Shown here: positions 1 to 64,000 of the stretch, one piece after another
How the letters are laid out: every line of letters begins with the position of its first letter
How positions within the stretch are numbered: position 1 is the first letter of the stretch
Assembly: GCA_035653615.1 (NCBI GenBank)
Contig: DASRBN010000044.1
Coordinates: forward strand, 124,001 to 188,000
Direction: 5' to 3'
Length of the DNA stretch: 64,000 nt
From: Ktedonobacteraceae bacterium
Lineage (GTDB): Bacteria > Chloroflexota > Ktedonobacteria > Ktedonobacterales > Ktedonobacteraceae
Position numbers and translations under genes: made by a program
The notes under the pieces: generated by a model
Database searches by the model: none
What the model was told of the DNA's origin: nothing
Seen by the model: the letters and a program-made list of their open reading frames with translations, nothing else

Positions 1-1094
1 GCGCTCAGGTAGATGCTGCCCATGGCCGGTTCGACGAAGGCGCTACCCAGTCCCGCCAGCGCCGCGCCCGCTATCAAAAGCGGATAGTGGGGAGCCACTA
101 ACATGAATACCAGTAAGGCGCTGAAGAGCAGGCTACCGGTGACGATGAGCGGCTTTTTCGGCATAGTCTCTGAGAGCCTCCCCAGCACGAGTGGGAAGAT
201 GGCCAGCGCCATGCCATAGACGCTAAACAACATGCCATATTGCGCCGGGCTGTAGTGCAGCACCTTTCCAAAGAAGAAAGGAAACTGCGGGAACACGAAC
301 GGGTAGGTAAAGATCATCCCGAAATCGATCACCAGGAATGGAGCTACGAGCCAGATCAGGCGAGTCATACGCCATTCCTTCGCCTTCTGAGCTTTTGGCC
401 CGCGCCCGATTTGTCGCAGTTTCGCCTCAACTCGCACATGTTCCGGCAGGGTTTCTGGCACCATGAAGATGGCCAGCAGGGAAGCCGCCAGGGCGATACC
501 GGCTGAGAGCAGGAACGGACTCCTGAAGCCCAGCGTTTGATACAGGAAGCCTCCAATGCCAGGGCCCAGCGCAAACCCAACTGCCTGCGCCGTCGTGAGA
601 AAACCTATCCAGCGCCCCTGTTTCGCAAGCGGAACCGTATCGCCCACCATCGACATCGCGGCAGGTATCAAGCCAGAAAGCAACATACCCTCAACAAAGC
701 GTATGGGAATGAATAGCAGCGGCACATTCACGAATGCCAGCAGCAGGTTGGTGACGATAAAACCGGCCAGCGAGATGAAAAGGATCGGTTTGCGACCAAC
801 GCGACCAGACCATGTTCCCATTGGCGTGCTGAAGAGGAACATCCCTAATCCAAAAGCTCCCTCCATCAATGCCAGCATTTCAGAACCCAGTCCCAGGGCT
901 TGCAAGCGCTGCGGGAAAACAGGAATGATCACGGCAAAGCCGGTCATCATCAGCATGACGCAACCGATCAGGAACATCAGGGTGGCGGTGATTGAACGCG
1001 ATTGCTTCGCAGGAGAAGCCACGTTGGGTCTTACACCCAATTCATCTAACAGAGAGAGAGGAACGGTATCATGATCGAGGATTCTCGTAGCCAT
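1..1094 (-). CDS. MFS drug/metabolite efflux transporter, 3' end outside window
   Basis: About 364 codons are open on the minus strand from ATG 1094 to the window edge, so the C-terminus is missing. The product is a hydrophobic multi-span protein with the MFS motif A signature GRVGRKPILF in the loop after the second helix, plus later helix pairs typical of drug:H+ antiporters of the TetA/MdtG type. ATG 1094 is chosen over ATG 1103 because GGAAAGG lies 9 nt before it; that motif touches the upstream ATG. It lies downstream of, and in the same direction as, the HxlR regulator. A shared 17-bp palindrome in both promoters suggests the regulator controls this exporter. The substrate cannot be read from the sequence. 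Confidence 0.9.
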   Translation of the reverse strand, partial: MATRILDHDTVPLSLLDELGVRPNVASPAKQSRSITATLMFLIGCVMLMMTGFAVIIPVFPQRLQALGLGSEMLALMEGAFGLGMFLFSTPMGTWSGRVGRKPILFISLAGFIVTNLLLAFVNVPLLFIPIRFVEGMLLSGLIPAAMSMVGDTVPLAKQGRWIGFLTTAQAVGFALGPGIGGFLYQTLGFRSPFLLSAGIALAASLLAIFMVPETLPEHVRVEAKLRQIGRGPKAQKAKEWRMTRLIWLVAPFLVIDFGMIFTYPFVFPQFPFFFGKVLHYSPAQYGMLFSVYGMALAIFPLVLGRLSETMPKKPLIVTGSLLFSALLVFMLVAPHYPLLIAGAALAGLGSAFVEPAMGSIYLS

Positions 1095-1199
1095 GTATTT
1101 CATCCTTTCCGGTCTTGCAAAAGGAAGCGCCACCACCCCTGTACGCCTACCCTCTTCCACGCTTAACGCCGGTTGTACGCTTTCCTTCTCGCGTAAATA

Positions 1200-1216
1200 A
1201 CTTGCAATTTGCAAGT
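1200..1216. promoter_or_regulatory. Operator palindrome in the MFS promoter
   Basis: ACTTGCAATTTGCAAGT is a perfect 8+1+8 palindrome. It sits about 100 nt before the transporter start, near the predicted transcription start. A near-identical 17-mer (ACTTGTGAATTGCAAGT) lies at 1860-1876 in the promoter of the HxlR gene. Two copies in the two promoters make this the likely HxlR binding site. Confidence 0.7.
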
Positions 1217-1222
1217 ATCATC

Positions 1223-1251
1223 TATATATCTGTTCTTCCTGACCTTCGCAA
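1223..1251 (-). promoter_or_regulatory. Candidate sigma-70 promoter of the MFS gene
   Basis: Read on the minus strand: TTGCGA (1251-1246), 17-nt spacer, TATATA (1228-1223). The predicted start point would fall in the 1200-1216 palindrome, so a bound repressor would block initiation. Confidence 0.45.
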
Positions 1252-1282
1252 AACCGGAAATTTTCAGACCCTTGCGGTCGTC

Positions 1283-1741
1283 CTAGACCAGTTGACTTAG
1301 AAGACTCTTCTCGCCGACAAAAACAGAGCCGCCGCTTTGTACCGTCTCACGAATGCGCCGGATCATGTTCTCCCTATCGGCCTTCATCAGGGCAATCCAG
1401 GAGGGAGGGGCGCCGGTGTGCGGATCATATTCGGCGCTCCAGTTCGCCATTTCCACCAGGACGGGAATGAGATCAAGGCCTTTTTCCGTCAGGACATACT
1501 CATCTTTGCGCTTATCTTTCTCAGACGGCTTTTTCATCAGAATGCCCTGTTGTTCCAGGTGAGCGAGACGGCTGGCAAGGATATTGGTCGCCATCCCTTC
1601 TTCCGAGGCCAAAAACTCCCCATAGGTTTTCTTCCCAAAGTAGACGATATCACGAATGATCAACAGCGACCACGGATCGCCAAATGTCTCTAAGGCAAAG
1701 TTGATCGGACAGGCCGAGCGTTTCTGGCGCGTGTGTTTCAT
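1283..1741 (-). CDS. HxlR-family winged-helix transcriptional regulator
   Basis: 152 residues. The N-terminus carries the family's single conserved Cys (CPINFALETFGDPWSLLIIRD, split here as CPINF and GDPWSLLIIRD), followed by a winged helix-turn-helix (FLASEEGMATNILASRLAHLEQQGI) and a beta wing. HxlR proteins are small dimeric DNA-binding sensors, often of redox or electrophile signals. ATG 1741 has GAGG about 8 nt upstream. The gene precedes a same-strand MFS exporter by 190 nt, and both promoters contain the same 17-bp palindrome, so auto-control and control of the exporter are likely. Typical length; nothing broken. Confidence 0.9.
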   Translation of the reverse strand: MKHTRQKRSACPINFALETFGDPWSLLIIRDIVYFGKKTYGEFLASEEGMATNILASRLAHLEQQGILMKKPSEKDKRKDEYVLTEKGLDLIPVLVEMANWSAEYDPHTGAPPSWIALMKADRENMIRRIRETVQSGGSVFVGEKSLLSQLV

Positions 1742-1845
1742 ACTCTCGCCTCATTCACTTTCTCTGGAGGGTGACAGCCATCCAGGAAAACCTGCTGCAA
1801 AACTCCCACGTAACTCTTTCCAAATGTGCTTGCTGCTTACGGAAT

Positions 1846-1876
1846 AGTATACCATTTTTACTTGTGAATTGCAAGT
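1846..1876 (-). promoter_or_regulatory. hxlR promoter with overlapping operator
   Basis: Minus strand: TTGCAA (1874-1869), exactly 17 nt, TATACT (1851-1846). The -35 box is part of the operator copy at 1860-1876, so a bound repressor would cover the -35 box. This lies only about 55 nt from the left end of the transposon at 1932. Confidence 0.65.
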
Positions 1877-1926
1877 GATAGTGGTGAAACGATGAAACGA
1901 GGGAATGTGAAGTGAGATTGCTATCT

Positions 1927-1931
1927 TGCTA
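1927..1931. repeat. Left 5-bp target-site duplication (TGCTA)
   Basis: TGCTA directly precedes the left inverted repeat and recurs in the same orientation directly after the right one (10403-10407). Five-base duplications are typical of Tn3-family insertion. Confidence 0.8.
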
Positions 1932-2006
1932 GGGCTTTGCCCATAGTTGGAACAGAAAGTCGGAATAGGAAGATAGCCCAAAAGAGTCAGGGTTCTCTCA
2001 AAGAGA
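1932..2006 (+). repeat. Left terminal inverted repeat
   Basis: About 75 bp. It matches the reverse complement of 10329-10402, with 39 of the first 40 positions identical; mismatches cluster at 1972-1973 and 1984-1991. The inner part (GGAACAGAAAGTCGG) resembles the Tn3-family GGAACGAAAACTC block. Confidence 0.85.
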
Positions 2007-2060
2007 AAGATTACAGAAAGAGGACTCTTCGGAGACGATCACACCCAGCAGTAGTTCAAC

Positions 2061-2752
2061 CTACAGCTTTTTCTCTTGCTCCTTGTGATGCAATTGTGCC
2101 AGTTGCAAACGCTCATCTGCCAGTGCCGCAAGCTGTTCCTCATGTGTCACCATAATTAGTGTCTGACCGCCAGTACGCTGCATGTCGCGGAAGATCTTCA
2201 GCACCTCTGCACCGGTCGCCGGGTCGAGATTGCCTGTCGGCTCATCCGCCAGGACAAGTTTTGGCCGATTGATGAGGGCGCGGGCAATCGCCACCCGCTG
2301 TTGTTCTCCCCCTGAGAGCCGCGCTGGTGGATGATTCAGGCGGCCTCCCAGCCCAACGCTCTCCAGGAGCGCTTGCGCGCGCTGCCTCAGATCAGAGTCC
2401 AGCTTGCGACGATAGGGCAACAACGGCGCCATCACATTCTCTAAGGCGGTCATGGCAGGCAACAGGTAAAAGAGCTGGAACACAAATCCCACCTGTTGCC
2501 GCCTGAAATCCGCTGCTGCTGGTCCGCGATGCTGTCGAGCCAGATCTCCCCACTTTCTGGCCGATCTAGCGCGCCCAGCAACGAGAGGAGGGTCGTCTTC
2601 CCAGACCCCGATGGGCCGGTGATGGCGAGAAATTCGCCACGCCGCACCCGGAACTGAATATCCCGGAGCACCTGAAGCCTGCCATTCGGCAGAGCATAGG
2701 CTTTGTTCAGGTACTCTACCCGTAACATCGTCTCTTGCTGTTCTGTACCCAT
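2061..2752 (-). pseudogene. MacB/LolD-type ABC transporter ATPase, frameshifted in the middle
   Basis: Two overlapping frames together make one normal ATPase of about 230 residues. The first frame from ATG 2752 (SD GAGAG, 7 nt) carries Walker [10 protein letters not shown] and runs through [14 protein letters not shown]. The second carries the Q-loop [10 protein letters not shown], signature LSGGEQQR, Walker [14 protein letters not shown] and H-loop VTHEEQ. The frame changes near 2500-2520, between the D-rich loop and the Q-loop. No long homopolymer is there, so this is either a genuine mutation or an assembly error. The gene follows the 919-residue permease by 19 nt and would energise it. 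If the shift is real, the transporter lacks an ATPase from this operon. Confidence 0.8.
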
Positions 2753-2771
2753 GCGTTCTCTCTCCCTCTGC

Positions 2772-5531
2772 TCATCCAGCTCGGAGTATGTCAACGACCT
2801 GCATCCTGCCCATAGCGCGTAGGGCAGGGAGAGCCGCCAGGATGGCCGTCAGCGAGAGCAGCAAAACCGCGCCAAGATTCACCAGGAGCACCAACAGACC
2901 GCTCTGTGCCGCGTGCTGGAGGCTGAGTATCCCCTGGGCGACCAGCACGCCAGGAAGGGTACTCATCAGCGCTAGTATGACTCCCTCGCGAACGAACAGC
3001 CTCTGCACCATGCCTGCTCGCCATCCCACCGCCTGCAATAGTCCGATCTCTTGCTGCCGTTCCTGCACCTGAAGCAGCAACAGGTCCGCCACATTCAGGA
3101 ACGAGAGTACAACGGCAAACACGCACCCGGCGAGTTGCGGCGCTGCCGTCTGTAGCAGTACGAACTGCCCTAACAGAGTACCTTGCAGGGTCTGTTGCAG
3201 CGTCAGCGTGCCGCTGACCATGATGACCAACAGCATCGCAGAGAAGAACAGGCTCACCATTACCATCACAGTGCGGAGGCGCGCACGTGCCAGGTTGCGC
3301 ACCGCCAGGGCCACCAGGGGAAAGACTCGTGACCAAAAGCCTCGCCGACTTCTCCCTCTTGTCGCTGCATTCGATGCGCCCGCCCGCAAGAGTTCCACCG
3401 GCTCAAGATGCCAGAGCTGCCAGAGGGGATACAGTGCAGCAAGCAGCGCCAGCACGAGCATCGCCGGCACCGTCCCGATGACTACTGGCCAGAGCAGGAC
3501 GCTTCCGAGCAGGGCGGTGACGAGCACTGCCACCAGGAGGCCTATGATGCCTCCTCCCAACCCTAGCAGCAGCGCTTGCGTGAGCAGGAGCCGTGCCGGA
3601 TGCCAGGGCGGCCAGCCCAGTGCGCTGAGGATGGCGAACTCCCGGCGCTCGGCGGCGAGGAGCGCACTGAAAGCGACGACCAGATAGCTCAGGCACACCA
3701 ACAGCACGGCTCCTAACAACAGGAGTTGCGTCGTCCCGACCTGGCTGAGATAGAGAATGGAAGCTCCAATGCTAATCCAGCGCTCTTCCACCCAGCCGAG
3801 CGGAGCAATACTCTGAGTCGCGCCCAACTGCCCAGGCTCGACTCCCGGTACATAGACCAGCGTCGGTCTCGGTGATGATCCCAACGTCACCAGGACGTGC
3901 AGATGTGTGCGCTGCTCGATCAACGCAGCGACCTGCCGGACGCGCTGCCAACTTGCCGGATCGGCAGCACTGACCCCGCTGACCCGCACGCGGATAGCGC
4001 TGATGATGTTATTCCCACGCAACTGTGCTGCAGCACTCAAGGTGGTGACCGCGAGTGGCGGCTGGAGGAGAAACCCGGCATGGTTGGTGGTCGGCAGCAG
4101 AGGTGTTGGCGTCAGCGGATGACCCTGGGCATCATAGCGCAGCACCGTCGGCGGTGAGGTATAGGTATTCTCCGGCAACCAGTTCAGCGGATTGCTGAAC
4201 TCAGCACTCAGAGTCCCGCCGCTGAAGGTTCCCACCGGATCAAAAAAGTAGAACGCACTGGGAAGCGAATAGGCATCGAGCGTATAATAGGGCTCGCTCG
4301 GTCTGCTCACTTCAGCGATGTGCAGGGGATCCAGAGTGCGAAAGGCCGCTTCCGGTCCCTGGATACCACTGGGGACGAGGGTATACGCCGGGCCGCTTTG
4401 TCCAGCAGGTGCGGTGGTTGGCCGGTAGGTAAGACCGGAGGCAGCGTACAGGAATTTCAAGGAAGCTGAGGTCGGGTCGCCACCGCTCCCGAACGGCTGC
4501 CAACTCTGCCCATCCCAGACGAGTTGATGGACAGAAAAGCGCTGCGGGTCATTCTGCACCAGGGGAACGTTGCCCTGGTAGAGGGTCTCTTGTTGAGGCA
4601 GGTGCGCCAGGTAGGTTGCGCCCCCGTGATCAACCACCGTTTGAGGGGAAAGCCCCCCGCTCGCAAGGCGGACAAATGACCCCTGGAGAGTGATCTGACC
4701 GGGGAGTTGTGTCTGAAAGAGGACCGGGATGTCCAGGTTGGGTATCCAACACGCGGAAGAGGGAAGCTGTGGCTGGTCCGGTTGACAGATCCCGATGGTA
4801 CCAATGGCTAGATTGGGATTGGGATGAATGGTATCCTGAGGCGTGAGCATCCGTCCGTCGGTTATACTGGTGTCGAGGTGAACCAGTTGATTCTCTGCTG
4901 TCGGGTCAATCGCCGCCAGCAGAAAGGTTCCGGTATCGACGGTGCTGAATTGCGAGTACGGAACGCTTGTCGAGGTGCAATCTAGCAGGATGCCTTGCTT
5001 ATTCAGTTCATCTCCGATGACTGTCAAATTCAACTGATTCGGGTCGGTGTCGCAAGCGGAGAGATGATAGAAGAACGTGCGCTCGCTGCGCTCCACGATC
5101 TGGTGCTGTCCATTGAAGGCCGTCAAGGTCCAGGCTAACTGATAAAACCCATCCGGTAGGGCTTGTGTCGAGAAGACCACTTGCGGGACAGGCATCTGGA
5201 CATAGCCCACAAATGCTATGGGCGCTGCGACCGCGATGCCGGGTATATTTTTGATCTGCTGGTACTGGGCGAGATTGATGCCTCCATCGTATCCTTCCAG
5301 GAAATCACTTGGGATCACGCCTGATGATGGAAGATGCGCCTGTGGAGGGAGTACGACCAGATCATAGCTCGGGCGCCAATTCTGGCTGATAATCTGGTTG
5401 GCTCGTACCACCGTTGTTTGTGTCGTGGCGCTCAGAAGAATCAGGGCACAGGCGGCCAGCAGAAACCCGCTGCCCGCCAGGACACTTTTGCCAGGTTGTC
5501 GCCGGAACAGTGCAAAAATATATGACCACAT
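2772..5531 (-). CDS. Large FtsX-type ABC transporter permease of the cargo operon
   Basis: 919 residues from ATG 5531 (GGCAGG 6 nt upstream; a TTG at 5549 has no better site). One membrane helix near residues 20-40 is followed by a very large extracellular region of about 560 residues rich in Pro, Thr and Gln. Then come three helices in the FtsX arrangement, a cytoplasmic loop (EPVELLRAG) and a second helix set ending VVDILRAG. The motif [19 protein letters not shown] is the coupling helix typical of MacB/FtsX permeases. Such proteins are mechanotransmitters for export or antimicrobial resistance, not channels. The ATPase follows; the signal peptidase-redoxin gene precedes by 21 nt. The likely role is release of, or immunity to, the Cys-rich peptide. 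Confidence 0.85.
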
Positions 5532-5552
5532 CTGCTTCCTGCCTTTCAATGT

Positions 5553-6518
5553 TCAGCGTGGAGAAGTATCTTGCTGAAGTTGTCCTGCTTGTTCGTATCG
5601 GAGCAGTTGCTGCCATGAGCGATCGTATTCACTTGGAGAACCTGCAGCCAGGACTGTCCCTTGCTCATCTAGCAAGCAGTATGCAGGTGTCGGGGACACC
5701 TGATAGTCATCGAGGAATGCATTCTGCTCGCGCGGCGCGACCAGGATCGGCACAGTGAGGTGTAACTCCTCTCTGAAAGCACGGGTTTTCTCCAGTTCAT
5801 CAGCACTCACACAGACAACTGTCAGTCCTGTCGCCATAGCATGAGCAAGTCGGCTTAGATAGAAGGGGAGGTGAGCACGGCACAGCTTGTGCGCGGCAAT
5901 AAAGAGGAGAAGTAGTTTTTGTCCGCGATAGTGATGCAGCGTGATCATTTCCCCGCTGAGAGAGGGGGCCGAGAAAGCCGGAGCTAGCTGTCCTAGCGCC
6001 AATCCTCGCCGTACAGTCGTAATGGTAGGCTGTGATGCTTTTCGTGCAAGCTTGAGCAAGACGATCCCTTGTACACTTTTCAGGGGTAAAGGGCCCCAGA
6101 TGCGGGAATCGATGCTTCCGTTTTGATTGTCACCACATACGAAAAGGAAGCCTGAGGGAATATGCCAGGTACATTGCCTCTGATCTAACTCCGTATCAAT
6201 GGTCCTTCTATATGCGCTGATATGCGTGTCTTCAAATGTTTCACCTCCAAGTGCTACAATGCGTTTTATGTAGAGGAGTGGCTTCGAGTTTTTGGTGTTT
6301 CTTTCAGATTTATGAGGAAGAGTTAAAATAACTATCTGGCCTTTGCGTAAATGAGGAACTAAAAATTTGCGCAAGACGATTACACGATCGCCTGCTTCTA
6401 ATGCAGGAGCCATACTCTGGGTGCTCACGGTGATCACCAGTATACAGGTGCGAGTTAGCACCAGGGCGAGTGACAAGACCAATAGACAAGCACAGCAAAC
6501 GAGTACGAAAGATATCAT
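5553..6518 (-). CDS. Type I signal peptidase fused to a redoxin-like domain
   Basis: 321 residues. Residues 1-30 form a membrane anchor. Peptidase boxes follow: STQSMAPAL with catalytic Ser35, YIKRIVALGGE with the general-base Lys85, and GDNQNGSIDSR at 129-139. Residues about 172-310 form an AhpC/TlpA-like domain (LGQLAPAFSAPSLSGE...). Where the neighbouring redoxin has CSHC, this domain has H210-x-x-C213, so the attacking Cys is replaced by His and only one Cys remains. Ser/Lys chemistry looks intact. The gene lies directly after the Cys-rich precursor, whose leader ends in an Ala-X-Ala site, so it is probably that peptide's dedicated leader peptidase. The redoxin part may bind the peptide or act as a one-Cys isomerase; this is inference. 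Confidence 0.85.
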   Translation of the reverse strand: MISFVLVCCACLLVLSLALVLTRTCILVITVSTQSMAPALEAGDRVIVLRKFLVPHLRKGQIVILTLPHKSERNTKNSKPLLYIKRIVALGGETFEDTHISAYRRTIDTELDQRQCTWHIPSGFLFVCGDNQNGSIDSRIWGPLPLKSVQGIVLLKLARKASQPTITTVRRGLALGQLAPAFSAPSLSGEMITLHHYRGQKLLLLFIAAHKLCRAHLPFYLSRLAHAMATGLTVVCVSADELEKTRAFREELHLTVPILVAPREQNAFLDDYQVSPTPAYCLLDEQGTVLAAGSPSEYDRSWQQLLRYEQAGQLQQDTSPR

Positions 6519-6653
6519 ACAGACCGTTCCTCACATCTATTACAAGTATAGAATGGGATAAGTGATACGGAGATACCATCGAACGCGGGACGCGACTTCA
6601 AAGAGCCACATCCCGCATGCCCACGCTACATGCTGAAAGGCGCATTTTATCGA

Positions 6654-6917
6654 CTAGCAGTCACATCCTAGTAAGTTCGACCAAGTCTCGCCGCGTTGAC
6701 AACCAGTATAGTCATAGGAGCAGATTTCGAACTCGTACTGGCCGTACTGACAGACGCCAGAGCATTCGTAGTGACAGAGTTGAGGGCAATACTGTGCCAT
6801 GGCTGTAGCTTGGGGTGCCAAGCGTGTCACAGTACTGTCCAGTAACGTGGTCAGAAAGCCAAGCTTTCCGGTGACACGATCAACCATGAACAGCAGGCGT
6901 TCACTGAAGTTCTGCAT
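6654..6917 (-). CDS. Precursor of a secreted eight-cysteine peptide
   Basis: 87 residues from ATG 6917 (AAGGAG, 7 nt). Residues 1-41 are a Cys-free leader with a weak hydrophobic stretch (LGFLTTLL) ending ATAMA, an Ala-X-Ala signal peptidase site. Residues 42-87 hold Cys 44, 48, 52, 56, 66, 73, 85 and 87: three successive C-x3-C steps, then x9, x6, x11 and x1, with many Tyr and Gln. I know no family with this spacing. The gene stands between the redoxin and the signal peptidase-redoxin genes, with 222 and 135 nt free on either side. Small disulfide-rich proteins depending on MauD/MauE-type helpers are known (the methylamine dehydrogenase small subunit), so an oxidised exported peptide is likely. 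Bacteriocin or signal function is open. Confidence 0.7.
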   Translation of the reverse strand: MQNFSERLLFMVDRVTGKLGFLTTLLDSTVTRLAPQATAMAQYCPQLCHYECSGVCQYGQYEFEICSYDYTGCQRGETWSNLLGCDC

Positions 6918-7139
6918 GCGGTTTCTCCTTGTGTGCGTAATGTGACAAAGCACCAAAAGTTGAAAGGGTCCACAGTTACGAATGTGTTACTTTTTCTCCT
7001 TGTTGCTCACCTCCTCTGTTCTAGTTACCCTCTGCCCCTCTCGACTCAGTGCTGTGGAAACTATCTGAACCAATTATCGCGTGAATTGCACAACCTACAT
7101 ATACAAGCCACATGACGTGGCAGTTGTCCAAAAATCAAT

Positions 7140-7691
7140 TCATACAGAGATAGCTTTTTTTACCCAGTTATTGGATAGTGCCTTCCATTCTCCTCCCGCC
7201 ATATTTGGGTGACCTGCTGACTGCACCTTGCCTTGGTTATCGATATAGCAGTAAAAAGGAGTGCCCTTGACCTGATAATTCTGGAAAAAAGGATTCTCGC
7301 TGCGTGGCGCTATCAACATAGGGAGATGGATATTGTTCTTCCTGGCGTAGCCCTGAATTTCCTCACGCTGATTGTCACACACAAGCACCAGATTAACACC
7401 TGCACGTATCGCCTGAGGGCCGAGCGCTTCCAGTTCGGGTAAGAGTTTCTCGCAATGGCTGCAACGTGTGGAAATAAAGACGAAGGCTGTTGGGTGTCCT
7501 GCGTAATCCTGGAATTTCACGCTTTCTCCAGAGAGCGTTTGGGCGGTAAAGTCTGGGGCCATCTGTCCATGCTGCAAACCTGTCTGCCGCGAACTAATGT
7601 TTAATCGACGGATGATGGCGAGCGTCAGGAGTAGATTCAATAAGACGACGATCCATAAAAGGATCAGGCTGATCAGAAATCCCGTTGGCAT
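7140..7691 (-). CDS. Membrane-anchored thioredoxin-like protein, MauD/TlpA type
   Basis: 183 residues. One N-terminal helix (about 4-27) anchors a redoxin domain beginning GQMAPDFTAQTLSGE. The active site is FISTRCSHCEKLLP with Cys77 and Cys80, and the cis-Pro loop is KGTPFYCYID. The arrangement places the domain outside the membrane, as in MauD and TlpA, which oxidise, reduce or isomerise disulfides of exported proteins. Start ATG 7691 has AAAGGAG 7 nt upstream. It follows the MauE-like gene by 42 nt, the same pairing as mauE-mauD in methylamine operons, but no methylamine dehydrogenase subunits are here. Probable role: folding the eight-Cys peptide. Confidence 0.88.
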   Translation of the reverse strand: MPTGFLISLILLWIVVLLNLLLTLAIIRRLNISSRQTGLQHGQMAPDFTAQTLSGESVKFQDYAGHPTAFVFISTRCSHCEKLLPELEALGPQAIRAGVNLVLVCDNQREEIQGYARKNNIHLPMLIAPRSENPFFQNYQVKGTPFYCYIDNQGKVQSAGHPNMAGGEWKALSNNWVKKAISV

Positions 7692-7733
7692 AAGCTTTCT
7701 CCTTTCGTTGCCTGCCGCTGCAGGGATGGCGCT

Positions 7734-8255
7734 TTAGCGGAAGAGTTGAACGATGTCATCTAAAAAGCCAACTGTCAGCACAAAAATGATCGCCATCCCG
7801 CCGATCAGGAGCCACATGAGCAGCTCTAGTTGTTCCAAGCCTATTCGACCAAGAGTCAAGACACTCCCACCAAAAGCACAGAGTAGGAAGGCTGTGTCCC
7901 GCCAGATATCTGCTTGTGTCACCGGCTTTTCGTTGCTTCCAAAACAGTTACAGGGAGTTTGAATCTGGCGCGTGATGACAGAAATGATCGCACCAACAAA
8001 TATGAGCAAAAGGAGGAGTGCAAGCAGAAAGCCTGGAAGGAGGAACTTCCCTCCAAGAGCAATCAGGAGGACGACAGCAACTTCCGCGCTCACAAAGAGG
8101 AGCGAGGTAGGATAACTCATTTGCGCAGGCAAGAGGCGGAAATTAGTAATCGTCCGCTGGAACTGTGAGAGGTCGCGCAATTTGCCCATGCCAGAAAAGA
8201 GGAATACTAACCCGATAGCAACTCTACAGAACGCGAGGACATACGACCAGATCAT
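7734..8255 (-). CDS. MauE/DoxX-family redox membrane protein
   Basis: 173 residues with four predicted membrane helices. The family hallmarks are the N-terminal LAFCRVAIGLVFLFSGMGKL and the central pair Cys102-x-Cys104 in TPCNCFG, expected at the membrane surface. MauE-like proteins, like VKOR and DsbB, are thought to pass electrons between an exported redoxin and the quinone pool. This is the first gene of the leftward cargo operon, preceded by a good promoter (8376-8404) and followed by its likely partner redoxin. ATG 8255 has AAAGGTG upstream. The homology is clear; the direction of electron flow is inferred. Confidence 0.85.
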   Translation of the reverse strand: MIWSYVLAFCRVAIGLVFLFSGMGKLRDLSQFQRTITNFRLLPAQMSYPTSLLFVSAEVAVVLLIALGGKFLLPGFLLALLLLLIFVGAIISVITRQIQTPCNCFGSNEKPVTQADIWRDTAFLLCAFGGSVLTLGRIGLEQLELLMWLLIGGMAIIFVLTVGFLDDIVQLFR

Positions 8256-8375
8256 TTGGCATCACACCTTTCTAGTAACTTGTCACGATTACTGAGGGGG
8301 TGAAATCACTATTGGATGCTTCGATCTGCCACAGAAATTCCCGCTTTTCTCGAAAAATTCTTCACTGCTCCTTTT

Positions 8376-8404
8376 ATTCTAACATGAAATGCGGTTTAGA
8401 TCAA
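8376..8404 (-). promoter_or_regulatory. Promoter of the Cys-rich peptide operon
   Basis: Minus strand: TTGATC (8404-8399), 17-nt spacer, TAGAAT (8381-8376). The start point would be about 110 nt before the mauE-like gene. The rest of the 314-nt gap between that gene and the recombinase stop (8256-8569) shows no other clear signal. Confidence 0.55.
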
Positions 8405-8569
8405 TATGAGTGAAAAGCTGAAAAGCTGGTAGCTGTTCGGAAAGCAAGAAAACTGGGGTAAATGAGCGAAGGGGCTTCGTACTCATTCAAGCGCAACCAA
8501 TTTGGGTTGGGTGCGCCTCACTTCTACATGTGTAATTCCTAAAAACAGCATGTGGGAGAATAGTCTTGC

Positions 8570-9508
8570 TTATATCCATGCGATCTTCTCTACCTCTTTC
8601 TGCAGATCGTGTCGCGTGGCTTGCACATAGATCATCGTGGTATCCAGCGAGTCATGCCCCATGAGTTGGGCGAGGCGGTGGAGCGGGACAGCTGTCGCCA
8701 TGCGGTAGCCAAAGCGGTGGCGCAGATCATGGGGACTCACATCAGAGAGCTTCGCTCGCTCCGCATATTTTTTGACGAGATAGCCCAATCCTCGTTCCGT
8801 CAGGCGCGCATGGCGCTTCTCCGAGAGAAACAGCGGGGTCGCATCATGTGAGAGTGGATTGCCCAAGACCGGATCATACGCCTGGAGGGCAGCACGCGCG
8901 GTCGCATTGAGGGGATTTTCCCGATACTTGTTGCGCTTGCCATGTACGACGAGCATTCCGCTCCGCTTGCCCAGCCGGATGTGTGCGCGGGTCAAATGGC
9001 AGACTTCTCGTGCGCGCAGACCGGTATGCAGCATAAGTACAAGAATGGCTCGGTCTCGCGCACTTCCCGTCTCCATCACTGCCGCAACCAACGCCTGTTC
9101 CTCCTGGTCGTCGAGATGACGTGGCGGGGTGACTTCCTCTCCCACCAGCTTGACCACCCTGGCCGGGTCATAGCTGAGTTGCCCGGTCGTGACTAACCAC
9201 GCAAAATAGCGCTTGAGGCTGATGAGCGACCGGTCGACCGAGTTTGGCTTGAGCTGGAGGGTCTGTTGCAGGTACAGCCGATAATCGGTGAGGATGGGCG
9301 TCGTGACTGCTGCGGGGAGAAAGGATGCAGCATCCTCACGCCCCTGCTGCCAGGTTCCTTCGCACCATGCCGCAAACTGACGAAGATCGCTGAGGTAGTT
9401 CCGAATGGTGGGAACCGACAGGTCTTCTTCGACGCGGAGCCGTTGCTCATAGTGCGTGAGGACATGCTCACCAGCATCTGAGAGCGCTGGCTGTGCGGCT
9501 CGTTTCAT
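8570..9508 (-). CDS. Tyrosine recombinase (XerC/D or TnpI-like resolvase)
   Basis: 312 residues from ATG 9508, which has an excellent GGGGAGG 5 nt upstream; a longer reading to 9577 runs into the transposase remnant and is not needed. An N-terminal SAM-like core-binding domain (about 15-110) is followed by the catalytic domain with HTGLRAREV (Arg), HDLRHRFG (His-x-x-Arg), LMGHDS and TMIYVQ (nucleophile Tyr). All catalytic residues are present. Sitting next to a Tn3-type transposase inside a Tn3-like element, it fits the TnpI class that resolves cointegrates in Tn4430-like transposons, though it could equally be a stand-alone integrase. Confidence 0.88.
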   Translation of the reverse strand: MKRAAQPALSDAGEHVLTHYEQRLRVEEDLSVPTIRNYLSDLRQFAAWCEGTWQQGREDAASFLPAAVTTPILTDYRLYLQQTLQLKPNSVDRSLISLKRYFAWLVTTGQLSYDPARVVKLVGEEVTPPRHLDDQEEQALVAAVMETGSARDRAILVLMLHTGLRAREVCHLTRAHIRLGKRSGMLVVHGKRNKYRENPLNATARAALQAYDPVLGNPLSHDATPLFLSEKRHARLTERGLGYLVKKYAERAKLSDVSPHDLRHRFGYRMATAVPLHRLAQLMGHDSLDTTMIYVQATRHDLQKEVEKIAWI

Positions 9509-10326
9509 GACAGCCTCCCCGTGAACTACCTTAGCAGGCATAGTATCGGGTCGTTCCCGCTCGCCTTGCTCGAACAAGAAAGTGGCCTCATGCCCACAGA
9601 GATTATGAGCGACTCCGGGTCGTACTCGGATCTTATGTTCGGGTTGTTCTGGAGTCTGGGCTATCAGTTCAGCCCCAGGCTCGCCGAGTTGAAAGATGCC
9701 CGCTTTTGGCGCATGGACCCAAGCGCCGATTATGGCCCCTTAAATGGTCTGGCACTGCACCGCATCAATCCCAATCTGATTGCCACCAACTGTTGCGCGT
9801 AGCTGGATCGCTCAAGGTGGGTATGGTGCATGCCTCGACGCTGGTGCAGGCTTTGCAGCGCGGAGGACACCCGACGACCCTGGGGCGCGCCATTGCCGAG
9901 CTGGGCCGGATTCCCAAAACCCTGCACGTGCTCAACTTCCTTGACGACGAATACTATCGTCGGCGCATTCAAACACAATTGAATCGTGGCGAGGGACGCC
10001 ACAGCGTGGCACGGCATGTGTTTCATGGCCAGCGAGGCGAGCTGCGTCAGCGGTATCGTCAGGGGCAGGAGGATCAACTGGGAGTGCTGGGGCTGGTCGT
10101 CAATATGATCGTGCTCTGGAATACCTGGTATATGCAGGATGCACTCGATGAACTGCGGCGCAGTGGACAAGAGGTTCGACCGGAGGATGTGGAACGCTTA
10201 GCTCCGCTGCGCTTCCAGCATATCAATGTGCAGGGGAAATATCACTTTACCCTCCCAGAAAGCGTGGCCCAGGGCCATCATCGTCCACTTCGACAACCTT
10301 CCTCCTCGTCTGAAGAGCTTTTCTAA
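9509..10326 (+). pseudogene. tnpA: 3' remnant of a Tn3-family transposase (tnpA)
   Basis: Homology starts near 9545 (ALLEQESGLMPTEIMSDSGSYSD) and continues through LFWSLGYQFSPRLAEL and DYGPLNGLALHRINPNLIATN. It then shifts frame near 9790, with about ten bases lost before LLRVAGSLKVG, and ends with NRGEGRHSVARHVFHGQRGE and GLVVNMIVLWNTWYMQDAL. Only the last 260 or so of roughly 1000 residues survive. The second catalytic Asp (SDSGSY) and the Glu (RGEGR) are kept; the first Asp lies in the missing part. The stop is 3 nt from the right inverted repeat, as expected for a Tn3-type end. Inactive. Confidence 0.88.
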
Positions 10327-10328
10327 GC

Positions 10329-10402
10329 TCTCTTTGAGAGAACCTCAACTCTTTGGGCTAGATTCCTATTCCGACTTTCTGTTCCAACCATGGGCAAAGC
10401 CC
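10329..10402 (-). repeat. Right terminal inverted repeat
   Basis: Reverse complement of the left end (1932-2006), 74 bp, outer end at 10402. It starts just after the stop codon of the transposase remnant. Confidence 0.85.
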
Positions 10403-10407
10403 TGCTA
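10403..10407. repeat. Right 5-bp target-site duplication (TGCTA)
   Basis: Identical to 1927-1931 and in the same orientation, directly abutting the outer end of the right repeat. Confidence 0.8.
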
Positions 10408-10440
10408 TTGTCGAAGTTACTGCGGCTTACCTTAAGCATA

Positions 10441-10449
10441 TGATATACT
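10441..10449 (+). promoter_or_regulatory. Extended -10 promoter candidate of the STAND/LuxR gene
   Basis: TGATATACT is an extended -10 (TGn plus TATACT) with no good -35. It lies 34 nt outside the transposon duplication, so the insertion replaced everything upstream. A small inverted repeat (CAGTAA, 7 nt, TTACTG) follows at about 10454-10472. Confidence 0.4.
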
Positions 10450-10570
10450 AGCCAGTAACAGTTGCTTACTGTACCCCTGATACTTGTAATGAAGAAAAAC
10501 ACGAAAAGGAGCAGCGACTATCCAGGACCATATCAGCGCTTTACGTACTGGTCAGGCACGCCGCGATCCC

Positions 10571-13180
10571 TTGCTCGCCTATACCCTGACGGCTCCACTT
10601 ACCCCACTCATTGGCCGGAAGCGCGAGGTAATGGCGGTATGTAATCTCCTACAAGACCCACAAGTGCGCTTCGTGACGCTTCTTGGCCCGGGCGGCGTTG
10701 GCAAAACACGTTTAGGTTGGGCGGTAGCTGGCGAGTTGCTCGATCACTTTGCCCATGGCGTCTGCTTCGTCTCCCTGGCCCCGGTCAGCGACCCCAAACT
10801 GGTTATGGCGACCATTGCTCAAACGTTAGGACTCTGGGAAGCTGGAGATCGCCCCTTGCTCGAACAAGTGCGAGCATATTTGCGCGATCAGCACCTGCTG
10901 CTGCTCCTCGACAACTTCGAGCAGGTGGTGGCAGCGGCTCCACAAGTGGCCGACCTGTTAGCATCCTGTCCTCAGTTGCACGTGCTTGTGACCAGTCGGG
11001 CCGCCTTACGTATTCAGGGTGAATACGAGTTCATGGTCTCTCCCCTGGCCGTGCCTGATCTCCGGCAGCTTCCCACGAACGAGGAGCTGGCGCAGATTTC
11101 AACGGTGAGCCTCTTCTTGCAGAGGGCGCAGGCTATTCGATCTGACTTCCAGTTGACTGCTGCCAATGCCCGCACCATTGCGGCTATCTGCGCCCGTCTC
11201 GAAGGCTTGCCCCTGGCCATCGAACTGGCCGCGGCTCGCATTAAATTGCTTCCTCCCCACGCCCTACTTAAGCGCCTCGAGTCCCGGCTCCAGGTGCTGA
11301 CCGGCGGGAAGCAAGACCTGCCAGCACGGCAACAAACGTTGCACAACACGTTGCAATGGAGCTACGACCTGCTTACCACTCAGGAGCAACACCTCTTCCG
11401 TTTGCTCTCGATCTTTGTAGGTGGTTGCAGTTTGCAGGCTGCAGAAGCTGTAGCACAAAGCGTGCGCTCTACATCTCTTGCAGACGCTACAGCCAACCAT
11501 CAGAGGATGGAGGTGTTGGACGGGGTGGTATCATTGCTCGACAAGAGCCTGTTGCAGCAAACGGAGATGGAGGCCGAGGAGCCGCGACTGCTCATGCTCG
11601 AGACGATCCGTGAGTATGGCCTGGCATGCCTACAGGAGCAGGGAGAGCTGGAGGTGACGCGGCAGGCACACGCGGCCTATTACTTGCAGTTAGCGGAGGA
11701 GGCCGCACTGTATCAATTCAGCCCCGAGGCAGGCAAATGGTTCGAGATAATAGAGCGAGAGCAGGAGAATCTGCGGGCCGCCCTGCAATGGACCCTGGAA
11801 TACCAGGGCGAGCAGGTAGAAAATGGCATTGAGACGGCGGCGCGTTTAGGCTGGGCATTGTGGAGATTCTGGAGCGTGCGAGGGCGCCTGCATGAAGGGC
11901 GTACCTTCCTTGAGCGCGTCTTAGTGGCCTCAGAGAAGAGTGAGGCATCTGTGCGGGCGAAAGCGCTCTCGGCGACGGCTCTGCTCGCCTCATATCAGGG
12001 CGATTATGTGCGGGCAGAACAACTCTGTGGAGAGGCTCTCACCCTCTTCCAGCAGCTCGCAGATCAGAAAGGGATCGTCCATGTCCTCGCTGTTCAGATA
12101 GGAGTCGCCTTGCATCATCGCCAGTCTTCACACATCCTCGCCCTGGCCGAGGAATCTCTCGCTCTCCTTAGAAGGGAAGGCCACCCCTGGTGGACCGCGT
12201 ACTTCCTCATTGTCCTGGCGCGTGCAGCCTCTTTCCAGCATGAGTATGCCAGAGCCTCTCAACTCTTTGAGGAGAGCCTGGCGCTCCTGAGGACGCTGGG
12301 CTACCCAGGAGATATCGCATGGCCGTTGCTCTACATGGCACACGACCTGATTATCCAGGGAGAGTATACGCGAGCACGGCCCTTATTAGAGGAGGGCCTG
12401 GCCCTGTGCCGGAAGGCGGACAGCAAGGGCGGACTGGCCTACGCGCATAGTCTCCTGGGACAGGTAGCTTTTGAGCAAGGGGACGTGGCCAGTGCCAGCT
12501 CTCACTTTACCGAGAGCCTGCGAATCAACCAGGAGGTGGGGCATCGACAAAGTGTTGCCCGCTCGTTCTTCTTCCTGGCAAGTGTGATGGCATTGCAGGA
12601 GGATTATGTGCAGGCCCACACCCTCTATGAGGAAGGCTTGACCATTGCCATTCCGTTGGAACATCGTGGGTTAATTGCCTCGTGCCTGGAGGCGCTAGCA
12701 ATTGTGGTAACTGCGCAAGGACAGCCTGCCTGGGCGGCGCGCCTATGGGGGGCTGCCCAAACAATGCATCAGGATCGGAACGCGTCGCTGCCCCAGGCGA
12801 TGCACGCTCGTGACGAGCAGGCACAAACCACCGCACGCGCCATCCTGGGAGAAAAAGCCTTTACCGCGGCGTTGGAAGAGGGGCGGACCATGTCACCACA
12901 GCAGGCACTGACCGCCCAGGAGCCAGTTTCCTTAACCAGGCAGGTGACTACTGCACCGGCGAGCAGCCATGGAAAGACGCGCTTCCCCAATCAATTGACG
13001 CGCCGCGAGACAGAGGTGTTGCGCTTAGTGGCAGAGGGACTGACCGATGCGCAGATAGCCCAAAAGCTGGTCCTGAGTTCTGGCACCGTCAGTTGGTATG
13101 TGAGGTCTATTTGTGGCAAATTGAGCGTCTCTTCACGCACCGCTGCTACTCGCGCTGCTATCGAGCAGCATCTCCTCTAG
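10571..13180 (+). CDS. STAND-type ATPase transcriptional activator with LuxR DNA-binding domain
   Basis: 869 residues. Order: NB-ARC-like ATPase (residues about 10-330) with Walker A GPGGVGKTR and Walker B LLLLLDNFE, a helical linker, a TPR-like helical array (about 370-760), and a C-terminal LuxR helix-turn-helix (LTRRETEVLRLVAEGLTDAQIAQ). Such proteins switch on target genes when a ligand frees the ATPase. The start is odd: TTG 10571 is the only usable codon before the conserved PLIGRKREV and has no SD, while a good AAGGAG at 10506-10511 is followed, in the open frame, by ATC at 10520. The reading frame is open back to 10493. The neighbours to the right (propeller, monooxygenase, CoA ligase) are candidate targets. 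Confidence 0.88.
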   Translation: MLAYTLTAPLTPLIGRKREVMAVCNLLQDPQVRFVTLLGPGGVGKTRLGWAVAGELLDHFAHGVCFVSLAPVSDPKLVMATIAQTLGLWEAGDRPLLEQVRAYLRDQHLLLLLDNFEQVVAAAPQVADLLASCPQLHVLVTSRAALRIQGEYEFMVSPLAVPDLRQLPTNEELAQISTVSLFLQRAQAIRSDFQLTAANARTIAAICARLEGLPLAIELAAARIKLLPPHALLKRLESRLQVLTGGKQDLPARQQTLHNTLQWSYDLLTTQEQHLFRLLSIFVGGCSLQAAEAVAQSVRSTSLADATANHQRMEVLDGVVSLLDKSLLQQTEMEAEEPRLLMLETIREYGLACLQEQGELEVTRQAHAAYYLQLAEEAALYQFSPEAGKWFEIIEREQENLRAALQWTLEYQGEQVENGIETAARLGWALWRFWSVRGRLHEGRTFLERVLVASEKSEASVRAKALSATALLASYQGDYVRAEQLCGEALTLFQQLADQKGIVHVLAVQIGVALHHRQSSHILALAEESLALLRREGHPWWTAYFLIVLARAASFQHEYARASQLFEESLALLRTLGYPGDIAWPLLYMAHDLIIQGEYTRARPLLEEGLALCRKADSKGGLAYAHSLLGQVAFEQGDVASASSHFTESLRINQEVGHRQSVARSFFFLASVMALQEDYVQAHTLYEEGLTIAIPLEHRGLIASCLEALAIVVTAQGQPAWAARLWGAAQTMHQDRNASLPQAMHARDEQAQTTARAILGEKAFTAALEEGRTMSPQQALTAQEPVSLTRQVTTAPASSHGKTRFPNQLTRRETEVLRLVAEGLTDAQIAQKLVLSSGTVSWYVRSICGKLSVSSRTAATRAAIEQHLL

Positions 13181-13250
13181 CGCCTGACTTCTCTTCCTTT
13201 ACTATCCCTCTGACACTTTCCACAACCCTATAATGCACGCGGGAGTATCA

Positions 13251-13400
13251 TGCTTCCCTCTAATTCTACAGGGGAATTCTCGAACTGAACCCAAATACCT
13301 CGCGCAAAAAATCCTCTACTTTTACAGATGTACTATGGGCCGCCTCCAGGTAGACTATGTGCAGTGGTTCTCACTGACGAGAACCGGGAGACGACTTCTT
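13251..13400 (-). repeat. Decayed transposase N-terminus or IS end, copy 1
   Basis: About 75% identical to 15461-15608 in the same orientation. On the minus strand one restored base gives a protein-like stretch, VYLEAAHSTSVKVEDFLREV then WVQFENSPVELEGS, matching copy 2. The style resembles the start of ISL3-type transposases. A perfect inverted repeat GGTTCTC, 6 nt, GAGAACC lies at its right end. It fills most of the gap between the activator (ends 13180) and the propeller gene (13477). Confidence 0.55.
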
Positions 13401-13476
13401 TCCAGTGAAAATAAAAGTCTCTCTACTGAAAGAAATTTTTGAGCGAAGATTCAAAAGATTCAGAAAGGAAAACACA

Positions 13477-15342
13477 ATGCGAGTATCTCATTTTTGTATG
13501 CAGTTCATCAAGCTGAGTTTCATTGTCGTTGCACTGCTTGGAGTGCTGGGCCTGCACGGCACCATTGCCCAGGCAGCATCCGGCCCGATCAGTGAATTCA
13601 AAATTCCCACTGCCGACAGTTTCCCTGGCGACATCGTCAAAGGACCCGATGGAGCCAGCTGGTTTACCGAGATTGAAGGCAACAAGATCGCACGCATCTC
13701 TACCACCGGCCAGTTCACCGAGTACCCGCTGCCCAATGGCGGCAATCCGCAAGGCATCACGGTTGGTCCTGATAACAACCTGTGGTTCACCGAGACCAGC
13801 GGCAACAAGATCGGACGCATCACCACCAGTGGCCAGATCACCGAGTACCCGCTGCCCACCCCGAACAGCATTCCAGAGGAAATCACGGCTGGTTACGACG
13901 GCGCTCTCTGGTTTACCGAGACCAACACGAGCCGGGTAGGAGCCATCGATACCAATGGCAACTTCCTCTATGAGTTCCAGGCTACTCCTGGCAGTTCACC
14001 GGGTGGCATCACGGCGAGTACGGATGGCAGTATCTGGTTTACCGAGGATACCGGCAATGCCATCGGGCATCTCACCGGTGGTCAGATCACCGAGTACGCG
14101 GTTCCTACAGCCGATAGTGGACCTGCGAGCATCATTACCGGCCCTGATGGCAACCTCTGGTTTACTGAGGCCGACGCGGGCCAGGTGCAGTCCTTGAACC
14201 CTTCCGGTCAGTTCCTCAAGACATACGCTGTCAACGGCAGTCCGGTTGGCATCACGCTTGGCGCTGACGGTGACTTCTGGTTCGCCGAGCAGAGCGGTTA
14301 CATTGGACGCCTCACTCTCGCTGGCAACCTCACCCAGTATGCCGTTCCGAGCGGTGCTACCAGCCAGCCAACGAATATCACCCTCGGCTCAGACAACCAC
14401 CTCTGGTTCACGGAGTTTCGGGCGAGTCAGATTGGCCTCGCCAATACCATGTTCAATCAGTTCAAGCAGTTCACTATCAAAACCGCCAATAGCGTGCCGG
14501 TTGGCATCACGAGAGGCCCCGATGGCAACCTCTGGTTCGCCGAGTCGAAAGGGAACAAGATCGGGCGCATTACCACCAGTGGCAAGATCACGCAGTTCAA
14601 GATACCGACGGCCAACAGTGGCACCTGGTACATCACCGCTGGTCCCGACAACGCCCTGTGGTTCACCGAGTCGAATGCGAACAAGATTGGACGCATCACC
14701 ACCAGCGGTACGATTACCCAGTTCAAGATTCCCACCGCCGCAAGTGGACCTGAGGGTATCACGACCGGCCCAGATGGAGCCCTGTGGTTCACCGAGTACA
14801 ACGGCGGGGCCAACAAGATCGGACGCATCACCACCAGTGGCCAAATCACCGAGTACGCCCTCCCCAACGCCTTCAGTGGTCCGTGGAGTATCGCGGCAGG
14901 TTCAGATGGAGCCTTGTGGTTCACCGAGCTGAACGTGAGCAAGATCGGACGCATCACCACCAGCGGGCAGATTACCGAGTACTCCATTCCCACGGCCAAC
15001 AGTTCTCCGTATGACATCGTTCCAGGGCCTGATGGTGCGCTATGGTTCACCGAGCAGTTTGGGAATAACATTGGACGCATCACCACCGGCGGCCAGGTCA
15101 CCGAGTATCGGGTACCCACCAGCAAAGTCCAGCTGGCTGGCATTACGGTAGGCTCTGATGGCAACCTCTGGTTTGCCGAAGCCAACACAAACGAGCTTGG
15201 ACGCATCACTCCGAGTGGTCAGGTCACCGAGTTTACCTTCCCCAACTCCACGAGTGGGCCCTTTGAAATCACAGGCGGCTCTGATGGCAACCTCTGGTTC
15301 ACGGAGTTGACCGCGAACAAGATTGGTCGTGTCTTCCCCTAA
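13477..15342 (+). CDS. Secreted streptogramin-lyase-like (Vgb) beta-propeller with 14 repeats
   Basis: 621 residues from ATG 13477 (AAAGGA about 8 nt upstream). A signal peptide (about 1-35, ending IAQAAS) is followed by 14 copies of a unit of about 42 residues built on GPDGxLWFTE...NKIGRITTSGQITEY. Virginiamycin B lyase folds as one seven-bladed propeller, so fourteen units suggest two propellers in tandem. WFTE/WFAE and IGRIT motifs are present in most blades. The family name comes from antibiotic-opening lyases, but long secreted relatives more often look like binding or sensor proteins, so lyase activity is not claimed. A 60-bp perfect palindrome follows 23 nt after the stop. Confidence 0.85.
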   Translation: MRVSHFCMQFIKLSFIVVALLGVLGLHGTIAQAASGPISEFKIPTADSFPGDIVKGPDGASWFTEIEGNKIARISTTGQFTEYPLPNGGNPQGITVGPDNNLWFTETSGNKIGRITTSGQITEYPLPTPNSIPEEITAGYDGALWFTETNTSRVGAIDTNGNFLYEFQATPGSSPGGITASTDGSIWFTEDTGNAIGHLTGGQITEYAVPTADSGPASIITGPDGNLWFTEADAGQVQSLNPSGQFLKTYAVNGSPVGITLGADGDFWFAEQSGYIGRLTLAGNLTQYAVPSGATSQPTNITLGSDNHLWFTEFRASQIGLANTMFNQFKQFTIKTANSVPVGITRGPDGNLWFAESKGNKIGRITTSGKITQFKIPTANSGTWYITAGPDNALWFTESNANKIGRITTSGTITQFKIPTAASGPEGITTGPDGALWFTEYNGGANKIGRITTSGQITEYALPNAFSGPWSIAAGSDGALWFTELNVSKIGRITTSGQITEYSIPTANSSPYDIVPGPDGALWFTEQFGNNIGRITTGGQVTEYRVPTSKVQLAGITVGSDGNLWFAEANTNELGRITPSGQVTEFTFPNSTSGPFEITGGSDGNLWFTELTANKIGRVFP

Positions 15343-15365
15343 ATGAGGTGAAGGACGGGCTTGTG

Positions 15366-15425
15366 AGCCAGGCAGCGAGCGAGGAGAGATCGTGCGCACG
15401 ATCTCTCCTCGCTCGCTGCCTGGCT
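15366..15425. terminator. 60-bp perfect palindrome after the propeller gene
   Basis: Two 30-nt arms with no spacer, from AGCCAGGCAGCGAGCGAGGA outward-in, centre at GTGC|GCAC (15395/15396). There is no T-tract on either side, so intrinsic termination is not certain. Protection of the mRNA 3' end is an alternative. Confidence 0.6.
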
Positions 15426-15460
15426 GCTTCCATATGCCTGCAAGGCACATAGGATTGCTC

Positions 15461-15608
15461 TGCCTCCCTGCAATTCTATAGGGTGATTTTCGAACCGAAC
15501 CTGTTGTACCTCACACAGAAAATCCTTTATTTCTACGGATGCGTTACTGCCCTCCATCAGGTAGACTATGAGCAATGGTTCTGGTACGCGAGAACCACGA
15601 GGCCTCTT
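15461..15608 (-). repeat. Decayed transposase N-terminus or IS end, copy 2
   Basis: Direct repeat of 13251-13400. The minus-strand frame is still open here: VYLMEGSNASVEIKDFLCEV then QQVRFENHPIELQGG. The inverted repeat is GGTTCT, 8 nt, AGAACC. It stands between the palindrome and the monooxygenase gene. The remaining stretch 15609-15763 shows only the SD of the next gene. Confidence 0.5.
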
Positions 15609-15763
15609 TAAAGAGGTAGATCAGTTCATCTACATAATTCCATATGAAGATGTGTGTGAAAGAGTTATACGAAAGGTATTCATTGCTACTTCCAAGCGGC
15701 TCAATGGATGAGCCAGAAGATAGACAAGATGTTAAAACAGAACACAAATGAAGGGAGAAACTC

Positions 15764-17269
15764 ATGAGTAACCAGCAATCGTCACGAAGCGGCTTCGGCG
15801 GCCAGCATGCCGTGGTTATCGGCGCCAGTATGGCAGGACTCCTGGCCAGTCGCGTCCTGTCCGAGCATTTCGAGCAGGTAACGGTAATCGAGCGCGATCA
15901 GCTTCCACAGGAGGTGCAGGCTCGCAAGGGTGTGCCACAAGGCCGGCATGTTCATATATTGCTGCACAGGGGTGCATCTATTATGCAGGAACTCTTTCCA
16001 GACCTCTTTCCCGCACTTCTTCAGGATGGAAGCATCGCCATTGATACAGTTGCCGACTTCCACTGGTATAATTTTGGCGCGTGGAAACCTCGCTTCAGAA
16101 GCGGCATCACATTCTACAGTCAGAGCCGCCCCCTGCTAGAAGGACACGTGCGCGAGCGGGTAGCGGCGAGAAGCAATGTGCGCTTTCTCGATGCTTGCGA
16201 TGTGGTCAAGCTCTGTGCCACTGATGATGCGACACAGATTACTGGCGTTCAGATACGCCATCGCGCGGGTGAACTGCACGAAGAAGTTCTTTCCGCCGAT
16301 CTCGTCGTGGACGCCAGCGGGCGCGGCTCGCAGACTCCTCAGTGGCTAGCCGCTCTTGGCTATGGTGCAGTAGAGGAAAACACAATCAAGGTCAATGTCG
16401 GCTATGCGACACGTATCTACCGCCGCCCCGAACACAATAACTTTGACCACGATGTCCTGGCTGTCTACTCGACTCCTCCTGCCGGGAAACGGGCTGGCGT
16501 TCTCGCTCCTATCGAAGAGAATCGCTGGATCGTGACGATGATCGGCTGGATACGGGATTATCCGCCCGACGATGAGGCTGGTTTTCTCGCCTTTGCTCGT
16601 AGCTTGCCGCAACCTGACCTCTACGAGGCGATTCAAGATGCCGAGCCATTGACGCCGATTGCCATTCATAAGTTTCCTGCCAATCGTCGACGTCACTATG
16701 AACGTCTCGCTCGCTTCCCAGAGGGCTTCGTGGTCCTGGGCGATGCCGTGTGCAGCTTCAATCCTGTCTATGGACAGGGTATGACGGCAGCGGCCCTGGA
16801 AGCAGAAACGCTCAATACTCTGCTGTACCGGCAACGAGAGCGTCATCCACGTGGAGATATCACGGGTTTCTCGCGCCGCTTCCAGAAGAAGATCACGAAG
16901 ATTGTGGATACCTTCTGGCTGCTAGCGGCGGGCGAAGATTTCCGTCATCCTGAGGCGCAAGGGAACAGACCCCTCGGCGTCAACCTCCTGAACCGCTATG
17001 CGCGTCGCGTTCACGAACTCTCAACGTTCGACCCGCAGGTAACGTTACTCCTCTATCAGGTTTTGCAGGCGATCAAGCCTCCAACGGCACTGTTTAGCCC
17101 GCGTATACTGGCGAAAGTACTTTTCAAAAGGGCACCTCGCCAGAGCGATCAGGCAGGAACGAGTGCTTCACCAGAGGTATCAGGAGACACTATCGCCTCC
17201 TCTACGGGAGAGCATGAAAAACAGCGGCAGACGGTGTCCTCTGTACAAGAGAAGACCCGCTCGTTGTGA
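15764..17269 (+). CDS. FAD-dependent monooxygenase/oxidoreductase
   Basis: 501 residues; ATG 15764 with AGGGAG 7 nt upstream. The N-terminal Rossmann fold reads HAVVIGASMAGLLASRVL followed by the ribose-binding VTVIERD. The second FAD motif is VVLGDAVCSFNPVYGQGMTAAALEAETL. This is the p-hydroxybenzoate hydroxylase/geranylgeranyl reductase superfamily, which hydroxylates or reduces hydrophobic substrates. The last 60 residues are a polar Ser/Thr-rich tail. The stop overlaps the GTG of an alternative start of the next gene, so the two are co-transcribed. With an acyl-CoA ligase partner, a lipid or polyketide-like substrate is plausible but unproven. Confidence 0.85.
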   Translation: MSNQQSSRSGFGGQHAVVIGASMAGLLASRVLSEHFEQVTVIERDQLPQEVQARKGVPQGRHVHILLHRGASIMQELFPDLFPALLQDGSIAIDTVADFHWYNFGAWKPRFRSGITFYSQSRPLLEGHVRERVAARSNVRFLDACDVVKLCATDDATQITGVQIRHRAGELHEEVLSADLVVDASGRGSQTPQWLAALGYGAVEENTIKVNVGYATRIYRRPEHNNFDHDVLAVYSTPPAGKRAGVLAPIEENRWIVTMIGWIRDYPPDDEAGFLAFARSLPQPDLYEAIQDAEPLTPIAIHKFPANRRRHYERLARFPEGFVVLGDAVCSFNPVYGQGMTAAALEAETLNTLLYRQRERHPRGDITGFSRRFQKKITKIVDTFWLLAAGEDFRHPEAQGNRPLGVNLLNRYARRVHELSTFDPQVTLLLYQVLQAIKPPTALFSPRILAKVLFKRAPRQSDQAGTSASPEVSGDTIASSTGEHEKQRQTVSSVQEKTRSL

Positions 17270-17313
17270 GTACGGAGCAGACACAGAAAAGTAGTCATGA
17301 CAGGAGGATGAAT

Positions 17314-19047
17314 ATGGGAATGACCAACGATGGCCTGTCCTATTGGCAGGCCGAAAGCGAGGGGATAGAACTCCTTGACATCACCATTGGTGATCTTTTA
17401 GACCATCAAGCTGAAGCTTTTTCCGACCGGGAAGCTCTTGTGTACTCGTGTTATCCTGAGTTCGGTACGACACTCGACATTCGCTGGACGTACCAGGACT
17501 ATCATGAACGGGCCAACGCCGTCGCCAAGGGATTACTGGCTCTGGGCCTGGACAAAGGGGATCATATCGCTATCTGGGCTGCTAATTTGCCGCAGTGGCC
17601 GCTCTTGCAAATGGCCGCGGCCAAAGCTGGCCTGGTTCTGGTCACGATCAATCCCGTCCTGCGCGCTAGCGAGGTCGAGTACATCCTCAAGCAGGGGGAT
17701 ATCCGTACGCTGTTCTGCATGGCCCGTATACGCGATCATGATTGCCTGGCAACGATCCGTTCGCTCATTACTCCTGGCAACCAACGAGGCGAAGTAATGA
17801 GCGAGCGCCTCCCGCTGCTGCGCACTGTATGCCTGTTAGGTATCCCTCCTGTTGATGAATCCCAAGAGGAAGACTGGCCACTGCTCTTCGATGAGATGGT
17901 CATACGCGGAAAACAGATCAGCGACGTGGCGCTGAGCGAACGACAAACGTCCGTCACGCCTTTTGATCCAGCCATGATCATCTATACGTCCGGCACAACA
18001 GGCTCTCCTAAAGGCACACTGCTGACACATTATGCCCTGATCAATAATGCGCGTCTGCTTGCGAAGCGGTGGGGAGCCAATCAAGATACCCGCATGGCGG
18101 TACTGGTGCCATTCTTTCATGCCATGGGGTGCGTGGCGGGAACGCTCGGCTCTCTCTGCCCTGGCAGCTCTCTTCATCCCCTTCTGGCTTTTGATCCCTT
18201 GCAAGCGTTACGCATCATCAGCCATGAACGCTGCACCTTTTTGTCAGGAACGCCCACCATGATTACAGCGATTATGCAGCACCCTGCTGCCAGCACATAT
18301 GATCTTTCTTCGCTGCAACTGATAGGTACGGGCGGGGCTCCTGTCCCTGTTGCCCTCATGGAGCAGGTTAAAAAGCAAATGGGAGCAGATGTTTTTATTG
18401 GCTTTGGTCAGACCGAGGCAACGTGCGGCATTACAACAACGCTCTCAGACGATCCATTCGAACTGAAGGCAGCGACGGTGGGCATACCGCTGCCGCATAC
18501 TGAGGTCAAGGTCATCCATGCGGAAACAGGCAGCGTTCTTCCTGTTGGAGAGCGTGGAGAACTCTGCTGCCGGGGCTACCTTGTGATGGCTGGCTACTAC
18601 AAGATGCCGGAAAAGGCAACCGAGGCGATTGATGCCGAGGGTTGGTTACATACGGGTGACCTGGCAACGATGGATGGGCGCGGCTACGTCAACATTGTGG
18701 GCCGGCTCAAGGATATAGTCATTCGTGGCGGCGAGAACCTTTTTCCACGTGAGATTGAGGAGTTCCTCATTCGCCATCCCAAGGTGGCTGACGTCCAGGT
18801 TGTGGGCGTGCCGGATGCCTTTTTTGGTGAAGAGTTGCTCGCCGTTGTTATCCCCAAACAAGGAGAGCAACTGAGTGAACGAGAGCTGCGCACCTACTGT
18901 AAGGGAAAGATCAGTCACCAGAAGATCCCGCGCTACTTCCAATTTGTGACCTCCTATCCTTTGACCGGGAGCGGGAAGGTGCAGAAGTTTGTGCTGCGAG
19001 AAAATGCCATCAAAGCCTGGGATCTCGCGATTCTGCCGCAGGAATAG
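17314..19047 (+). CDS. AMP-forming acyl-CoA synthetase (FadD-like)
   Basis: 577 residues from ATG 17314. A perfect AGGAGG at 17302-17307 with 6-nt spacing decides this start over GTG 17266 and ATG 17308. The adenylate-forming core is complete: P-loop IIYTSGTTGSPKGT, GFGQTEATCG, GWLHTGDLATMD, the RLKDIVIRGGENLFPREIE hinge and the C-terminal lysine region TGSGKVQKFVLRE. These enzymes activate fatty or other carboxylic acids with ATP and then load CoA. The gene belongs to a two-gene operon with the FAD monooxygenase. Confidence 0.9.
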   Translation: MGMTNDGLSYWQAESEGIELLDITIGDLLDHQAEAFSDREALVYSCYPEFGTTLDIRWTYQDYHERANAVAKGLLALGLDKGDHIAIWAANLPQWPLLQMAAAKAGLVLVTINPVLRASEVEYILKQGDIRTLFCMARIRDHDCLATIRSLITPGNQRGEVMSERLPLLRTVCLLGIPPVDESQEEDWPLLFDEMVIRGKQISDVALSERQTSVTPFDPAMIIYTSGTTGSPKGTLLTHYALINNARLLAKRWGANQDTRMAVLVPFFHAMGCVAGTLGSLCPGSSLHPLLAFDPLQALRIISHERCTFLSGTPTMITAIMQHPAASTYDLSSLQLIGTGGAPVPVALMEQVKKQMGADVFIGFGQTEATCGITTTLSDDPFELKAATVGIPLPHTEVKVIHAETGSVLPVGERGELCCRGYLVMAGYYKMPEKATEAIDAEGWLHTGDLATMDGRGYVNIVGRLKDIVIRGGENLFPREIEEFLIRHPKVADVQVVGVPDAFFGEELLAVVIPKQGEQLSERELRTYCKGKISHQKIPRYFQFVTSYPLTGSGKVQKFVLRENAIKAWDLAILPQE

Positions 19048-19126
19048 AATAGAGAACAGGGCAATTTTTGCTCTTTACGAGCTTTCGTGCAACCAACGTT
19101 GGCACGCGGCAATGTCCAATCGATTT

Positions 19127-19152
19127 GGCCCTGCCAACTATTTGTGGCAATA
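19127..19152. repeat. IS end, copy A
   Basis: GGCCCTGCCAACTATTTGTG at the start; 24 of 26 positions match 26328-26353. Transposase-like coding begins about 30 nt inside it. Confidence 0.55.
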
Positions 19153-19180
19153 AGCAGACAGCGGCGAGCGCACACTGGAG

Positions 19181-19639
19181 GAATTTTACGAAAGCCTCCA
19201 GCCCTTTGCAATCCCCTTCATGGCGCTCTTTGAGCGTAATCGGTTACCTTCTCGTTCAGCACTCTCGCGCTTTTTGGCCGCCCTCACCGAGGCTACCGTC
19301 GAAGCCCTGCGCACGCTCTTTCTCGATGACCTGCTGAGCCGCCCGCTGACACCCGACAAGCAAACGGGAGGGTTGATAGATCGGCAGGGAAACCGCTGGA
19401 GGGTCTTTGACATCGATGGCACGCGGGAAACTGCCCGTCAACGCGCCTTACCCCAGGGAAATGACGTGCCTACGGCCTTTCGCCGGTTGGATGACGTCTG
19501 CGCACCTGGCTACCGAGGCCGTAAGCGAGGGGAAGTAGTTAGGATACGCACAACGGTTTCTCAGGCCCATAGTTATCAGTGGCTCGGCAGTTTCGGCAAT
19601 CGCGGGAACAGGCGCCTTTGCACCGGCGCTCTCCGATGA
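19181..19639 (+). pseudogene. Transposase fragment, truncated
   Basis: The frame reads LEEFYESLQPFAIPFMALFE then RNRLPSRSALSRFLAALTEA and continues to DKQTGGLIDRQGNRWRVFDI, DDVCAPGYRGRKRGEVVR and SYQWLGSFGNRGN before breaking up. This is the amino-terminal half of a DDE-type transposase common in Ktedonobacteria-like genomes (recognised from memory; family not named). No full catalytic core follows. It starts near an IS end at 19127. Confidence 0.6.
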
Positions 19640-20180
19640 GGATCAAGAACAGGATCCCGACCGGTGCTGCAGCCACTGCGCCTGGGGGCAGGAGTGCTGG
19701 CAGATCATCTCGCAATGGATCTGGAACCTGCGCTTAGAGTGGGGGCATCAGCTTGAACCTTCTTCTGTGCGCACAACGGAGTGTGCTCCTGCTCCTGCGC
19801 CGGCCTCGTCTCGGCTTTCAAGAGCGGCTGGCCCGCAATGCTCGCGTTTCCACCGATGGGCCAGTTACGATCAGGATGTTCGGCGTCCCAGCAGCCTTTG
19901 CCGCCTCGCTCGAGTGGGCGACGGCTTGACTCTGTCCTGACCGCCGAGGGCGTCCTTCGGCTCGGACAAGCTGGCTTCTCCGAGGGAAGTCTCATGCCCT
20001 CTTTTCTCGTCTGGTGCTTACTTCTTCCACTCCGCTGCCTGCTTCGCTCTCCCTCTCACTGGTTTGGCCGTCTCTGATGAACTCCCCGCCCGCTTCCGCA
20101 TGACTTTCGCCTCCCGATCAACGATGAGCTCTTCAACCAGCTCGTTGCGCATCGCGTGGGTGTTTCCTGGAAAGGTTAGT
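19640..20180. other. Debris without a recognisable gene
   Basis: Several short open stretches occur on both strands, for instance DQEQDPDRCCSHCAWGQECW then QIISQWIWNLRLEWGHQ on the plus strand from about 19642. None continues as a recognisable protein. It probably holds further parts of the broken IS. The end borders the 3' end of the DUF998 gene. Confidence 0.4.
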
Positions 20181-20930
20181 TCATACATTTTCCTGCAAAG
20201 ATGTGTTGATATCTGCTTCTTCTGTGGAATGCACCGGGGAGACCGACAAAGGCATCTGTCGCAGGAGTCGGATAGCCAGGAGCGCGATCCAGCCCCAGCC
20301 GAGGATGATGGCGATGCGTTCAAGCAGGCCCGCTGGTGCGTTAGGCATGAGGCCTTTTTCATCGAGGACTGCCACCGTGAGGCTGGCGATGAAGGATGCC
20401 ACGAGTATTATCCCTGTGACCAGCGAGTAAGAGGCCCAACCGCGCCAAGCAGGATCGCTTGCGAAGCGGCGGGCCAACACGAAAATGGCAATTGCCAGAG
20501 AGCCGAAAGCGAGAGGAGCACCGATGCCATGGATCGTTCCATGCAAGGTCTGAACGCCACCTGAGGAGCCAGGTGGATAGCCCAGGCTCGGATCGGTGAC
20601 GAAGATGCCGACGATGATGAGGGAGAGCCCGAAGATGCCTAGCAGCAGCGGACCCCAGGTGGAACCTTTGCCCGAGCGAAAAACCTGCCGCAGTCCGAAA
20701 GCGAAGCAAAGGACCAGTACTCCACAGATGAGGAAATTCGCGATTTGTATCCAGCCCTGGTTGCTCAGGCTGAGTTCACTGACGAAATTGTGCCAGGCGC
20801 TGTAGCCGGGGCGTGTGACATCCTCGACTAAAAAGACCAGGATGAACAGGAGTGGGCCGATTGCTCCACACACAATCAGGAACCTGATTAGCAGAGGATA
20901 GTTCAGGGTTTGATTGTTCTTTGTCAGCAT
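20181..20930 (-). CDS. DUF998 membrane protein
   Basis: 249 residues; ATG 20930 with AAAGGA 7 nt upstream. Six to seven membrane helices. The pattern of DUF998 proteins is visible: GYSAWHNFVSELSLSNQGW after the first helix, VGIFVTDPSLGYPPGSS in the middle, and LHGTIHGIGAPLAFG with conserved His residues. The biochemical role of the family is unknown. It diverges from the truncated gene at 20974 with only 43 nt between starts. The C-terminal tail after the last helix is polar. Confidence 0.85.
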   Translation of the reverse strand: MLTKNNQTLNYPLLIRFLIVCGAIGPLLFILVFLVEDVTRPGYSAWHNFVSELSLSNQGWIQIANFLICGVLVLCFAFGLRQVFRSGKGSTWGPLLLGIFGLSLIIVGIFVTDPSLGYPPGSSGGVQTLHGTIHGIGAPLAFGSLAIAIFVLARRFASDPAWRGWASYSLVTGIILVASFIASLTVAVLDEKGLMPNAPAGLLERIAIILGWGWIALLAIRLLRQMPLSVSPVHSTEEADINTSLQENV

Positions 20931-20973
20931 ACTATTTTCCTTTCCTTTGTCAAAATGCAATAATGAGGAACGT

Positions 20974-21393
20974 ATGGATTGCAATGCATCTATTGTAGAG
21001 GGGACGCGGACCACGATCACGAAATTTCCGCCCGGAGGCATCGGCTTCGATTGGGCATTTCTTGTTCCCTGCACCTGGTTGATGGTGGGCATCTCCCTTG
21101 ACGGGTGGGTGCATAATCACATTCCGGCACTGGAAACCTTCTTTACGCCCTGGCATGGGGTGTTGTATTCCGGCTACCTGGCTATTGCTGTGTTTCTCCT
21201 GGTCGCGCTTGCGCGCAAGCACCGGAGAGGTTCTTCCTGGCAACAGGCCCTACCCGCAGGTTATGGCTTATCACTCTTTGGCGCAAGGAGGGAGCAAATT
21301 AGCGGGAGAGCAAAAGCCTCGATGATTTCACCATCCCAGAGGTGTTACAGAAACAGCGGAAAACCGGGAGTGCCTTTCCCCGTCTCCAGGTAG
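20974..21393 (+). pseudogene. Membrane protein gene, truncated
   Basis: ATG 20974 is preceded by TGAGGA. The first 90 residues form a coherent membrane protein (FDWAFLVPCTWLMVGISLDG, TPWHGVLYSGYLAIAVFLLV, LPAGYGLSLFG). After about 21275 the sequence turns into low-quality coding (GARREQISGRAKASM) and stops. It resembles the start of larger multi-span proteins of unknown function, so the rest was probably deleted. Confidence 0.55.
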
Positions 21394-21491
21394 GATTTCA
21401 GGCGCTCCAGGAAGTACTCCCAATTCGCGTATGTCTGTTGATAGGCCTCATCGTTTCTCCTTTCTTTGCGAAATGGTTTCAGCATTTCCAT
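21345..21491 (-). pseudogene. C-terminal fragment of an AHSA1/SRPBCC protein
   Basis: A 48-codon frame with GAGGAG about 8 nt before ATG 21491. Its last part, DEAYQQTYANWEYFLERLKS and YLETGKGTP, is the closing helix of START/AHSA1-like proteins; the rest of the domain is absent. It overlaps the 3' end of the truncated gene at 20974 on the other strand, marking a deletion scar between two broken genes. Confidence 0.5.
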
Positions 21492-21524
21492 CGTTTTCTC
21501 TCCTCGTTTTGTCGTGATGACTCC

Positions 21525-22397
21525 CTACAAAACGGGAACTTGCATATTGATAGCAAGCAACGCTTCTTCCAGATTCGGCTCGGCAGATCGGGCGTCCTCG
21601 TGAGGACGCGACGCACTGATGAGACGGAGATACACGCCCTCGGGCTTGCTAATCATCGTACTCACCCGGCTTGCCATCTGCAAGCGTTGAGCCGTCGCCG
21701 GATCAACGGTGATTTCCCATACCTTGCCGTTTGCCTGGGTTAAGAGCCCTTGAGGAGTCGTATCAGTAAGGATGCGTCCTTCGCGCAACACCACCAGGCG
21801 GGATGCGACCGCTTCGACGTCACCCACAATGTGCGTAGAAAGCAGGATGATACGTGAAGCGGTCAGGCTCGCCAGTAGCGTGCGAAATCTCACGCGTTCC
21901 TCAGGATCAAGACCGGCGGTGGGTTCGTCCACGATCAGGAGTTCCGGGTCGTTGATGAGCGCCTGGGCAATGCCGATGCGCTGTTTCATGCCTCCCGAGT
22001 ACGTGGTGAGACGCCGGTCCGCCACCTGTTTGAGATTGACGAGTTCCAGCAATTCCTCCACGCGTTGGCGAGCCAGGGTGGAGGGTAAGCCTTTCATCGC
22101 AGCCAGGTACAGCAAAAATTTGCGCCCGGTAAACTCTGGATAGACGCCGAAGTCTTGCGGCAGGTAGCCCAGCACCTGTCGCAAGCTACTCCCATGTTTC
22201 TGTATATCTTTGCCATTCCAGTACACGGCTCCTGTGGTTGGTTGCAAAAGGGTCGCGATAATGCGCATGAGTGTTGTCTTGCCCGCTCCATTGGGGCCAA
22301 CCAGCCCGATCATGCCAGGGCTGCAGCGCAATGAGAGGTCGCGCAATGCCCATGTCGTGCGATATTGCTTACTTACCTGCTCAATGATGAGTTCCAT
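21525..22397 (-). CDS. ABC-2 type transporter ATPase
   Basis: 290 residues with all nucleotide-binding motifs: Walker A GPNGAGKTTL, Q-loop LPQDFG, signature YSGGMKQR, Walker B LLIVDEPTAGLDP and H-loop STHIVGD. The extra C-terminal domain of about 80 residues (KVWEITVDPATAQRL) is usual for drug or peptide exporters of this class. It is the last gene of a four-gene leftward operon, 59 nt after the permease, and should power it. Substrate unknown. Confidence 0.9.
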   Translation of the reverse strand: MELIIEQVSKQYRTTWALRDLSLRCSPGMIGLVGPNGAGKTTLMRIIATLLQPTTGAVYWNGKDIQKHGSSLRQVLGYLPQDFGVYPEFTGRKFLLYLAAMKGLPSTLARQRVEELLELVNLKQVADRRLTTYSGGMKQRIGIAQALINDPELLIVDEPTAGLDPEERVRFRTLLASLTASRIILLSTHIVGDVEAVASRLVVLREGRILTDTTPQGLLTQANGKVWEITVDPATAQRLQMASRVSTMISKPEGVYLRLISASRPHEDARSAEPNLEEALLAINMQVPVL

Positions 22398-22456
22398 GTG
22401 TTGTTTCCATCCTTCCTCTGGTGTTTTTTCTCATAGGTGATTTTACGGTAACTCCT

Positions 22457-23416
22457 TTACGCACGCATATCGCGGAAGCGACGGAACAAGAGCGTTGCGA
22501 GGATGACGACAGCGATGCCGAAGCCAACCCACGCCAGGCGAGGAATAATCCACGTCCTCATATCCGGGAGCTGCTGCTCGAGCGTGTACAACTTCGAGAA
22601 GAAGACCTGATTGCTGACATGTTGGGTTTGCAGAACCAGTTGAGTCAGCATCTGACCGGTCGACTGTGCCTGCGCGACCAACTGGCTGGTCGGGTCCCAG
22701 GCGGCCAGATTTCCTACATGCAGTCGACTGATGATGGGCGCGCTCAGAAACCAGAGGAGCAGCAGGGCTACTTTGATAAACATGGAGAGGCGCGGCCAGA
22801 GCGTCCCCAGTGCGAAGCTGACGCTACTCAGAATGAGAACCGGCGGCAGGAAGAGAACTGCCCACAGGATGGTAATGTTCGACAGATCCGGCGGCACAGA
22901 GAGGCTGGCAGGCTGCACCTGATGCAGGAGCAGGGCGACTGAGATGATCGAGAGGAGCATGACACAGGCCAGGCCCAGGCTCATCAGCAAGCTCACCAGG
23001 TAGCGCCCGCCCACATAGGCCCAGGACGGGATCGCGGTCGTCATGAGTAATTCATGCGTGCGCCTCTTCAGATCGCGAGCAACGGCATCGGTACAGAGAA
23101 AAGGGATGAAGAGCGCCATCACCATACCGAGGTAGGTGGGCGTCGTGTGGAACAGGCCATAGGTGCTGAGCCAATCGATACCAAAGGTCCGTACACCGAA
23201 GGCGGTCGTAACCGTTTGCGGATCAGTATTGGTGCCGAGTGCCAGTTCGAGCATACTGGCAAGGGCAAAGACCAGCAGTGGAATGAGCCACGTAGACCAG
23301 GCAAAAGCCAGCCGGCGCAGTTCCCAGCGTATCACTGTGACCAATGAGTTTGGATGACGAGCAGGAGAGAGCGGAGAAGCTCCCACTGACTTCGAAGATG
23401 TTAATGATGTAGCCAT
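22457..23416 (-). CDS. ABC-2 type permease
   Basis: 319 residues from ATG 23416, which has AGAGG 6 nt upstream. An earlier ATG at 23536 overlaps the previous stop as ATGA and would add 40 polar residues by coupled translation; both are possible. Two helices flank a large loop in the first third, followed by four more helices, ending LATLLFRRFRDMRA, the usual permease tail. It pairs with the ATPase at 21525. Confidence 0.85.
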   Translation of the reverse strand: MATSLTSSKSVGASPLSPARHPNSLVTVIRWELRRLAFAWSTWLIPLLVFALASMLELALGTNTDPQTVTTAFGVRTFGIDWLSTYGLFHTTPTYLGMVMALFIPFLCTDAVARDLKRRTHELLMTTAIPSWAYVGGRYLVSLLMSLGLACVMLLSIISVALLLHQVQPASLSVPPDLSNITILWAVLFLPPVLILSSVSFALGTLWPRLSMFIKVALLLLWFLSAPIISRLHVGNLAAWDPTSQLVAQAQSTGQMLTQLVLQTQHVSNQVFFSKLYTLEQQLPDMRTWIIPRLAWVGFGIAVVILATLLFRRFRDMRA

Positions 23417-23532
23417 AGTAACCTCTTTTCTCTGTGCTGCACAGGGCAGCGTCTTTTCAATTTTATTTGATAAGGAGAGTGATACCTTAGGCGTTTTTTG
23501 GGATGCGTGACGGGTCTGTGAGCCGGACAGTT

Positions 23533-24375
23533 TCATGGGGTCGTTGCTACTAAAAGATGACGTGGAATCTGGAGTGTGAAACGCCAGAGTGCGACCGCCA
23601 GCATGACGGCTCCTATCCCACCCAGAAGCAGCTCCCCGGAGAGGCTCATCAGGATACCGAGATAGCCTGTACTGAGAACAACCAGCAGCAGCCAGCTACT
23701 GTAGGCCAGCACGGTTGCCAGCAGTATCGAAAGCCATAACGAGAGAACCAGCGCCAGGCTGGCGACAAGGAGCAACGGCATCAGCCAGTACAGCGTCACC
23801 ACAAGGAAGCTTCCATTGCCATGTATCCAGCCGACCAGGCTCAGCAGCACCCCCAGGCTCACGTCGTACCCCAGCACTACGACCAATCGCGCCACGATGA
23901 GTTGGAGCGCAGATGGAGGGCAAGCCAATTCCCACTCCAGGGTATGCAGCCTGACGCCACGAAAAGCGCTGGTCACGCTGAGATAAGCCAGCAAGGGCGC
24001 GAGCGCCCTCAGCCAGGCAATCGTCAGCGGATTCTGGGTACTCAGTTCAACGATTGCCCCGATCAAAACGATGAGCAGGCTGAATATCCAGAAAGGGGGG
24101 TGCTGGACGCTGACCTGCGCGCGAGCAGTGTGCAGCAGCGTGATCAGCCGGCTGCGCTGCACCATGCGCTCGCGAATGGCCTGGCGCACGGCTGAGTGCA
24201 GCGGCATCGCCTGTTCCAGGACAGACAATAGGCGCCCCCGGTCAGCAGAGGTGATGCGCCGCTCAGGCCATTCCGCCAGTCGTTGCACAACGGGCATCCA
24301 GGCAGCGATTTCAGCCGGGCCTGCATCCAGTTCTTGCAGGGCTTCCTCCAGGTCATTGAGATCGTTGTTCTCCAC
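23533..24375 (-). CDS. Membrane protein of the sigma/ABC operon, putative anti-sigma or regulator
   Basis: 280 residues from GTG 24375 (GGAGG, 6 nt). The first 90 residues are soluble and acidic (MENNDLNDLEEALQELDAG); about six membrane helices follow. The place directly after an ECF sigma gene, 12 nt from it, and the soluble-then-membrane layout suggest an anti-sigma factor. However, there is no recognisable zinc-binding HxxxCxxC motif, and the helix number suits a permease-like protein. The stop overlaps a possible start of the next gene. Confidence 0.65.
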   Translation of the reverse strand: MENNDLNDLEEALQELDAGPAEIAAWMPVVQRLAEWPERRITSADRGRLLSVLEQAMPLHSAVRQAIRERMVQRSRLITLLHTARAQVSVQHPPFWIFSLLIVLIGAIVELSTQNPLTIAWLRALAPLLAYLSVTSAFRGVRLHTLEWELACPPSALQLIVARLVVVLGYDVSLGVLLSLVGWIHGNGSFLVVTLYWLMPLLLVASLALVLSLWLSILLATVLAYSSWLLLVVLSTGYLGILMSLSGELLLGGIGAVMLAVALWRFTLQIPRHLLVATTP

Positions 24376-24387
24376 AGGTCTCCTCCT

Positions 24388-24951
24388 TTAGAGATAGGTG
24401 TCCGCTGATGTTGCCAGAACACTCCGTAATCGCCGCAATCCAGTAGAGAGTCGCCATTTGACCGTTCCCAGGGGAATATCCAGCGTATCAGCGACCTCTT
24501 GCAGGCTCAAATCACAGTAAAAACGCAACCAGAGCGTCGCCCGAAACTCCATACTCAACAGGTTTAAGGCGCCGACCAGTGTGGATCGCTGCTCGCCGCG
24601 CAAGGCCTGTTCTTCTGGACCAGGAACAGTGTCTGGTATCCAATCCTCATGTTCAGACGCCAGAGGCGTTGAAAGCCGTATAGCACTCGATTTGAAATGG
24701 TCGCGAACCAGGTTGGTAGCGATGGTATAGAGCCAGGGTTTGAACAGGCGATCACCACGTGCAGTGTGCTGGCGAAGTACGCGCAAGAACGTCTCCTGGG
24801 CAAAGTCCTGGGCAAGTGCCCAGTCCCCGCCGAGCAGCCGGTCGAGATATCCAGTCAGCGCCTGCTGATACCGCTCGACCAGCGTGGCCAAAGCAGTCAT
24901 CTCACCTGCCATAACATCGCTGAAGAGCTGCTCATCACTCAAACGCTCCAT
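24388..24951 (-). CDS. ECF-type RNA polymerase sigma factor
   Basis: 187 residues. Region 2 is clear (LVERYQQALTGYLDRLLGG, AQDFAQETFLRVLRQ, FKPWLYTIATNLVRDHFKS), as is region 4 (LSMEFRATLWLRFYCDLSLQ, EVADTLDIPLGTVKWRLSTG). There is no C-terminal extension. It is the first gene of an operon with a membrane protein and an ABC-2 exporter, the usual layout for envelope-stress or antibiotic-stress control. An AACC-type -35 followed by CGTG-type -10 can be drawn about 60 nt upstream but is weak. Confidence 0.9.
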   Translation of the reverse strand: MERLSDEQLFSDVMAGEMTALATLVERYQQALTGYLDRLLGGDWALAQDFAQETFLRVLRQHTARGDRLFKPWLYTIATNLVRDHFKSSAIRLSTPLASEHEDWIPDTVPGPEEQALRGEQRSTLVGALNLLSMEFRATLWLRFYCDLSLQEVADTLDIPLGTVKWRLSTGLRRLRSVLATSADTYL

Positions 24952-25224
24952 GTCAGTGCTTTCTTCCTACGGTGCTTGCCTGTTCCATCTGCGTTCTTCA
25001 CATACACGAGCGAAGGGAGCAAAAGGTTGGCGAGGGCAAACATATGATATCGGTCTTTCTCGTTGCTGCGACATAAGAGGTGAGACATTACCTGCTCAAG
25101 TGTTCGTTCCGGCTGTTGCTTGCCATCTTTCGATCTCCAGCCAACTAAACCATCCGGTCTCTGGTCTTGACCAGCTTTCCCAGAGGGGATAAACCTGGAC
25201 AGGAGTCTCCAACGGGAGGGCAGC

Positions 25225-25455
25225 ATGCCAAAGGAACAGCGGACCTTTACCAAGGAATTCAAACTGGAAGCCGTGCAACTAGTGCGCACGAGTGGCAAAT
25301 CTCAGGTGCAAGTGGCGCGAGTTGGGCATTGCTGATAGTACGTTGCATCACTGGTGCAAGCTCTTTGTAGATCAGGGTCAGCAGGCCCTTGTCGGCAGTG
25401 GGCATCAAACGCCACAAGAAGAGGAACTGCGCCGGTTGAAGCAACTGGATACTGA
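25225..25455 (+). pseudogene. IS3-type orfA fragment, frameshifted
   Basis: ATG 25225 opens MPKEQRTFTKEFKLEAVQLV then RTSGKSQVQVAR; after a shift near 25320 the partner frame continues ELGIADSTLHHWCKLFVDQG and ends EEELRRLKQLDTE. This is the helix-turn-helix part of an IS3-family OrfA. It stops where the IS would continue to the coiled coil, and sequence of a type I restriction gene begins within about 20 nt. The gap 24952-25224 before it shows nothing else. Confidence 0.75.
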
Positions 25456-25469
25456 AAGCTGTGGAAAGA

Positions 25470-26280
25470 CCTGCATCATGCTGGGGTAGGTCGCGAAGTG
25501 AATGCGCCCATCGACTTTGATTGCTCCGCCCTCGATACGCACGCGCGACTCATCAGGAACGTGATCTTTGAAGGCATCTTCAGCCTGCTTCACCAGTTCG
25601 CGCCGATCAGCCAGGAAAAGCACACGTTTGACCCAACTCGCTCGTATAAGCATCTGCACTAGCGCGATAGTCGTGCGCGTCTTACCCGTACCCGTTGCCA
25701 TAACAAGCAGAAATTTCCGTTGCTTCAACCTCATGCCATCGATGATCGTTTGAATAGCTCGAAGCTGGTAATCACGCTCAACAATTGAGGGATCTGGCTG
25801 GAACAGATGGAGGGGTTGTGAGTACTGGCGCAACAAATCCAGTCTTTCCAGGTCATCCTGTGTGAAAAAGCCATTAATCCTTCTGGCCGGATATCTTCCC
25901 TTATCCAGGAAATATGTTTCATCTCCATTACTGAGGAAAATAAAGGGGAGCCTGCCAGTCTTCTGGCTAATGCGCTCCGCATACTCGACAGCCTGACGTT
26001 CCCCTTCCAGGGGAGAACGAGAATCGCGTTTCGCCTCCAGCACCACTAGTGGTTTACCATCCTTGCCCAACAACACATAATCGGCAAATGCCCTGCTTCC
26101 CTCAGTGCCTGCTGAGGGCAAGTAATCCTGGGAACGTTCCCTTATACCCTTACCTGTTCCTGAGAGGAACATCTCTGTGACCACGTTCCCCTGATTCCGG
26201 CTCCAACCGGCTTCGGCAAGCTGCTTATCAATATTCTCTTGCCTTATTTCTGCTTCTGAGGGCATCTCTTCTATATCCAC
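25470..26280 (-). pseudogene. Type I restriction enzyme R subunit, 3' truncated
   Basis: From ATG 26280 about 270 residues match HsdR proteins. The nuclease region ADYVLLGKDGKPLVVLEAKR carries the PD-(D/E)xK pattern, and Walker A is MATGTGKTRTT. Homology stops at ATYPSMMQVFPQ, just before the DEAH box; the last residues (LSVSSCFNRRSSSS) come from the IS3-type fragment. Two thirds of the protein and the M and S genes are absent, so there is no working restriction system. A deletion between the IS and hsdR is the simplest cause. Confidence 0.82.
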
Positions 26281-26327
26281 CTCTTTCTACAGATCCGATC
26301 AAACTCAGTTTTTGTGAAATACTATCT

Positions 26328-26353
26328 GGCCCTGCCAAATATTTGTGACAATG
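26328..26353. repeat. IS end, copy B
   Basis: Matches 19127-19152 (24 of 26). It stands alone between the hsdR remnant start (26280) and the gyrB stop (26372), with no transposase beside it. Confidence 0.5.
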
Positions 26354-26371
26354 ACTAAAATCCGACAACCC

Positions 26372-28479
<2,108 letters not shown>

Positions 28480-28702
28480 CCATATCTAAGCTGTATGCGG
28501 AGATAATAACTCTGGTGGATGAGGCATTGTTTGGACCCGGATGGGCTGTCTGTCTTCTCGTAGAAATACCTCAACACCTTAGATTGGTTTTCTCATAGAG
28601 CGGAGAAAACACGGTAATATGACCATATTCTTTCACCTCTCTATTATACCACAATCCGCTCGACAAGCAAAATTAGGGGGCCTTTTGGTAGGGGTAATTC
28701 AT

Positions 28703-28763
28703 CGCAAGATATTACGACCTCGCGGTAGGGAAGAACTGGCCTGCGAGGTCGTAATATCTTGCG
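28703..28763. terminator. 21-bp perfect inverted repeat after the zinc-ribbon gene
   Basis: The arms 28703-28723 and 28743-28763 are exact complements (CGCAAGATATTACGACCTCG...), with a 19-nt loop. It starts 11 nt after the stop of the zinc-ribbon gene, so a 3'-end role is likely. No T-run follows. Confidence 0.6.
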
Positions 28764-28773
28764 GCTCATTGTT

Positions 28774-29418
28774 TCAGTAGCGGTTGCCCAGCTGGCCACT
28801 CATAGGCATTCCTGGCGTACTCTGCATCCCTTGCATGACCGGCATTCCCGGCATATTTTGCATAGGCCCGGCAAGATTTGTGGCGCAGTAAGGACAGAAT
28901 GCCCAGCGCAGTTCGAGCAGGCGCTCGCACTTGGGGCAGGGGCGCTTGAGTTTCTGGCCGCAGGAAGGGCAGATCTGGAAATCCGACTCGACGCGCGCGT
29001 GGCAGTTATTGCAGGTCTGGCGCTCGGTCATTTCGGCCAGCAGCGATTCTTCTTCCAACTGGCGTTCGTAAATCTCCGCCAGCGTCTGCCGCGGGCGCAA
29101 GATCATGTAGATGAAAAGCCCGCCGATGAAGAAGAAAGCGACGAGCAGAGTTGCCAGTATCTGGGTCAGGAAGTCCTGCGAGCGCGAGCGAATATCGCGG
29201 AACGTCCAGACAATCAAGCTGATCCAGAAGATGACAATAAATGCGACCAGGAAGCCGATAACGATACCCAGTACCTTATTTAATGTATCTAGCAGGCTGC
29301 TTGAACTCGATGTTGTCGGCCCGGTCACGACTGTTGGCGTCGCAGTTGGAGTGGGAGAACCGGCCAGTAGAGATAATGGTTGTGTTTTGGAAAGAACCTG
29401 AACAAAATCCGCAATCAC
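28774..29418 (-). CDS. Zinc-ribbon membrane protein
   Basis: About 214 residues from GTG 29418. The frame is open to a TTG at 29541, but that part has no SD and reads like the neighbouring non-coding repeat. A Thr/Pro/Ser-rich segment is followed by two membrane helices (LGIVIGFLVAFIVIFWISLI; ILATLLVAFFFIGGLFIYMI). Next are two zinc-ribbon knuckle pairs (CNNCHARVESDFQICPSCG and CPKCERLLELRWAFCPYC), then a Met/Gly/Pro-rich tail (MPGMPVMQGMQSTPGMPMSG). Function unknown; zinc ribbons of this kind often mediate protein contacts at the membrane. The start is uncertain. Confidence 0.7.
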   Translation of the reverse strand: MIADFVQVLSKTQPLSLLAGSPTPTATPTVVTGPTTSSSSSLLDTLNKVLGIVIGFLVAFIVIFWISLIVWTFRDIRSRSQDFLTQILATLLVAFFFIGGLFIYMILRPRQTLAEIYERQLEEESLLAEMTERQTCNNCHARVESDFQICPSCGQKLKRPCPKCERLLELRWAFCPYCATNLAGPMQNMPGMPVMQGMQSTPGMPMSGQLGNRY

Positions 29419-29663
29419 AGGATTACCGTCCCTTTCAGAATAGCCTCGGCTCCTATGCGCCTGAGCAAGCAGGGGCGCGATACACCTGGCCCCTACGCGT
29501 AAGCCGATAGGAGTTAGCGCGCATAGTATGAGCGCCTGCAATAGTTATCATAAGTGAGTTTTCGGGCGCATGGTATGCCTGTGTGCGCCCCTACATTCAT
29601 CATAAGAATACAACGCGTAACAGAGATACAAAGACAACAGAATAGGACTTAGAGGTACGACAA

Positions 29664-32600
29664 CTATTGAAACAGTATGGTCACTATCTCCCCCGCACGT
29701 ATACCTACATGTACTGCTTCTCCTGGGCGTCCCCTCACGCCATCCTCGCCGCTCCAGAAGATTTGCTCCTGTCGTTCCTCCAATAAGTTTGTCACAAACG
29801 CGCGCGTGCAGGCAAACTCAGGTAGAATTTTGCCCTCTACAGCATGGCCGAGAGGATTATACACGCGCACAATTGTACCCTCTCCATCGTTGCTGCGCTT
29901 GATGGCGCTCACAACCAGTTCGCGCGGCTCAACCTCCACCTGCGAAGCTCGCGAGTCCAGCACTCCCTTGTGCTGTCCCGTCACGCTGGCCCAGACCGGT
30001 ATATTGAAAGCCTGCGCCTCGCGCAGCACAAGCGCCTCCTCCGCCTCCCAATCGCCGCCATGAGGCACGAGCGCGTAATCGAAAGCCTGCTCGCCCAGGC
30101 ATTGTGCCTCCGGCGTAAATTCCATCGGGCCGGCATGCCCATGACGAGTAGAGAGGTCACCGCGAGAAAGCCATTCCACACAACGTAAAAGGGTAACAGC
30201 AACTGCCATTCCTCCCGGTTCGACGCCTGGGCCTTGCTGCAAGACCTCGTATTCCGGCAGGCCGCGATTGAGTATACCCAGCCCGATTGTGCCATTGCTG
30301 ATATCCACAAAGCGCTTCTGCGGGAAAGTGTTGACCGGCGCTTCCGCCCAATCCGAAACATCGGCAGGACGAGGAGCTGCGACGGGTCTCATACGAACCT
30401 CAAAAGTACTTTCCGCGGCAACATGCTCTACTGTATATGATACAGGGAAGACCACACGCAACCGGTGATCTTTAACCCTGTTATCAATACGAGTATGAAT
30501 GGCAATACGTCGCACACCTGGAATCAGGGATACTTCGCTTACGATGGGACACTCGATCATATTGGAACTGCGCTCGTCGCGATCAGGAGAGCAGGAGGCC
30601 GGTAGCAGCCAGGTTCCCCGGATACGCAGCGTCGCCTGTACTCCCCCGCTGTTGATCACTTCAATCTCAGGCGGGTCAATCGGCTCGCTAATCAACGAAT
30701 CTTGCGCCGGCGGGCTGTAATTGTACAGGTCGCCTACATCGCCGCCATCCACAAAGCGGTTGAGTCCTGTAAAGACTGCCCCGGTCTGTTTATCCGTGAT
30801 GGTAAGTGTTCCATCATCCCTACTAGCTACAACGTTGTAGAATTCATTTTCGATGCATGCTTGCTGTTGCGATGCCATTAGAGAAGTTGAGGTCACCGTG
30901 ACATCATTTTGCAATCCTCTTGGATAGACCCAGAAAGTTTTGAAGCCAAAAGCAGGCAGATCGGCTGCGACAAATTCGATGGTCTCGCGCGCTTCATCAA
31001 TCAGGGACGCCTCAAGAATATCGATATCTTCGCCCTGGATCAACGCCAGCAGGTCCCGCTCAGCCTTAATCAAGGCCTGTTCATCGACGGTTACACGTCC
31101 ACGCGGTGTGATCATCACTTCGACCGAGGCTGTACGAGGTTGTTTACCCATCTCAAGATGAATGCGGCTGATGACATAGGAACTCTCAGGCTGCCCAAGT
31201 AAGGATGTCACCATGCTCTCGGCTTTATGCACAAGTTCACCGGCGGCCTCCGTTCCTTCAACAGCCAGCGCCGCGGCCAGCGTTTCACGTGGCAAGGTCA
31301 TAGAGCCGAGATCCTGCGTCCAACGATTAATGATGGCGAAGGGCATATGCCTGCCCTGCTCGTCGACAATGGCTGCATCCGCCAACGAACCGGGGAACTG
31401 GATCACGACTCGCACTTTCTCTGTGCGCGCTCCCGGTGCCGGATTGAACACGACGATGGGTATAGGCTCCAGATCCTGCCCGGCTTGCAGTGATGGGAAA
31501 GGCGCGCGCGTGTCAATCTTCGACATAATGCGGTCGATGGCCTGCCCAACCAGGCTGTTGCCGACCTGCTGGCTCTGAGCGAAGCGCACGTTATTTTCAC
31601 GATGGACCTGATCGATGCTACAGCCACAGATGCTGTCATGGGGATGATTTTGCAGCAAGAACTTCCAGGCAAGTTTCACCAGGCCGGTGGGATATGGCGC
31701 CCCTAATTGGGATGCCCAGACAGTCAACGGTTCAACCGCGTGCTCCAACAGGTGTTCTGTGAAGGCATTCTGTTGCTTGATCCACATGCGTGTGGAGAGG
31801 ACTGAAGGCAGCAGATGCGAGAACTGGCTGCTGCGCATATCACCGCTTAATACCTGTAATGGAGCGGCATCAGGATTGCCCGCTTGCCTGCGCACAACAT
31901 CAACATACTGCGGCAGCGTCCCGATTTGTATCCGAATGGAGCTGTATTGAGGCGCATCCGCATTTTTTCTGGGACGCGCATACTTCGCCAATAATTGCTG
32001 GTGTTCAGGCTCAAGATGCGCCAGCAGTTTGTTCACGTTCGCGATGATCTCCGGCAGGCCATTCTGCGGCATCAGGTGATCGGAGCCGTTCATGAACAAG
32101 AGCGTATCAGTGGTAGCCTTAGAGAGGAGCGGGGCAGCGAGCAATTCGACGCGCGTGATGAATTCGTCTACATTCAGCGGCATCTGGCGCGCATTGGAGT
32201 ATCCAAGAGCATCGGCAAGATGAATGACCAGCACACGCGTGCCGTCGGGAGCAGTCCAGTAGAACTCGCTTTTCTCGGCCTCCGCGCCAACACCGCGCCA
32301 GAAAACGGCGTTATCGATGCCGAACCCTTGCAGTATCTGGGGCAACTGCGCAATATGGCCGAAGCAATCCGGTACGTAGCCAACGCGCATTGGCTCTCCA
32401 AATTCGCCGGCCTGCCGCAAGCCCCTCTGCAAGTTGCGTACCAGCGATTCACCACTGACCAGGAACTCGTCCGGCTGGATATACCAGGGACCGACCTGAA
32501 TGCGACCGGAGCGCGTATATTTCTTCAGGCGCTCCTCCTGCTCCGGTTGCACCTCCAGATAGTCTTCCAGCACGACGGTCTGTCCATCTAACAGAAAATG

Positions 32601-32744
32601 AGTGAAGCCAGGGTCGTTGTCCAGGATGTCAAGCAGGCTGTCGATTGTCTGTACCAGCCGGAAACGGAACTGCTGAAAAGTCTGATACCATTCGCGGTCC
32701 CAATGAGTGTGTGGAACGATGATGATGTTGAGCTGCTGAGCCAT
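29664..32744 (-). CDS. GH38 alpha-mannosidase
   Basis: 1026 residues. The GH38 catalytic domain starts at once with VPHTHWDREW (zinc ligands His12 and Asp16 region). The nucleophile Asp126 sits in YVPDCFGH. Further family blocks are WRGVGAEAEKSEFYW, the helical three-bundle (HDSICGCSIDQVHREN) and the large C-terminal beta-sandwich domains. There is no signal peptide, so it is cytoplasmic, like MngB, and would free mannose from mannosides such as mannosylglycerate or from imported glycans. It is transcribed alone from a good promoter at 32844-32873. Confidence 0.93.
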   Translation of the reverse strand: MAQQLNIIIVPHTHWDREWYQTFQQFRFRLVQTIDSLLDILDNDPGFTHFLLDGQTVVLEDYLEVQPEQEERLKKYTRSGRIQVGPWYIQPDEFLVSGESLVRNLQRGLRQAGEFGEPMRVGYVPDCFGHIAQLPQILQGFGIDNAVFWRGVGAEAEKSEFYWTAPDGTRVLVIHLADALGYSNARQMPLNVDEFITRVELLAAPLLSKATTDTLLFMNGSDHLMPQNGLPEIIANVNKLLAHLEPEHQQLLAKYARPRKNADAPQYSSIRIQIGTLPQYVDVVRRQAGNPDAAPLQVLSGDMRSSQFSHLLPSVLSTRMWIKQQNAFTEHLLEHAVEPLTVWASQLGAPYPTGLVKLAWKFLLQNHPHDSICGCSIDQVHRENNVRFAQSQQVGNSLVGQAIDRIMSKIDTRAPFPSLQAGQDLEPIPIVVFNPAPGARTEKVRVVIQFPGSLADAAIVDEQGRHMPFAIINRWTQDLGSMTLPRETLAAALAVEGTEAAGELVHKAESMVTSLLGQPESSYVISRIHLEMGKQPRTASVEVMITPRGRVTVDEQALIKAERDLLALIQGEDIDILEASLIDEARETIEFVAADLPAFGFKTFWVYPRGLQNDVTVTSTSLMASQQQACIENEFYNVVASRDDGTLTITDKQTGAVFTGLNRFVDGGDVGDLYNYSPPAQDSLISEPIDPPEIEVINSGGVQATLRIRGTWLLPASCSPDRDERSSNMIECPIVSEVSLIPGVRRIAIHTRIDNRVKDHRLRVVFPVSYTVEHVAAESTFEVRMRPVAAPRPADVSDWAEAPVNTFPQKRFVDISNGTIGLGILNRGLPEYEVLQQGPGVEPGGMAVAVTLLRCVEWLSRGDLSTRHGHAGPMEFTPEAQCLGEQAFDYALVPHGGDWEAEEALVLREAQAFNIPVWASVTGQHKGVLDSRASQVEVEPRELVVSAIKRSNDGEGTIVRVYNPLGHAVEGKILPEFACTRAFVTNLLEERQEQIFWSGEDGVRGRPGEAVHVGIRAGEIVTILFQ

Positions 32745-32843
32745 GGTCTCCCTTTTCCAGGATGTTGCGGGTAAAAAAATAGCGTCTTCCTTGCGTCACT
32801 ATGATTAGTAACGAATGATACCGGGTGGTAGTGACTTTCCATC

Positions 32844-32873
32844 ATTATACTTGATAAGCTAACTTTTAGACAA
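32844..32873 (-). promoter_or_regulatory. Promoter of the alpha-mannosidase gene
   Basis: Minus strand: TTGTCT (32873-32868), 18 nt, TATAAT (32849-32844), about 100 nt before the start codon. It diverges from the promoters of the glucosaminidase gene. Confidence 0.6.
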
Positions 32874-32896
32874 CCTTTCACCTTTCACGCTTAAAA

Positions 32897-32925
32897 TTGA
32901 CAGTCTGCTTTTTTCCTGATACTAT
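32897..32925 (+). promoter_or_regulatory. Distal promoter of the glucosaminidase gene
   Basis: A consensus TTGACA (32897-32902), 17 nt, TACTAT (32920-32925). It lies back to back with the alpha-mannosidase promoter, 24 nt apart. Confidence 0.6.
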
Positions 32926-33020
32926 TTCATCGTATGCCGTTCTGTATTTCACGTGGATGAGGTTGCACGCAAACAAATCAGCCGGGGAACGACCACAAGA
33001 AATCACCGGAGAAATCAGTC

Positions 33021-33049
33021 TTGCGTGGGAATGAGTAATGTGTTACACT
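33021..33049 (+). promoter_or_regulatory. Proximal promoter of the glucosaminidase gene
   Basis: TTGCGT (33021-33026), 17 nt, TACACT (33044-33049), 38 nt before the start codon. Confidence 0.5.
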
Positions 33050-33086
33050 AAAGGAACTCGTACATGCGTTCTAGAGGAGGTTCTTC

Positions 33087-33986
33087 ATGGCCCGAGGGAG
33101 TAGCTATGGCGATAAACCCCCGCTGACTCCTTTACCTTTTCCGGTCGACGCGCCAGTAACCAGGCGTGCCACCCGTGTGCTGCCGGAAGCGCAGCCACAA
33201 AAGGAAAAAGTAACACAGATATTACCAATAAGACAAAAAGAGACTCAAGCTTTCACGTATAAAGGCCCTCACCCACTGGCGCGGCATCGCTCCTGGCTCG
33301 CACCGTTTATCTTATGTATAGTTATCGTCGTACTGAGTTCTTTCGTGCTGATTAGTGCGGCTGTTTTTCAGCGGCATGATAATCAAAATCTTGTCACGTA
33401 TAATGGACAGTCCTTTCCTATTCAAGTAGGTGGCTCTATCAGCGCGTTTAATACCTGGCAGAACAGCACCGGGCCGATAGCGACCAGGACGCCTATTCCC
33501 GTACAAGTAAGCACAGGACCCTATTCCGTACTGGGCAAGCCGACCATTTCGGCTGCTTTCATCAACCAGGTACTCGCCGCTTACGGGTCGCCCGCCGCGG
33601 GCACCGGACAGCAGATGTACGACCTGGGCGTGAAGTACGGCATTGACCCGGTATACGCGCTGGCCTTCTTCATGCATGAAAGTCTCTTCGGCACGACCGG
33701 TGAGGCACGCACCACATTGTCACTTGGGAATTTGCGTTGTATTCCTACACGCCCCTGTATCGATCAGGATAGAGGAGGATACGCGCAGATGTATAGCTGG
33801 GTAGACGGATACGAACAGTGGTACAAGCTTATACGCAATCTCTATGTTGCTCAATGGGGGCGTGTTACTGTTGATCAAATCATTCCCAAGTACGCTCCCA
33901 GCAGCGACGGTAATGACGAAGCTGCGTATATTGCATCGCTCAAGCATGAGGTCGATACGTGGCGAGCGGGGATTCTCAGGCCGTAA
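33087..33986 (+). CDS. Membrane-anchored glucosaminidase (GH73-like) cell-wall hydrolase
   Basis: 299 residues; ATG 33087 with AGGAGG 6 nt upstream. A cytoplasmic Pro/Arg-rich segment (1-75) is followed by one membrane helix (about 76-97), a linker with a Thr/Pro stretch, and a domain with GKPTISAAFINQVLAAYGSP, YGIDPVYALAFFMHESLFGT and LGNLRC. These are hallmarks of the endo-beta-N-acetylglucosaminidase fold, with the catalytic Glu in MHESLFGT. It should cut peptidoglycan glycan strands outside the membrane. The last 11 nt overlap the convergent gene at 33976. Confidence 0.85.
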   Translation: MARGSSYGDKPPLTPLPFPVDAPVTRRATRVLPEAQPQKEKVTQILPIRQKETQAFTYKGPHPLARHRSWLAPFILCIVIVVLSSFVLISAAVFQRHDNQNLVTYNGQSFPIQVGGSISAFNTWQNSTGPIATRTPIPVQVSTGPYSVLGKPTISAAFINQVLAAYGSPAAGTGQQMYDLGVKYGIDPVYALAFFMHESLFGTTGEARTTLSLGNLRCIPTRPCIDQDRGGYAQMYSWVDGYEQWYKLIRNLYVAQWGRVTVDQIIPKYAPSSDGNDEAAYIASLKHEVDTWRAGILRP

Positions 33987-35397
33987 GCAGTCCCCGTTCG
34001 TGCGCCTTGCTCAGCGCCTCGGTGCGCCCCGAGACATTGAGTTTCTGGTAAATGTTCGCCAGGTGGAAATTGACTGTCCGCTCGCTGACAAAGAGCCGGG
34101 CGGCAATTTCCTTATTGCGCAGGCCGCGTGCCAGCAGTTGCAGCACTTCCTGCTCGCGCGCCGTCAACATCTCATGGGTGATGTTTCCGCGGGCCTGCTG
34201 GCCGAAGCGCGAGATCAGGCGCCCGGCGATCTGCGGCTGTATCAATAGTTCGCCGCGCGCCACCGTTCGTATGGCATGAGCCAGTTCATCGGGGGAGATA
34301 TCTTTCAGCACGTAGCCGTCCGCACCCGCTTGCAGCGACTCATACAGCAATCCCTCGCGATCAAGCGTTGAGAGCAACAGGACGCGGGTTTCGTTATTGA
34401 GTTGTTTTATCTGCCGTAAGGCGCCCAGGCTGGAATTATTGGGCAACAGTGTATCCATCAAGACGACCTGCGGCCCCAACTCCATCATCTCGCTCACCGC
34501 CTGCACGCCATCAGCTGCCTCGCCCACCACCTCAAGATCAGAAAAACCCTCCAACATGTGTTGCAATCCCGCGCGGGTCACCGCCTGACCATCCACTACC
34601 AGAACCCGTATGCGCCCTTCTGGATTTGCTTTAGTGCCGGGAGTATCGTGGAACAGTGAGGCCTTCGCTTCAGAGTGCATATGATGATTGTAGGGTACGC
34701 GCACCTGTACCTGGGTTCCCTGCTCCAGGCCGGCATGTATCTCTAATGAGCCACCGAGTAGTTCAATACGAGCGCGCAGGGCATCCAGAATGGGCATCTT
34801 CCATTCTACCCCTCCCACTGCCTGTCGTGAGGCCGGCACAAAAGGTGGCGCGGGAGCACCATCATTATTCGCGAGAGTCGCTTCGTCGTCCTCAGATGGC
34901 ACCCCATCGTCTTCGATGCTCATCAGCAGATCATCGTGTCCATACACCAGTGTGAAACGCAGCTTGCGCGCGCCGCTGTGCCGCTGAACCTGGCTGAGGG
35001 CCTCCTGGCCAATGCGGTACATCAGCCGCTCAATATCATTGGAAAGGGGACGCTCTTCGCCTGAAAAGGCCACACGGCTTGAAAGGCCCAGTCGTTCCGC
35101 CGTCTCGTCGACAAGACCCGAGAGCGCTCCAGTCAATGAAACGCCGGGTAGATCGACCAATTGCAGTTCACTGCCGGTAATACTCACTTCGTAGAGTAGT
35201 TCGCGCGTCATCTGCTCAAGTACTGACAGCCCATTGCGCATAGCATCTCTATCAAAAGGCATACCGTTCTGAGATGAATTATCCCCCGCCTCGTTGCTCA
35301 CAAGATTTTGCAGCGCATTGATCTGAAGCATCATTGCGCTCAACCCCTGGATGAGATGCACGTGATCTGTTTGCTGTAGAGCGTCTGCGGTTTGCAT
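33976..35397 (-). CDS. One-piece degenerate histidine kinase plus NarL-type response regulator
   Basis: 473 residues. Residues about 1-240 follow a NarX-like kinase core, but the H-box region (HVHLIQGLSAMMLQIN) lacks the usual ELHD, and the N-box reads QEALSQVQRH where kinases have Asn. The G1 box survives as SIEDDGVP. Residues about 262-380 are a receiver with phospho-acceptor Asp in VLMDTLLPN and Lys in VLKDIS, but the acidic pocket is VVDGQ rather than DD. A LuxR helix-turn-helix ends the protein (LTAREQEVLQLLARGLRNKE). The kinase half is probably inactive and may sense ligands or ATP. No partner kinase is adjacent. Confidence 0.8.
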   Translation of the reverse strand: MQTADALQQTDHVHLIQGLSAMMLQINALQNLVSNEAGDNSSQNGMPFDRDAMRNGLSVLEQMTRELLYEVSITGSELQLVDLPGVSLTGALSGLVDETAERLGLSSRVAFSGEERPLSNDIERLMYRIGQEALSQVQRHSGARKLRFTLVYGHDDLLMSIEDDGVPSEDDEATLANNDGAPAPPFVPASRQAVGGVEWKMPILDALRARIELLGGSLEIHAGLEQGTQVQVRVPYNHHMHSEAKASLFHDTPGTKANPEGRIRVLVVDGQAVTRAGLQHMLEGFSDLEVVGEAADGVQAVSEMMELGPQVVLMDTLLPNNSSLGALRQIKQLNNETRVLLLSTLDREGLLYESLQAGADGYVLKDISPDELAHAIRTVARGELLIQPQIAGRLISRFGQQARGNITHEMLTAREQEVLQLLARGLRNKEIAARLFVSERTVNFHLANIYQKLNVSGRTEALSKAHERGLLTA

Positions 35398-35569
35398 GCG
35401 CTTTTCCCTCTGGCCTGCTCATCGATAAGATACAGGTACATTATCGCATATATTTTCCTGATGATTCATCTACTAAGGCTAATTACAGATGATGGCAAAG
35501 TAACTGACAAACCGGCAGGGGGTCGAATATGGTTTTTTACAACGTATTCCGGCAATGGACGCGCGGGGC

Positions 35570-35599
35570 GATGAAGCGGCCCGTGAGGGCCGCTTCATC
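35570..35599 (-). terminator. Hairpin after clpB
   Basis: A 13-bp perfect stem, GATGAAGCGGCCC (35570-35582) with its complement (35587-35599), and a GTGA tetraloop, directly after the clpB stop. It is GC-rich with no T-tract. Confidence 0.6.
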
Positions 35600-38185
35600 C
35601 TAGTGTACGGCCTCCAGCACGATTTTTCCGTCCTTCGCGTCGATGTCCACGGTATCGCCGTCACGCACGGTGCCGTCGAGGATGGCGCGGGCAACCCGGT
35701 TCTCCACCTCACGCTGGATGACACGCTTGAGGGGGCGAGCGCCGAACTGCGGATCATAGCCCAGATTCGCCAGCAATTCTTTGGCCCTATCGCTCAAATG
35801 GAGCGTGATGTGGCGCTCGGCCAGGCGCGGGCGCAGGCGATTGACCTGTATTTCCACAATCTGCTTCATCTGATCGCGCGTGATCTGGCGGAAGACAATC
35901 ACCTCGTCAATGCGGTTGATGAACTCAGGCCGGAAGCCCTCCTCACGCAGGCGCTGGCGTACCAGGCGCTCTATGCCCTCCTCGTCCATACCATCGAACT
36001 CATGCAGCCAGGCTGTACCGACGTTGCTGGTCATGATAATGACCGTGTTCTTGAAATCGACTGTGCGACCCTGACCATCGGTCAGACGGCCATCATCGAG
36101 GATTTGTAGCAGCACGTTGAAGACTTCGGGAGCCGCCTTTTCGATCTCATCGAAGAGAATAACGCTATATGGGCGACGGCGCACAGCCTCGGTGAGTTGA
36201 CCTCCTTCTTCATAGCCCACGTAGCCGGGAGGGGCGCCTATCAACCTGGCGACACTGTGCTTTTCCATGTACTCCGACATGTCGATGCGAATGAGTGCGC
36301 GCTCATCGTCGAAGAGAAATTCCGCCAGTGCGCGCGCCAGTTCAGTCTTACCAACGCCGGTTGGACCCAGGAAGATGAAGCTGGCCAATGGACGATTGGG
36401 GTCTTGAAGCCCGGCACGCGAGCGACGGATGGCATCTGAGACGGTACGCAATGCCAGTTCCTGTCCAACCACGCGCTCGCGCAGGCGATCCTCCATCGTG
36501 AGCAACTTCTGCACCTCGGCCTCCATCAACTTGGAGACGGGAATATGCGTCCATTTCGAAACGATCTCGGCGATATCCTCGGCATCGACCTCTTCCTTGA
36601 GCATACGCGCCCCCTTGATGTTGGTCAGCTTCGACTCCATATCCTGGATGCGCCGCTCGAGGTCGGGTATAGTACCATAGCGAAGCTTGGCGGCTTTCTC
36701 GTAGTCATAGGCGCGATCAGCCTTCTCGAGGTCAAGTTGTGCCTGTTCCAACTCCTTCTTCAACTGGCGAATTTGCTCGACAGGCTCTTTTTCACTCTCG
36801 AAAGAGAGGCGCAGGTTGTGCAATTGCTCGCTCAAGTTGGCAATCTCTTGCTCAACTCTGGTGCGACGCTCGCGGCTGGCCGGGTCGGTCTCTTTTTTCA
36901 GCGCTTCCTGCTCGATCTGCAACTGGCGAATGCGGCGGTCCAGGGCATCAATTTCCGCGGGTGTGCTGTCGAGTTCCACGCGGCGGCGGCTGGCGGCTTC
37001 GTCAACCAGGTCGATGGCCTTGTCCGGCAAGAAACGGTCGGTGATGTAGCGATTGGAGAGGATAGCGGCAGCAACCAGCGCGCTATCCGTGATGCGCACG
37101 CCATGATGCACCTCGTAGCGCTGTTTAAGCCCGCGCAGGATACTGATGGTATCCTCGACCGTTGGCTGGTCGACCATCACGGGCTGGAAGCGGCGCTCCA
37201 ACGCGGCGTCCTTCTCAATATGCTTGCGATACTCGTCCAGGGTGGTTGCGCCGATGCAGTGCAGTTCGCCGCGCGCCAGCATGGGCTTCAACATGTTGGA
37301 AGCATCCATCGCGCCCTCAGCAGCTCCCGCGCCTACCAGCGTATGCAGCTCGTCAATAAAAAGGATAATATTACCCTCGGAACTGGTCACTTCTTTGAGT
37401 ACGGCTTTCAGGCGCTCCTCGAACTCGCCACGATACTTGGCGCCTGCCACCAGCGCGCCCAGATCGAGAGTAACGACCTGTTTATCGGCCAGCGTTTTCG
37501 GAACATCGCCGCGCACAATACGCTGGGCCAATCCTTCAACAATCGCGGTTTTGCCCACGCCCGGCTCGCCAATCAGCACGGGATTATTCTTGGTGCGGCG
37601 GCTCAGCACCTGGATGACGCGACGAATCTCTTCATCTCGCCCGATTACCGGATCGAGCTTGCCCTGCTCCGCCAGTTGCGTCAGGTTGCGGCCATATTTC
37701 TCTAACGCCTGATATTTGCCCTCGGGATTTTGATCGGTCACACGCTGCGCCCCGCGAATCGATGTAAGGGCCTTCAAAACATTATCGCGTGTCAGGCCTG
37801 CCGCCCTTAATGCTCGCTGCACAGGCCCATCGCCGGTATTGAACATGGCGAGCAAGAGATGCTCCACGCTCAGATATTCATCGTGGAAATTGTTCATTTC
37901 CTGCCACGCATCGTCCAATAGCTTGCGCAGGCGCGGCGAAATGCTCGGCTCGCTGCCACCATAGGCACGCGGCATGCGCTCAATATCGTTCGTAATCATA
38001 CGCTGCGCCGCGGCCAGGTCGCCGTTTACCTTGGCGATGATCTGCTGCGTTACGCCGCCTTCCTGATCCAGCAGCGCCGCAAGCAGGTGTTCGACCTCTA
38101 TCTGACTGTTATTGTATTGCTTTGCTAACTCGTTTGCCTGAGTTATAGCCTCTCGTGCCTTTTCAGTGAATCGTTCAACTTTCAT
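35600..38185 (-). CDS. clpB: ATP-dependent disaggregase ClpB
   Basis: 861 residues, normal length. The N-domain ([15 protein letters not shown]) leads to AAA-1 with [14 protein letters not shown] and [14 protein letters not shown]. The middle coiled-coil domain (about 400-520) sets it apart from ClpA/ClpC. AAA-2 follows with [29 protein letters not shown], and [21 protein letters not shown]. It resolves protein aggregates with DnaK after stress. No CIRCE element is seen upstream; instead a 26-bp piece of an IS end lies at 38248-38273. A hairpin follows the stop. Confidence 0.97.
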
Positions 38186-38247
38186 AGTCTGCCTCCCATA
38201 ATCTATCCTTCATAGTGCATCTTCTATGATATTCTAATAGTTTACTT

Positions 38248-38273
38248 AGTGCTTATCCGAAAACCTCTACTTT
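38248..38273 (-). repeat. IS5-type end fragment upstream of clpB
   Basis: The reverse complement is identical over 26 nt to 50420-50445, which spans the last codons of the IS5-type transposase and its 3' flank. No other part of the IS is present here. The rest of 38186-38333 holds no clear sigma-70 promoter. Confidence 0.7.
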
Positions 38274-38333
38274 TTATGCACTCAGCATTCTATGAGGGAA
38301 AAGAGGTCAATCTGAACGTGCTTCTTTTTGCCC

Positions 38334-39017
38334 CTATCGCTCAGGATTGAGCAGGCCACGTTCTATGGCGAGAGCAACGGCTGAAGCGCGCGAATCTACT
38401 CCGAGTTTGGCGTAGATGCTGGCAAGATGGGCTCCCACTGTGCGGATACTGATACCTAAACGAGCGGCTATTTCTTTGCTGCGTTCTCCGCGCGCTACTC
38501 TCTGAAGAATTTCTCGTTCTCGCTCGGTCAGTTCCATGCCTGGAACTGTGTCCAAAGAAGGCGTTGCATCTTTCGCTTGCGATGACGTCAGCGCAAACAC
38601 ACGCGCCAGCATTTTCGGTTGGAGGAGCACTTCACCACGCGCTGCTGCCCGGATCGCATGAAAAAGTGTTTCACGATTGGTGTCTTTTAGAAGATAGCCG
38701 CAGGCACCTGAGCGCAGTCCACGCACCATCAGATCATCTTCGTTGTACGTGGTCAGGATAACTACCGCAATCTGCGGCCAGGTGTTGCGAATATGCGCAA
38801 TGGCCTCCAACCCATCCATGCCCGGCATCCGCAGGTCCATCAGGACCACATCTGGTTGGCATTCCTCCACCACGCGTAGCGCCGTTGCACCATCCGCCGC
38901 GTCTCCGACCAGAGTAAACCCTTCTCCTGCCAGTTCCAACATCATACGTAAGCCCTCCCTGACCACCAGGTGATCATCGACAACCACCACGCGAATGACC
39001 TCTTGCTCATTGCTCAT
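38334..39017 (-). CDS. NarL/FixJ-type response regulator
   Basis: 227 residues from ATG 39017, which has GGAGGT 7 nt upstream; a longer open frame to 39191 lies inside the kinase gene. The receiver has VVVDDHLVVREG, phospho-acceptor Asp in VLMDLRMPGMDG and Lys in YLLKDT. The LuxR helix-turn-helix is LTEREREILQRVARGERSKE. It overlaps the kinase gene by 11 nt, so translation is coupled. The two-component pair diverges from the duplicated ABC locus at 40627, a likely target. Confidence 0.93.
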   Translation of the reverse strand: MSNEQEVIRVVVVDDHLVVREGLRMMLELAGEGFTLVGDAADGATALRVVEECQPDVVLMDLRMPGMDGLEAIAHIRNTWPQIAVVILTTYNEDDLMVRGLRSGACGYLLKDTNRETLFHAIRAAARGEVLLQPKMLARVFALTSSQAKDATPSLDTVPGMELTEREREILQRVARGERSKEIAARLGISIRTVGAHLASIYAKLGVDSRASAVALAIERGLLNPER

Positions 39018-40329
39018 CACATCTACCTCCCTCTGTTCCCAGAAGTCGCAAGCGAATGGTGGTTCCCTTGCCCGGAGCACTGATAATCTGAAGGTGCCCT
39101 TGCAGCAAGCGCGCGCGTTCGCGCAATCCAAGCAAGCCATAATGACCGGCCTGCCGCACCGCAGCTTCCGGGTCGAAACCAATCCCATCATCTCCTATCT
39201 CAAACGTGCATCCCTGTTGATCACAGTTCGCGCAGATCCAGGCTCGCGTGGCCTGCGCATGGCGCGTAATGTTCATCAGGCCCTCAGCAACCAAGCGCAG
39301 GAGATGCTCATGTAAAGCAGGCGGAAGCAACAGCGTTTCCGGCAGAGAGCAGGCACAGACGATACCAGTGGCGGAGGTAAAGCGTTGGATTTCGTCCTGG
39401 ACTGCCTGGAAAAAGCTTTGCGTGTTCTGCGTTTCGGCGCGCAAATCCTCGATTGCCGCGCGCGCCTCTGTGATCGTGGCCCGTGCGCGTGTCATCGCCT
39501 GTTGCACAATGGCTTGTGCCTGATTGGCTTGCTGTTTGAGTAACAGGGCATCGACCGTCTCCAGTTGCATGGTCAAACCAACCAGCCCCTGGGCCAGTAT
39601 ATCATGCAGTTCGCGCGCCATGCGCTGGCGTTCTGCCATCAATGTAAGATCTTCGACCTGAGCCGCATATTCCTCCAACTGCTTGTGGGTGGCTTCCAAC
39701 TGGTCGTGCGTCGTCTTGAGTTCCGCGTGGGCGCTTTCCAGTTCTCGCAGCATTGCCTGGTCCCTCTGGTGCGCTCGGCCCTGCTGGATATAGAGCAAGA
39801 CGCACGCGATGACAAACAAGATCAGCGTTGTACTCCCAGTTAAGATGCTGGTCAATTTATTCACAGCCCCAGAGCTCAGGATGGATACAATCTGCGTTCC
39901 CTGGGCCAGGCCAAAGAGGAGAAGGCAGCCCGCTCCTACCAGAATCGCCAGGCGTGTTTGCTTGAGCAGAGTAATGGCCTCAATGGTGAGCGCAAGACAG
40001 AGGCCAGGGATCGCACTCTCAGCCTGGGCCAGAAAAAAGATCAGAAGCACAAGTCCTCCCTGCGCGAGAAAAGAGAGCAGGAGATCCCAGTTTTTGCGTA
40101 AAGAGAATGCACCCCAGTGTAGCCCGGCATGCACGACCATCAGGAGTGTAAAAAGGATCAGGTTAAACTGAGGACCACTTACGGCTCCTGGGGGCACCTT
40201 GCCAGGATTCTGGCTCTGGCCTGGCAAAGCTGTTTGCAAGGTTTGAATATAGACCAGCACTATCCACAAAAGGAGAAGCCAGCGCAAGGGAGATGTTTGA
40301 TTGCTGCTCATGTGTGTGTGTTCTCTCAT
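39007..40329 (-). CDS. NarX/LiaS-type sensor histidine kinase
   Basis: 440 residues from ATG 40329 (AGAGGA, 8 nt). Six membrane helices with very short loops form the sensor. A coiled coil (about 205-250, ELESAHAELKTTHDQLEATH) leads to the HisKA_3 domain with RELHDILAQGLVGL (phospho-His). The ATPase domain has EGLMNITRHAQA (intact N-box), GDDGIGFDP and GLLGLRERA. Lack of an extracellular domain suggests sensing within the membrane or through a partner such as the neighbouring ABC permeases. Cognate regulator directly downstream. Confidence 0.92.
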   Translation of the reverse strand: MREHTHMSSNQTSPLRWLLLLWIVLVYIQTLQTALPGQSQNPGKVPPGAVSGPQFNLILFTLLMVVHAGLHWGAFSLRKNWDLLLSFLAQGGLVLLIFFLAQAESAIPGLCLALTIEAITLLKQTRLAILVGAGCLLLFGLAQGTQIVSILSSGAVNKLTSILTGSTTLILFVIACVLLYIQQGRAHQRDQAMLRELESAHAELKTTHDQLEATHKQLEEYAAQVEDLTLMAERQRMARELHDILAQGLVGLTMQLETVDALLLKQQANQAQAIVQQAMTRARATITEARAAIEDLRAETQNTQSFFQAVQDEIQRFTSATGIVCACSLPETLLLPPALHEHLLRLVAEGLMNITRHAQATRAWICANCDQQGCTFEIGDDGIGFDPEAAVRQAGHYGLLGLRERARLLQGHLQIISAPGKGTTIRLRLLGTEGGRCDEQ

Positions 40330-40411
40330 CAGTGTTTTCCTCTGTAGCCCGACCACGCTCTGACTCTCTTTCAAATACTTTCTGGTCTCGCCTCAGCCTC
40401 TCACCTGTTCA

Positions 40412-40440
40412 AGTATAACATGGCTGGCTGGATAGCACAA
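40412..40440 (-). promoter_or_regulatory. Promoter of the two-component operon
   Basis: Minus strand: TTGTGC (40440-40435), 17 nt, TATACT (40417-40412), with an extra TG before the -10. It lies 83 nt before the kinase start. No matching promoter could be assigned to the divergent ABC gene in 40441-40626. Confidence 0.6.
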
Positions 40441-40626
40441 CAGCCATTTCAGCAGCTTTGTTCGCCGAAACTACCTATGCCTCTTTCGGCAATTTTTGTT
40501 GCCCGGTTTACCGAGACGCGTGTGCCGGAAATGCTGATGTCAGGGATCTGAGAGAGAGATAGACTGGTTTCAACAAGCAGAAGCCAGGGATGAAACTATA
40601 TGGCCTTGCAAAAGGGGAAAGAATTT

Positions 40627-43600
40627 ATGACACAGGCGATCCTGCCAATGACATTAGTTGTCGGCATATTCTTGCTACTAGGAGCGATGATTTACCTGGG
40701 CGTGCGTAACCCGGTCTTGCTGCGTCTGGGGTTGCGCAATACGCTGCGCCATCCTACCCAGTCACTGATCATCATCGCCGGTCTGGTGCTTTCGACCGGG
40801 CTGATTACTACGTTCATTGCGCTTCCTGACAGTCTCAACGCTTCAACCGTGGCTGATCGGCTGGCACGAGTTGGATACGTGGATGAGGCTGTCACCGGTC
40901 CGCTGACCCAGGATCAGGTGACACAAGCTCTGACAGGCCTGGGAAGGCTATCGCAGGTACAGGCGGCAACAACAGCCTTTCTTCAAGGGGCAACGGTGAC
41001 CTCCGAGCGGACGCAGGTTTCCTTTGGCAATCAATCTGCTGATGGCCTGTATCTCCTGGCAGTCCCGCCGGCATTTGACCAAGTCTATGGACCTATTACT
41101 GACAACCAGGGTCATGCACTTCATTTTGCAGACCTGCGCCCTGGCGATGTGTTCATCAGTAATACGTTGGCCCAGCGTTTTGATATTCGCCCTGGAGATC
41201 GTCTTCAGATGAAACAGCATGGCCTGGTGGGTACATTTCCTGGCGCGGTACGGGCTATTCTTTCCCATGATCTGGTGTTGACTTCGGCTGAGCTTGCCGG
41301 CAATGCCGCGTTGCCCGAGGTCATTGTGTCCACGGCAACGATGCAACAGGTGTTTGCGCAGCGCTATCATCTGTCCTTTGTTCCCAATCTCTTGTGCGTG
41401 AAGAATGTCGGTTCGGGGGGCCTGGATGATAGTGGACCTGGTGGCAGCCGCAGCCAGGCCGTGCTTCACGTGTTGCAATCGATTTTCAGGGTGGCTCCCG
41501 TCGATACCTCGAACCCGGAGATTACGCGTTCCTCCACCGATCTGACCAACGTCAGCATCCATCCACTCAAACCCGGCGCGGTCACATTCCAGGGATCGGA
41601 GAGCTTCGCAGGCAACGTCTCCCTGGTCCCGATTCTCAGCGACAAACTGGAACTGAGCCTCTCCCCTGCGGCGCGGCAGCTTTTTCTTTTGCTCCCGACG
41701 TTCTCCTGTTTGCTGGTGGTGGCAGGCATCTTGTTGCAGATCCTGCTCAGCCTGCTGTTGGCAGTAGAGCGACGGATGGAGCTGGGCATGTGCCGCGCCA
41801 TTGGGTTACAACGTCGTCACCTGGTCTATGCCCTGCTGATCGAGGGGTGTGGCTACGGCGTGGGAGCCTCGTTGTTTGGCGTCGGACTGGGGATTGCAGT
41901 CCTGGCACTGGAACTGGTTGTGCTTGGACAGGCTCCCACCCTTTTTGATCCGAATGTGCCTATTCATACGGGACGTATTGGGCTTTTCCTGTCTGTGAGC
42001 TGGCAAAGCATCGTGACGGCCTGGAGTATCGGGGTGCTGCTCACCGTTGCTGTTGTGGGGATCTGCTCCATCTGGATAAGCCGCGCGAACATTGTCGCAG
42101 CGTTGCGCGACCTGGATGATCCGCCCACAGCGCGCATTCCACTCCAGATGATGGTGCGAGCTCTCAGATGGCAGTTCTTCGATGCCGCTGGAGAGCTGCT
42201 GCCGGAGACGCCAGCAAAGCGCCATGCTCGGCTGCTCGGAATGGCTGGCCAGATCATGTGGGAACTGTGCGCGCGGGGCGTGCTTCCTCTCATTCTCGGT
42301 TTTCTCTGCTTTGAAGCAAACATCCTGCAGGAACCGCCAAACGCCTGGCTGCAACTGTCGAGTATGGCACTGTTTATCGCTGGCGGGGGACTGCTTGCCA
42401 ACTGGGCCCTGTCCCAGTTCGATCTGGCACCATCTCTGGTACACCGGATTAGCTTCAGTCTCATAGGCCTGGGATGGCTCGCCCTGGGGCTTCAAGCGGG
42501 TATGACGCTCTTTGTGCAGGCCTTCGCTCCCACCGAAGCAGTTTTAGCCCGTGGCTCGTCTGTCGAGCAACAGCCCGTGCTCCAGACGCTCCTGGTGCTC
42601 TTTCTTCCCCTGCTAGGAGAGGTGATTCTCGTGATGAGCAACGCTGATCTGCTCGTGGGCGCGCTCTCCCTGCTCGTGCGCTGTATCCGCAGGTTGGCCC
42701 CACTCAGTCGTCTCAGCCTGGTCTATCCACTCACCTTCCGTTTCCGGGTGGGAGTGACTGTCTTGCTCCTCGCGCTGATTACGTTTCTGGTGCAACTGCT
42801 GGCGGTGAACAATCTGAGCGCCATTCAACAAACGCAACTGCCGTTGACGACCGGGAATTTTCAGCTCGAACTTTCCACCACTGATCCACAGGCAAGCCAG
42901 ATGCTGGGACCACAGCTCCTCGCGACTCCGACCACGCTGCGACAGGATATTGCCGTTGCAACACAAATGCGCTTCCTGTACAGCCCGACCGGCCCTACAA
43001 CACCTATCGTGCTCCTTCCCGGCCATCCTACCTACGGCTCTGGCTATCCGCCAATGGTCGTGGATGCGACCTACCTGTCGCAAACCACGATGCCGATGTA
43101 CGCGCGTGCGCAGGGATACACTTCAGACCAGCAGGTGTGGGCAGCAGTGCGTGATCAGCCGGGTGACGTGGTCATGCACTACCAGGATGGCCTAGGGCTT
43201 CCGGCAAGGAATGGATTTGCGCCCTTTGGCGTGGATATTCCTGGTAGCGCGGCTCCAGGTGCCACCCACCACCGGGTCACGGTGGTTGGGATCGTGGCGG
43301 GCAATACACACTGGCCAACGATTTTCCTCTCGCAGAGAACAGCGGCAGCGATGGTTATGCACCCCTCGTCCTGGGTCTATTACTACTTCCGGTTTCAGCC
43401 AGGAGTCAGTGCCGATCAGGTGATCAGTGATCTGCACCGCACGCTGCCCCTTTCCGCATATAGTGTAGAACTTCGCCCACTGGAGGAAACTGATCAGAAT
43501 GCCTACACGGCCAGTCTTACCTCGTTTTTGTCGAGCTACCTGGCCATGGGCCTGCTCTTTGGCGCTTTCTCTATCGGAGTGATTACGAGTCGGGCAGTCG

Positions 43601-43899
43601 TCGAACGCCGCCAGCAGATCGGGATGCTGCGCGCGCTGGGCTTTTCTCGCGGCCTTGTCCGGCGCTCGTTTCTGCTCGAAGCGAGTTTTCTCATCACCCT
43701 CGGCTTAGTCATCGGAACTATTCTAGCCTGGTGGCTCTATATCCAGGTTGCCCACGCGGCCTCACTGAGTGTTGCGATCCCACCTGTCCCTGTAGTGGTG
43801 CTCTTGATCGGCAGTTACCTTGTAGCCTTTGGCTGCATCGTCCTGCCCGCGCGGTACGCTTCGCGCATTCCCCCCGCTGAGGCTCTGCGCTATGAATAG
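40627..43899 (+). CDS. Giant FtsX-type ABC permease, copy 1
   Basis: 1090 residues from ATG 40627 (AAAGGGG, 9 nt); this start also matches the length of the second copy better than ATG 40600. One helix near the N-terminus is followed by RLGLRNTLRHPTQSLII, a large extracellular domain, FtsX helices, a short soluble stretch (NIVAALRDLDDPP), further helices, a second extracellular domain and a final FtsX set with [20 protein letters not shown]. It ends [13 protein letters not shown], exactly as in copy 2. Together with the ATPase at 44704 it should form a MacB-like export or signalling complex. Confidence 0.88.
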   Translation: MTQAILPMTLVVGIFLLLGAMIYLGVRNPVLLRLGLRNTLRHPTQSLIIIAGLVLSTGLITTFIALPDSLNASTVADRLARVGYVDEAVTGPLTQDQVTQALTGLGRLSQVQAATTAFLQGATVTSERTQVSFGNQSADGLYLLAVPPAFDQVYGPITDNQGHALHFADLRPGDVFISNTLAQRFDIRPGDRLQMKQHGLVGTFPGAVRAILSHDLVLTSAELAGNAALPEVIVSTATMQQVFAQRYHLSFVPNLLCVKNVGSGGLDDSGPGGSRSQAVLHVLQSIFRVAPVDTSNPEITRSSTDLTNVSIHPLKPGAVTFQGSESFAGNVSLVPILSDKLELSLSPAARQLFLLLPTFSCLLVVAGILLQILLSLLLAVERRMELGMCRAIGLQRRHLVYALLIEGCGYGVGASLFGVGLGIAVLALELVVLGQAPTLFDPNVPIHTGRIGLFLSVSWQSIVTAWSIGVLLTVAVVGICSIWISRANIVAALRDLDDPPTARIPLQMMVRALRWQFFDAAGELLPETPAKRHARLLGMAGQIMWELCARGVLPLILGFLCFEANILQEPPNAWLQLSSMALFIAGGGLLANWALSQFDLAPSLVHRISFSLIGLGWLALGLQAGMTLFVQAFAPTEAVLARGSSVEQQPVLQTLLVLFLPLLGEVILVMSNADLLVGALSLLVRCIRRLAPLSRLSLVYPLTFRFRVGVTVLLLALITFLVQLLAVNNLSAIQQTQLPLTTGNFQLELSTTDPQASQMLGPQLLATPTTLRQDIAVATQMRFLYSPTGPTTPIVLLPGHPTYGSGYPPMVVDATYLSQTTMPMYARAQGYTSDQQVWAAVRDQPGDVVMHYQDGLGLPARNGFAPFGVDIPGSAAPGATHHRVTVVGIVAGNTHWPTIFLSQRTAAAMVMHPSSWVYYYFRFQPGVSADQVISDLHRTLPLSAYSVELRPLEETDQNAYTASLTSFLSSYLAMGLLFGAFSIGVITSRAVVERRQQIGMLRALGFSRGLVRRSFLLEASFLITLGLVIGTILAWWLYIQVAHAASLSVAIPPVPVVVLLIGSYLVAFGCIVLPARYASRIPPAEALRYE

Positions 43900-43945
43900 A
43901 AACATGAACAATGAAAATGCTGAAAAACGAGGAGATAATAATTCC

Positions 43946-44590
43946 ATGCGTGATAACAACAAAATCCTGAAAGAACAACCGGCTTTGCAGCTCTCACAGC
44001 AGAATGGCTCACCGGCGCGACCGCGACGTGGAGGCTTCATCTTGCTCATCATCCTGGCGGCAATGGTCATTCTCGGTGCCGGTGGCTTGATGCTCTGGCA
44101 AGCATCCATGTACCCGGCTGCACCGTCCCCCGGCACAACAAAAAACGTCCAGGCAGGCTCATCGACAAACGCTGCTGGGCCAGGAAAAGGTCCTGGTGGA
44201 ACAATCCAGGCAACTGTGCTGGGCCAGAATGACCCGCCAATCTACTGGGAGACCATTCAAACGCAATTTGCTCAGGGCATCCATCTGAGTGTGGCTCAAA
44301 CACAACAGGAGCTTCAAGCTGCCAATGCCCAGGCAAAATCGCAGCAGAGCGCAGATCCAGGCGCGGCAGTCGCTATAGTAGCGCAGCAGCAGGGCATTTC
44401 GACCGACCAACTGCGCCAGATTGAGATTGGAGCGATTCAACAGGGCTGCGCACAACTGGTTCGCCAGGGCGCGCTAACTCAGCAGCAGGCCGATCAACGC
44501 GTGCGGACCGTGCAAAGCTGGGATCAGAATGCCTTAAACCAGTATATTCTGTACGCCTTTTCCACCAATCAAAATACTCAGAAGCACTAG
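43946..44590 (+). CDS. Membrane-anchored accessory protein of the ABC locus, copy 1
   Basis: 214 residues from ATG 43946; in-frame ATGs at 43892 and 43904 exist, but this one matches the paralogue's N-terminus. A cytoplasmic tail (PARPRRGG), one helix (FILLIILAAMVILGAGGLML) and an extracellular part with a Gly/Pro/Thr linker precede a conserved block. That block is YWETIQTQFAQGIHLSVAQT, then DPGAAVAIVAQQQGISTDQL, one Cys in QQGCAQLV, and a closing WDQNALNQYILYAF. No known family was recognised. The same block ends the protein at 48792, and each lies directly after a permease, so they are likely extracellular partners of the permeases. Confidence 0.72.
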   Translation: MRDNNKILKEQPALQLSQQNGSPARPRRGGFILLIILAAMVILGAGGLMLWQASMYPAAPSPGTTKNVQAGSSTNAAGPGKGPGGTIQATVLGQNDPPIYWETIQTQFAQGIHLSVAQTQQELQAANAQAKSQQSADPGAAVAIVAQQQGISTDQLRQIEIGAIQQGCAQLVRQGALTQQQADQRVRTVQSWDQNALNQYILYAFSTNQNTQKH

Positions 44591-44603
44591 GAGCCGAGCC
44601 GCA

Positions 44604-44659
44604 GGCAAGCGGCGGCTCTCTATTCCAGAAAAGATTAGCATAGAGAGCGGCTGCTTGCC
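44604..44659 (+). terminator. Inverted repeat between accessory gene and ATPase gene
   Basis: Arms of 20 nt (44604-44623 and 44640-44659) pair at 18 of 20 positions around a 16-nt loop, 13 nt after the stop. No T-tract; it may trim or attenuate the transcript before the ATPase gene. Confidence 0.5.
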
Positions 44660-44703
44660 CGACTCTCTTACTGATCGATCACACAGATAAAGGGGCATGT
44701 TTC

Positions 44704-45513
44704 ATGAAAGCAGAACAGGCATCACCGATTGGATTCACGAATACAAGTCAGAGCCAGGTTGAGGCCATCCAGGTTTGCAAAATCTATGATACAGGCAAAC
44801 TCAAAGTCGAGGCGCTCAAAGGGGTGAGCTTGCACATTCGGCGAGGGGAAGTGGTCGCGATTATGGGACCAAGCGGCTGTGGTAAGACCACGTTATTGAA
44901 CTGTCTGAGCGGCCTTGACACTGTGAGTTCGGGTACGGTGAAAATCGCCGGGCAGGATATCCGCGCCCTGTCCGATCGGGAATTGACCGCGTTTCGCGCT
45001 CGCGAAATGGGTTTCGTCTTCCAGACGTACAACTTACTGCCCGTGCTCACCGGGCTGGAAAATGTCGAGCTTCCTCTGCTGGTGAGCGGCGTTTCTCCCA
45101 GGGAAGCCCGCGCGCGCGCCAGAGCGAGCATCGAGCAGGTGGGACTGCTCGATTGGGCACGGCACCGGCCTGCAGAGATGAGCGGCGGTCAGCGCCAGCG
45201 CTTTGCCATTGCGCGCGCGCTGGCCACGATGCCCTCAATCGTGTGGGCCGATGAGCCGACCGGGGCGCTGGACAGCGCGACCAGTCAGGAGATTATTGAT
45301 CTGATGCTCCATCTCAATCGCGAGCATGACCTGACCTTCGTCTGGGTGACGCATGCCATGGAGGTGGCCCAGCAGGCTCATCGCCTGGTCACGATGCGCG
45401 ATGGGCGGATCGAGGATGATCGCCGATTGCAGGACGAGAGCCCCGGACCTTTCGCCACAGAAATGACTCGTGTCACAGGCGTCAGGCAGGAAAGTGAGGG
45501 CAAGCATGAATAA
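44704..45513 (+). CDS. MacB/LolD-type ABC ATPase serving two permeases
   Basis: 269 residues with Walker [12 protein letters not shown]-loop [11 protein letters not shown], signature MSGGQRQR, Walker [14 protein letters not shown] and H-loop VTHAMEV. It is the only ATPase in the locus. The stop overlaps the start of the second permease gene (ATGAATAA), so translation is coupled. A homodimer of this protein with a heterodimer of the two permeases would be a complete transporter. Confidence 0.93.
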
Positions 45514-48500
45514 TCTCCTCTCTAGCTGGTCTCCAACATCGCTCGCCCTGCTCCTGGCAGCGCTTACAATGGGCATTTTGCTGGTCATGTTCGGGTTGGG
45601 GGCCAGTAATCCGTTGATCCGGCGCATGGGCCTGCGCAATGTGGTGCGCCGTCCCGGCCAGACCCTGATGATGCTGATGGGTCTGACGCTCGCGACGATT
45701 TTTATCACTGCTTCGTTTGGACTCCAGGAGAGTTTCAACCAATCGATGGTCTCTGACCGCTTGCTGAAAATGGGCAATGTCGATGAAGCGGTGAGCGGCA
45801 CCTTTACCCAGGCACAGGTCAACGAGGCGCTCGCCCACCTTCGGCAGATGCCCCAGGTTCAGGCCGCGACTGGCATTCTGTATCTGCCAAACGGGGCGAG
45901 CATTCTCTCTGAAAGAACCGCGCTGAACAATATCGATCAATATGTCTACGGGGTTCCGCCAGCGTTCGATCAAGTTTACGGACCCCTCTTCGATAATCAG
46001 GGGCACCAGGTGCATTTTGCGGATCTGGGTCCTCACGACGTTTTTGTCAGTAGTACGGTCGCGCGCGATGAGGGTGTACGGGCGGGAGATCGGCTCCAGC
46101 TCGTGTTCGAGGAGCAGACCAATGAGACACTGGAAGTCACGGTGCGCGCGGTGCTTTCCCATGACCTGGCGGTGACTGATGGTGAGTTAGAGTTCAATGG
46201 CTCCTATCCTGAAATCATCATGCCGCTCGCAACCGCCCTCACACTCGGCGCGCAGACGCATTTCGGAGTTCTTATGCCCAATGTGCTGTGTGTGAAAAAT
46301 GTGGGGTCGGGCGGCCTGGACGATATCGGTCCGGATGGTAGGCGTGGCCAGCCGGTGCTCGATTACCTGGCGCAGTTCTTTCATGCTGCCCCTGATACGC
46401 GAGGCTTCTTCCCGACCTACTTCGATTCGGCGATCCTTCATCCCCTCAAGCCTGATGTCGCTGAGAGCCAGGGGAATTTCTCGCCACTGGATAATAAGAG
46501 CGACTATGATGCCTCGCCTGCCGCACGCCAGTTTTCATTGATGCTACCCGTTTTCACGGCGTTGCTGGTAGGAGCCGGCCTGCTCCTGCAGGCACTGCTG
46601 TGCCTGTTGCTGGCTGCTGAACGCCGGGCAGAGCTGGGGATGGGCCGGGCAATTGGTCTGCAGCGCTCTCACCTGGTGCAGGTTTTGCTGATCGAGGGCT
46701 GCGGGTACGCGATCATTGCCTCCACGCTCGGCCTCCTTCTGGGTCTGGGAGCGGTCGTGCTCGAACTGGCGCTCCTCTCTCAGGTACCGGCAGCCGGGGT
46801 GCTCTCCAGTCATATAACGCTCCACTTGGCTGTAAGCTGGCAGAGTTTGCTCAGTTCGTGGTGTGGGAGCGTCCTGGTGATCCTGGCGGTCGTCTTCATC
46901 ACAGCTACCTGGATCAGCCGTATGAACATCGTGGCAGCCATTCGTGACCTGGATGAGTCTATCTCTACGCTGGTGCCTTTCAGAGCGAGGCTGCGCTCTC
47001 TCTGGATGTCGCCTCGCGACGCGGAAGGCCAGCCGTTGCCGGAGACATTCGCGCGCCGTTTCTCTCGAAAGACGGCTGCTCTGGGCCAGTTGTTGTGGGA
47101 AGGCTTTCGCCGTGGTCCGGTCTGCCTGCTGCTGGGAGGTATGCTGTTCAAACTGACGTCCACGCAAGGAGGAAGTTGGATGCAGCAACTGAGTGTAGCA
47201 CTTCTTCTCATGGGGGGAGGGCTGCTGGTGAGCTGGCTGATGATGATGCTGAAAGCTCCCGGCACGCTCGCCCGGCGTCTGGGCTTGAGCCTGGTCGGTC
47301 TCGGCTGGCTTGTCTACGGTATCTGGACGGGCAAAAACTTGCTGCTGATCATTTTTACCTCTGATGTCTCAGCATTAGGTTCCCATGTGTATATCGATGC
47401 CTCTCCTCCCGATGTCCTGGTCGGCCTGTTTTTGCCACTTTTCGGGACGGTGCTGCTGGTGATGAGCAACCTTGATCTCCTGGGAGCGCTGCTGACCTTC
47501 TTGTTCCGCCGTGTGCGTGGTCTGGCCCCGATCAGCCGTACCGGGCTGGCCTATCCACTCACCTTTCGTTTTCGGAATGGCGTCACCGTCACGCTGCTCT
47601 GCTTGATTGTCTTCCTGGTCGTTCTGGTGGTCTCCAATAATCTGAGTAGCATTCAACAGACAGCTAGTCAAACAACCACCGGCAATTTTCAGCTTGAGAT
47701 CGTAGGCGAAGAACTTGATCTGTTTGACTCGGCTCTCAACGCGCAGTTGCTCGCGACCCCGCAGACACTGCGGCAAGAGATTGCGCTGGTGACACGGATG
47801 CGTTTTGCGTATGATCCCCATCACGCTCAACCAATCCGCCTCTCGCTGCCAGGCCACCCGGTTTATACCTATACCAAAGCCCCCGGTCCGCTTGTGGTCG
47901 ATAACACGTTCCTCTCAAACACGACCATGCCTCTCTTCGCGCGGGCGCGAGGGTATGACTCAGATCGCCAGGTCTGGGATACCGTGCGGGATCAACCGGG
48001 GTACGCGGTGCTGCAATATGTCGGAAACGATGGATTGCCGACGAATCAGGGCTTTGCGCCCTTCACGGCTGAGATACCGCAGACTGGCGATCCGCATGCA
48101 CCGTACCGCCAAGTGACTGTGATCGGGCTGCTGCCCTCGAATGCCTACTGGGGGACCATGTTCTTCTCCGAGAAAACGGAGACCAGTCTTGGGGCAACGC
48201 CCTATAGTCGCTTCCCCTTTTACTACTTCCGAATCCAATCAGAGGGTGATCTGGCCCAGGCTGCCACCGCGTTGAACAATGCGTTCCAACTGAACAGACG
48301 TGGTTTGGTTCTGAATTCGCTTGTGCAGGATTCGCTGAATGCCTATACCGCCAGCTTGACCCTCTTTCTTGCAATCTACCTGGTAATGGGTTTACTCTTT
48401 GGCGCCTTCTCTCTGGGGGTGATCACCAGTCGTGCGGTAGTGGAGCGGCGACAACAGATCGGGATGCTGCGTGCCCTGGGTTTTTCACGCGGCCTCGTGC

Positions 48501-48739
48501 AGCGTTCATTTCTCCTGGAAGCAAGCTTTGTGATCACGCTGAGCGAGCTTTCAGGCTCTCTCCTGGCCTGGTGGCTTGCCTCTCAGATCACCGTCCCGGC
48601 AGGCCAGGCATTTTCTTTCCCATATAGCACGATTGTCCCGCTTTTCGTAGGAAGTTACCTTGTAGCTCTGTTGTGTACGCTCCTGCCTGCGAGGAAAGCT
48701 TCCCGCATACCACCAGCCGAGGCTTTACGCTACGAATAG
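45506..48739 (+). CDS. Giant FtsX-type ABC permease, copy 2
   Basis: 1077 residues from ATG 45506 (GAGGG upstream). It is collinear with copy 1 throughout: [73 protein letters not shown], and an identical run [19 protein letters not shown] near the end. The two copies arose by duplication, and the extracellular domains have diverged most. Coupled to the ATPase gene by overlap and followed after 52 nt by the second accessory gene. Confidence 0.9.
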
Positions 48740-48791
48740 GACGTCCGTGGAGAAAAGAAAACGTTTTTGATCGTGAAGAAAGGATAGAACA

Positions 48792-49406
48792 ATGTCAGAA
48801 GAACAGACACAAGAGGGAACAAGGCCGGAAGTATCAACGCTTCTCCAGAGCAGGCCCCAACGGCGCTCTCGCCGTGGATTAGCACTCCTGCTCTTCTTGC
48901 TGGGCGGAGTTGTGATGGTGAGTGTGGTAGCCTTCATCGCCTGGCAGGCTCTCTCGCTTGGTTCGAATACGACAGGAACAGGTGCGGTGATCACTCCGAA
49001 AGGGAATACTAACGGTGGTTCTGCCGTTCCTCCCGGTTGGAATGATCCCGCGACCTACTGGGATCCGATCAGAACAACGGTAGCCCAGGGACTCCATCTC
49101 AGCGTTGCTCAGGTCACGACGAGATTACAGGCGGCGTCTCTTCAGAGCACCTCCACTCCCATCTCTTCTAATAAGGGCAGCCCGCCCGACCCCGGTGCAG
49201 CCATGACCGCTCTGGCAGTCCAGCAGGGCCTTTCAATCGAGCAACTGCGCACGCTCGAACTCAATGCCCTACAGAAAGGCTGCGACGCCATGGTTGCTCA
49301 GGGAAAATTGTCGCAAGCAGAGGCGAGCCAGCGAATGCAGACGTTCAATAGTTGGGACCAGGGAACGTTGAACTGGTACGTGATACACGCGTTTACCGGC
49401 CAGTAG
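48792..49406 (+). CDS. Membrane-anchored accessory protein of the ABC locus, copy 2
   Basis: 204 residues; ATG 48792 with AAAGGA upstream. Cytoplasmic tail, one helix (LALLLFLLGGVVMVSVVAF), a Thr/Gly/Asn linker and the same extracellular block as the protein at 43946: YWDPIRTTVAQGLHLSVAQV, DPGAAMTALAVQQGLSIEQL, QKGCDAMV, and SWDQGTLNWYVIHAF. The two share the order permease then accessory, so the pair was duplicated as a unit. Function unknown; an extracellular adaptor or ligand-binding partner is the best guess. Confidence 0.72.
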   Translation: MSEEQTQEGTRPEVSTLLQSRPQRRSRRGLALLLFLLGGVVMVSVVAFIAWQALSLGSNTTGTGAVITPKGNTNGGSAVPPGWNDPATYWDPIRTTVAQGLHLSVAQVTTRLQAASLQSTSTPISSNKGSPPDPGAAMTALAVQQGLSIEQLRTLELNALQKGCDAMVAQGKLSQAEASQRMQTFNSWDQGTLNWYVIHAFTGQ

Positions 49407-49484
49407 TTTACCCGCATTGAGCAAACCAGAATCAAAAGGCTTTACTCTCACAGCGTGTGTTTCTCGCTCCTTACCAAAGAATAC

Positions 49485-49557
49485 TTGGAGAGGAAAACCA
49501 TGCAAAATCAAGTGAAGGAGCAAGTCAGCGCCAGTTTTGTAGGGTCTTCCTCTCCAA
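49485..49557 (+). promoter_or_regulatory. Inverted repeat covering the ribosome site of a 39-codon frame
   Basis: TTGGAGAGGAA (49485-49495) pairs perfectly with TTCCTCTCCAA (49547-49557). The left arm contains the SD of the small frame at 49500. If formed in RNA, the stem would hide that SD. Confidence 0.4.
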
Positions 49558-49619
49558 AGCCATTAAGGGTCTCGATGTTGAAATGGGTCCAGTTACTACC
49601 ACAACCTGAGGAGGATTAA
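49500..49619 (+). CDS. Possible 39-residue peptide upstream of the transposase
   Basis: ATG 49500 with AGAGG about 7 nt upstream opens MQNQVKEQVSASFVGSSSPK then PLRVSMLKWVQLLPQPEED. It stops 5 nt before the transposase start. No family recognised. It could be a leader that couples or limits translation of the transposase, or the cut 5' end of a gene replaced by the IS. Coding status is uncertain. Confidence 0.35.
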   Translation: MQNQVKEQVSASFVGSSSPKPLRVSMLKWVQLLPQPEED

Positions 49620-49624
49620 TCCGT

Positions 49625-50440
49625 ATGGCACGAACATATCTCTGGAAAGTTAGTGATGCATTTTGGGAGCGCGTCAAACCGTTGCTTCCCGCCGCGCCGT
49701 CACATGCAAAAGGGGGACGTCCCAGAATGGATGATCGACGAGCATTTGAAGCGATCATCTATATCCTGCGCACCGGTGTCCAGTGGAATGCGCTGCCCAG
49801 AGAACTGGGAGCGAGTTCGACGGTGCATGATCGCTTTCAGGATTGGGAACAAGCTGGCTTCTTCCAGACACTGTGGCAAGCGGGACTGGAGGTGTATGAC
49901 GATTTGCAAGGCATCCAGTGGGAATGGCAAGCGGTAGATGGAGCGATGACGAAAGCGCCTTTCGGCAAAGCTGCAACCGGAGCTAATCCCACCGATCGCG
50001 GCAAGTCAGGAGTCAAGCGCAGTCTCTTGACCGATGGGAATGGGATTCCTTTGGCCATAGTCATCGACGGGGCCAACCGTCATGATGTGAAACTGCTGTG
50101 CGCCACCCTGGACGGCATTGTCATTGCCCGTCCCGAGCCAACCGAAGAGCAGCCGCAGCACCTCTGTTTGGATGCAGCCTACGATGGAGCACCAGCGCGT
50201 CAGGAAGTTGAGACTCGCCATTACGTCCCACATATTCGCAGCCGTGGTGAGGAGAAGCAGGAGAAAGTCCTCACCCCTGGTCATCGCGCGCGGCGCTGGG
50301 TAGTGGAGCGAACTCACTCGTGGATCAATCGTTCGCGTCGGCTCCTGGTGCGTTGGGAGAAAAAAGGGGAGAATTACCTCGCTTTCCTTCACCTGGCCTG
50401 TGCTCAATTGATCTTTGCCAAAGTAGAGGTTTTCGGATAA
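49625..50440 (+). CDS. IS5-type DDE transposase, apparently intact
   Basis: 271 residues in one frame; GAGGAGG lies just upstream. An N-terminal helix-turn-helix-like part (VSDAFWERVKPLLP; GRPRMDDRRAFEAIIYILRT) is followed by the DDE core: AVDGAMTKAP, LCLDAAYDG and VVERTHSWINRSRRLLVRWE, so all three acidic residues and the YREK-like region are present. The 3' end and flank (50420-50445) recur as a 26-bp scar upstream of clpB. I could not find a matching inverted repeat on the left side, so the element limits are not defined. Confidence 0.85.
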   Translation: MARTYLWKVSDAFWERVKPLLPAAPSHAKGGRPRMDDRRAFEAIIYILRTGVQWNALPRELGASSTVHDRFQDWEQAGFFQTLWQAGLEVYDDLQGIQWEWQAVDGAMTKAPFGKAATGANPTDRGKSGVKRSLLTDGNGIPLAIVIDGANRHDVKLLCATLDGIVIARPEPTEEQPQHLCLDAAYDGAPARQEVETRHYVPHIRSRGEEKQEKVLTPGHRARRWVVERTHSWINRSRRLLVRWEKKGENYLAFLHLACAQLIFAKVEVFG

Positions 50441-50445
50441 GCACT
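50420..50445 (+). repeat. IS5-type right-end sequence
   Basis: Identical over 26 nt to the reverse complement of 38248-38273. It overlaps the last codons of the transposase and runs 5 nt past its stop. Confidence 0.7.
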
Positions 50446-50578
50446 TAAAAGTATAACATGTTGAGCCAGTATATGCAAGAAAGTTTGAGTGTGATGCTAT
50501 CAAGTTTTTATACTCGACAGAAAATTGCCGGTATGTTAAACTCTAAACAGAAATAAGGGGTAGGAGGGGTCTTATGCT

Positions 50579-51517
50579 ATGCCAGGACCGTTCGATAGTG
50601 CTGCCAAGCGTTTATTGAGGGAGAAGCCGGAACATTATGTAAAATGGTTGGTCGATCAGGCCACGTTCGTGCGCCAGTTGCCAACCGAACTGAAGAGCCG
50701 CAATATCTATGCCGATGGCCTGCTCTATATTATGGTAAATGGGAAACCGGAGCTTTTGCATATTGAGTTTCAGACGAACAATGATCCAAAGATGGGTCAG
50801 CGTTTGCTGGAATATAATATACTGGCTTCGAGTGAAAATGATTCGCTACCCGTTTACACGGTTGTAATCTACCTACGTAGCGATGGCAACGTTCCGAAGT
50901 CTCCTTTCATACGGAAGCATTGGAACGGCAAAGAGTATCACCGATTTGATTTTGAGGTCGTTGAACTTGCTAAAATACCGGCAAGGACGCTTCTTGATAA
51001 GGGATTGCTGGGGGTGTTGCCACTTCTGTCAATGACGGACGGAGGCACAGAACCAGCAGTGATGGAAGAAATGACTACAATGTTGTTGGATGCCGGTGAA
51101 AGAGAGTTACTGGCTCTCGCGTTCATGTTTGGCAATACCATTAAGGGAGGTCAGGCTTACAAGGAGTGGTTCAAAAGGAGGCTAGCTATGCTGGATGATC
51201 TTCTCGAAAAGTCACCACTTTATCAGGAACTTCTTCGCAGAGGCGCTGAGGAAGGTAGAAAAGAAGGTAGAAAGGAAGGGCTTGAGGAGGGACTTGAGGA
51301 AGGGCGCAAACAAGAGCGTCAGCGAAGAATACAAGACCGACGCGACACTGTTGTAAGCTTCGTTCAGATGCGCTTTCCCGAGCTTATTCCTTTAGCGGAG
51401 CAGCAGGTGAATTCCATTCAAGACCTGGATGAATTACATAACCTGCTTCTCAGGTTGTTTGCTGCTCAGGATGCAGAGGAGGCCACGCAGCTTTTAACAG
51501 AAACGCACGAAGAGTAG
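50579..51517 (+). CDS. Rpn-family PD-(D/E)xK nuclease-like protein
   Basis: 312 residues. The N-terminal third has the Rpn nuclease pattern: YADGLLYIMVNGKPELLHIE then FQTN, giving Asp, Glu and Gln active-site positions, and LLEYNILASSENDSLPVYTV after it. A charged repeat region (EEGRKEGRKEGLEEGLEEGR, residues about 222-241) precedes a helical C-terminus. Rpn proteins are recombination-promoting or abortive-infection type nucleases, often near transposons. A GGAGGGG lies 11 nt before ATG 50579, a rather long spacing; an ATG at 50574 has better spacing but a dead frame. Confidence 0.82.
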   Translation: MPGPFDSAAKRLLREKPEHYVKWLVDQATFVRQLPTELKSRNIYADGLLYIMVNGKPELLHIEFQTNNDPKMGQRLLEYNILASSENDSLPVYTVVIYLRSDGNVPKSPFIRKHWNGKEYHRFDFEVVELAKIPARTLLDKGLLGVLPLLSMTDGGTEPAVMEEMTTMLLDAGERELLALAFMFGNTIKGGQAYKEWFKRRLAMLDDLLEKSPLYQELLRRGAEEGRKEGRKEGLEEGLEEGRKQERQRRIQDRRDTVVSFVQMRFPELIPLAEQQVNSIQDLDELHNLLLRLFAAQDAEEATQLLTETHEE

Positions 51518-51526
51518 TCAGGATAG

Positions 51527-52105
51527 ATGACACAACAGGTACAGGAAAAACAGACCAGCGCACAGGTCGCGGCAGCTATCGAAAGCGTACTTTTTGTCTC
51601 CGGACGGCCGCTTGAACGAGCAGAGCTGCGCAAACTACTGAATATCGATGACAGCGAACTGGCCGGTGGTCTTCAAATATTGACGGAAAGCCTGGAGAGC
51701 CAGGGGCGCGGCATTCGTTTGCAGCGGCTGGGCGAGCAGGTACAGCTTGTGACGGCTCCTGAGAACGCGCGCTATGTGGCGGCGTTGCTGGGTCTTCCTA
51801 TGACGGCCCGGCTCACGGCTGCCGCGATGGAGACACTGGCCGTCATTTCCTATCGCCAGCCGATAACACGCGCTCAGATTGAGGCGGTGCGGGGCGTCAA
51901 TAGCGACCGGGCGCTGGCGAGCCTGATCCAGCATGGCCTGGTTGCCGAAATTGGCCGAGCGCAGACGGTTGGTCGCCCGGCCCTCTTCGCGACAACCCCC
52001 GAATTTTTGCAGCAATTCGGCCTGACCAGCCTGGAACAACTGCCGCATACCAATGGGAATAGCCCACCCGTTTCATCCGATCACCAGAAACAGGAGAAAC
52101 AGTAA
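51527..52105 (+). CDS. scpB: Segregation and condensation protein B
   Basis: 192 residues. Two winged-helix domains: AAIESVLFVSGRPLERAELR, then AAMETLAVISYRQPITRAQI with EAVRGVNSDRALASLIQHGL and GRPALFATTPEFLQQFGL, the family hallmark. ScpB binds ScpA and Smc to form bacterial condensin. scpA is not next to it here. The stop overlaps the nfo start by one base, so both are probably translated together. Confidence 0.95.
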   Translation: MTQQVQEKQTSAQVAAAIESVLFVSGRPLERAELRKLLNIDDSELAGGLQILTESLESQGRGIRLQRLGEQVQLVTAPENARYVAALLGLPMTARLTAAAMETLAVISYRQPITRAQIEAVRGVNSDRALASLIQHGLVAEIGRAQTVGRPALFATTPEFLQQFGLTSLEQLPHTNGNSPPVSSDHQKQEKQ

Positions 52106-52974
52106 TGCGTCTTGGCCGTCACATGCCCACCAACGCGAAGCCTGTCAAAGCTGCTGAAATCGCTCGCTGGCTCGGTTGTAACGCTATTCAAATCTTTGCC
52201 AGCAATCCGACGGGCTGGCGACCGGCAGGAGATGCGCCGGCAGCATGCGCTGCATTTGCCCGGGTCGTCCAGGAACTAGACCTCAATCCCGTGGTTATTC
52301 ACGCTCCCTACTTGATAAACCTGGCCTCGCCCGAGGATGAGATCTGGGACAAATCCATCTCCCTGCTGCGCTGGACGTTGCAGCGAGGCGCTCTATTAGG
52401 GGCTACGTATGTCGTCTTTCATACCGGGAGCCATCGCGGTTCGGGCGTGGAAGCTGGAATCGCGCATATCGCCGGGGCTATTAAGCGTATCCTGCCCGAA
52501 ACGCCCCCAGAAGTCATGCTGCTATTGGAGAACGATGTTGGCGCGGGCAACTCGTTGGGGCATAGCTTCGAGCAGATCAACGCCGTGCTGAATCTCTTAC
52601 CGGAGTACCGGGAACGTGTAGGTGTGTGTGTCGATACCGCGCATCTCTGGGGCGCGGGATATAATATTTCCGATGCGGCCTCGGCTCTGGCGATCCTGGA
52701 ACATTTTGAGGAGACGATTGGCCTGGAGCGTCTCAAAGTGATTCATTTGAATGATACCGAGAAGGCCCTTGGTAGCCACCGCGATGTGCATGCCCGCTTA
52801 GGAGAAGGCATTATTGGCGAAGAGGGACTGCGAGCAATGTTCAGAGATCCCCGCGTTGAACACGTGGCGGTTTTGTTAGAGACACCCATCAAGACCGGTG
52901 AGGACGACAAAGAGGACTGGGACCATGATAAGCAGCATTTCGAACGTGCGCGAGCACTAGTAGGGGCCGATTGA
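52105..52974 (+). CDS. nfo: Endonuclease IV, AP endonuclease
   Basis: 289 residues, a TIM barrel of the AP endonuclease 2 family. Metal-binding positions: VIHAPYLINLASP, VFHTGSHRG, LLENDVGAGNSLG (Glu), VCVDTAHLWGAGYN (Asp and His), VIHLNDTEKALGSHRDVHAR and LLETPIKTG (Glu). It cuts DNA at abasic sites with three zinc ions. The start overlaps the scpB stop (TAATG). The last codons GGGGCCGATTGATCG are repeated 20 nt downstream. Confidence 0.95.
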   Translation: MRLGRHMPTNAKPVKAAEIARWLGCNAIQIFASNPTGWRPAGDAPAACAAFARVVQELDLNPVVIHAPYLINLASPEDEIWDKSISLLRWTLQRGALLGATYVVFHTGSHRGSGVEAGIAHIAGAIKRILPETPPEVMLLLENDVGAGNSLGHSFEQINAVLNLLPEYRERVGVCVDTAHLWGAGYNISDAASALAILEHFEETIGLERLKVIHLNDTEKALGSHRDVHARLGEGIIGEEGLRAMFRDPRVEHVAVLLETPIKTGEDDKEDWDHDKQHFERARALVGAD

Positions 52975-53038
52975 TCGCGCCCACCGCCGATTGATCGGCC
53001 CCGGGTGGTTGCTGAGAAGAATCCGTGTCCAGCGCCAG

Positions 53039-53065
53039 AGATTCTTCGCTTCACTCAGAATGACA
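53039..53065. repeat. Dispersed 27-bp repeat, copy 1
   Basis: AGATTCTTCGCTTCACTCAG plus AATGACA; one mismatch to 61416-61442, and a more diverged copy lies at 54902-54928. This one is intergenic between nfo and the DUF4129 gene. Confidence 0.7.
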
Positions 53066-53073
53066 GGAGTTGA

Positions 53074-54702
53074 TCAGCTCCATTTCTGATCCAGTTCGGT
53101 CCATGCGCTGCGCATATGCGCCACTTCTGCTTCATCCGGCACATTGCCCCCGTAACGTGTGAGAGCATACGCCTCTGTAATCGCCTCCAGCTGTGGTTCT
53201 GCAAGGGGCACCTTTTCGTCCAAGCGTTGGCGAAATTCGTAGGGCGTCTCGTCCTTTTTGCGCGCGTAGCCACGATAAGCAGCTTTTTTGAGCAGGGCGC
53301 GATAAATCTCACGAATTGTGCGCACGGCAGGCTCAGCATCTCGAATCTCATCCCAGCCCTCCTGCTTTTCTACCACAGCGGCCTGTTGGGGGAAGAAACG
53401 CCGCAGGAGACCGCGTAGAAACGCTTTCAACTGCATCCAGAAAAGTGACCACGACCACAGGCTTTCATGTATATCGCCCGAGCGCTTGCGCGTTGCTACG
53501 CGTACTCGCCTTCTGCGGTTCAATGCCCATCTTACCAAAAAGAAGATTGCCAGCAAGAGCAGGATAGGAATCAGAATTTTAACGGTCAAAATGACTTCGG
53601 GAGAAGTCCTGGTGACGGGAGGAATGATGACCTTATGCGTTCCTGGACCCGTGGCCTGGCGAATAGTGGGGTACTTGTTGGGAAAATGTGAGAACCACCA
53701 CGTAGCCAGCCAGAAGAAAGGAGTGATAATGAGAGTAGCAACTACCGCGAAAGCTGTGATCAACCATTGATAGACGATTCCCAGCGGGGCCAGCGCCCCC
53801 AGTATATCCCTCAAAATAGTAGGGTTGACTGTACCGCCCACCAGCAAGGTCACTAACAGCAGGGCAACACCTATCGAGCCTATCAATACGACGATAGCGC
53901 GTTCTTGCACAACAACGCTGCCCTGCAATCCTACCGGGTGTGTGCGGCGTATAAAGGTCACGCGCGCCAGAGCATGCGCAGCCAGTGATAGGAAGAGAAA
54001 GATCGGTACGAGCAGAAGGAGCGTTGTGTCGTAGAAGGACGAAGAAGCGCCTGCGCTTTCCTGCCCCGCTCGCAGGACAATCACGGCTATCATGATGCCC
54101 AGCCCCAGGCAGAGTTCGCGAAAGACATGGGAGGGTTCTACTTCTAATTGCAAAAGACGTATGCCACGCCAACCAAACAGGAATGAGAGTACGACGATGG
54201 CCACCATCTGGAAGAAATTGAGGTTGAGCAACAGAATATCGTTCGACAGATCTAGCAACCATCTCGGATCGAGGATAAACGCCTTTTGCGCGTAGATATG
54301 AAGCCAGATGAGGAAGATGGCTACAATAAAGATCAATCCTATATACAGGCCATTGCCGGAGGTTGTTCTTTTCTCTTCCTTCTCCTGAGTAGATTCCTGG
54401 CGCCCGGCGCGTTGCTCCGCATACAGCAGCAGCCATTGGGAACCGCCAATGAGGATAAACGGCGCCCAGAATGGCATCAATGGTTCGGAGGAGTCGAAAA
54501 TATGAATGCTTGCCAGCCAGATGAAAATGGCGTCAATCCAGCATGTTTCCATGGCGGCAAGCAACGTGGGAATGAACAGTTCACCGATGCTTGTGACGCC
54601 CGATTCCTGGGGCGTTAAGATAACCTGCTTGAGCCATTGCACAGGGGTAACGTAGCGATGCTCATCTTTTTTCTGTTCAGGCTGTTTGGGCGAGGAAGCC
54701 AT
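53074..54702 (-). CDS. Multi-span membrane protein with C-terminal DUF4129
   Basis: 542 residues from ATG 54702 (AGGTG 6 nt upstream; a GTG 9 nt earlier is also open). About nine membrane helices fill residues 30-400. The soluble C-terminus has the DUF4129 pattern AVRTIREIYRALLKKAAYRG, DETPYEFRQRLDEKVP and TEAYALTRYGG. Such proteins often accompany transglutaminase-like exported enzymes, none of which is adjacent here. The promoter lies within a 13-bp inverted repeat at 54742-54784. Confidence 0.85.
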   Translation of the reverse strand: MASSPKQPEQKKDEHRYVTPVQWLKQVILTPQESGVTSIGELFIPTLLAAMETCWIDAIFIWLASIHIFDSSEPLMPFWAPFILIGGSQWLLLYAEQRAGRQESTQEKEEKRTTSGNGLYIGLIFIVAIFLIWLHIYAQKAFILDPRWLLDLSNDILLLNLNFFQMVAIVVLSFLFGWRGIRLLQLEVEPSHVFRELCLGLGIMIAVIVLRAGQESAGASSSFYDTTLLLLVPIFLFLSLAAHALARVTFIRRTHPVGLQGSVVVQERAIVVLIGSIGVALLLVTLLVGGTVNPTILRDILGALAPLGIVYQWLITAFAVVATLIITPFFWLATWWFSHFPNKYPTIRQATGPGTHKVIIPPVTRTSPEVILTVKILIPILLLLAIFFLVRWALNRRRRVRVATRKRSGDIHESLWSWSLFWMQLKAFLRGLLRRFFPQQAAVVEKQEGWDEIRDAEPAVRTIREIYRALLKKAAYRGYARKKDETPYEFRQRLDEKVPLAEPQLEAITEAYALTRYGGNVPDEAEVAHMRSAWTELDQKWS

Positions 54703-54741
54703 AATTGACACCTGCTTTCAGCGAACGCATTATTGGCCGAT

Positions 54742-54784
54742 CGTTTGTCCATTATACCATAGGTCACGGTTTAATGGACAAACG
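54742..54784 (-). promoter_or_regulatory. Promoter embedded in an inverted repeat
   Basis: CGTTTGTCCATTA (54742-54754) and its exact complement (54772-54784) are separated by 17 nt. On the minus strand TATAAT (54756-54751) lies at the edge of one arm and TTGTCC in the other, spacing 19. A dimeric regulator could bind both halves and control the DUF4129 gene. Confidence 0.45.
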
Positions 54785-54901
54785 ACCCAACGCGCCCTGT
54801 TCCAATTGTCTCATGCTATTGCGGTACAAACATCACTACTATATAATGCTATAGATGAGCGTAAAGGTAGAGCTTCTGGTGATACTCCAGCAATGCGCGA
54901 G

Positions 54902-54928
54902 AAATCCTTTGCCGCGCTCAGGATAACA
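54902..54928. repeat. Dispersed repeat, diverged copy
   Basis: AAATCCTTTGCCGCGCTCAG plus GATAACA aligns with 53039-53065 and 61416-61442 with several changes. It lies upstream of the methyltransferase gene. Confidence 0.45.
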
Positions 54929-54950
54929 GGCGATGAAAGGATACCTGCAT

Positions 54951-55811
54951 ATGTCCATAGACCAGCCTCAAAATCAAAGTACGTATATGATGGATGCCGA
55001 AAGCGGGGCAGAAATGGCTCGCCTGCTGAACCTTGATACCCTGCTGACACAGGGGTTGGGTGGCCTGCTTCCCGAGCCGATTGACCTTTCGCGCATTCAT
55101 ACAATTCTGGATATCGCCTGCGGCCCTGGCGGCTGGGTATGCAATATGGCACATCAATTTTCTGACAAGGAAGTAACAGGCATCGATATCAGCCAGAGAA
55201 TGATTGATTACGCAAACGCATACGCGCAGGTGCGCGGTCTCGATAATGCCCGGTTCCGCACCATGGACGCAACAAAGCCGCTCGACTTCCCCGATGAATC
55301 CTTTGATATGATCAATATGCGCTCCGTATTCGGATTCATGACTCCCACAGCGTGGCCGCGCTTGCTCGCTGAATGCAAGAGGATAAACCGTCCTGGTGGC
55401 GTTATCCGCCTGATCGATGTCGATACACTGGGTCTCACGAATAGCCCTGCTTTCCAGAAGCTCGCAGGCACGTTCTATCTGGCTTTGAAGCGCGCCGGAC
55501 AGAGCTTTTCGCCTGATGGCCATGACTTTGGCCTCACTCCTGTACTGCCGCGCTTGCTGAAAAATGCCGGGTACACGGACATCCAGAAACGAGCATACGT
55601 AATCGATTACTCAGCAGGAACAGAACACAGCGAGGGATTTTATCAGAACTTCAGGGCAGGATTCCAGCTTGTGCTGCCCTTTATGCTCAAATACGGAGTA
55701 ATCACGCAGGAAGAATTCGATGACCTCTACCAGCAGGCGCTTATCGAAATGCTCTCAGACGATTTCTGCGCCCTGGTCTACTTCCTCAGCGTATGGGGAA
55801 CAAAGCCGTAG
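54951..55811 (+). CDS. Class I SAM-dependent methyltransferase
   Basis: 286 residues from ATG 54951 (AAAGGA 9 nt upstream; ATG 54933 is also open). Motif I is ILDIACGPGGWV, the acidic residue binding ribose is GIDISQRMIDYA, motif II is FRTMDATKPLDFPDESFDMI and motif III RPGGVIRLIDVDTLG. The C-terminal half probably binds the substrate (LPRLLKNAGYTDIQ). Substrate not predictable. It stands alone and ends in a 27-bp hairpin shared with the convergent aspS. Confidence 0.88.
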   Translation: MSIDQPQNQSTYMMDAESGAEMARLLNLDTLLTQGLGGLLPEPIDLSRIHTILDIACGPGGWVCNMAHQFSDKEVTGIDISQRMIDYANAYAQVRGLDNARFRTMDATKPLDFPDESFDMINMRSVFGFMTPTAWPRLLAECKRINRPGGVIRLIDVDTLGLTNSPAFQKLAGTFYLALKRAGQSFSPDGHDFGLTPVLPRLLKNAGYTDIQKRAYVIDYSAGTEHSEGFYQNFRAGFQLVLPFMLKYGVITQEEFDDLYQQALIEMLSDDFCALVYFLSVWGTKP

Positions 55812-55816
55812 GAATG

Positions 55817-55887
55817 AGGGCAATGGAAAATGATCCCACCTGGCGTCCTTTTGCGGATGCCCAGGTGGGATCATTTTCCATTGCCCT
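55817..55887. terminator. 27-bp perfect inverted repeat between convergent genes
   Basis: Arms 55817-55843 and 55861-55887 are exact complements, with a 17-nt loop. It sits between the stops of the methyltransferase gene (55811) and aspS (55900), so it can end both transcripts. TTTTCC is present within the arms but no external T-run. Confidence 0.7.
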
Positions 55888-55899
55888 GATGATCTCACT

Positions 55900-57207
55900 T
55901 TATGGGGTCAGTCGCGCCAGGTCACGCGGGAACGTGGTAGCGAGCCGGATGTTGGGAACGCCAGTAAGCTGCATGAGCAGGCGTTCGAGTCCGATGGCAA
56001 AGCCCCCGTGAGGAGGCATGCCGTAACGGAAAGCTTCCAGGTAGCTCTCGAATGGCTCAAGCGGCAGGTTGGCTTTCTCCAACGCGGCAAGGTAGTCGGC
56101 GTAGCGATGAAGCCGCTGCCCACCGGTAACCAGTTCCGTTCCCCTGAAAAGCAGGTCGAAGGAGTTCGAGTACGCTGGTCGCTCAGGGTCCGGGTGCGTA
56201 TAGAATGGCCGCTTCACCATCGGATAGCCGGTTACGAAGAGGAAGTCGCTGCCGAACTCCTGCCGCGCCCATTCACCCAGCCAGCGCTCATCCTGGGGCG
56301 ACAGGTCGGGTTCGCCTCGTACATCGACCTTATGTTGCCGGAAGATCAACTCCTGCGCCTCTGAGAAGTGAATGTGCGGGATCTGCGCAGGCACCTCTGG
56401 CAACTGGACACGCAGCAAGTCGAGTTCGGGCGTATACCGCTCGCGAAATTCATTCAGGGTGCCGGCAATCACGTCTCTGAGCAGCGCCATCACCGTGAAA
56501 TGGTTCTCGATAAAGCCAGACTCTACGTCCAGGCTGACATACTCATTGATATGGCGCGTCGTGTCATGCGGCTCGGCACGGAAGACCGGCCCGACCTCGA
56601 AGACTCGCTCAAAGACGCCAACCATGATTTGCTTGTAAAACTGTGGACTCTGCGCCAGGTACGCGGCCCGTCCAAAGTAGTCCAGTTGAAAAACGTTAGC
56701 GCCGCTTTCGGTCGCGGAGGCGACGATCTTCGGCGTTTGAATCTCCGTAAAGTTCCGCGCGGTCAGCGTGGAGCGGAAACCGGCCATGGCTCCAGCTCCC
56801 AGGCGCAGGATGGCGCGGCGTGATGGATGGCGGTTGGTGACAACGGCGTGATCGAGCAGCGTCGTGATGTGCGCCGAGAGCCTCGGCTTGTTCAAGGGCA
56901 CCGGTGGCGCCTCTGTTACGGGCGTGATGACCTCGATCCGCAAATCGTGCAGTTCAATGCCGCCCGGCGCCTGGGGCATGGCAACGACCAGCCCCTCAAC
57001 GGAAATGACGCTTTCGACACCTGCCTCTTGTTCTTGCAATGGAGCAAGTTCGGGCGCAGTTTCGGCAACCGCCTGAATTGTTCCCCAGCCGTCACGAATG
57101 ACGAGAAAACTGACGCCGCCCAACTGGCGCAGCGAATGTAGCCACCCGGCTACGCGGACGCGCTCACCTCGATGCGCGCCGGCTTCGATGGTACGAATAC
57201 GTTTCAA
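55900..57207 (-). CDS. aspS: Aspartyl-tRNA synthetase, archaeal/non-discriminating type
   Basis: 435 residues from TTG 57207, with AAAGGAG 7 nt upstream; this gives the normal length, while the longer frame to 57411 runs through the leader. The anticodon-binding OB-fold comes first (GERVRVAGWLHSLRQLGGVSF), then class II motifs: TEIQTPKIVASATESGANVF, FRAEPHDTTRHINEYVSLD (motif 2) and GFAIGLERLLMQLTG (motif 3). The short form without the bacterial insertion is the archaeal-like type, which often also charges tRNA-Asn. It is controlled by a T-box leader at 57436-57764. Whether it is discriminating needs a test. Confidence 0.93.
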   Translation of the reverse strand: MKRIRTIEAGAHRGERVRVAGWLHSLRQLGGVSFLVIRDGWGTIQAVAETAPELAPLQEQEAGVESVISVEGLVVAMPQAPGGIELHDLRIEVITPVTEAPPVPLNKPRLSAHITTLLDHAVVTNRHPSRRAILRLGAGAMAGFRSTLTARNFTEIQTPKIVASATESGANVFQLDYFGRAAYLAQSPQFYKQIMVGVFERVFEVGPVFRAEPHDTTRHINEYVSLDVESGFIENHFTVMALLRDVIAGTLNEFRERYTPELDLLRVQLPEVPAQIPHIHFSEAQELIFRQHKVDVRGEPDLSPQDERWLGEWARQEFGSDFLFVTGYPMVKRPFYTHPDPERPAYSNSFDLLFRGTELVTGGQRLHRYADYLAALEKANLPLEPFESYLEAFRYGMPPHGGFAIGLERLLMQLTGVPNIRLATTFPRDLARLTP

Positions 57208-57238
57208 AGAAAAGCTCCTTTCGAGTCTCAAATGTAGA

Positions 57239-57295
57239 ACTGCGAACAGGTCTGCCGTCTCAGGTGAGGAAGTGTGCCCCGGCAGACCTCGCAGT
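57239..57295 (-). promoter_or_regulatory. Hairpin just upstream of aspS
   Basis: On the minus strand ACTGCGA + GGTCTGCCG (57295-57280) pairs with CGGCAGACC + TCGCAGT (57257-57239), with a 3-nt bulge in one arm. It stands between a 14-codon acidic frame and the aspS SD. No T-tract follows. Confidence 0.4.
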
Positions 57296-57307
57296 CCCGC
57301 TGGACTC

Positions 57308-57352
57308 TCAGACACCTTCCTCGATATCATTGTCGTTCTCGTCGTCGGCCAT
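57308..57352 (-). CDS. Possible 14-residue Asp/Asn-rich leader peptide
   Basis: ATG 57352 with GGAG 5 nt upstream opens MADDENDNDIEEGV and stops. Six of 14 residues are Asp or Asn, four with the Asp codons GAC/GAT and two with Asn codons AAC/AAT, in the leader of a synthetase that charges Asp (and perhaps Asn). Composition, SD and a following hairpin recall attenuation leader peptides. It is short, so chance cannot be excluded. Confidence 0.35.
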   Translation of the reverse strand: MADDENDNDIEEGV

Positions 57353-57435
57353 AAGCTCTCCATTCCTTTCAGCCCACTCACGCGGGCTGATAACAGCGTG
57401 GTGGCTCCCAACGCGTCAGGCAGGCATAAGCATAA

Positions 57436-57471
57436 TAAAAAGCCCCCGTCCTATTGGAGGACGAGGGCTTT
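57436..57471 (-). terminator. Intrinsic terminator of the T-box leader
   Basis: Minus strand: AAAGCCCTCGTCC, loop TCCAATA, GGACGGGGGCTTT followed by TTATT. A 13-bp stem with a U-run, the expected terminator that competes with the T-box antiterminator. Confidence 0.85.
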
Positions 57472-57764
57472 GTTCATGCATGTACAAGCCTGTCGTGGTA
57501 CCACCACCATTCGCCCCTGCTCTAGCAAGGGCCTCGACCGGTTCCACTCGTGAGAGTAAACCGTTGCGCTATAACGGGCGCGTCCCGAAACCGGCTACTG
57601 CTTTTCTTCCGACAAAGATGTAGAACCTGGAAGAAAGGTTCACCGTCTGGCTCAGGGGTGTCATTTGAGTTGACCAGCGGCGGTGCTCTCAGCCTGGACA
57701 CCGCTCTCTGCTCGCCGGTAGGGTTCTCAATAAATCCCCATCATTGCCGTTTGCGTTTGATCTT
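57436..57764 (-). ncRNA. T-box riboswitch of aspS
   Basis: The leader starts near 57764 and ends in a terminator. The T-box sequence is TGGTGGTACCACGACAGG (57506-57489, minus strand), close to the family's TGGNACCRCG core that pairs with the tRNA acceptor end. The 5' part has a long stem I with AGAGAGC-type conserved pieces. A GAC triplet followed by A at 57662-57660 is the likely Asp specifier codon. Uncharged tRNA-Asp would stabilise the antiterminator and allow aspS expression. This is the well-known T-box mechanism; stem borders here are approximate. Confidence 0.85.
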
Positions 57765-57770
57765 GCTGCT

Positions 57771-57800
57771 ACTATATCATGAGATATGGACAGAGGTCAA
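57771..57800 (-). promoter_or_regulatory. Promoter of the T-box/aspS transcript
   Basis: Minus strand: TTGACC (57800-57795), 18 nt, TATAGT (57776-57771). It directly follows the stop of the WD40 kinase gene on the same strand. Confidence 0.6.
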
Positions 57801-57805
57801 GCGTT

Positions 57806-59785
57806 TTAAATTGGTTGCCACACCTGTACTGTATGGTCAACGCTGCCGGAGGCCAGCAACTTGCCATCGGGCGACCACGCGACGGCAGTAATGTAGCCGG
57901 TATGACCACGATAGCTGGACCTGGAATGGCGAGTGCCTGCATCCCAGATCTGCACCGTTTTGTCATTGCTACCGGAAGCAAGATACCTGCTGTCGGGCGA
58001 CCAGCACACAGTATTGATCGCGGCAGTTGGGTTATGGTGAACAAAGTATTTTCGACCCGTCATCGAGTCCCAGACCTGCATCGTTCTATCGTAACTGGTC
58101 GAGGCAATGCGCCTGCCATCGGGCGACCACATCAGGGCATCGATACGTTGAGAATGCCCCTTGAAGGTGAACTGGCCGCGCGAAGAGAGCAGAAAATTGG
58201 TGAAAAAAGAATTTTTATCTTTGCTGGGACTCCAGACCTGCACAGTTTTATCTTCCCCACCAGACGCGATGCGCTTGCCATCAGGCGCCCATCCTGCTGT
58301 ATGCACGGAGCCGGTATGACCGCGATACACAAACACATTCGCTCCGCTGAGCGTGTCCCAGACCTGCACCGTCTTATCCGCGCCCGCCGAGGCAATACGC
58401 TTGCCATCAGGCGACCAGCTTACTGCATTAACGGCCTGGGTATGGCCGCGATAGGTATAGACCGAGTTGCCGCTGAGCGCGTCCCAGACCTGCACCGTAC
58501 CATCATCGCCGCCTGAAGCGATATACTTGCCGTCGGGCGACCACGATACCGCATGTACCCTGCTCCAGTGACCACGAAAGATGATCACACTGTTGCCATT
58601 GGCGGCATCCCAGATACGCACCGTCTTATCGTAGCTGGCCGATGCTATATGGGTACCCTTTGGAGACCATGCGACGGATAGCACACGGCTGGAATGACCG
58701 GCGCAGATAAGGCGTGTATTGCTCTGCGCCTGTGGCAGCGCTGTTCGTTTAGGCGCCTTTGGTGCAGTGGGAACCTGCGCCTGTTGAGGAGGCTGGTAGC
58801 CAGCCGGTATGTTGGGAGCCAGGGGATGCGTTCTGCTTACCAGGTACTGTGTGGCGATGCTTTGCAGCTCCTGCTTGACGATGGCAATGTTGTCGGGCCT
58901 CTTATTGATATCTACCTCCAGCATACGCGTGATGAGCATTTCAAGCCGTCCCAATATAGGATGATGCTGCAATTGCAGGGGAGCGAAGTGAAATGGACTA
59001 TCGGACGGATCATTGCCGGACAGCATCTGGTGAAGAGTGGCTCCCAGACCGTAGATGTCGGCGCGGGGCGTCGTCTGCGCTCTGCCATACTGTTCGGGGG
59101 CAGCGTAGCCGGAGGAGCCGAGCGCGGTCGTATCTTTGGCCTGCCCTGGTTTGAAGTGCCGGGCAATGCCGAAATCGATCAGGTAGATATGCCCATGCGG
59201 GGTGAGCATGATGTTCGCGGGTTTGAGATCGCGGAAGATGATGGGTGGTTGCCGCATATGCAAATATTCAAGCACGGTGCAGAGCTGGATACCGATCTCC
59301 AGTACTTTTTCGACCGGGAGCTTTTTCCCATTCGCCTTATTGAGATGCTCCTCCATCGTTTCGCCTTCGATGAAGTCCATCACCAGGTACCAGCGTCCCA
59401 TGTCGGTGAACTGTTCGTAGATACGTGGGAGATTAGGGTGCGTCAGGCCGGCCAGCAGCATGGCCTCGCGGTTGAAAGCGGCAGTAGCCTCGGCAAGTTC
59501 CTGGGCACTGAGATTATTCTGGCTCATCTCCTTAATGGCGACGAGCCGGTTACCGAACTGGAGATCAGCGGCTTTATAGACGGCTCCAAAGCCTCCCTTG
59601 CCGACCTGTTGCAGGATACGATAGCGCTGCTTGAGCAGATGGTTGGAGACAAGCAATCCCGTACCAGACGAGACATACTTGCCGCCTTGCCTGCGTAGGG
59701 GTTGCCCGCACGCAAAGCAGAACGCCGCCTGCGAGCGATTAGCCGCCCCGCAAGCATCACAGAAAAATGGCGAAGAGAGAACCAT
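57806..59785 (-). CDS. Zinc-ribbon Ser/Thr protein kinase with seven WD40 repeats
   Basis: 659 residues. Order: zinc ribbon (CDACGAANRSQAAFCFACG, 9-27), PknB-type kinase (about 54-325) with GKGGFGAVY, ATP-binding Lys85 in LVAIKEM, catalytic loop FRDLKPANIM (Phe where His is usual), LIDFGIA and GYAAPEQYG. After a Pro/Gln-rich linker come seven WD40 units (GHxxxVxxVxWSPDG...VQVWD), a closed propeller. No membrane helix, so it is cytoplasmic. The propeller probably selects substrates or partners. A CheY-like gene lies upstream on the other strand. Confidence 0.93.
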   Translation of the reverse strand: MVLSSPFFCDACGAANRSQAAFCFACGQPLRRQGGKYVSSGTGLLVSNHLLKQRYRILQQVGKGGFGAVYKAADLQFGNRLVAIKEMSQNNLSAQELAEATAAFNREAMLLAGLTHPNLPRIYEQFTDMGRWYLVMDFIEGETMEEHLNKANGKKLPVEKVLEIGIQLCTVLEYLHMRQPPIIFRDLKPANIMLTPHGHIYLIDFGIARHFKPGQAKDTTALGSSGYAAPEQYGRAQTTPRADIYGLGATLHQMLSGNDPSDSPFHFAPLQLQHHPILGRLEMLITRMLEVDINKRPDNIAIVKQELQSIATQYLVSRTHPLAPNIPAGYQPPQQAQVPTAPKAPKRTALPQAQSNTRLICAGHSSRVLSVAWSPKGTHIASASYDKTVRIWDAANGNSVIIFRGHWSRVHAVSWSPDGKYIASGGDDGTVQVWDALSGNSVYTYRGHTQAVNAVSWSPDGKRIASAGADKTVQVWDTLSGANVFVYRGHTGSVHTAGWAPDGKRIASGGEDKTVQVWSPSKDKNSFFTNFLLSSRGQFTFKGHSQRIDALMWSPDGRRIASTSYDRTMQVWDSMTGRKYFVHHNPTAAINTVCWSPDSRYLASGSNDKTVQIWDAGTRHSRSSYRGHTGYITAVAWSPDGKLLASGSVDHTVQVWQPI

Positions 59786-59947
59786 CTATGTCGCTTCCTG
59801 TCCATGCTATCCGGCAAAATCTGGATGTATCACACAGGCAGCATGGTAGCATCAGGTAGAACATATGTCAAGTTATATTCCGCTTATCACATAGTCCTAT
59901 TTGCGCATCAAAATGTCCTGTAATGTCGTCTATTCCTTGTAGCATCA

Positions 59948-59956
59948 TGTTATAAT
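59948..59956 (+). promoter_or_regulatory. Extended -10 promoter upstream of the receiver/plsX operon
   Basis: TGTTATAAT (TGn plus TATAAT) about 67 nt before the start codon at 60023; no good -35. The gap 59786-60022 shows nothing else. Confidence 0.55.
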
Positions 59957-60022
59957 ACAGCTATGCGGGGTGGGAGTAGAAGGCGCATTTCTGGCTGTGA
60001 GCCGTTTATGAGAGGGTAGCCG

Positions 60023-60406
60023 ATGGCGAAAAAGATTCTGATCATGGATGACGACCCGACTATTGCTGATCTGCTGCGAGAGGCGCTGGCGGACGAGGGT
60101 TATGAAACGTATATGACCACACAAAGTCTACGTTTCTACGACGCGGTACGCGAACACGAGCCGGACCTGATCCTGCTCGACCTGATGATGCAGTACCTGG
60201 ATGGGCGGGATGAACTGAAGTTGCTGGAATTTGGGTCATACCAGGTGCCGGTAATTGTGGTGACGGCCTACCTGGATGCCGGGAACGAAGAGGAAGAGTT
60301 CCGCAAGGCCGGCGTGGTAGAGATTGTCTACAAGCCGTTTGACCTGGATAAGCTGGTAGACCTGGTGAAAAAGACCATCGGCGAACCGGAGGAGCAAAGC
60401 GCATGA
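60023..60406 (+). CDS. Single-domain response regulator (CheY-like receiver)
   Basis: 127 residues, a receiver domain only. Acidic pocket MDDDP (Asp9-11), phospho-acceptor Asp53 in LILLDLMM, Thr in VIVVTAY and Lys in VYKPFD: all switch residues present. With no output domain it must act by protein contact or phosphotransfer. It overlaps plsX by 4 nt (ATGA), so the two are co-translated, an unusual link between signalling and phospholipid synthesis. Confidence 0.93.
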   Translation: MAKKILIMDDDPTIADLLREALADEGYETYMTTQSLRFYDAVREHEPDLILLDLMMQYLDGRDELKLLEFGSYQVPVIVVTAYLDAGNEEEEFRKAGVVEIVYKPFDLDKLVDLVKKTIGEPEEQSA

Positions 60407-61440
60407 GCGAAGGCGCGCGTGTAGCCCTGGATGCCATGGGCGGCGATTACGCGCCCGGTGAAATTGTTCTGGGAGCGGTGCAGGCGGCTCGCGAATATGG
60501 TTTGGGCGTCTACCTGGTTGGACGAGAAGAAGCTATTCGTGCGGAACTCGCCAAACACGACACTTCGGGCCTTGATCTGCCCATCATTGCTACCGATGAA
60601 GTCATTGAGATGGATGAGCATCCCGCTAATGCAGTACGTCGTAAAAAGAAGGCTTCGATAACGCTGGCGCTGCAACTGGTGAGCGAGGGCAAGGCGCTGG
60701 GCGCGGTCTCGGCAGGCAATAGTGGCGCGATGATGGCGGCATCCCTTTTCACGTTGGGTCGCATCGAGGGCGTAGATCGACCGGCGCTGGGCGGCATTTT
60801 CCCCACCAAAAGCGCTCCTTCTCTGGTCATCGATATCGGCGCAACCACCGACTGCAAGCCTGAATATCTACTACAATTCGCGCTGATGGGTTCGATCTAC
60901 ATGGAGCGCATCTTTCACGTATCATCGCCTCGCGTGGCCCTGCTTGCCAACGGTGGGGAAGAGACGAAAGGCACCCAGATGGTGCAGGAGACGCACCAGT
61001 TGCTGAAGGCCAACGCTACCACCCTGGGCCTCAATTTTATTGGCAATGTGGAGGGACACGATATTCCAGCCGGTAACGCCGATGTGATCGTGTGCGATGG
61101 CTTTGTAGGCAATGTGGTCTTGAAGCTAAGCGAAGGATTAGCAGAGACCATGCTTGGGCTGCTGCGTGGAGAAATAACCAGAACATTGCCCAATAAGCTG
61201 GCCGGGGCAATTCTACAGCCGGGGTTGCGCCAGGTTTTCCGGCGGCTAGATTACGCCGAGTATGGTGGCGTGCCACTGCTAGGCGTGAATGGCTCGGCTA
61301 TTATCTCACATGGTCGTTCAAAGGCGAAGGCAATCAAGAATGCGCTGCGTGTCGCGCGACAGACGGCGGAAACGAACGTGGCCGGCGCTATTGCCGATGG
61401 GTTAGCAAAGTTGCAAGATTCTTCGCTTCGCTCAGAATGA
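60403..61440 (+). CDS. plsX: Phosphate acyltransferase PlsX
   Basis: 345 residues. Family blocks: VALDAMGGDYAPGEIVLGAV at the start, GALGAVSAGNSGAMMAASLF-like (here KALGAVSAGNSGAMMAA), ALGGIFPT, DIGATTDCKPEYLLQFALMG, VALLANGGEETKG and NADVIVCDGFVGNVVLKLSE. It converts acyl-ACP to acyl-phosphate for PlsY in phospholipid synthesis. The last ten codons (KLQDSSLRSE) come from a dispersed 27-bp repeat (61416-61442), which also supplies the stop. Confidence 0.96.
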   Translation: MSEGARVALDAMGGDYAPGEIVLGAVQAAREYGLGVYLVGREEAIRAELAKHDTSGLDLPIIATDEVIEMDEHPANAVRRKKKASITLALQLVSEGKALGAVSAGNSGAMMAASLFTLGRIEGVDRPALGGIFPTKSAPSLVIDIGATTDCKPEYLLQFALMGSIYMERIFHVSSPRVALLANGGEETKGTQMVQETHQLLKANATTLGLNFIGNVEGHDIPAGNADVIVCDGFVGNVVLKLSEGLAETMLGLLRGEITRTLPNKLAGAILQPGLRQVFRRLDYAEYGGVPLLGVNGSAIISHGRSKAKAIKNALRVARQTAETNVAGAIADGLAKLQDSSLRSE

Positions 61441-61442
61441 CA
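61416..61442. repeat. Dispersed 27-bp repeat, copy inside the plsX end
   Basis: AGATTCTTCGCTTCGCTCAG plus AATGACA; one mismatch to 53039-53065. Read in frame it codes DSSLRSE and the TGA stop of plsX. Confidence 0.75.
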
Positions 61443-61462
61443 TACCCTGAGAAAAAGACCTT

Positions 61463-61528
61463 ATCATGTGATGGGACAAAAACGCCACCGGGCTGGGGCC
61501 CGGTGGCGTTTTTGTCCCATCACATGAT
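61463..61528. terminator. 31-bp perfect inverted repeat between convergent genes
   Basis: Arms 61463-61493 and 61498-61528 are exact complements with a 4-nt loop (TGGG). The stem includes GACAAAAACGCCACCGGGC, giving a TTTTTG run on the 3' side in both directions. A bidirectional terminator for plsX and the KGG-repeat gene. Confidence 0.8.
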
Positions 61529-61531
61529 TAA

Positions 61532-61867
61532 TTATTCCGCCTTTTTGTGGCGTTTGGCGCTCCCTCCCATCTTCCCGATACGACTGTAGAAATCAGGGGC
61601 CTGGCGCTCTTTAGTCGTTTTGCCACCCTTTTTACCCATCTCTGAGAAGTGGTCGGAGCCATACTTGGTCATATTGGCCGAACCACCTTTCTTCGCGATG
61701 GTGCGATAATACTCCGTGCCACGTTTTTCCTTGAGAGCGGTTCCCCCCTTTTTTCCGATACGTCGATAGTAGTCCTCGCCGTACTTATCGCGGACCGTGT
61801 TTCCCCCCCTGCGGCCCGCCTCCGTAGTTGAAATGGGGGTGGGTTTTGTTTCGCCTTCAGGCAACAT
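61532..61867 (-). CDS. KGG-repeat stress protein (GsiB/Con-10 type)
   Basis: 111 residues; ATG 61867 with AAAGGGG 6 nt upstream. Four units follow the pattern YG..YY..IGKKGG (GRRGG, GKKGG, AKKGG, GKKGG, GKMGG). Very hydrophilic and Lys/Gly-rich, like GsiB of Bacillus and fungal Con-10, which accumulate under stress or sporulation and are probably disordered protectants. It has its own strong promoter (62019-62047) and a 145-nt leader. Confidence 0.88.
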   Translation of the reverse strand: MLPEGETKPTPISTTEAGRRGGNTVRDKYGEDYYRRIGKKGGTALKEKRGTEYYRTIAKKGGSANMTKYGSDHFSEMGKKGGKTTKERQAPDFYSRIGKMGGSAKRHKKAE

Positions 61868-62018
61868 AGTGAACCCCTTTCCCCGGTTTCATGCCTCCTC
61901 TGGCTGATCCCCCGGCTGAAAAATAGAAGAATAGAAAAATGCACAGGCTGGCGCCTGCTTCCCCACATACTGCTTGAGGTTGCCGCGAACGGCCTACATA
62001 GCCTCTCGCATTGGAGCA

Positions 62019-62047
62019 AGTATACTGAAAAGCTCAACGGGAGTCAA
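62019..62047 (-). promoter_or_regulatory. Strong promoter of the KGG-repeat gene
   Basis: Minus strand: TTGACT (62047-62042), 17 nt, TATACT (62024-62019), near consensus. Confidence 0.65.
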
Positions 62048-62079
62048 TCTGAAGAGGCTTTTATGAATGTATTGTAATG

Positions 62080-62107
62080 AAAGGGCGCACCTTCGCGGTC
62101 GCCCTTA
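62080..62107 (-). terminator. Hairpin at the end of the glycosyltransferase gene
   Basis: AAGGGCG and CGCCCTT form a 7-bp stem around a 14-nt loop, overlapping the stop codon. Short and without a clear U-run. Confidence 0.4.
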
Positions 62108-63394
62108 TTCTCGTTGATCGAGGGTCAATTCGCCTGTGCGTACAATACGTGGCCGGTGCTGCTTTGTTTCTGAGAGTTTGTAGCCGGGGAATTTGCGCTG
62201 CATGCGCTGGCGCTGGCGGCGTTCTCTGGCCTCCTGAAATTCGTTGGAGAGGCGACGGTAGAGTTCTTCCCACTGAATCATTACCCGCGAACGATCATGC
62301 CTGGCAATGATCTCCAGGCTGGCGGCGCCCATATGCCTGCGTAGCGCCTCGTTTTCTAGCAGGGAATCAAGATAGCGCGCCATTTCGTCGCTATCGCCGG
62401 GCGAGAACAGGAAGCCGTTGACTTCATGATGCACCAGTTCCGGCAGCGCGTAAGCGTTGGCGGCAACCACGGGCAGGCCACAGGCCATCGCCTCCATGGT
62501 GGTTAGACTCTGTAAATCGGCCTCCGATGGAATGGCAAACACGTCGGCCAGGCGGTAGAGCGCGGCAAGATCACTAGCAGCGATATACCCCAGGAATGAT
62601 ACGCGGTCGCCGATGCTCAGGCTATCAACCTGAGCGCGCAAATCCGCTTCGGCAGGACCACTGCTGGCCAGCGCGATATGAGCATTTGACTGCATTTTCG
62701 CCGCCGCATCGATCAACACATCCAGGCGTTTTTCCTGGCTCAGGCGATTGACCGAGAGAATGATCGGGCGGTCTTGTGGTAAATGCAGGCGCTGACGTAG
62801 CCGCTCATCCCGCTCGCCCGGAGTGAATTTCTTCAGGTCGATGCCATTCGAGATCGCCTGGGCGGGAGCGCGCAGGCCATGCTCGTAGAGCAGATTGAGC
62901 GCGGTGAGAGTGGGAGCTGTGACATATTCGCAACGATTGCAAAAATGCACCAGGTACGAGTACGAGACATTGTTGAAAGACTGTCCGAGTAACGAGTCTT
63001 TAGAGAGGGACCTGCTCATATTGATAGGCAGGTAGTGATTGGTGGCTATTACCGGCTTGCGCAGGCCGCCTGCCAGAATCTGGGCGATATTGCCCAGCAC
63101 AACCGGCGAATGAATATGAATAATATCGGGATCGGCCCGCTTCAAAAGTTTGCGCATGGGCAGAAACGGCAAGAAGGCAATGCGCAGGTCCTCATAGGTA
63201 GGCCATTCAAATGAAGAGAAGCGATAGACATGCACCTTCTGCTCGATGCGATGGCTTCCCCGCGGACCATAGCTGGGCGCAGCAACCCATACCTGGTGCC
63301 CGCGATTGGCGAGTTCGGTACTGAGCGCGTGTGTCACCACCGGAACTCCGCCGACCATGGGGGGATACTGATCAGTCACGATCACGATACGCAT
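62105..63394 (-). CDS. GT4-family glycosyltransferase (GT-B fold)
   Basis: 429 residues. N-terminal Rossmann domain with TDQYPPMVGGVPVVTHALST and DIIHIHSPVVLGNIAQIL. C-terminal donor domain with SNGIDLKKFTPGERDE, ILSVNRLSQEKRLDVLIDAA, VSFLGYIAASDLAALYRLAD and the EADLQSLTTMEAMACGLPVV motif carrying the conserved Glu pair. The tail is Arg/Gln-rich. GT4 enzymes of this type make mannosyl or glucosyl lipids or polysaccharides; the acceptor is unknown. rplY lies 40 nt upstream on the same strand. Confidence 0.92.
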   Translation of the reverse strand: MRIVIVTDQYPPMVGGVPVVTHALSTELANRGHQVWVAAPSYGPRGSHRIEQKVHVYRFSSFEWPTYEDLRIAFLPFLPMRKLLKRADPDIIHIHSPVVLGNIAQILAGGLRKPVIATNHYLPINMSRSLSKDSLLGQSFNNVSYSYLVHFCNRCEYVTAPTLTALNLLYEHGLRAPAQAISNGIDLKKFTPGERDERLRQRLHLPQDRPIILSVNRLSQEKRLDVLIDAAAKMQSNAHIALASSGPAEADLRAQVDSLSIGDRVSFLGYIAASDLAALYRLADVFAIPSEADLQSLTTMEAMACGLPVVAANAYALPELVHHEVNGFLFSPGDSDEMARYLDSLLENEALRRHMGAASLEIIARHDRSRVMIQWEELYRRLSNEFQEARERRQRQRMQRKFPGYKLSETKQHRPRIVRTGELTLDQRE

Positions 63395-63434
63395 GTCTAT
63401 CGTCTGCTTCCAGTATGATTTGTACCGTTCGCCT

Positions 63435-64000
63435 TTACTCCTGCGAACCGGCCTGTTGTGCCTCCGGTGTGGCCGGAGCAGGCGCGGCTTCGGTAGTCTC
63501 GGCGGCCTCTTCAGCTACCTCAGCACGTGTAGCAGCGACCTTGGCAATGGCTTCTTTCGGGTCGGTGAGCAAGGTATAGTTCTCCGGCAGCTTGACATCC
63601 TCGGCATGGATCACACTGTCTATTTCGGTGAGTGGCGTCACATCGACTTCGATATACTCAACGAGGTCTTTGGCTTCGCACTCTACTTCAAGCGCGTCCA
63701 GCAGGTGCAGCAAAACGCCACCCTCGTTCTTGACCGCCGGTGCCTCGCCGACGAAATGGAGCGGAATTTTCGAAGAGATGCGCTCATTCAAATTGACGCG
63801 GAAGAAATCGATGTGCAGAATCTTGCCGCTACGCGGGTCGCGTTGCACGTGGCGAATCAAAGCGGTTTGAGTAGCGCCATCTCCAGGCTGGCGCAAGGCA
63901 ATAATGCCGGTCGCGTGATGCCCGCGTACCAGCTGATCAAAAGCGATAGCATCTATTTGCACTGCCTGCGGCTCCTCCTGATGTCCAAAGATATTGGCCG
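63435..64000 (-). CDS. rplY: Ribosomal protein bL25 (CTC/TL5 form), 5' end outside window
   Basis: The frame is open to the window edge, giving about 188 visible residues without the start. The 5S rRNA-binding N-domain (VQRDPRSGKILHIDFFRVNL, preceded by ALIRH) and the C-terminal TL5 domain (SSKIPLHFVGEAPAVKNEGG, DLVEYIEVDVTPL, SVIHAEDVKLPENYTLLTDP) are clear. An acidic Ala/Glu-rich tail ends the protein. It binds 5S rRNA in the large subunit and belongs to the general stress form in many bacteria. Confidence 0.93.
   Translation of the reverse strand, partial: ANIFGHQEEPQAVQIDAIAFDQLVRGHHATGIIALRQPGDGATQTALIRHVQRDPRSGKILHIDFFRVNLNERISSKIPLHFVGEAPAVKNEGGVLLHLLDALEVECEAKDLVEYIEVDVTPLTEIDSVIHAEDVKLPENYTLLTDPKEAIAKVAATRAEVAEEAAETTEAAPAPATPEAQQAGSQE

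Follow-up and report, generated by a model that had tools for sequence, protein, structure and literature searches.

The aspS leader in the window, i.e. in the whole 64,000-nucleotide stretch of Ktedonobacteraceae DNA that was analysed, is probably a two-stage induction switch, in which a transcriptional T-box is followed by translational attenuation (we put the probability of this reading at roughly 0.7). Sequence comparisons establish the T-box, a conserved short frame that is rich in Asp and Asn codons, three helices termed S1, B and C, and a single such module per genome at the gene aspS2. A sequence-only reading of this DNA had proposed two amino-acid sensors in series upstream of an aspartyl-tRNA synthetase (AspRS) of the possibly non-discriminating type, and the comparative data argue for precisely this, with a T-box and a conserved mini-gene preceding a gene that is predicted to belong to that family.

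On the minus strand, the elements follow each other from 5' to 3' in the order promoter-like site, T-box, terminator, mini-ORF, strong hairpin and aspS. The individual features are, in coordinates of the window:

57771-57800, minus strand: sigma-70-like promoter TTGACC-18-TATAGT, 5' of the T-box, a consensus match only
57454-57753, minus strand: T-box leader from stem I to the antiterminator, matched by RF00230
57505-57494, minus strand: GGTGGTACCACG, within the T-box antiterminator
57660-57662, minus strand: specifier codon GAC (Asp) according to the RF00230 alignment, in the register found in relatives
57439-57471, minus strand: intrinsic terminator of the T-box
57358-57361, minus strand: Shine-Dalgarno sequence (SD) GGAG of the mini-ORF, read from the sequence
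57308-57352, minus strand: leader mini-ORF of 14 codons, conserved in relatives
57311-57322, minus strand: segment 1 (GAGGAAGGTGTC), the last four sense codons and 5' arm of the antisequestor helix S1
57301-57307, minus strand: C5', the stretch 3' of the mini-ORF stop codon, with the aspS SD flank (57229-57223) as partner
57280-57295, minus strand: B5', 5' arm of the strong hairpin B
57266-57278, minus strand: segment 2 (GGCACACTTCCTC), 3' arm of S1
57239-57257, minus strand: B3', 3' arm of the strong hairpin B
57223-57229, minus strand: C3', directly 5' of the aspS SD and partner of C5'
57215-57220, minus strand: aspS SD AAGGAG, read from the sequence
55900-57207, minus strand: aspS2, archaeal-type aspartate--tRNA(Asn) ligase, with a TTG start at a position common to relatives

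Just 5' of this leader ends a protein-kinase-like frame with WD40-type repeats (57806-59785, minus strand), the stop codon of which is near the promoter-like site.

The T-box with likely GAC specifier that had been read from the letters was recovered by the Rfam model RF00230, and the terminator noted with it is present as well. The match spans the full model (1-219) with an E-value of 5.8e-10 and a score of 50.4 bits, which is below the gathering score of 93, and the terminator consists of 14 base pairs and a T tail. In the source genome (G000), 18 T-boxes are found at E <= 0.001, 13 of which score below the gathering cut-off. Due to its E-value and the conserved specifier, the identity of the leader T-box is little in doubt: GAC occurs in the same register in all mini-ORF loci where the pattern can be read. 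The element combines a model match from stem I to the antiterminator with a cognate specifier and a competing intrinsic terminator, and is predicted to bind uncharged tRNA. Stem I with its GAC specifier, the T-box motif and the intrinsic terminator are shared with the synthetase T-boxes of RF00230. The difference is in the layout, as a T-box-controlled synthetase gene usually begins soon after the terminator, whereas the distance from the T-box motif to the aspS2 start is 200-417 nt in loci with the module, compared to 84-211 nt in loci without it. Other arrangements were seen as well. In two Chloroflexota metagenome-assembled genomes (L062, L063), two similar intrinsic terminators (CCCTCGTCCTCC...) stand in series between T-box and aspS2, with no mini-ORF, and one aspS2 gene of genus g6 (L025) lacks a mini-ORF as well as any T-box motif that could be recognised. 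In G000 itself, a tandem pair of T-boxes (contig C5:7454-8060) precedes a small LysW-like gene and an ATP-grasp-like gene, labels that are a guess from the translations.

The mini-gene with its own SD that had been noticed in the letters is confirmed as the frame MADDENDNDIEEGV followed by a stop codon, with GGAG at 57361-57358. The sequence-only reading had made this frame depend on its conservation in relatives, and there it is kept: an Asp/Asn mini-ORF is present at the equivalent position in 26 loci from four families of Ktedonobacterales (f1, f2, f3, f4), 24 of which were found via an AspRS2 search and two via an RNA model. These two loci, which the model had not seen, are blind finds (L167, MDDDDDTGDANPGEDA; L168, MDDDDDGDTNRRERA). 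Of the 18 AspRS2 genes in the family, 13 carry an Asp/Asn-rich mini-ORF in the interval from the terminator to the start. Over the 24 loci of the AspRS2 search, Asp and Asn account for 154 of 362 post-start codons, with 23.9 expected, and the ratio of Asp/Asn to Glu/Lys codons is 154:35. As the loci are related, the P values for the codon content of single loci are not independent, and three mini-ORFs with few such codons (Asp-Ala-Asn; L057-L059) are individually non-significant. Conservation and codon statistics together rule out a chance ORF. With an SD, a start codon and a run of cognate codons, this short frame has the make-up of an attenuator leader peptide, and its translation is predicted.

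Could the conserved frame instead encode a functional acidic micropeptide, or be part of a structural RNA that needs the GAY/AAY run as RNA, so that no codons are sensed at all? It is true that a small frame is conserved and that its last codons are under RNA-pairing constraint. However, the mini-ORFs vary in length from 9 to 21 residues after the start and are highly variable in sequence, with only the Asp/Asn content being persistent. GAC/GAT and AAC/AAT exchanges between mini-ORFs are synonymous, and of the 37 pairwise codon differences among five close leaders, 23 leave the amino acid unchanged, as compared to 17% when single changes are made at random. In leaders of genus g8, a different reading frame runs through the pairing segment. 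A micropeptide or codon-blind structural RNA thus appears very improbable. One further mini-ORF (MDSDDDDNAHD, L029) ends before segment 1, and segments 1 and 2 still pair over 12 bp at this locus.

Downstream of the frame, the strong hairpin that had been described ahead of the TTG start is present. The start itself is at 57207 and not at 57208, so that the coordinates of the sequence-only reading are correct to one base. Comparative sequence evidence indicates that this hairpin belongs, as one of its arms, to a switch that is conserved: either the mini-gene end pairs with a downstream segment or the stop-codon region pairs with the flank of the aspS SD. The first of these pairings is S1, formed by segments 1 and 2 (57322-57311 with 57278-57266); it comprises about 12 bp, interrupted by a single bulge. 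In the 20 leaders compared, 94% of the cells are paired, nine of 11 positions show two-sided changes, and none of 2000 between-species swaps of segment 2 matched the observed pairing. In the tool count, 90.3% are paired, which was reached in none of 500 shuffles, and slid controls gave 40-56%. MAFFT places B3' and segment 2 wrongly in some of the rows, for which the tool counts are conservative estimates. Segments curated by hand and controls by species swap served alongside these counts. Hairpin B was recovered independently by RNAalifold and has two-sided changes in 10 of 11 pairs, with segment 2 positioned in its apical loop. In helix C, the stop-codon region is paired with sequence that precedes the aspS SD and in part includes it (e.g. 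CCTGACGAAT with ATTCGTCAGG at L051); in the leader of the window itself, helix C is short. For all three helices, the pairing energies are better with own partners than with partners from other species, and 0 of 5000 permutations were as good. The element order of S1 and B is that of an H-type pseudoknot. Since segment 1 borders immediately on C5', there would hardly be room for S1 and C at the same time, and judging by this geometry, S1 would exclude C. In genus g8, there is no hairpin B, and the SD itself is the pairing partner of segment 2 (L033: GGTATGCTTCCTT with AAGGAGCATACACC). A role of segment 2 as simple anti-SD was considered for all lineages and rejected, being non-significant outside g8 (P = 0.06).

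These data also bear on the trivial explanation that the region is merely a non-functional spacer between terminator and gene. The module is indeed missing in some relatives, but 26 conserved loci, covariation and two blind finds refute a chance spacer, which can practically be dismissed.

How would the parts work together? In the first, transcriptional stage, uncharged tRNA-Asp would bind to the GAC-specified T-box and thereby prevent termination. In the second, translational stage, a ribosome would read the 14-codon leader peptide. Under a shortage of charged tRNA-Asp (or tRNA-Asn), the ribosome would stall early and leave segment 1 free to pair with the emerging segment 2, which would generate S1, possibly as an H-type pseudoknot with B. 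S1 would hold the stop-codon region off the aspS SD, so that the SD stays open and the synthetase can be made. With an ample supply of charged tRNAs, the ribosome would reach the stop codon and cover segment 1 while segment 2 emerges, B would form, and after release of the ribosome helix C would close over the SD flank and switch aspS off. What we infer in this scheme is that the ribosome stalls, that the steps follow a co-transcriptional order, that the SD is opened, and in which direction the switch works.

Model folding of partial transcripts fits such an attenuation. When the first codons are occupied by a ribosome, S1 is predicted to form in the nascent RNA of 19 of 20 leaders, and when the ribosome has reached the stop codon, hairpin B is predicted in 18 of 20. 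In the full-length free RNA, 1-6 SD bases are paired and S1 is absent in 18 of 20 leaders. At equilibrium, the two states are not separated by SD accessibility, as its mean was 0.51 with S1 forced versus 0.46 with the mini-ORF masked, and 12 of the 24 leaders showed the higher value (p = 0.66). The switch direction therefore rests on kinetics and homeostatic logic. Free full-length RNA favors the hairpin state, which exceeds the pseudoknot in stability, the energy of the latter being a rough estimate.

The paired SD and the position of C5' would also suit a translational coupling, in which ribosomes at the mini-ORF stop melt C and thereby expose the aspS SD, with the mini-ORF as a positive coupler. 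C5' shares bases with the stop codon or comes after it, so that a terminating ribosome would cover it, and the SD is partly paired in free RNA. Such a coupling would nevertheless leave unexplained why S1 is conserved by compensatory changes and why the frame is rich in Asp and Asn codons. Moreover, starvation would lower aspS translation and thus shut off the enzyme just when it is needed. We consider translational coupling unlikely and favor attenuation by early stalling.

For attenuation, it matters where the ribosome stalls. A ribosome stalled at the first Asp codon would usually not cover segment 1. Late stalls would work poorly, since the final Asp/Asn codon usually has its end 3 nt ahead of segment 1 and a ribosome held there would cover about half of this segment. 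The sequence-only reading had suspected a special role of tRNA-Asn. In its favor, 22 of 24 mini-ORFs contain Asn codons; on the other hand, Asp outnumbers Asn by 110 to 44 codons and usually comes first, and the specifier is GAC. Since Asp codons are mostly the first and a ribosome on the first one would usually not cover segment 1, Asp is the better-supported signal, with Asn as a possible one.

The series of two sensors had been thought to be new, and this claim has to be withdrawn, because the rtpA leader of B. subtilis already combines the two in principle, with a T-box ahead of a Trp leader peptide. Chen and Yanofsky (Science 2003; Mol Cell 2004) reportedly described that the T-box of rtpA controls transcription and its leader peptide rtpLP translation. 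The ribosome at the leader stop codon is said to block the nearby SD itself, and the product is said to be a regulator. To our knowledge, this Bacillus tryptophan system is the single parallel for a T-box and a leader peptide in series. The Chen and Yanofsky papers on rtpA/yczA (anti-TRAP) are cited in PMC11255114. Both leaders have the T-box first and then a cognate-rich leader peptide, so that uncharged tRNA is predicted to be sensed twice, and the same order of T-box, leader peptide and gene raises the question whether a ribosome terminating at the mini-ORF stop could directly block the aspS SD, without any RNA switch. In rtpA, the stop codon is a few nt before the SD, whereas the mini-ORF stop is 78-141 nt 5' of the aspS start, which is far beyond the ribosome footprint, and the space in between is occupied by three covarying helices. 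A direct occlusion is hence highly improbable. Further differences to rtpA are the conserved three-helix switch, the tRNA synthetase as target and the codons of two amino acids. The principle was therefore known; what appears to be new is the synthetase as target, the use of Asp/Asn codons and the architecture of the switch.

Attenuators such as those of the trp and his operons and of erm genes use cognate-rich leader peptides and competing helices, in erm with SD sequestration. The aspS2 module has such a cognate-rich frame and would resemble them in its competing helices and in a predicted erm-like SD sequestration, and differs by its site after a T-box and by the H-type pseudoknot topology of S1 and B. 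In Clostridium acetobutylicum, T-boxes reportedly control tRNA-dependent amidation (Saad et al. 2012, 2013), with a two-codon design in which two tRNAs are said to be read by one T-box. The aspS2 leader likewise ties T-box control to the Asp/Asn transamidation route, but here the task of a second reading would fall to a leader peptide that is translated and not to the same T-box. In a literature search of partial coverage, which is weak evidence, we found no paper on this leader, on Ktedonobacter together with T-boxes, or joining T-box, leader peptide and aspS.

The RNA model detected 18 sites in 47 genomes of relatives, one per genome in 18 of the 47 and all at aspS2, and none at other genes. 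No similar modules were apparent in the spacers of the other 17 T-boxes of G000, no known Rfam family matched the second module, and a repeat element is ruled out, as the 156-nt module is single-copy in the genome. Outside Ktedonobacterales, no mini-ORF was seen at aspS2 T-boxes of Chloroflexota and Actinobacteria, where the spacer is short as a rule. Several lineages have kept the T-box and lack the module, and presence and absence on the AspRS2 tree require at least five changes, many forks of that tree being weakly supported. This distribution is consistent with an old module that was lost several times.

What is the enzyme under this control? The aspS product is an archaeal-type AspRS2 of the family 'aspartate--tRNA(Asn) ligase' and scores above the curated cut-offs (538 bits versus 353 for NF003483, 382 versus 368 for TIGR00458). 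G000 encodes a second, bacterial-type AspRS of 603 residues. As the T-box scan of G000 found none on the contig of this bacterial-type enzyme, AspRS2 looks like an inducible second copy. A gatB match is present (of GatCAB, gatB alone was looked for), and no asnS match was found in this 95%-complete draft genome. AspRS2 and gatB without AsnRS would fit a predicted non-discriminating AspRS that feeds transamidation, which is an established route (PMC4206432). In genus g11, AspRS2 was not found, nor was AsnRS in the two members tested. In G019, G024 and G026, gatB was found and neither AspRS2 nor AsnRS was, and for this reason their bacterial-type AspRS is probably non-discriminating.

More tentatively, and perhaps with somewhat less than even chances, the leader may be a two-input gate on the second AspRS, in which the T-box reports the charging of tRNA-Asp and the leader peptide responds to Asp-tRNA-Asp as well as to Asn-tRNA-Asn, with a pseudoknot-versus-hairpin readout that is set co-transcriptionally by the position of the ribosome. 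If this were true, asparagine shortage alone could raise the output per transcript. At two aspS2 loci without mini-ORF module (L027, L052), the T-box specifier is AAC (Asn) and not GAC, which hints at a link to Asn but is suggestive only; with a two-input gate, these AAC specifiers would represent an alternative solution to Asn sensing.

T-boxes have mostly been studied in Firmicutes, and the hosts of the module, the Ktedonobacterales, are soil bacteria. The aspS2 leader would be a second, apparently independent case of a T-box and a leader peptide in series, kept across one order of Chloroflexota and outside Firmicutes, and we know of no earlier case on a tRNA synthetase. It may serve as a natural system for what a second check adds, be it tightness, noise or Asn sensing, and its many covarying versions would permit a comparison of how a translating ribosome sets an RNA switch.
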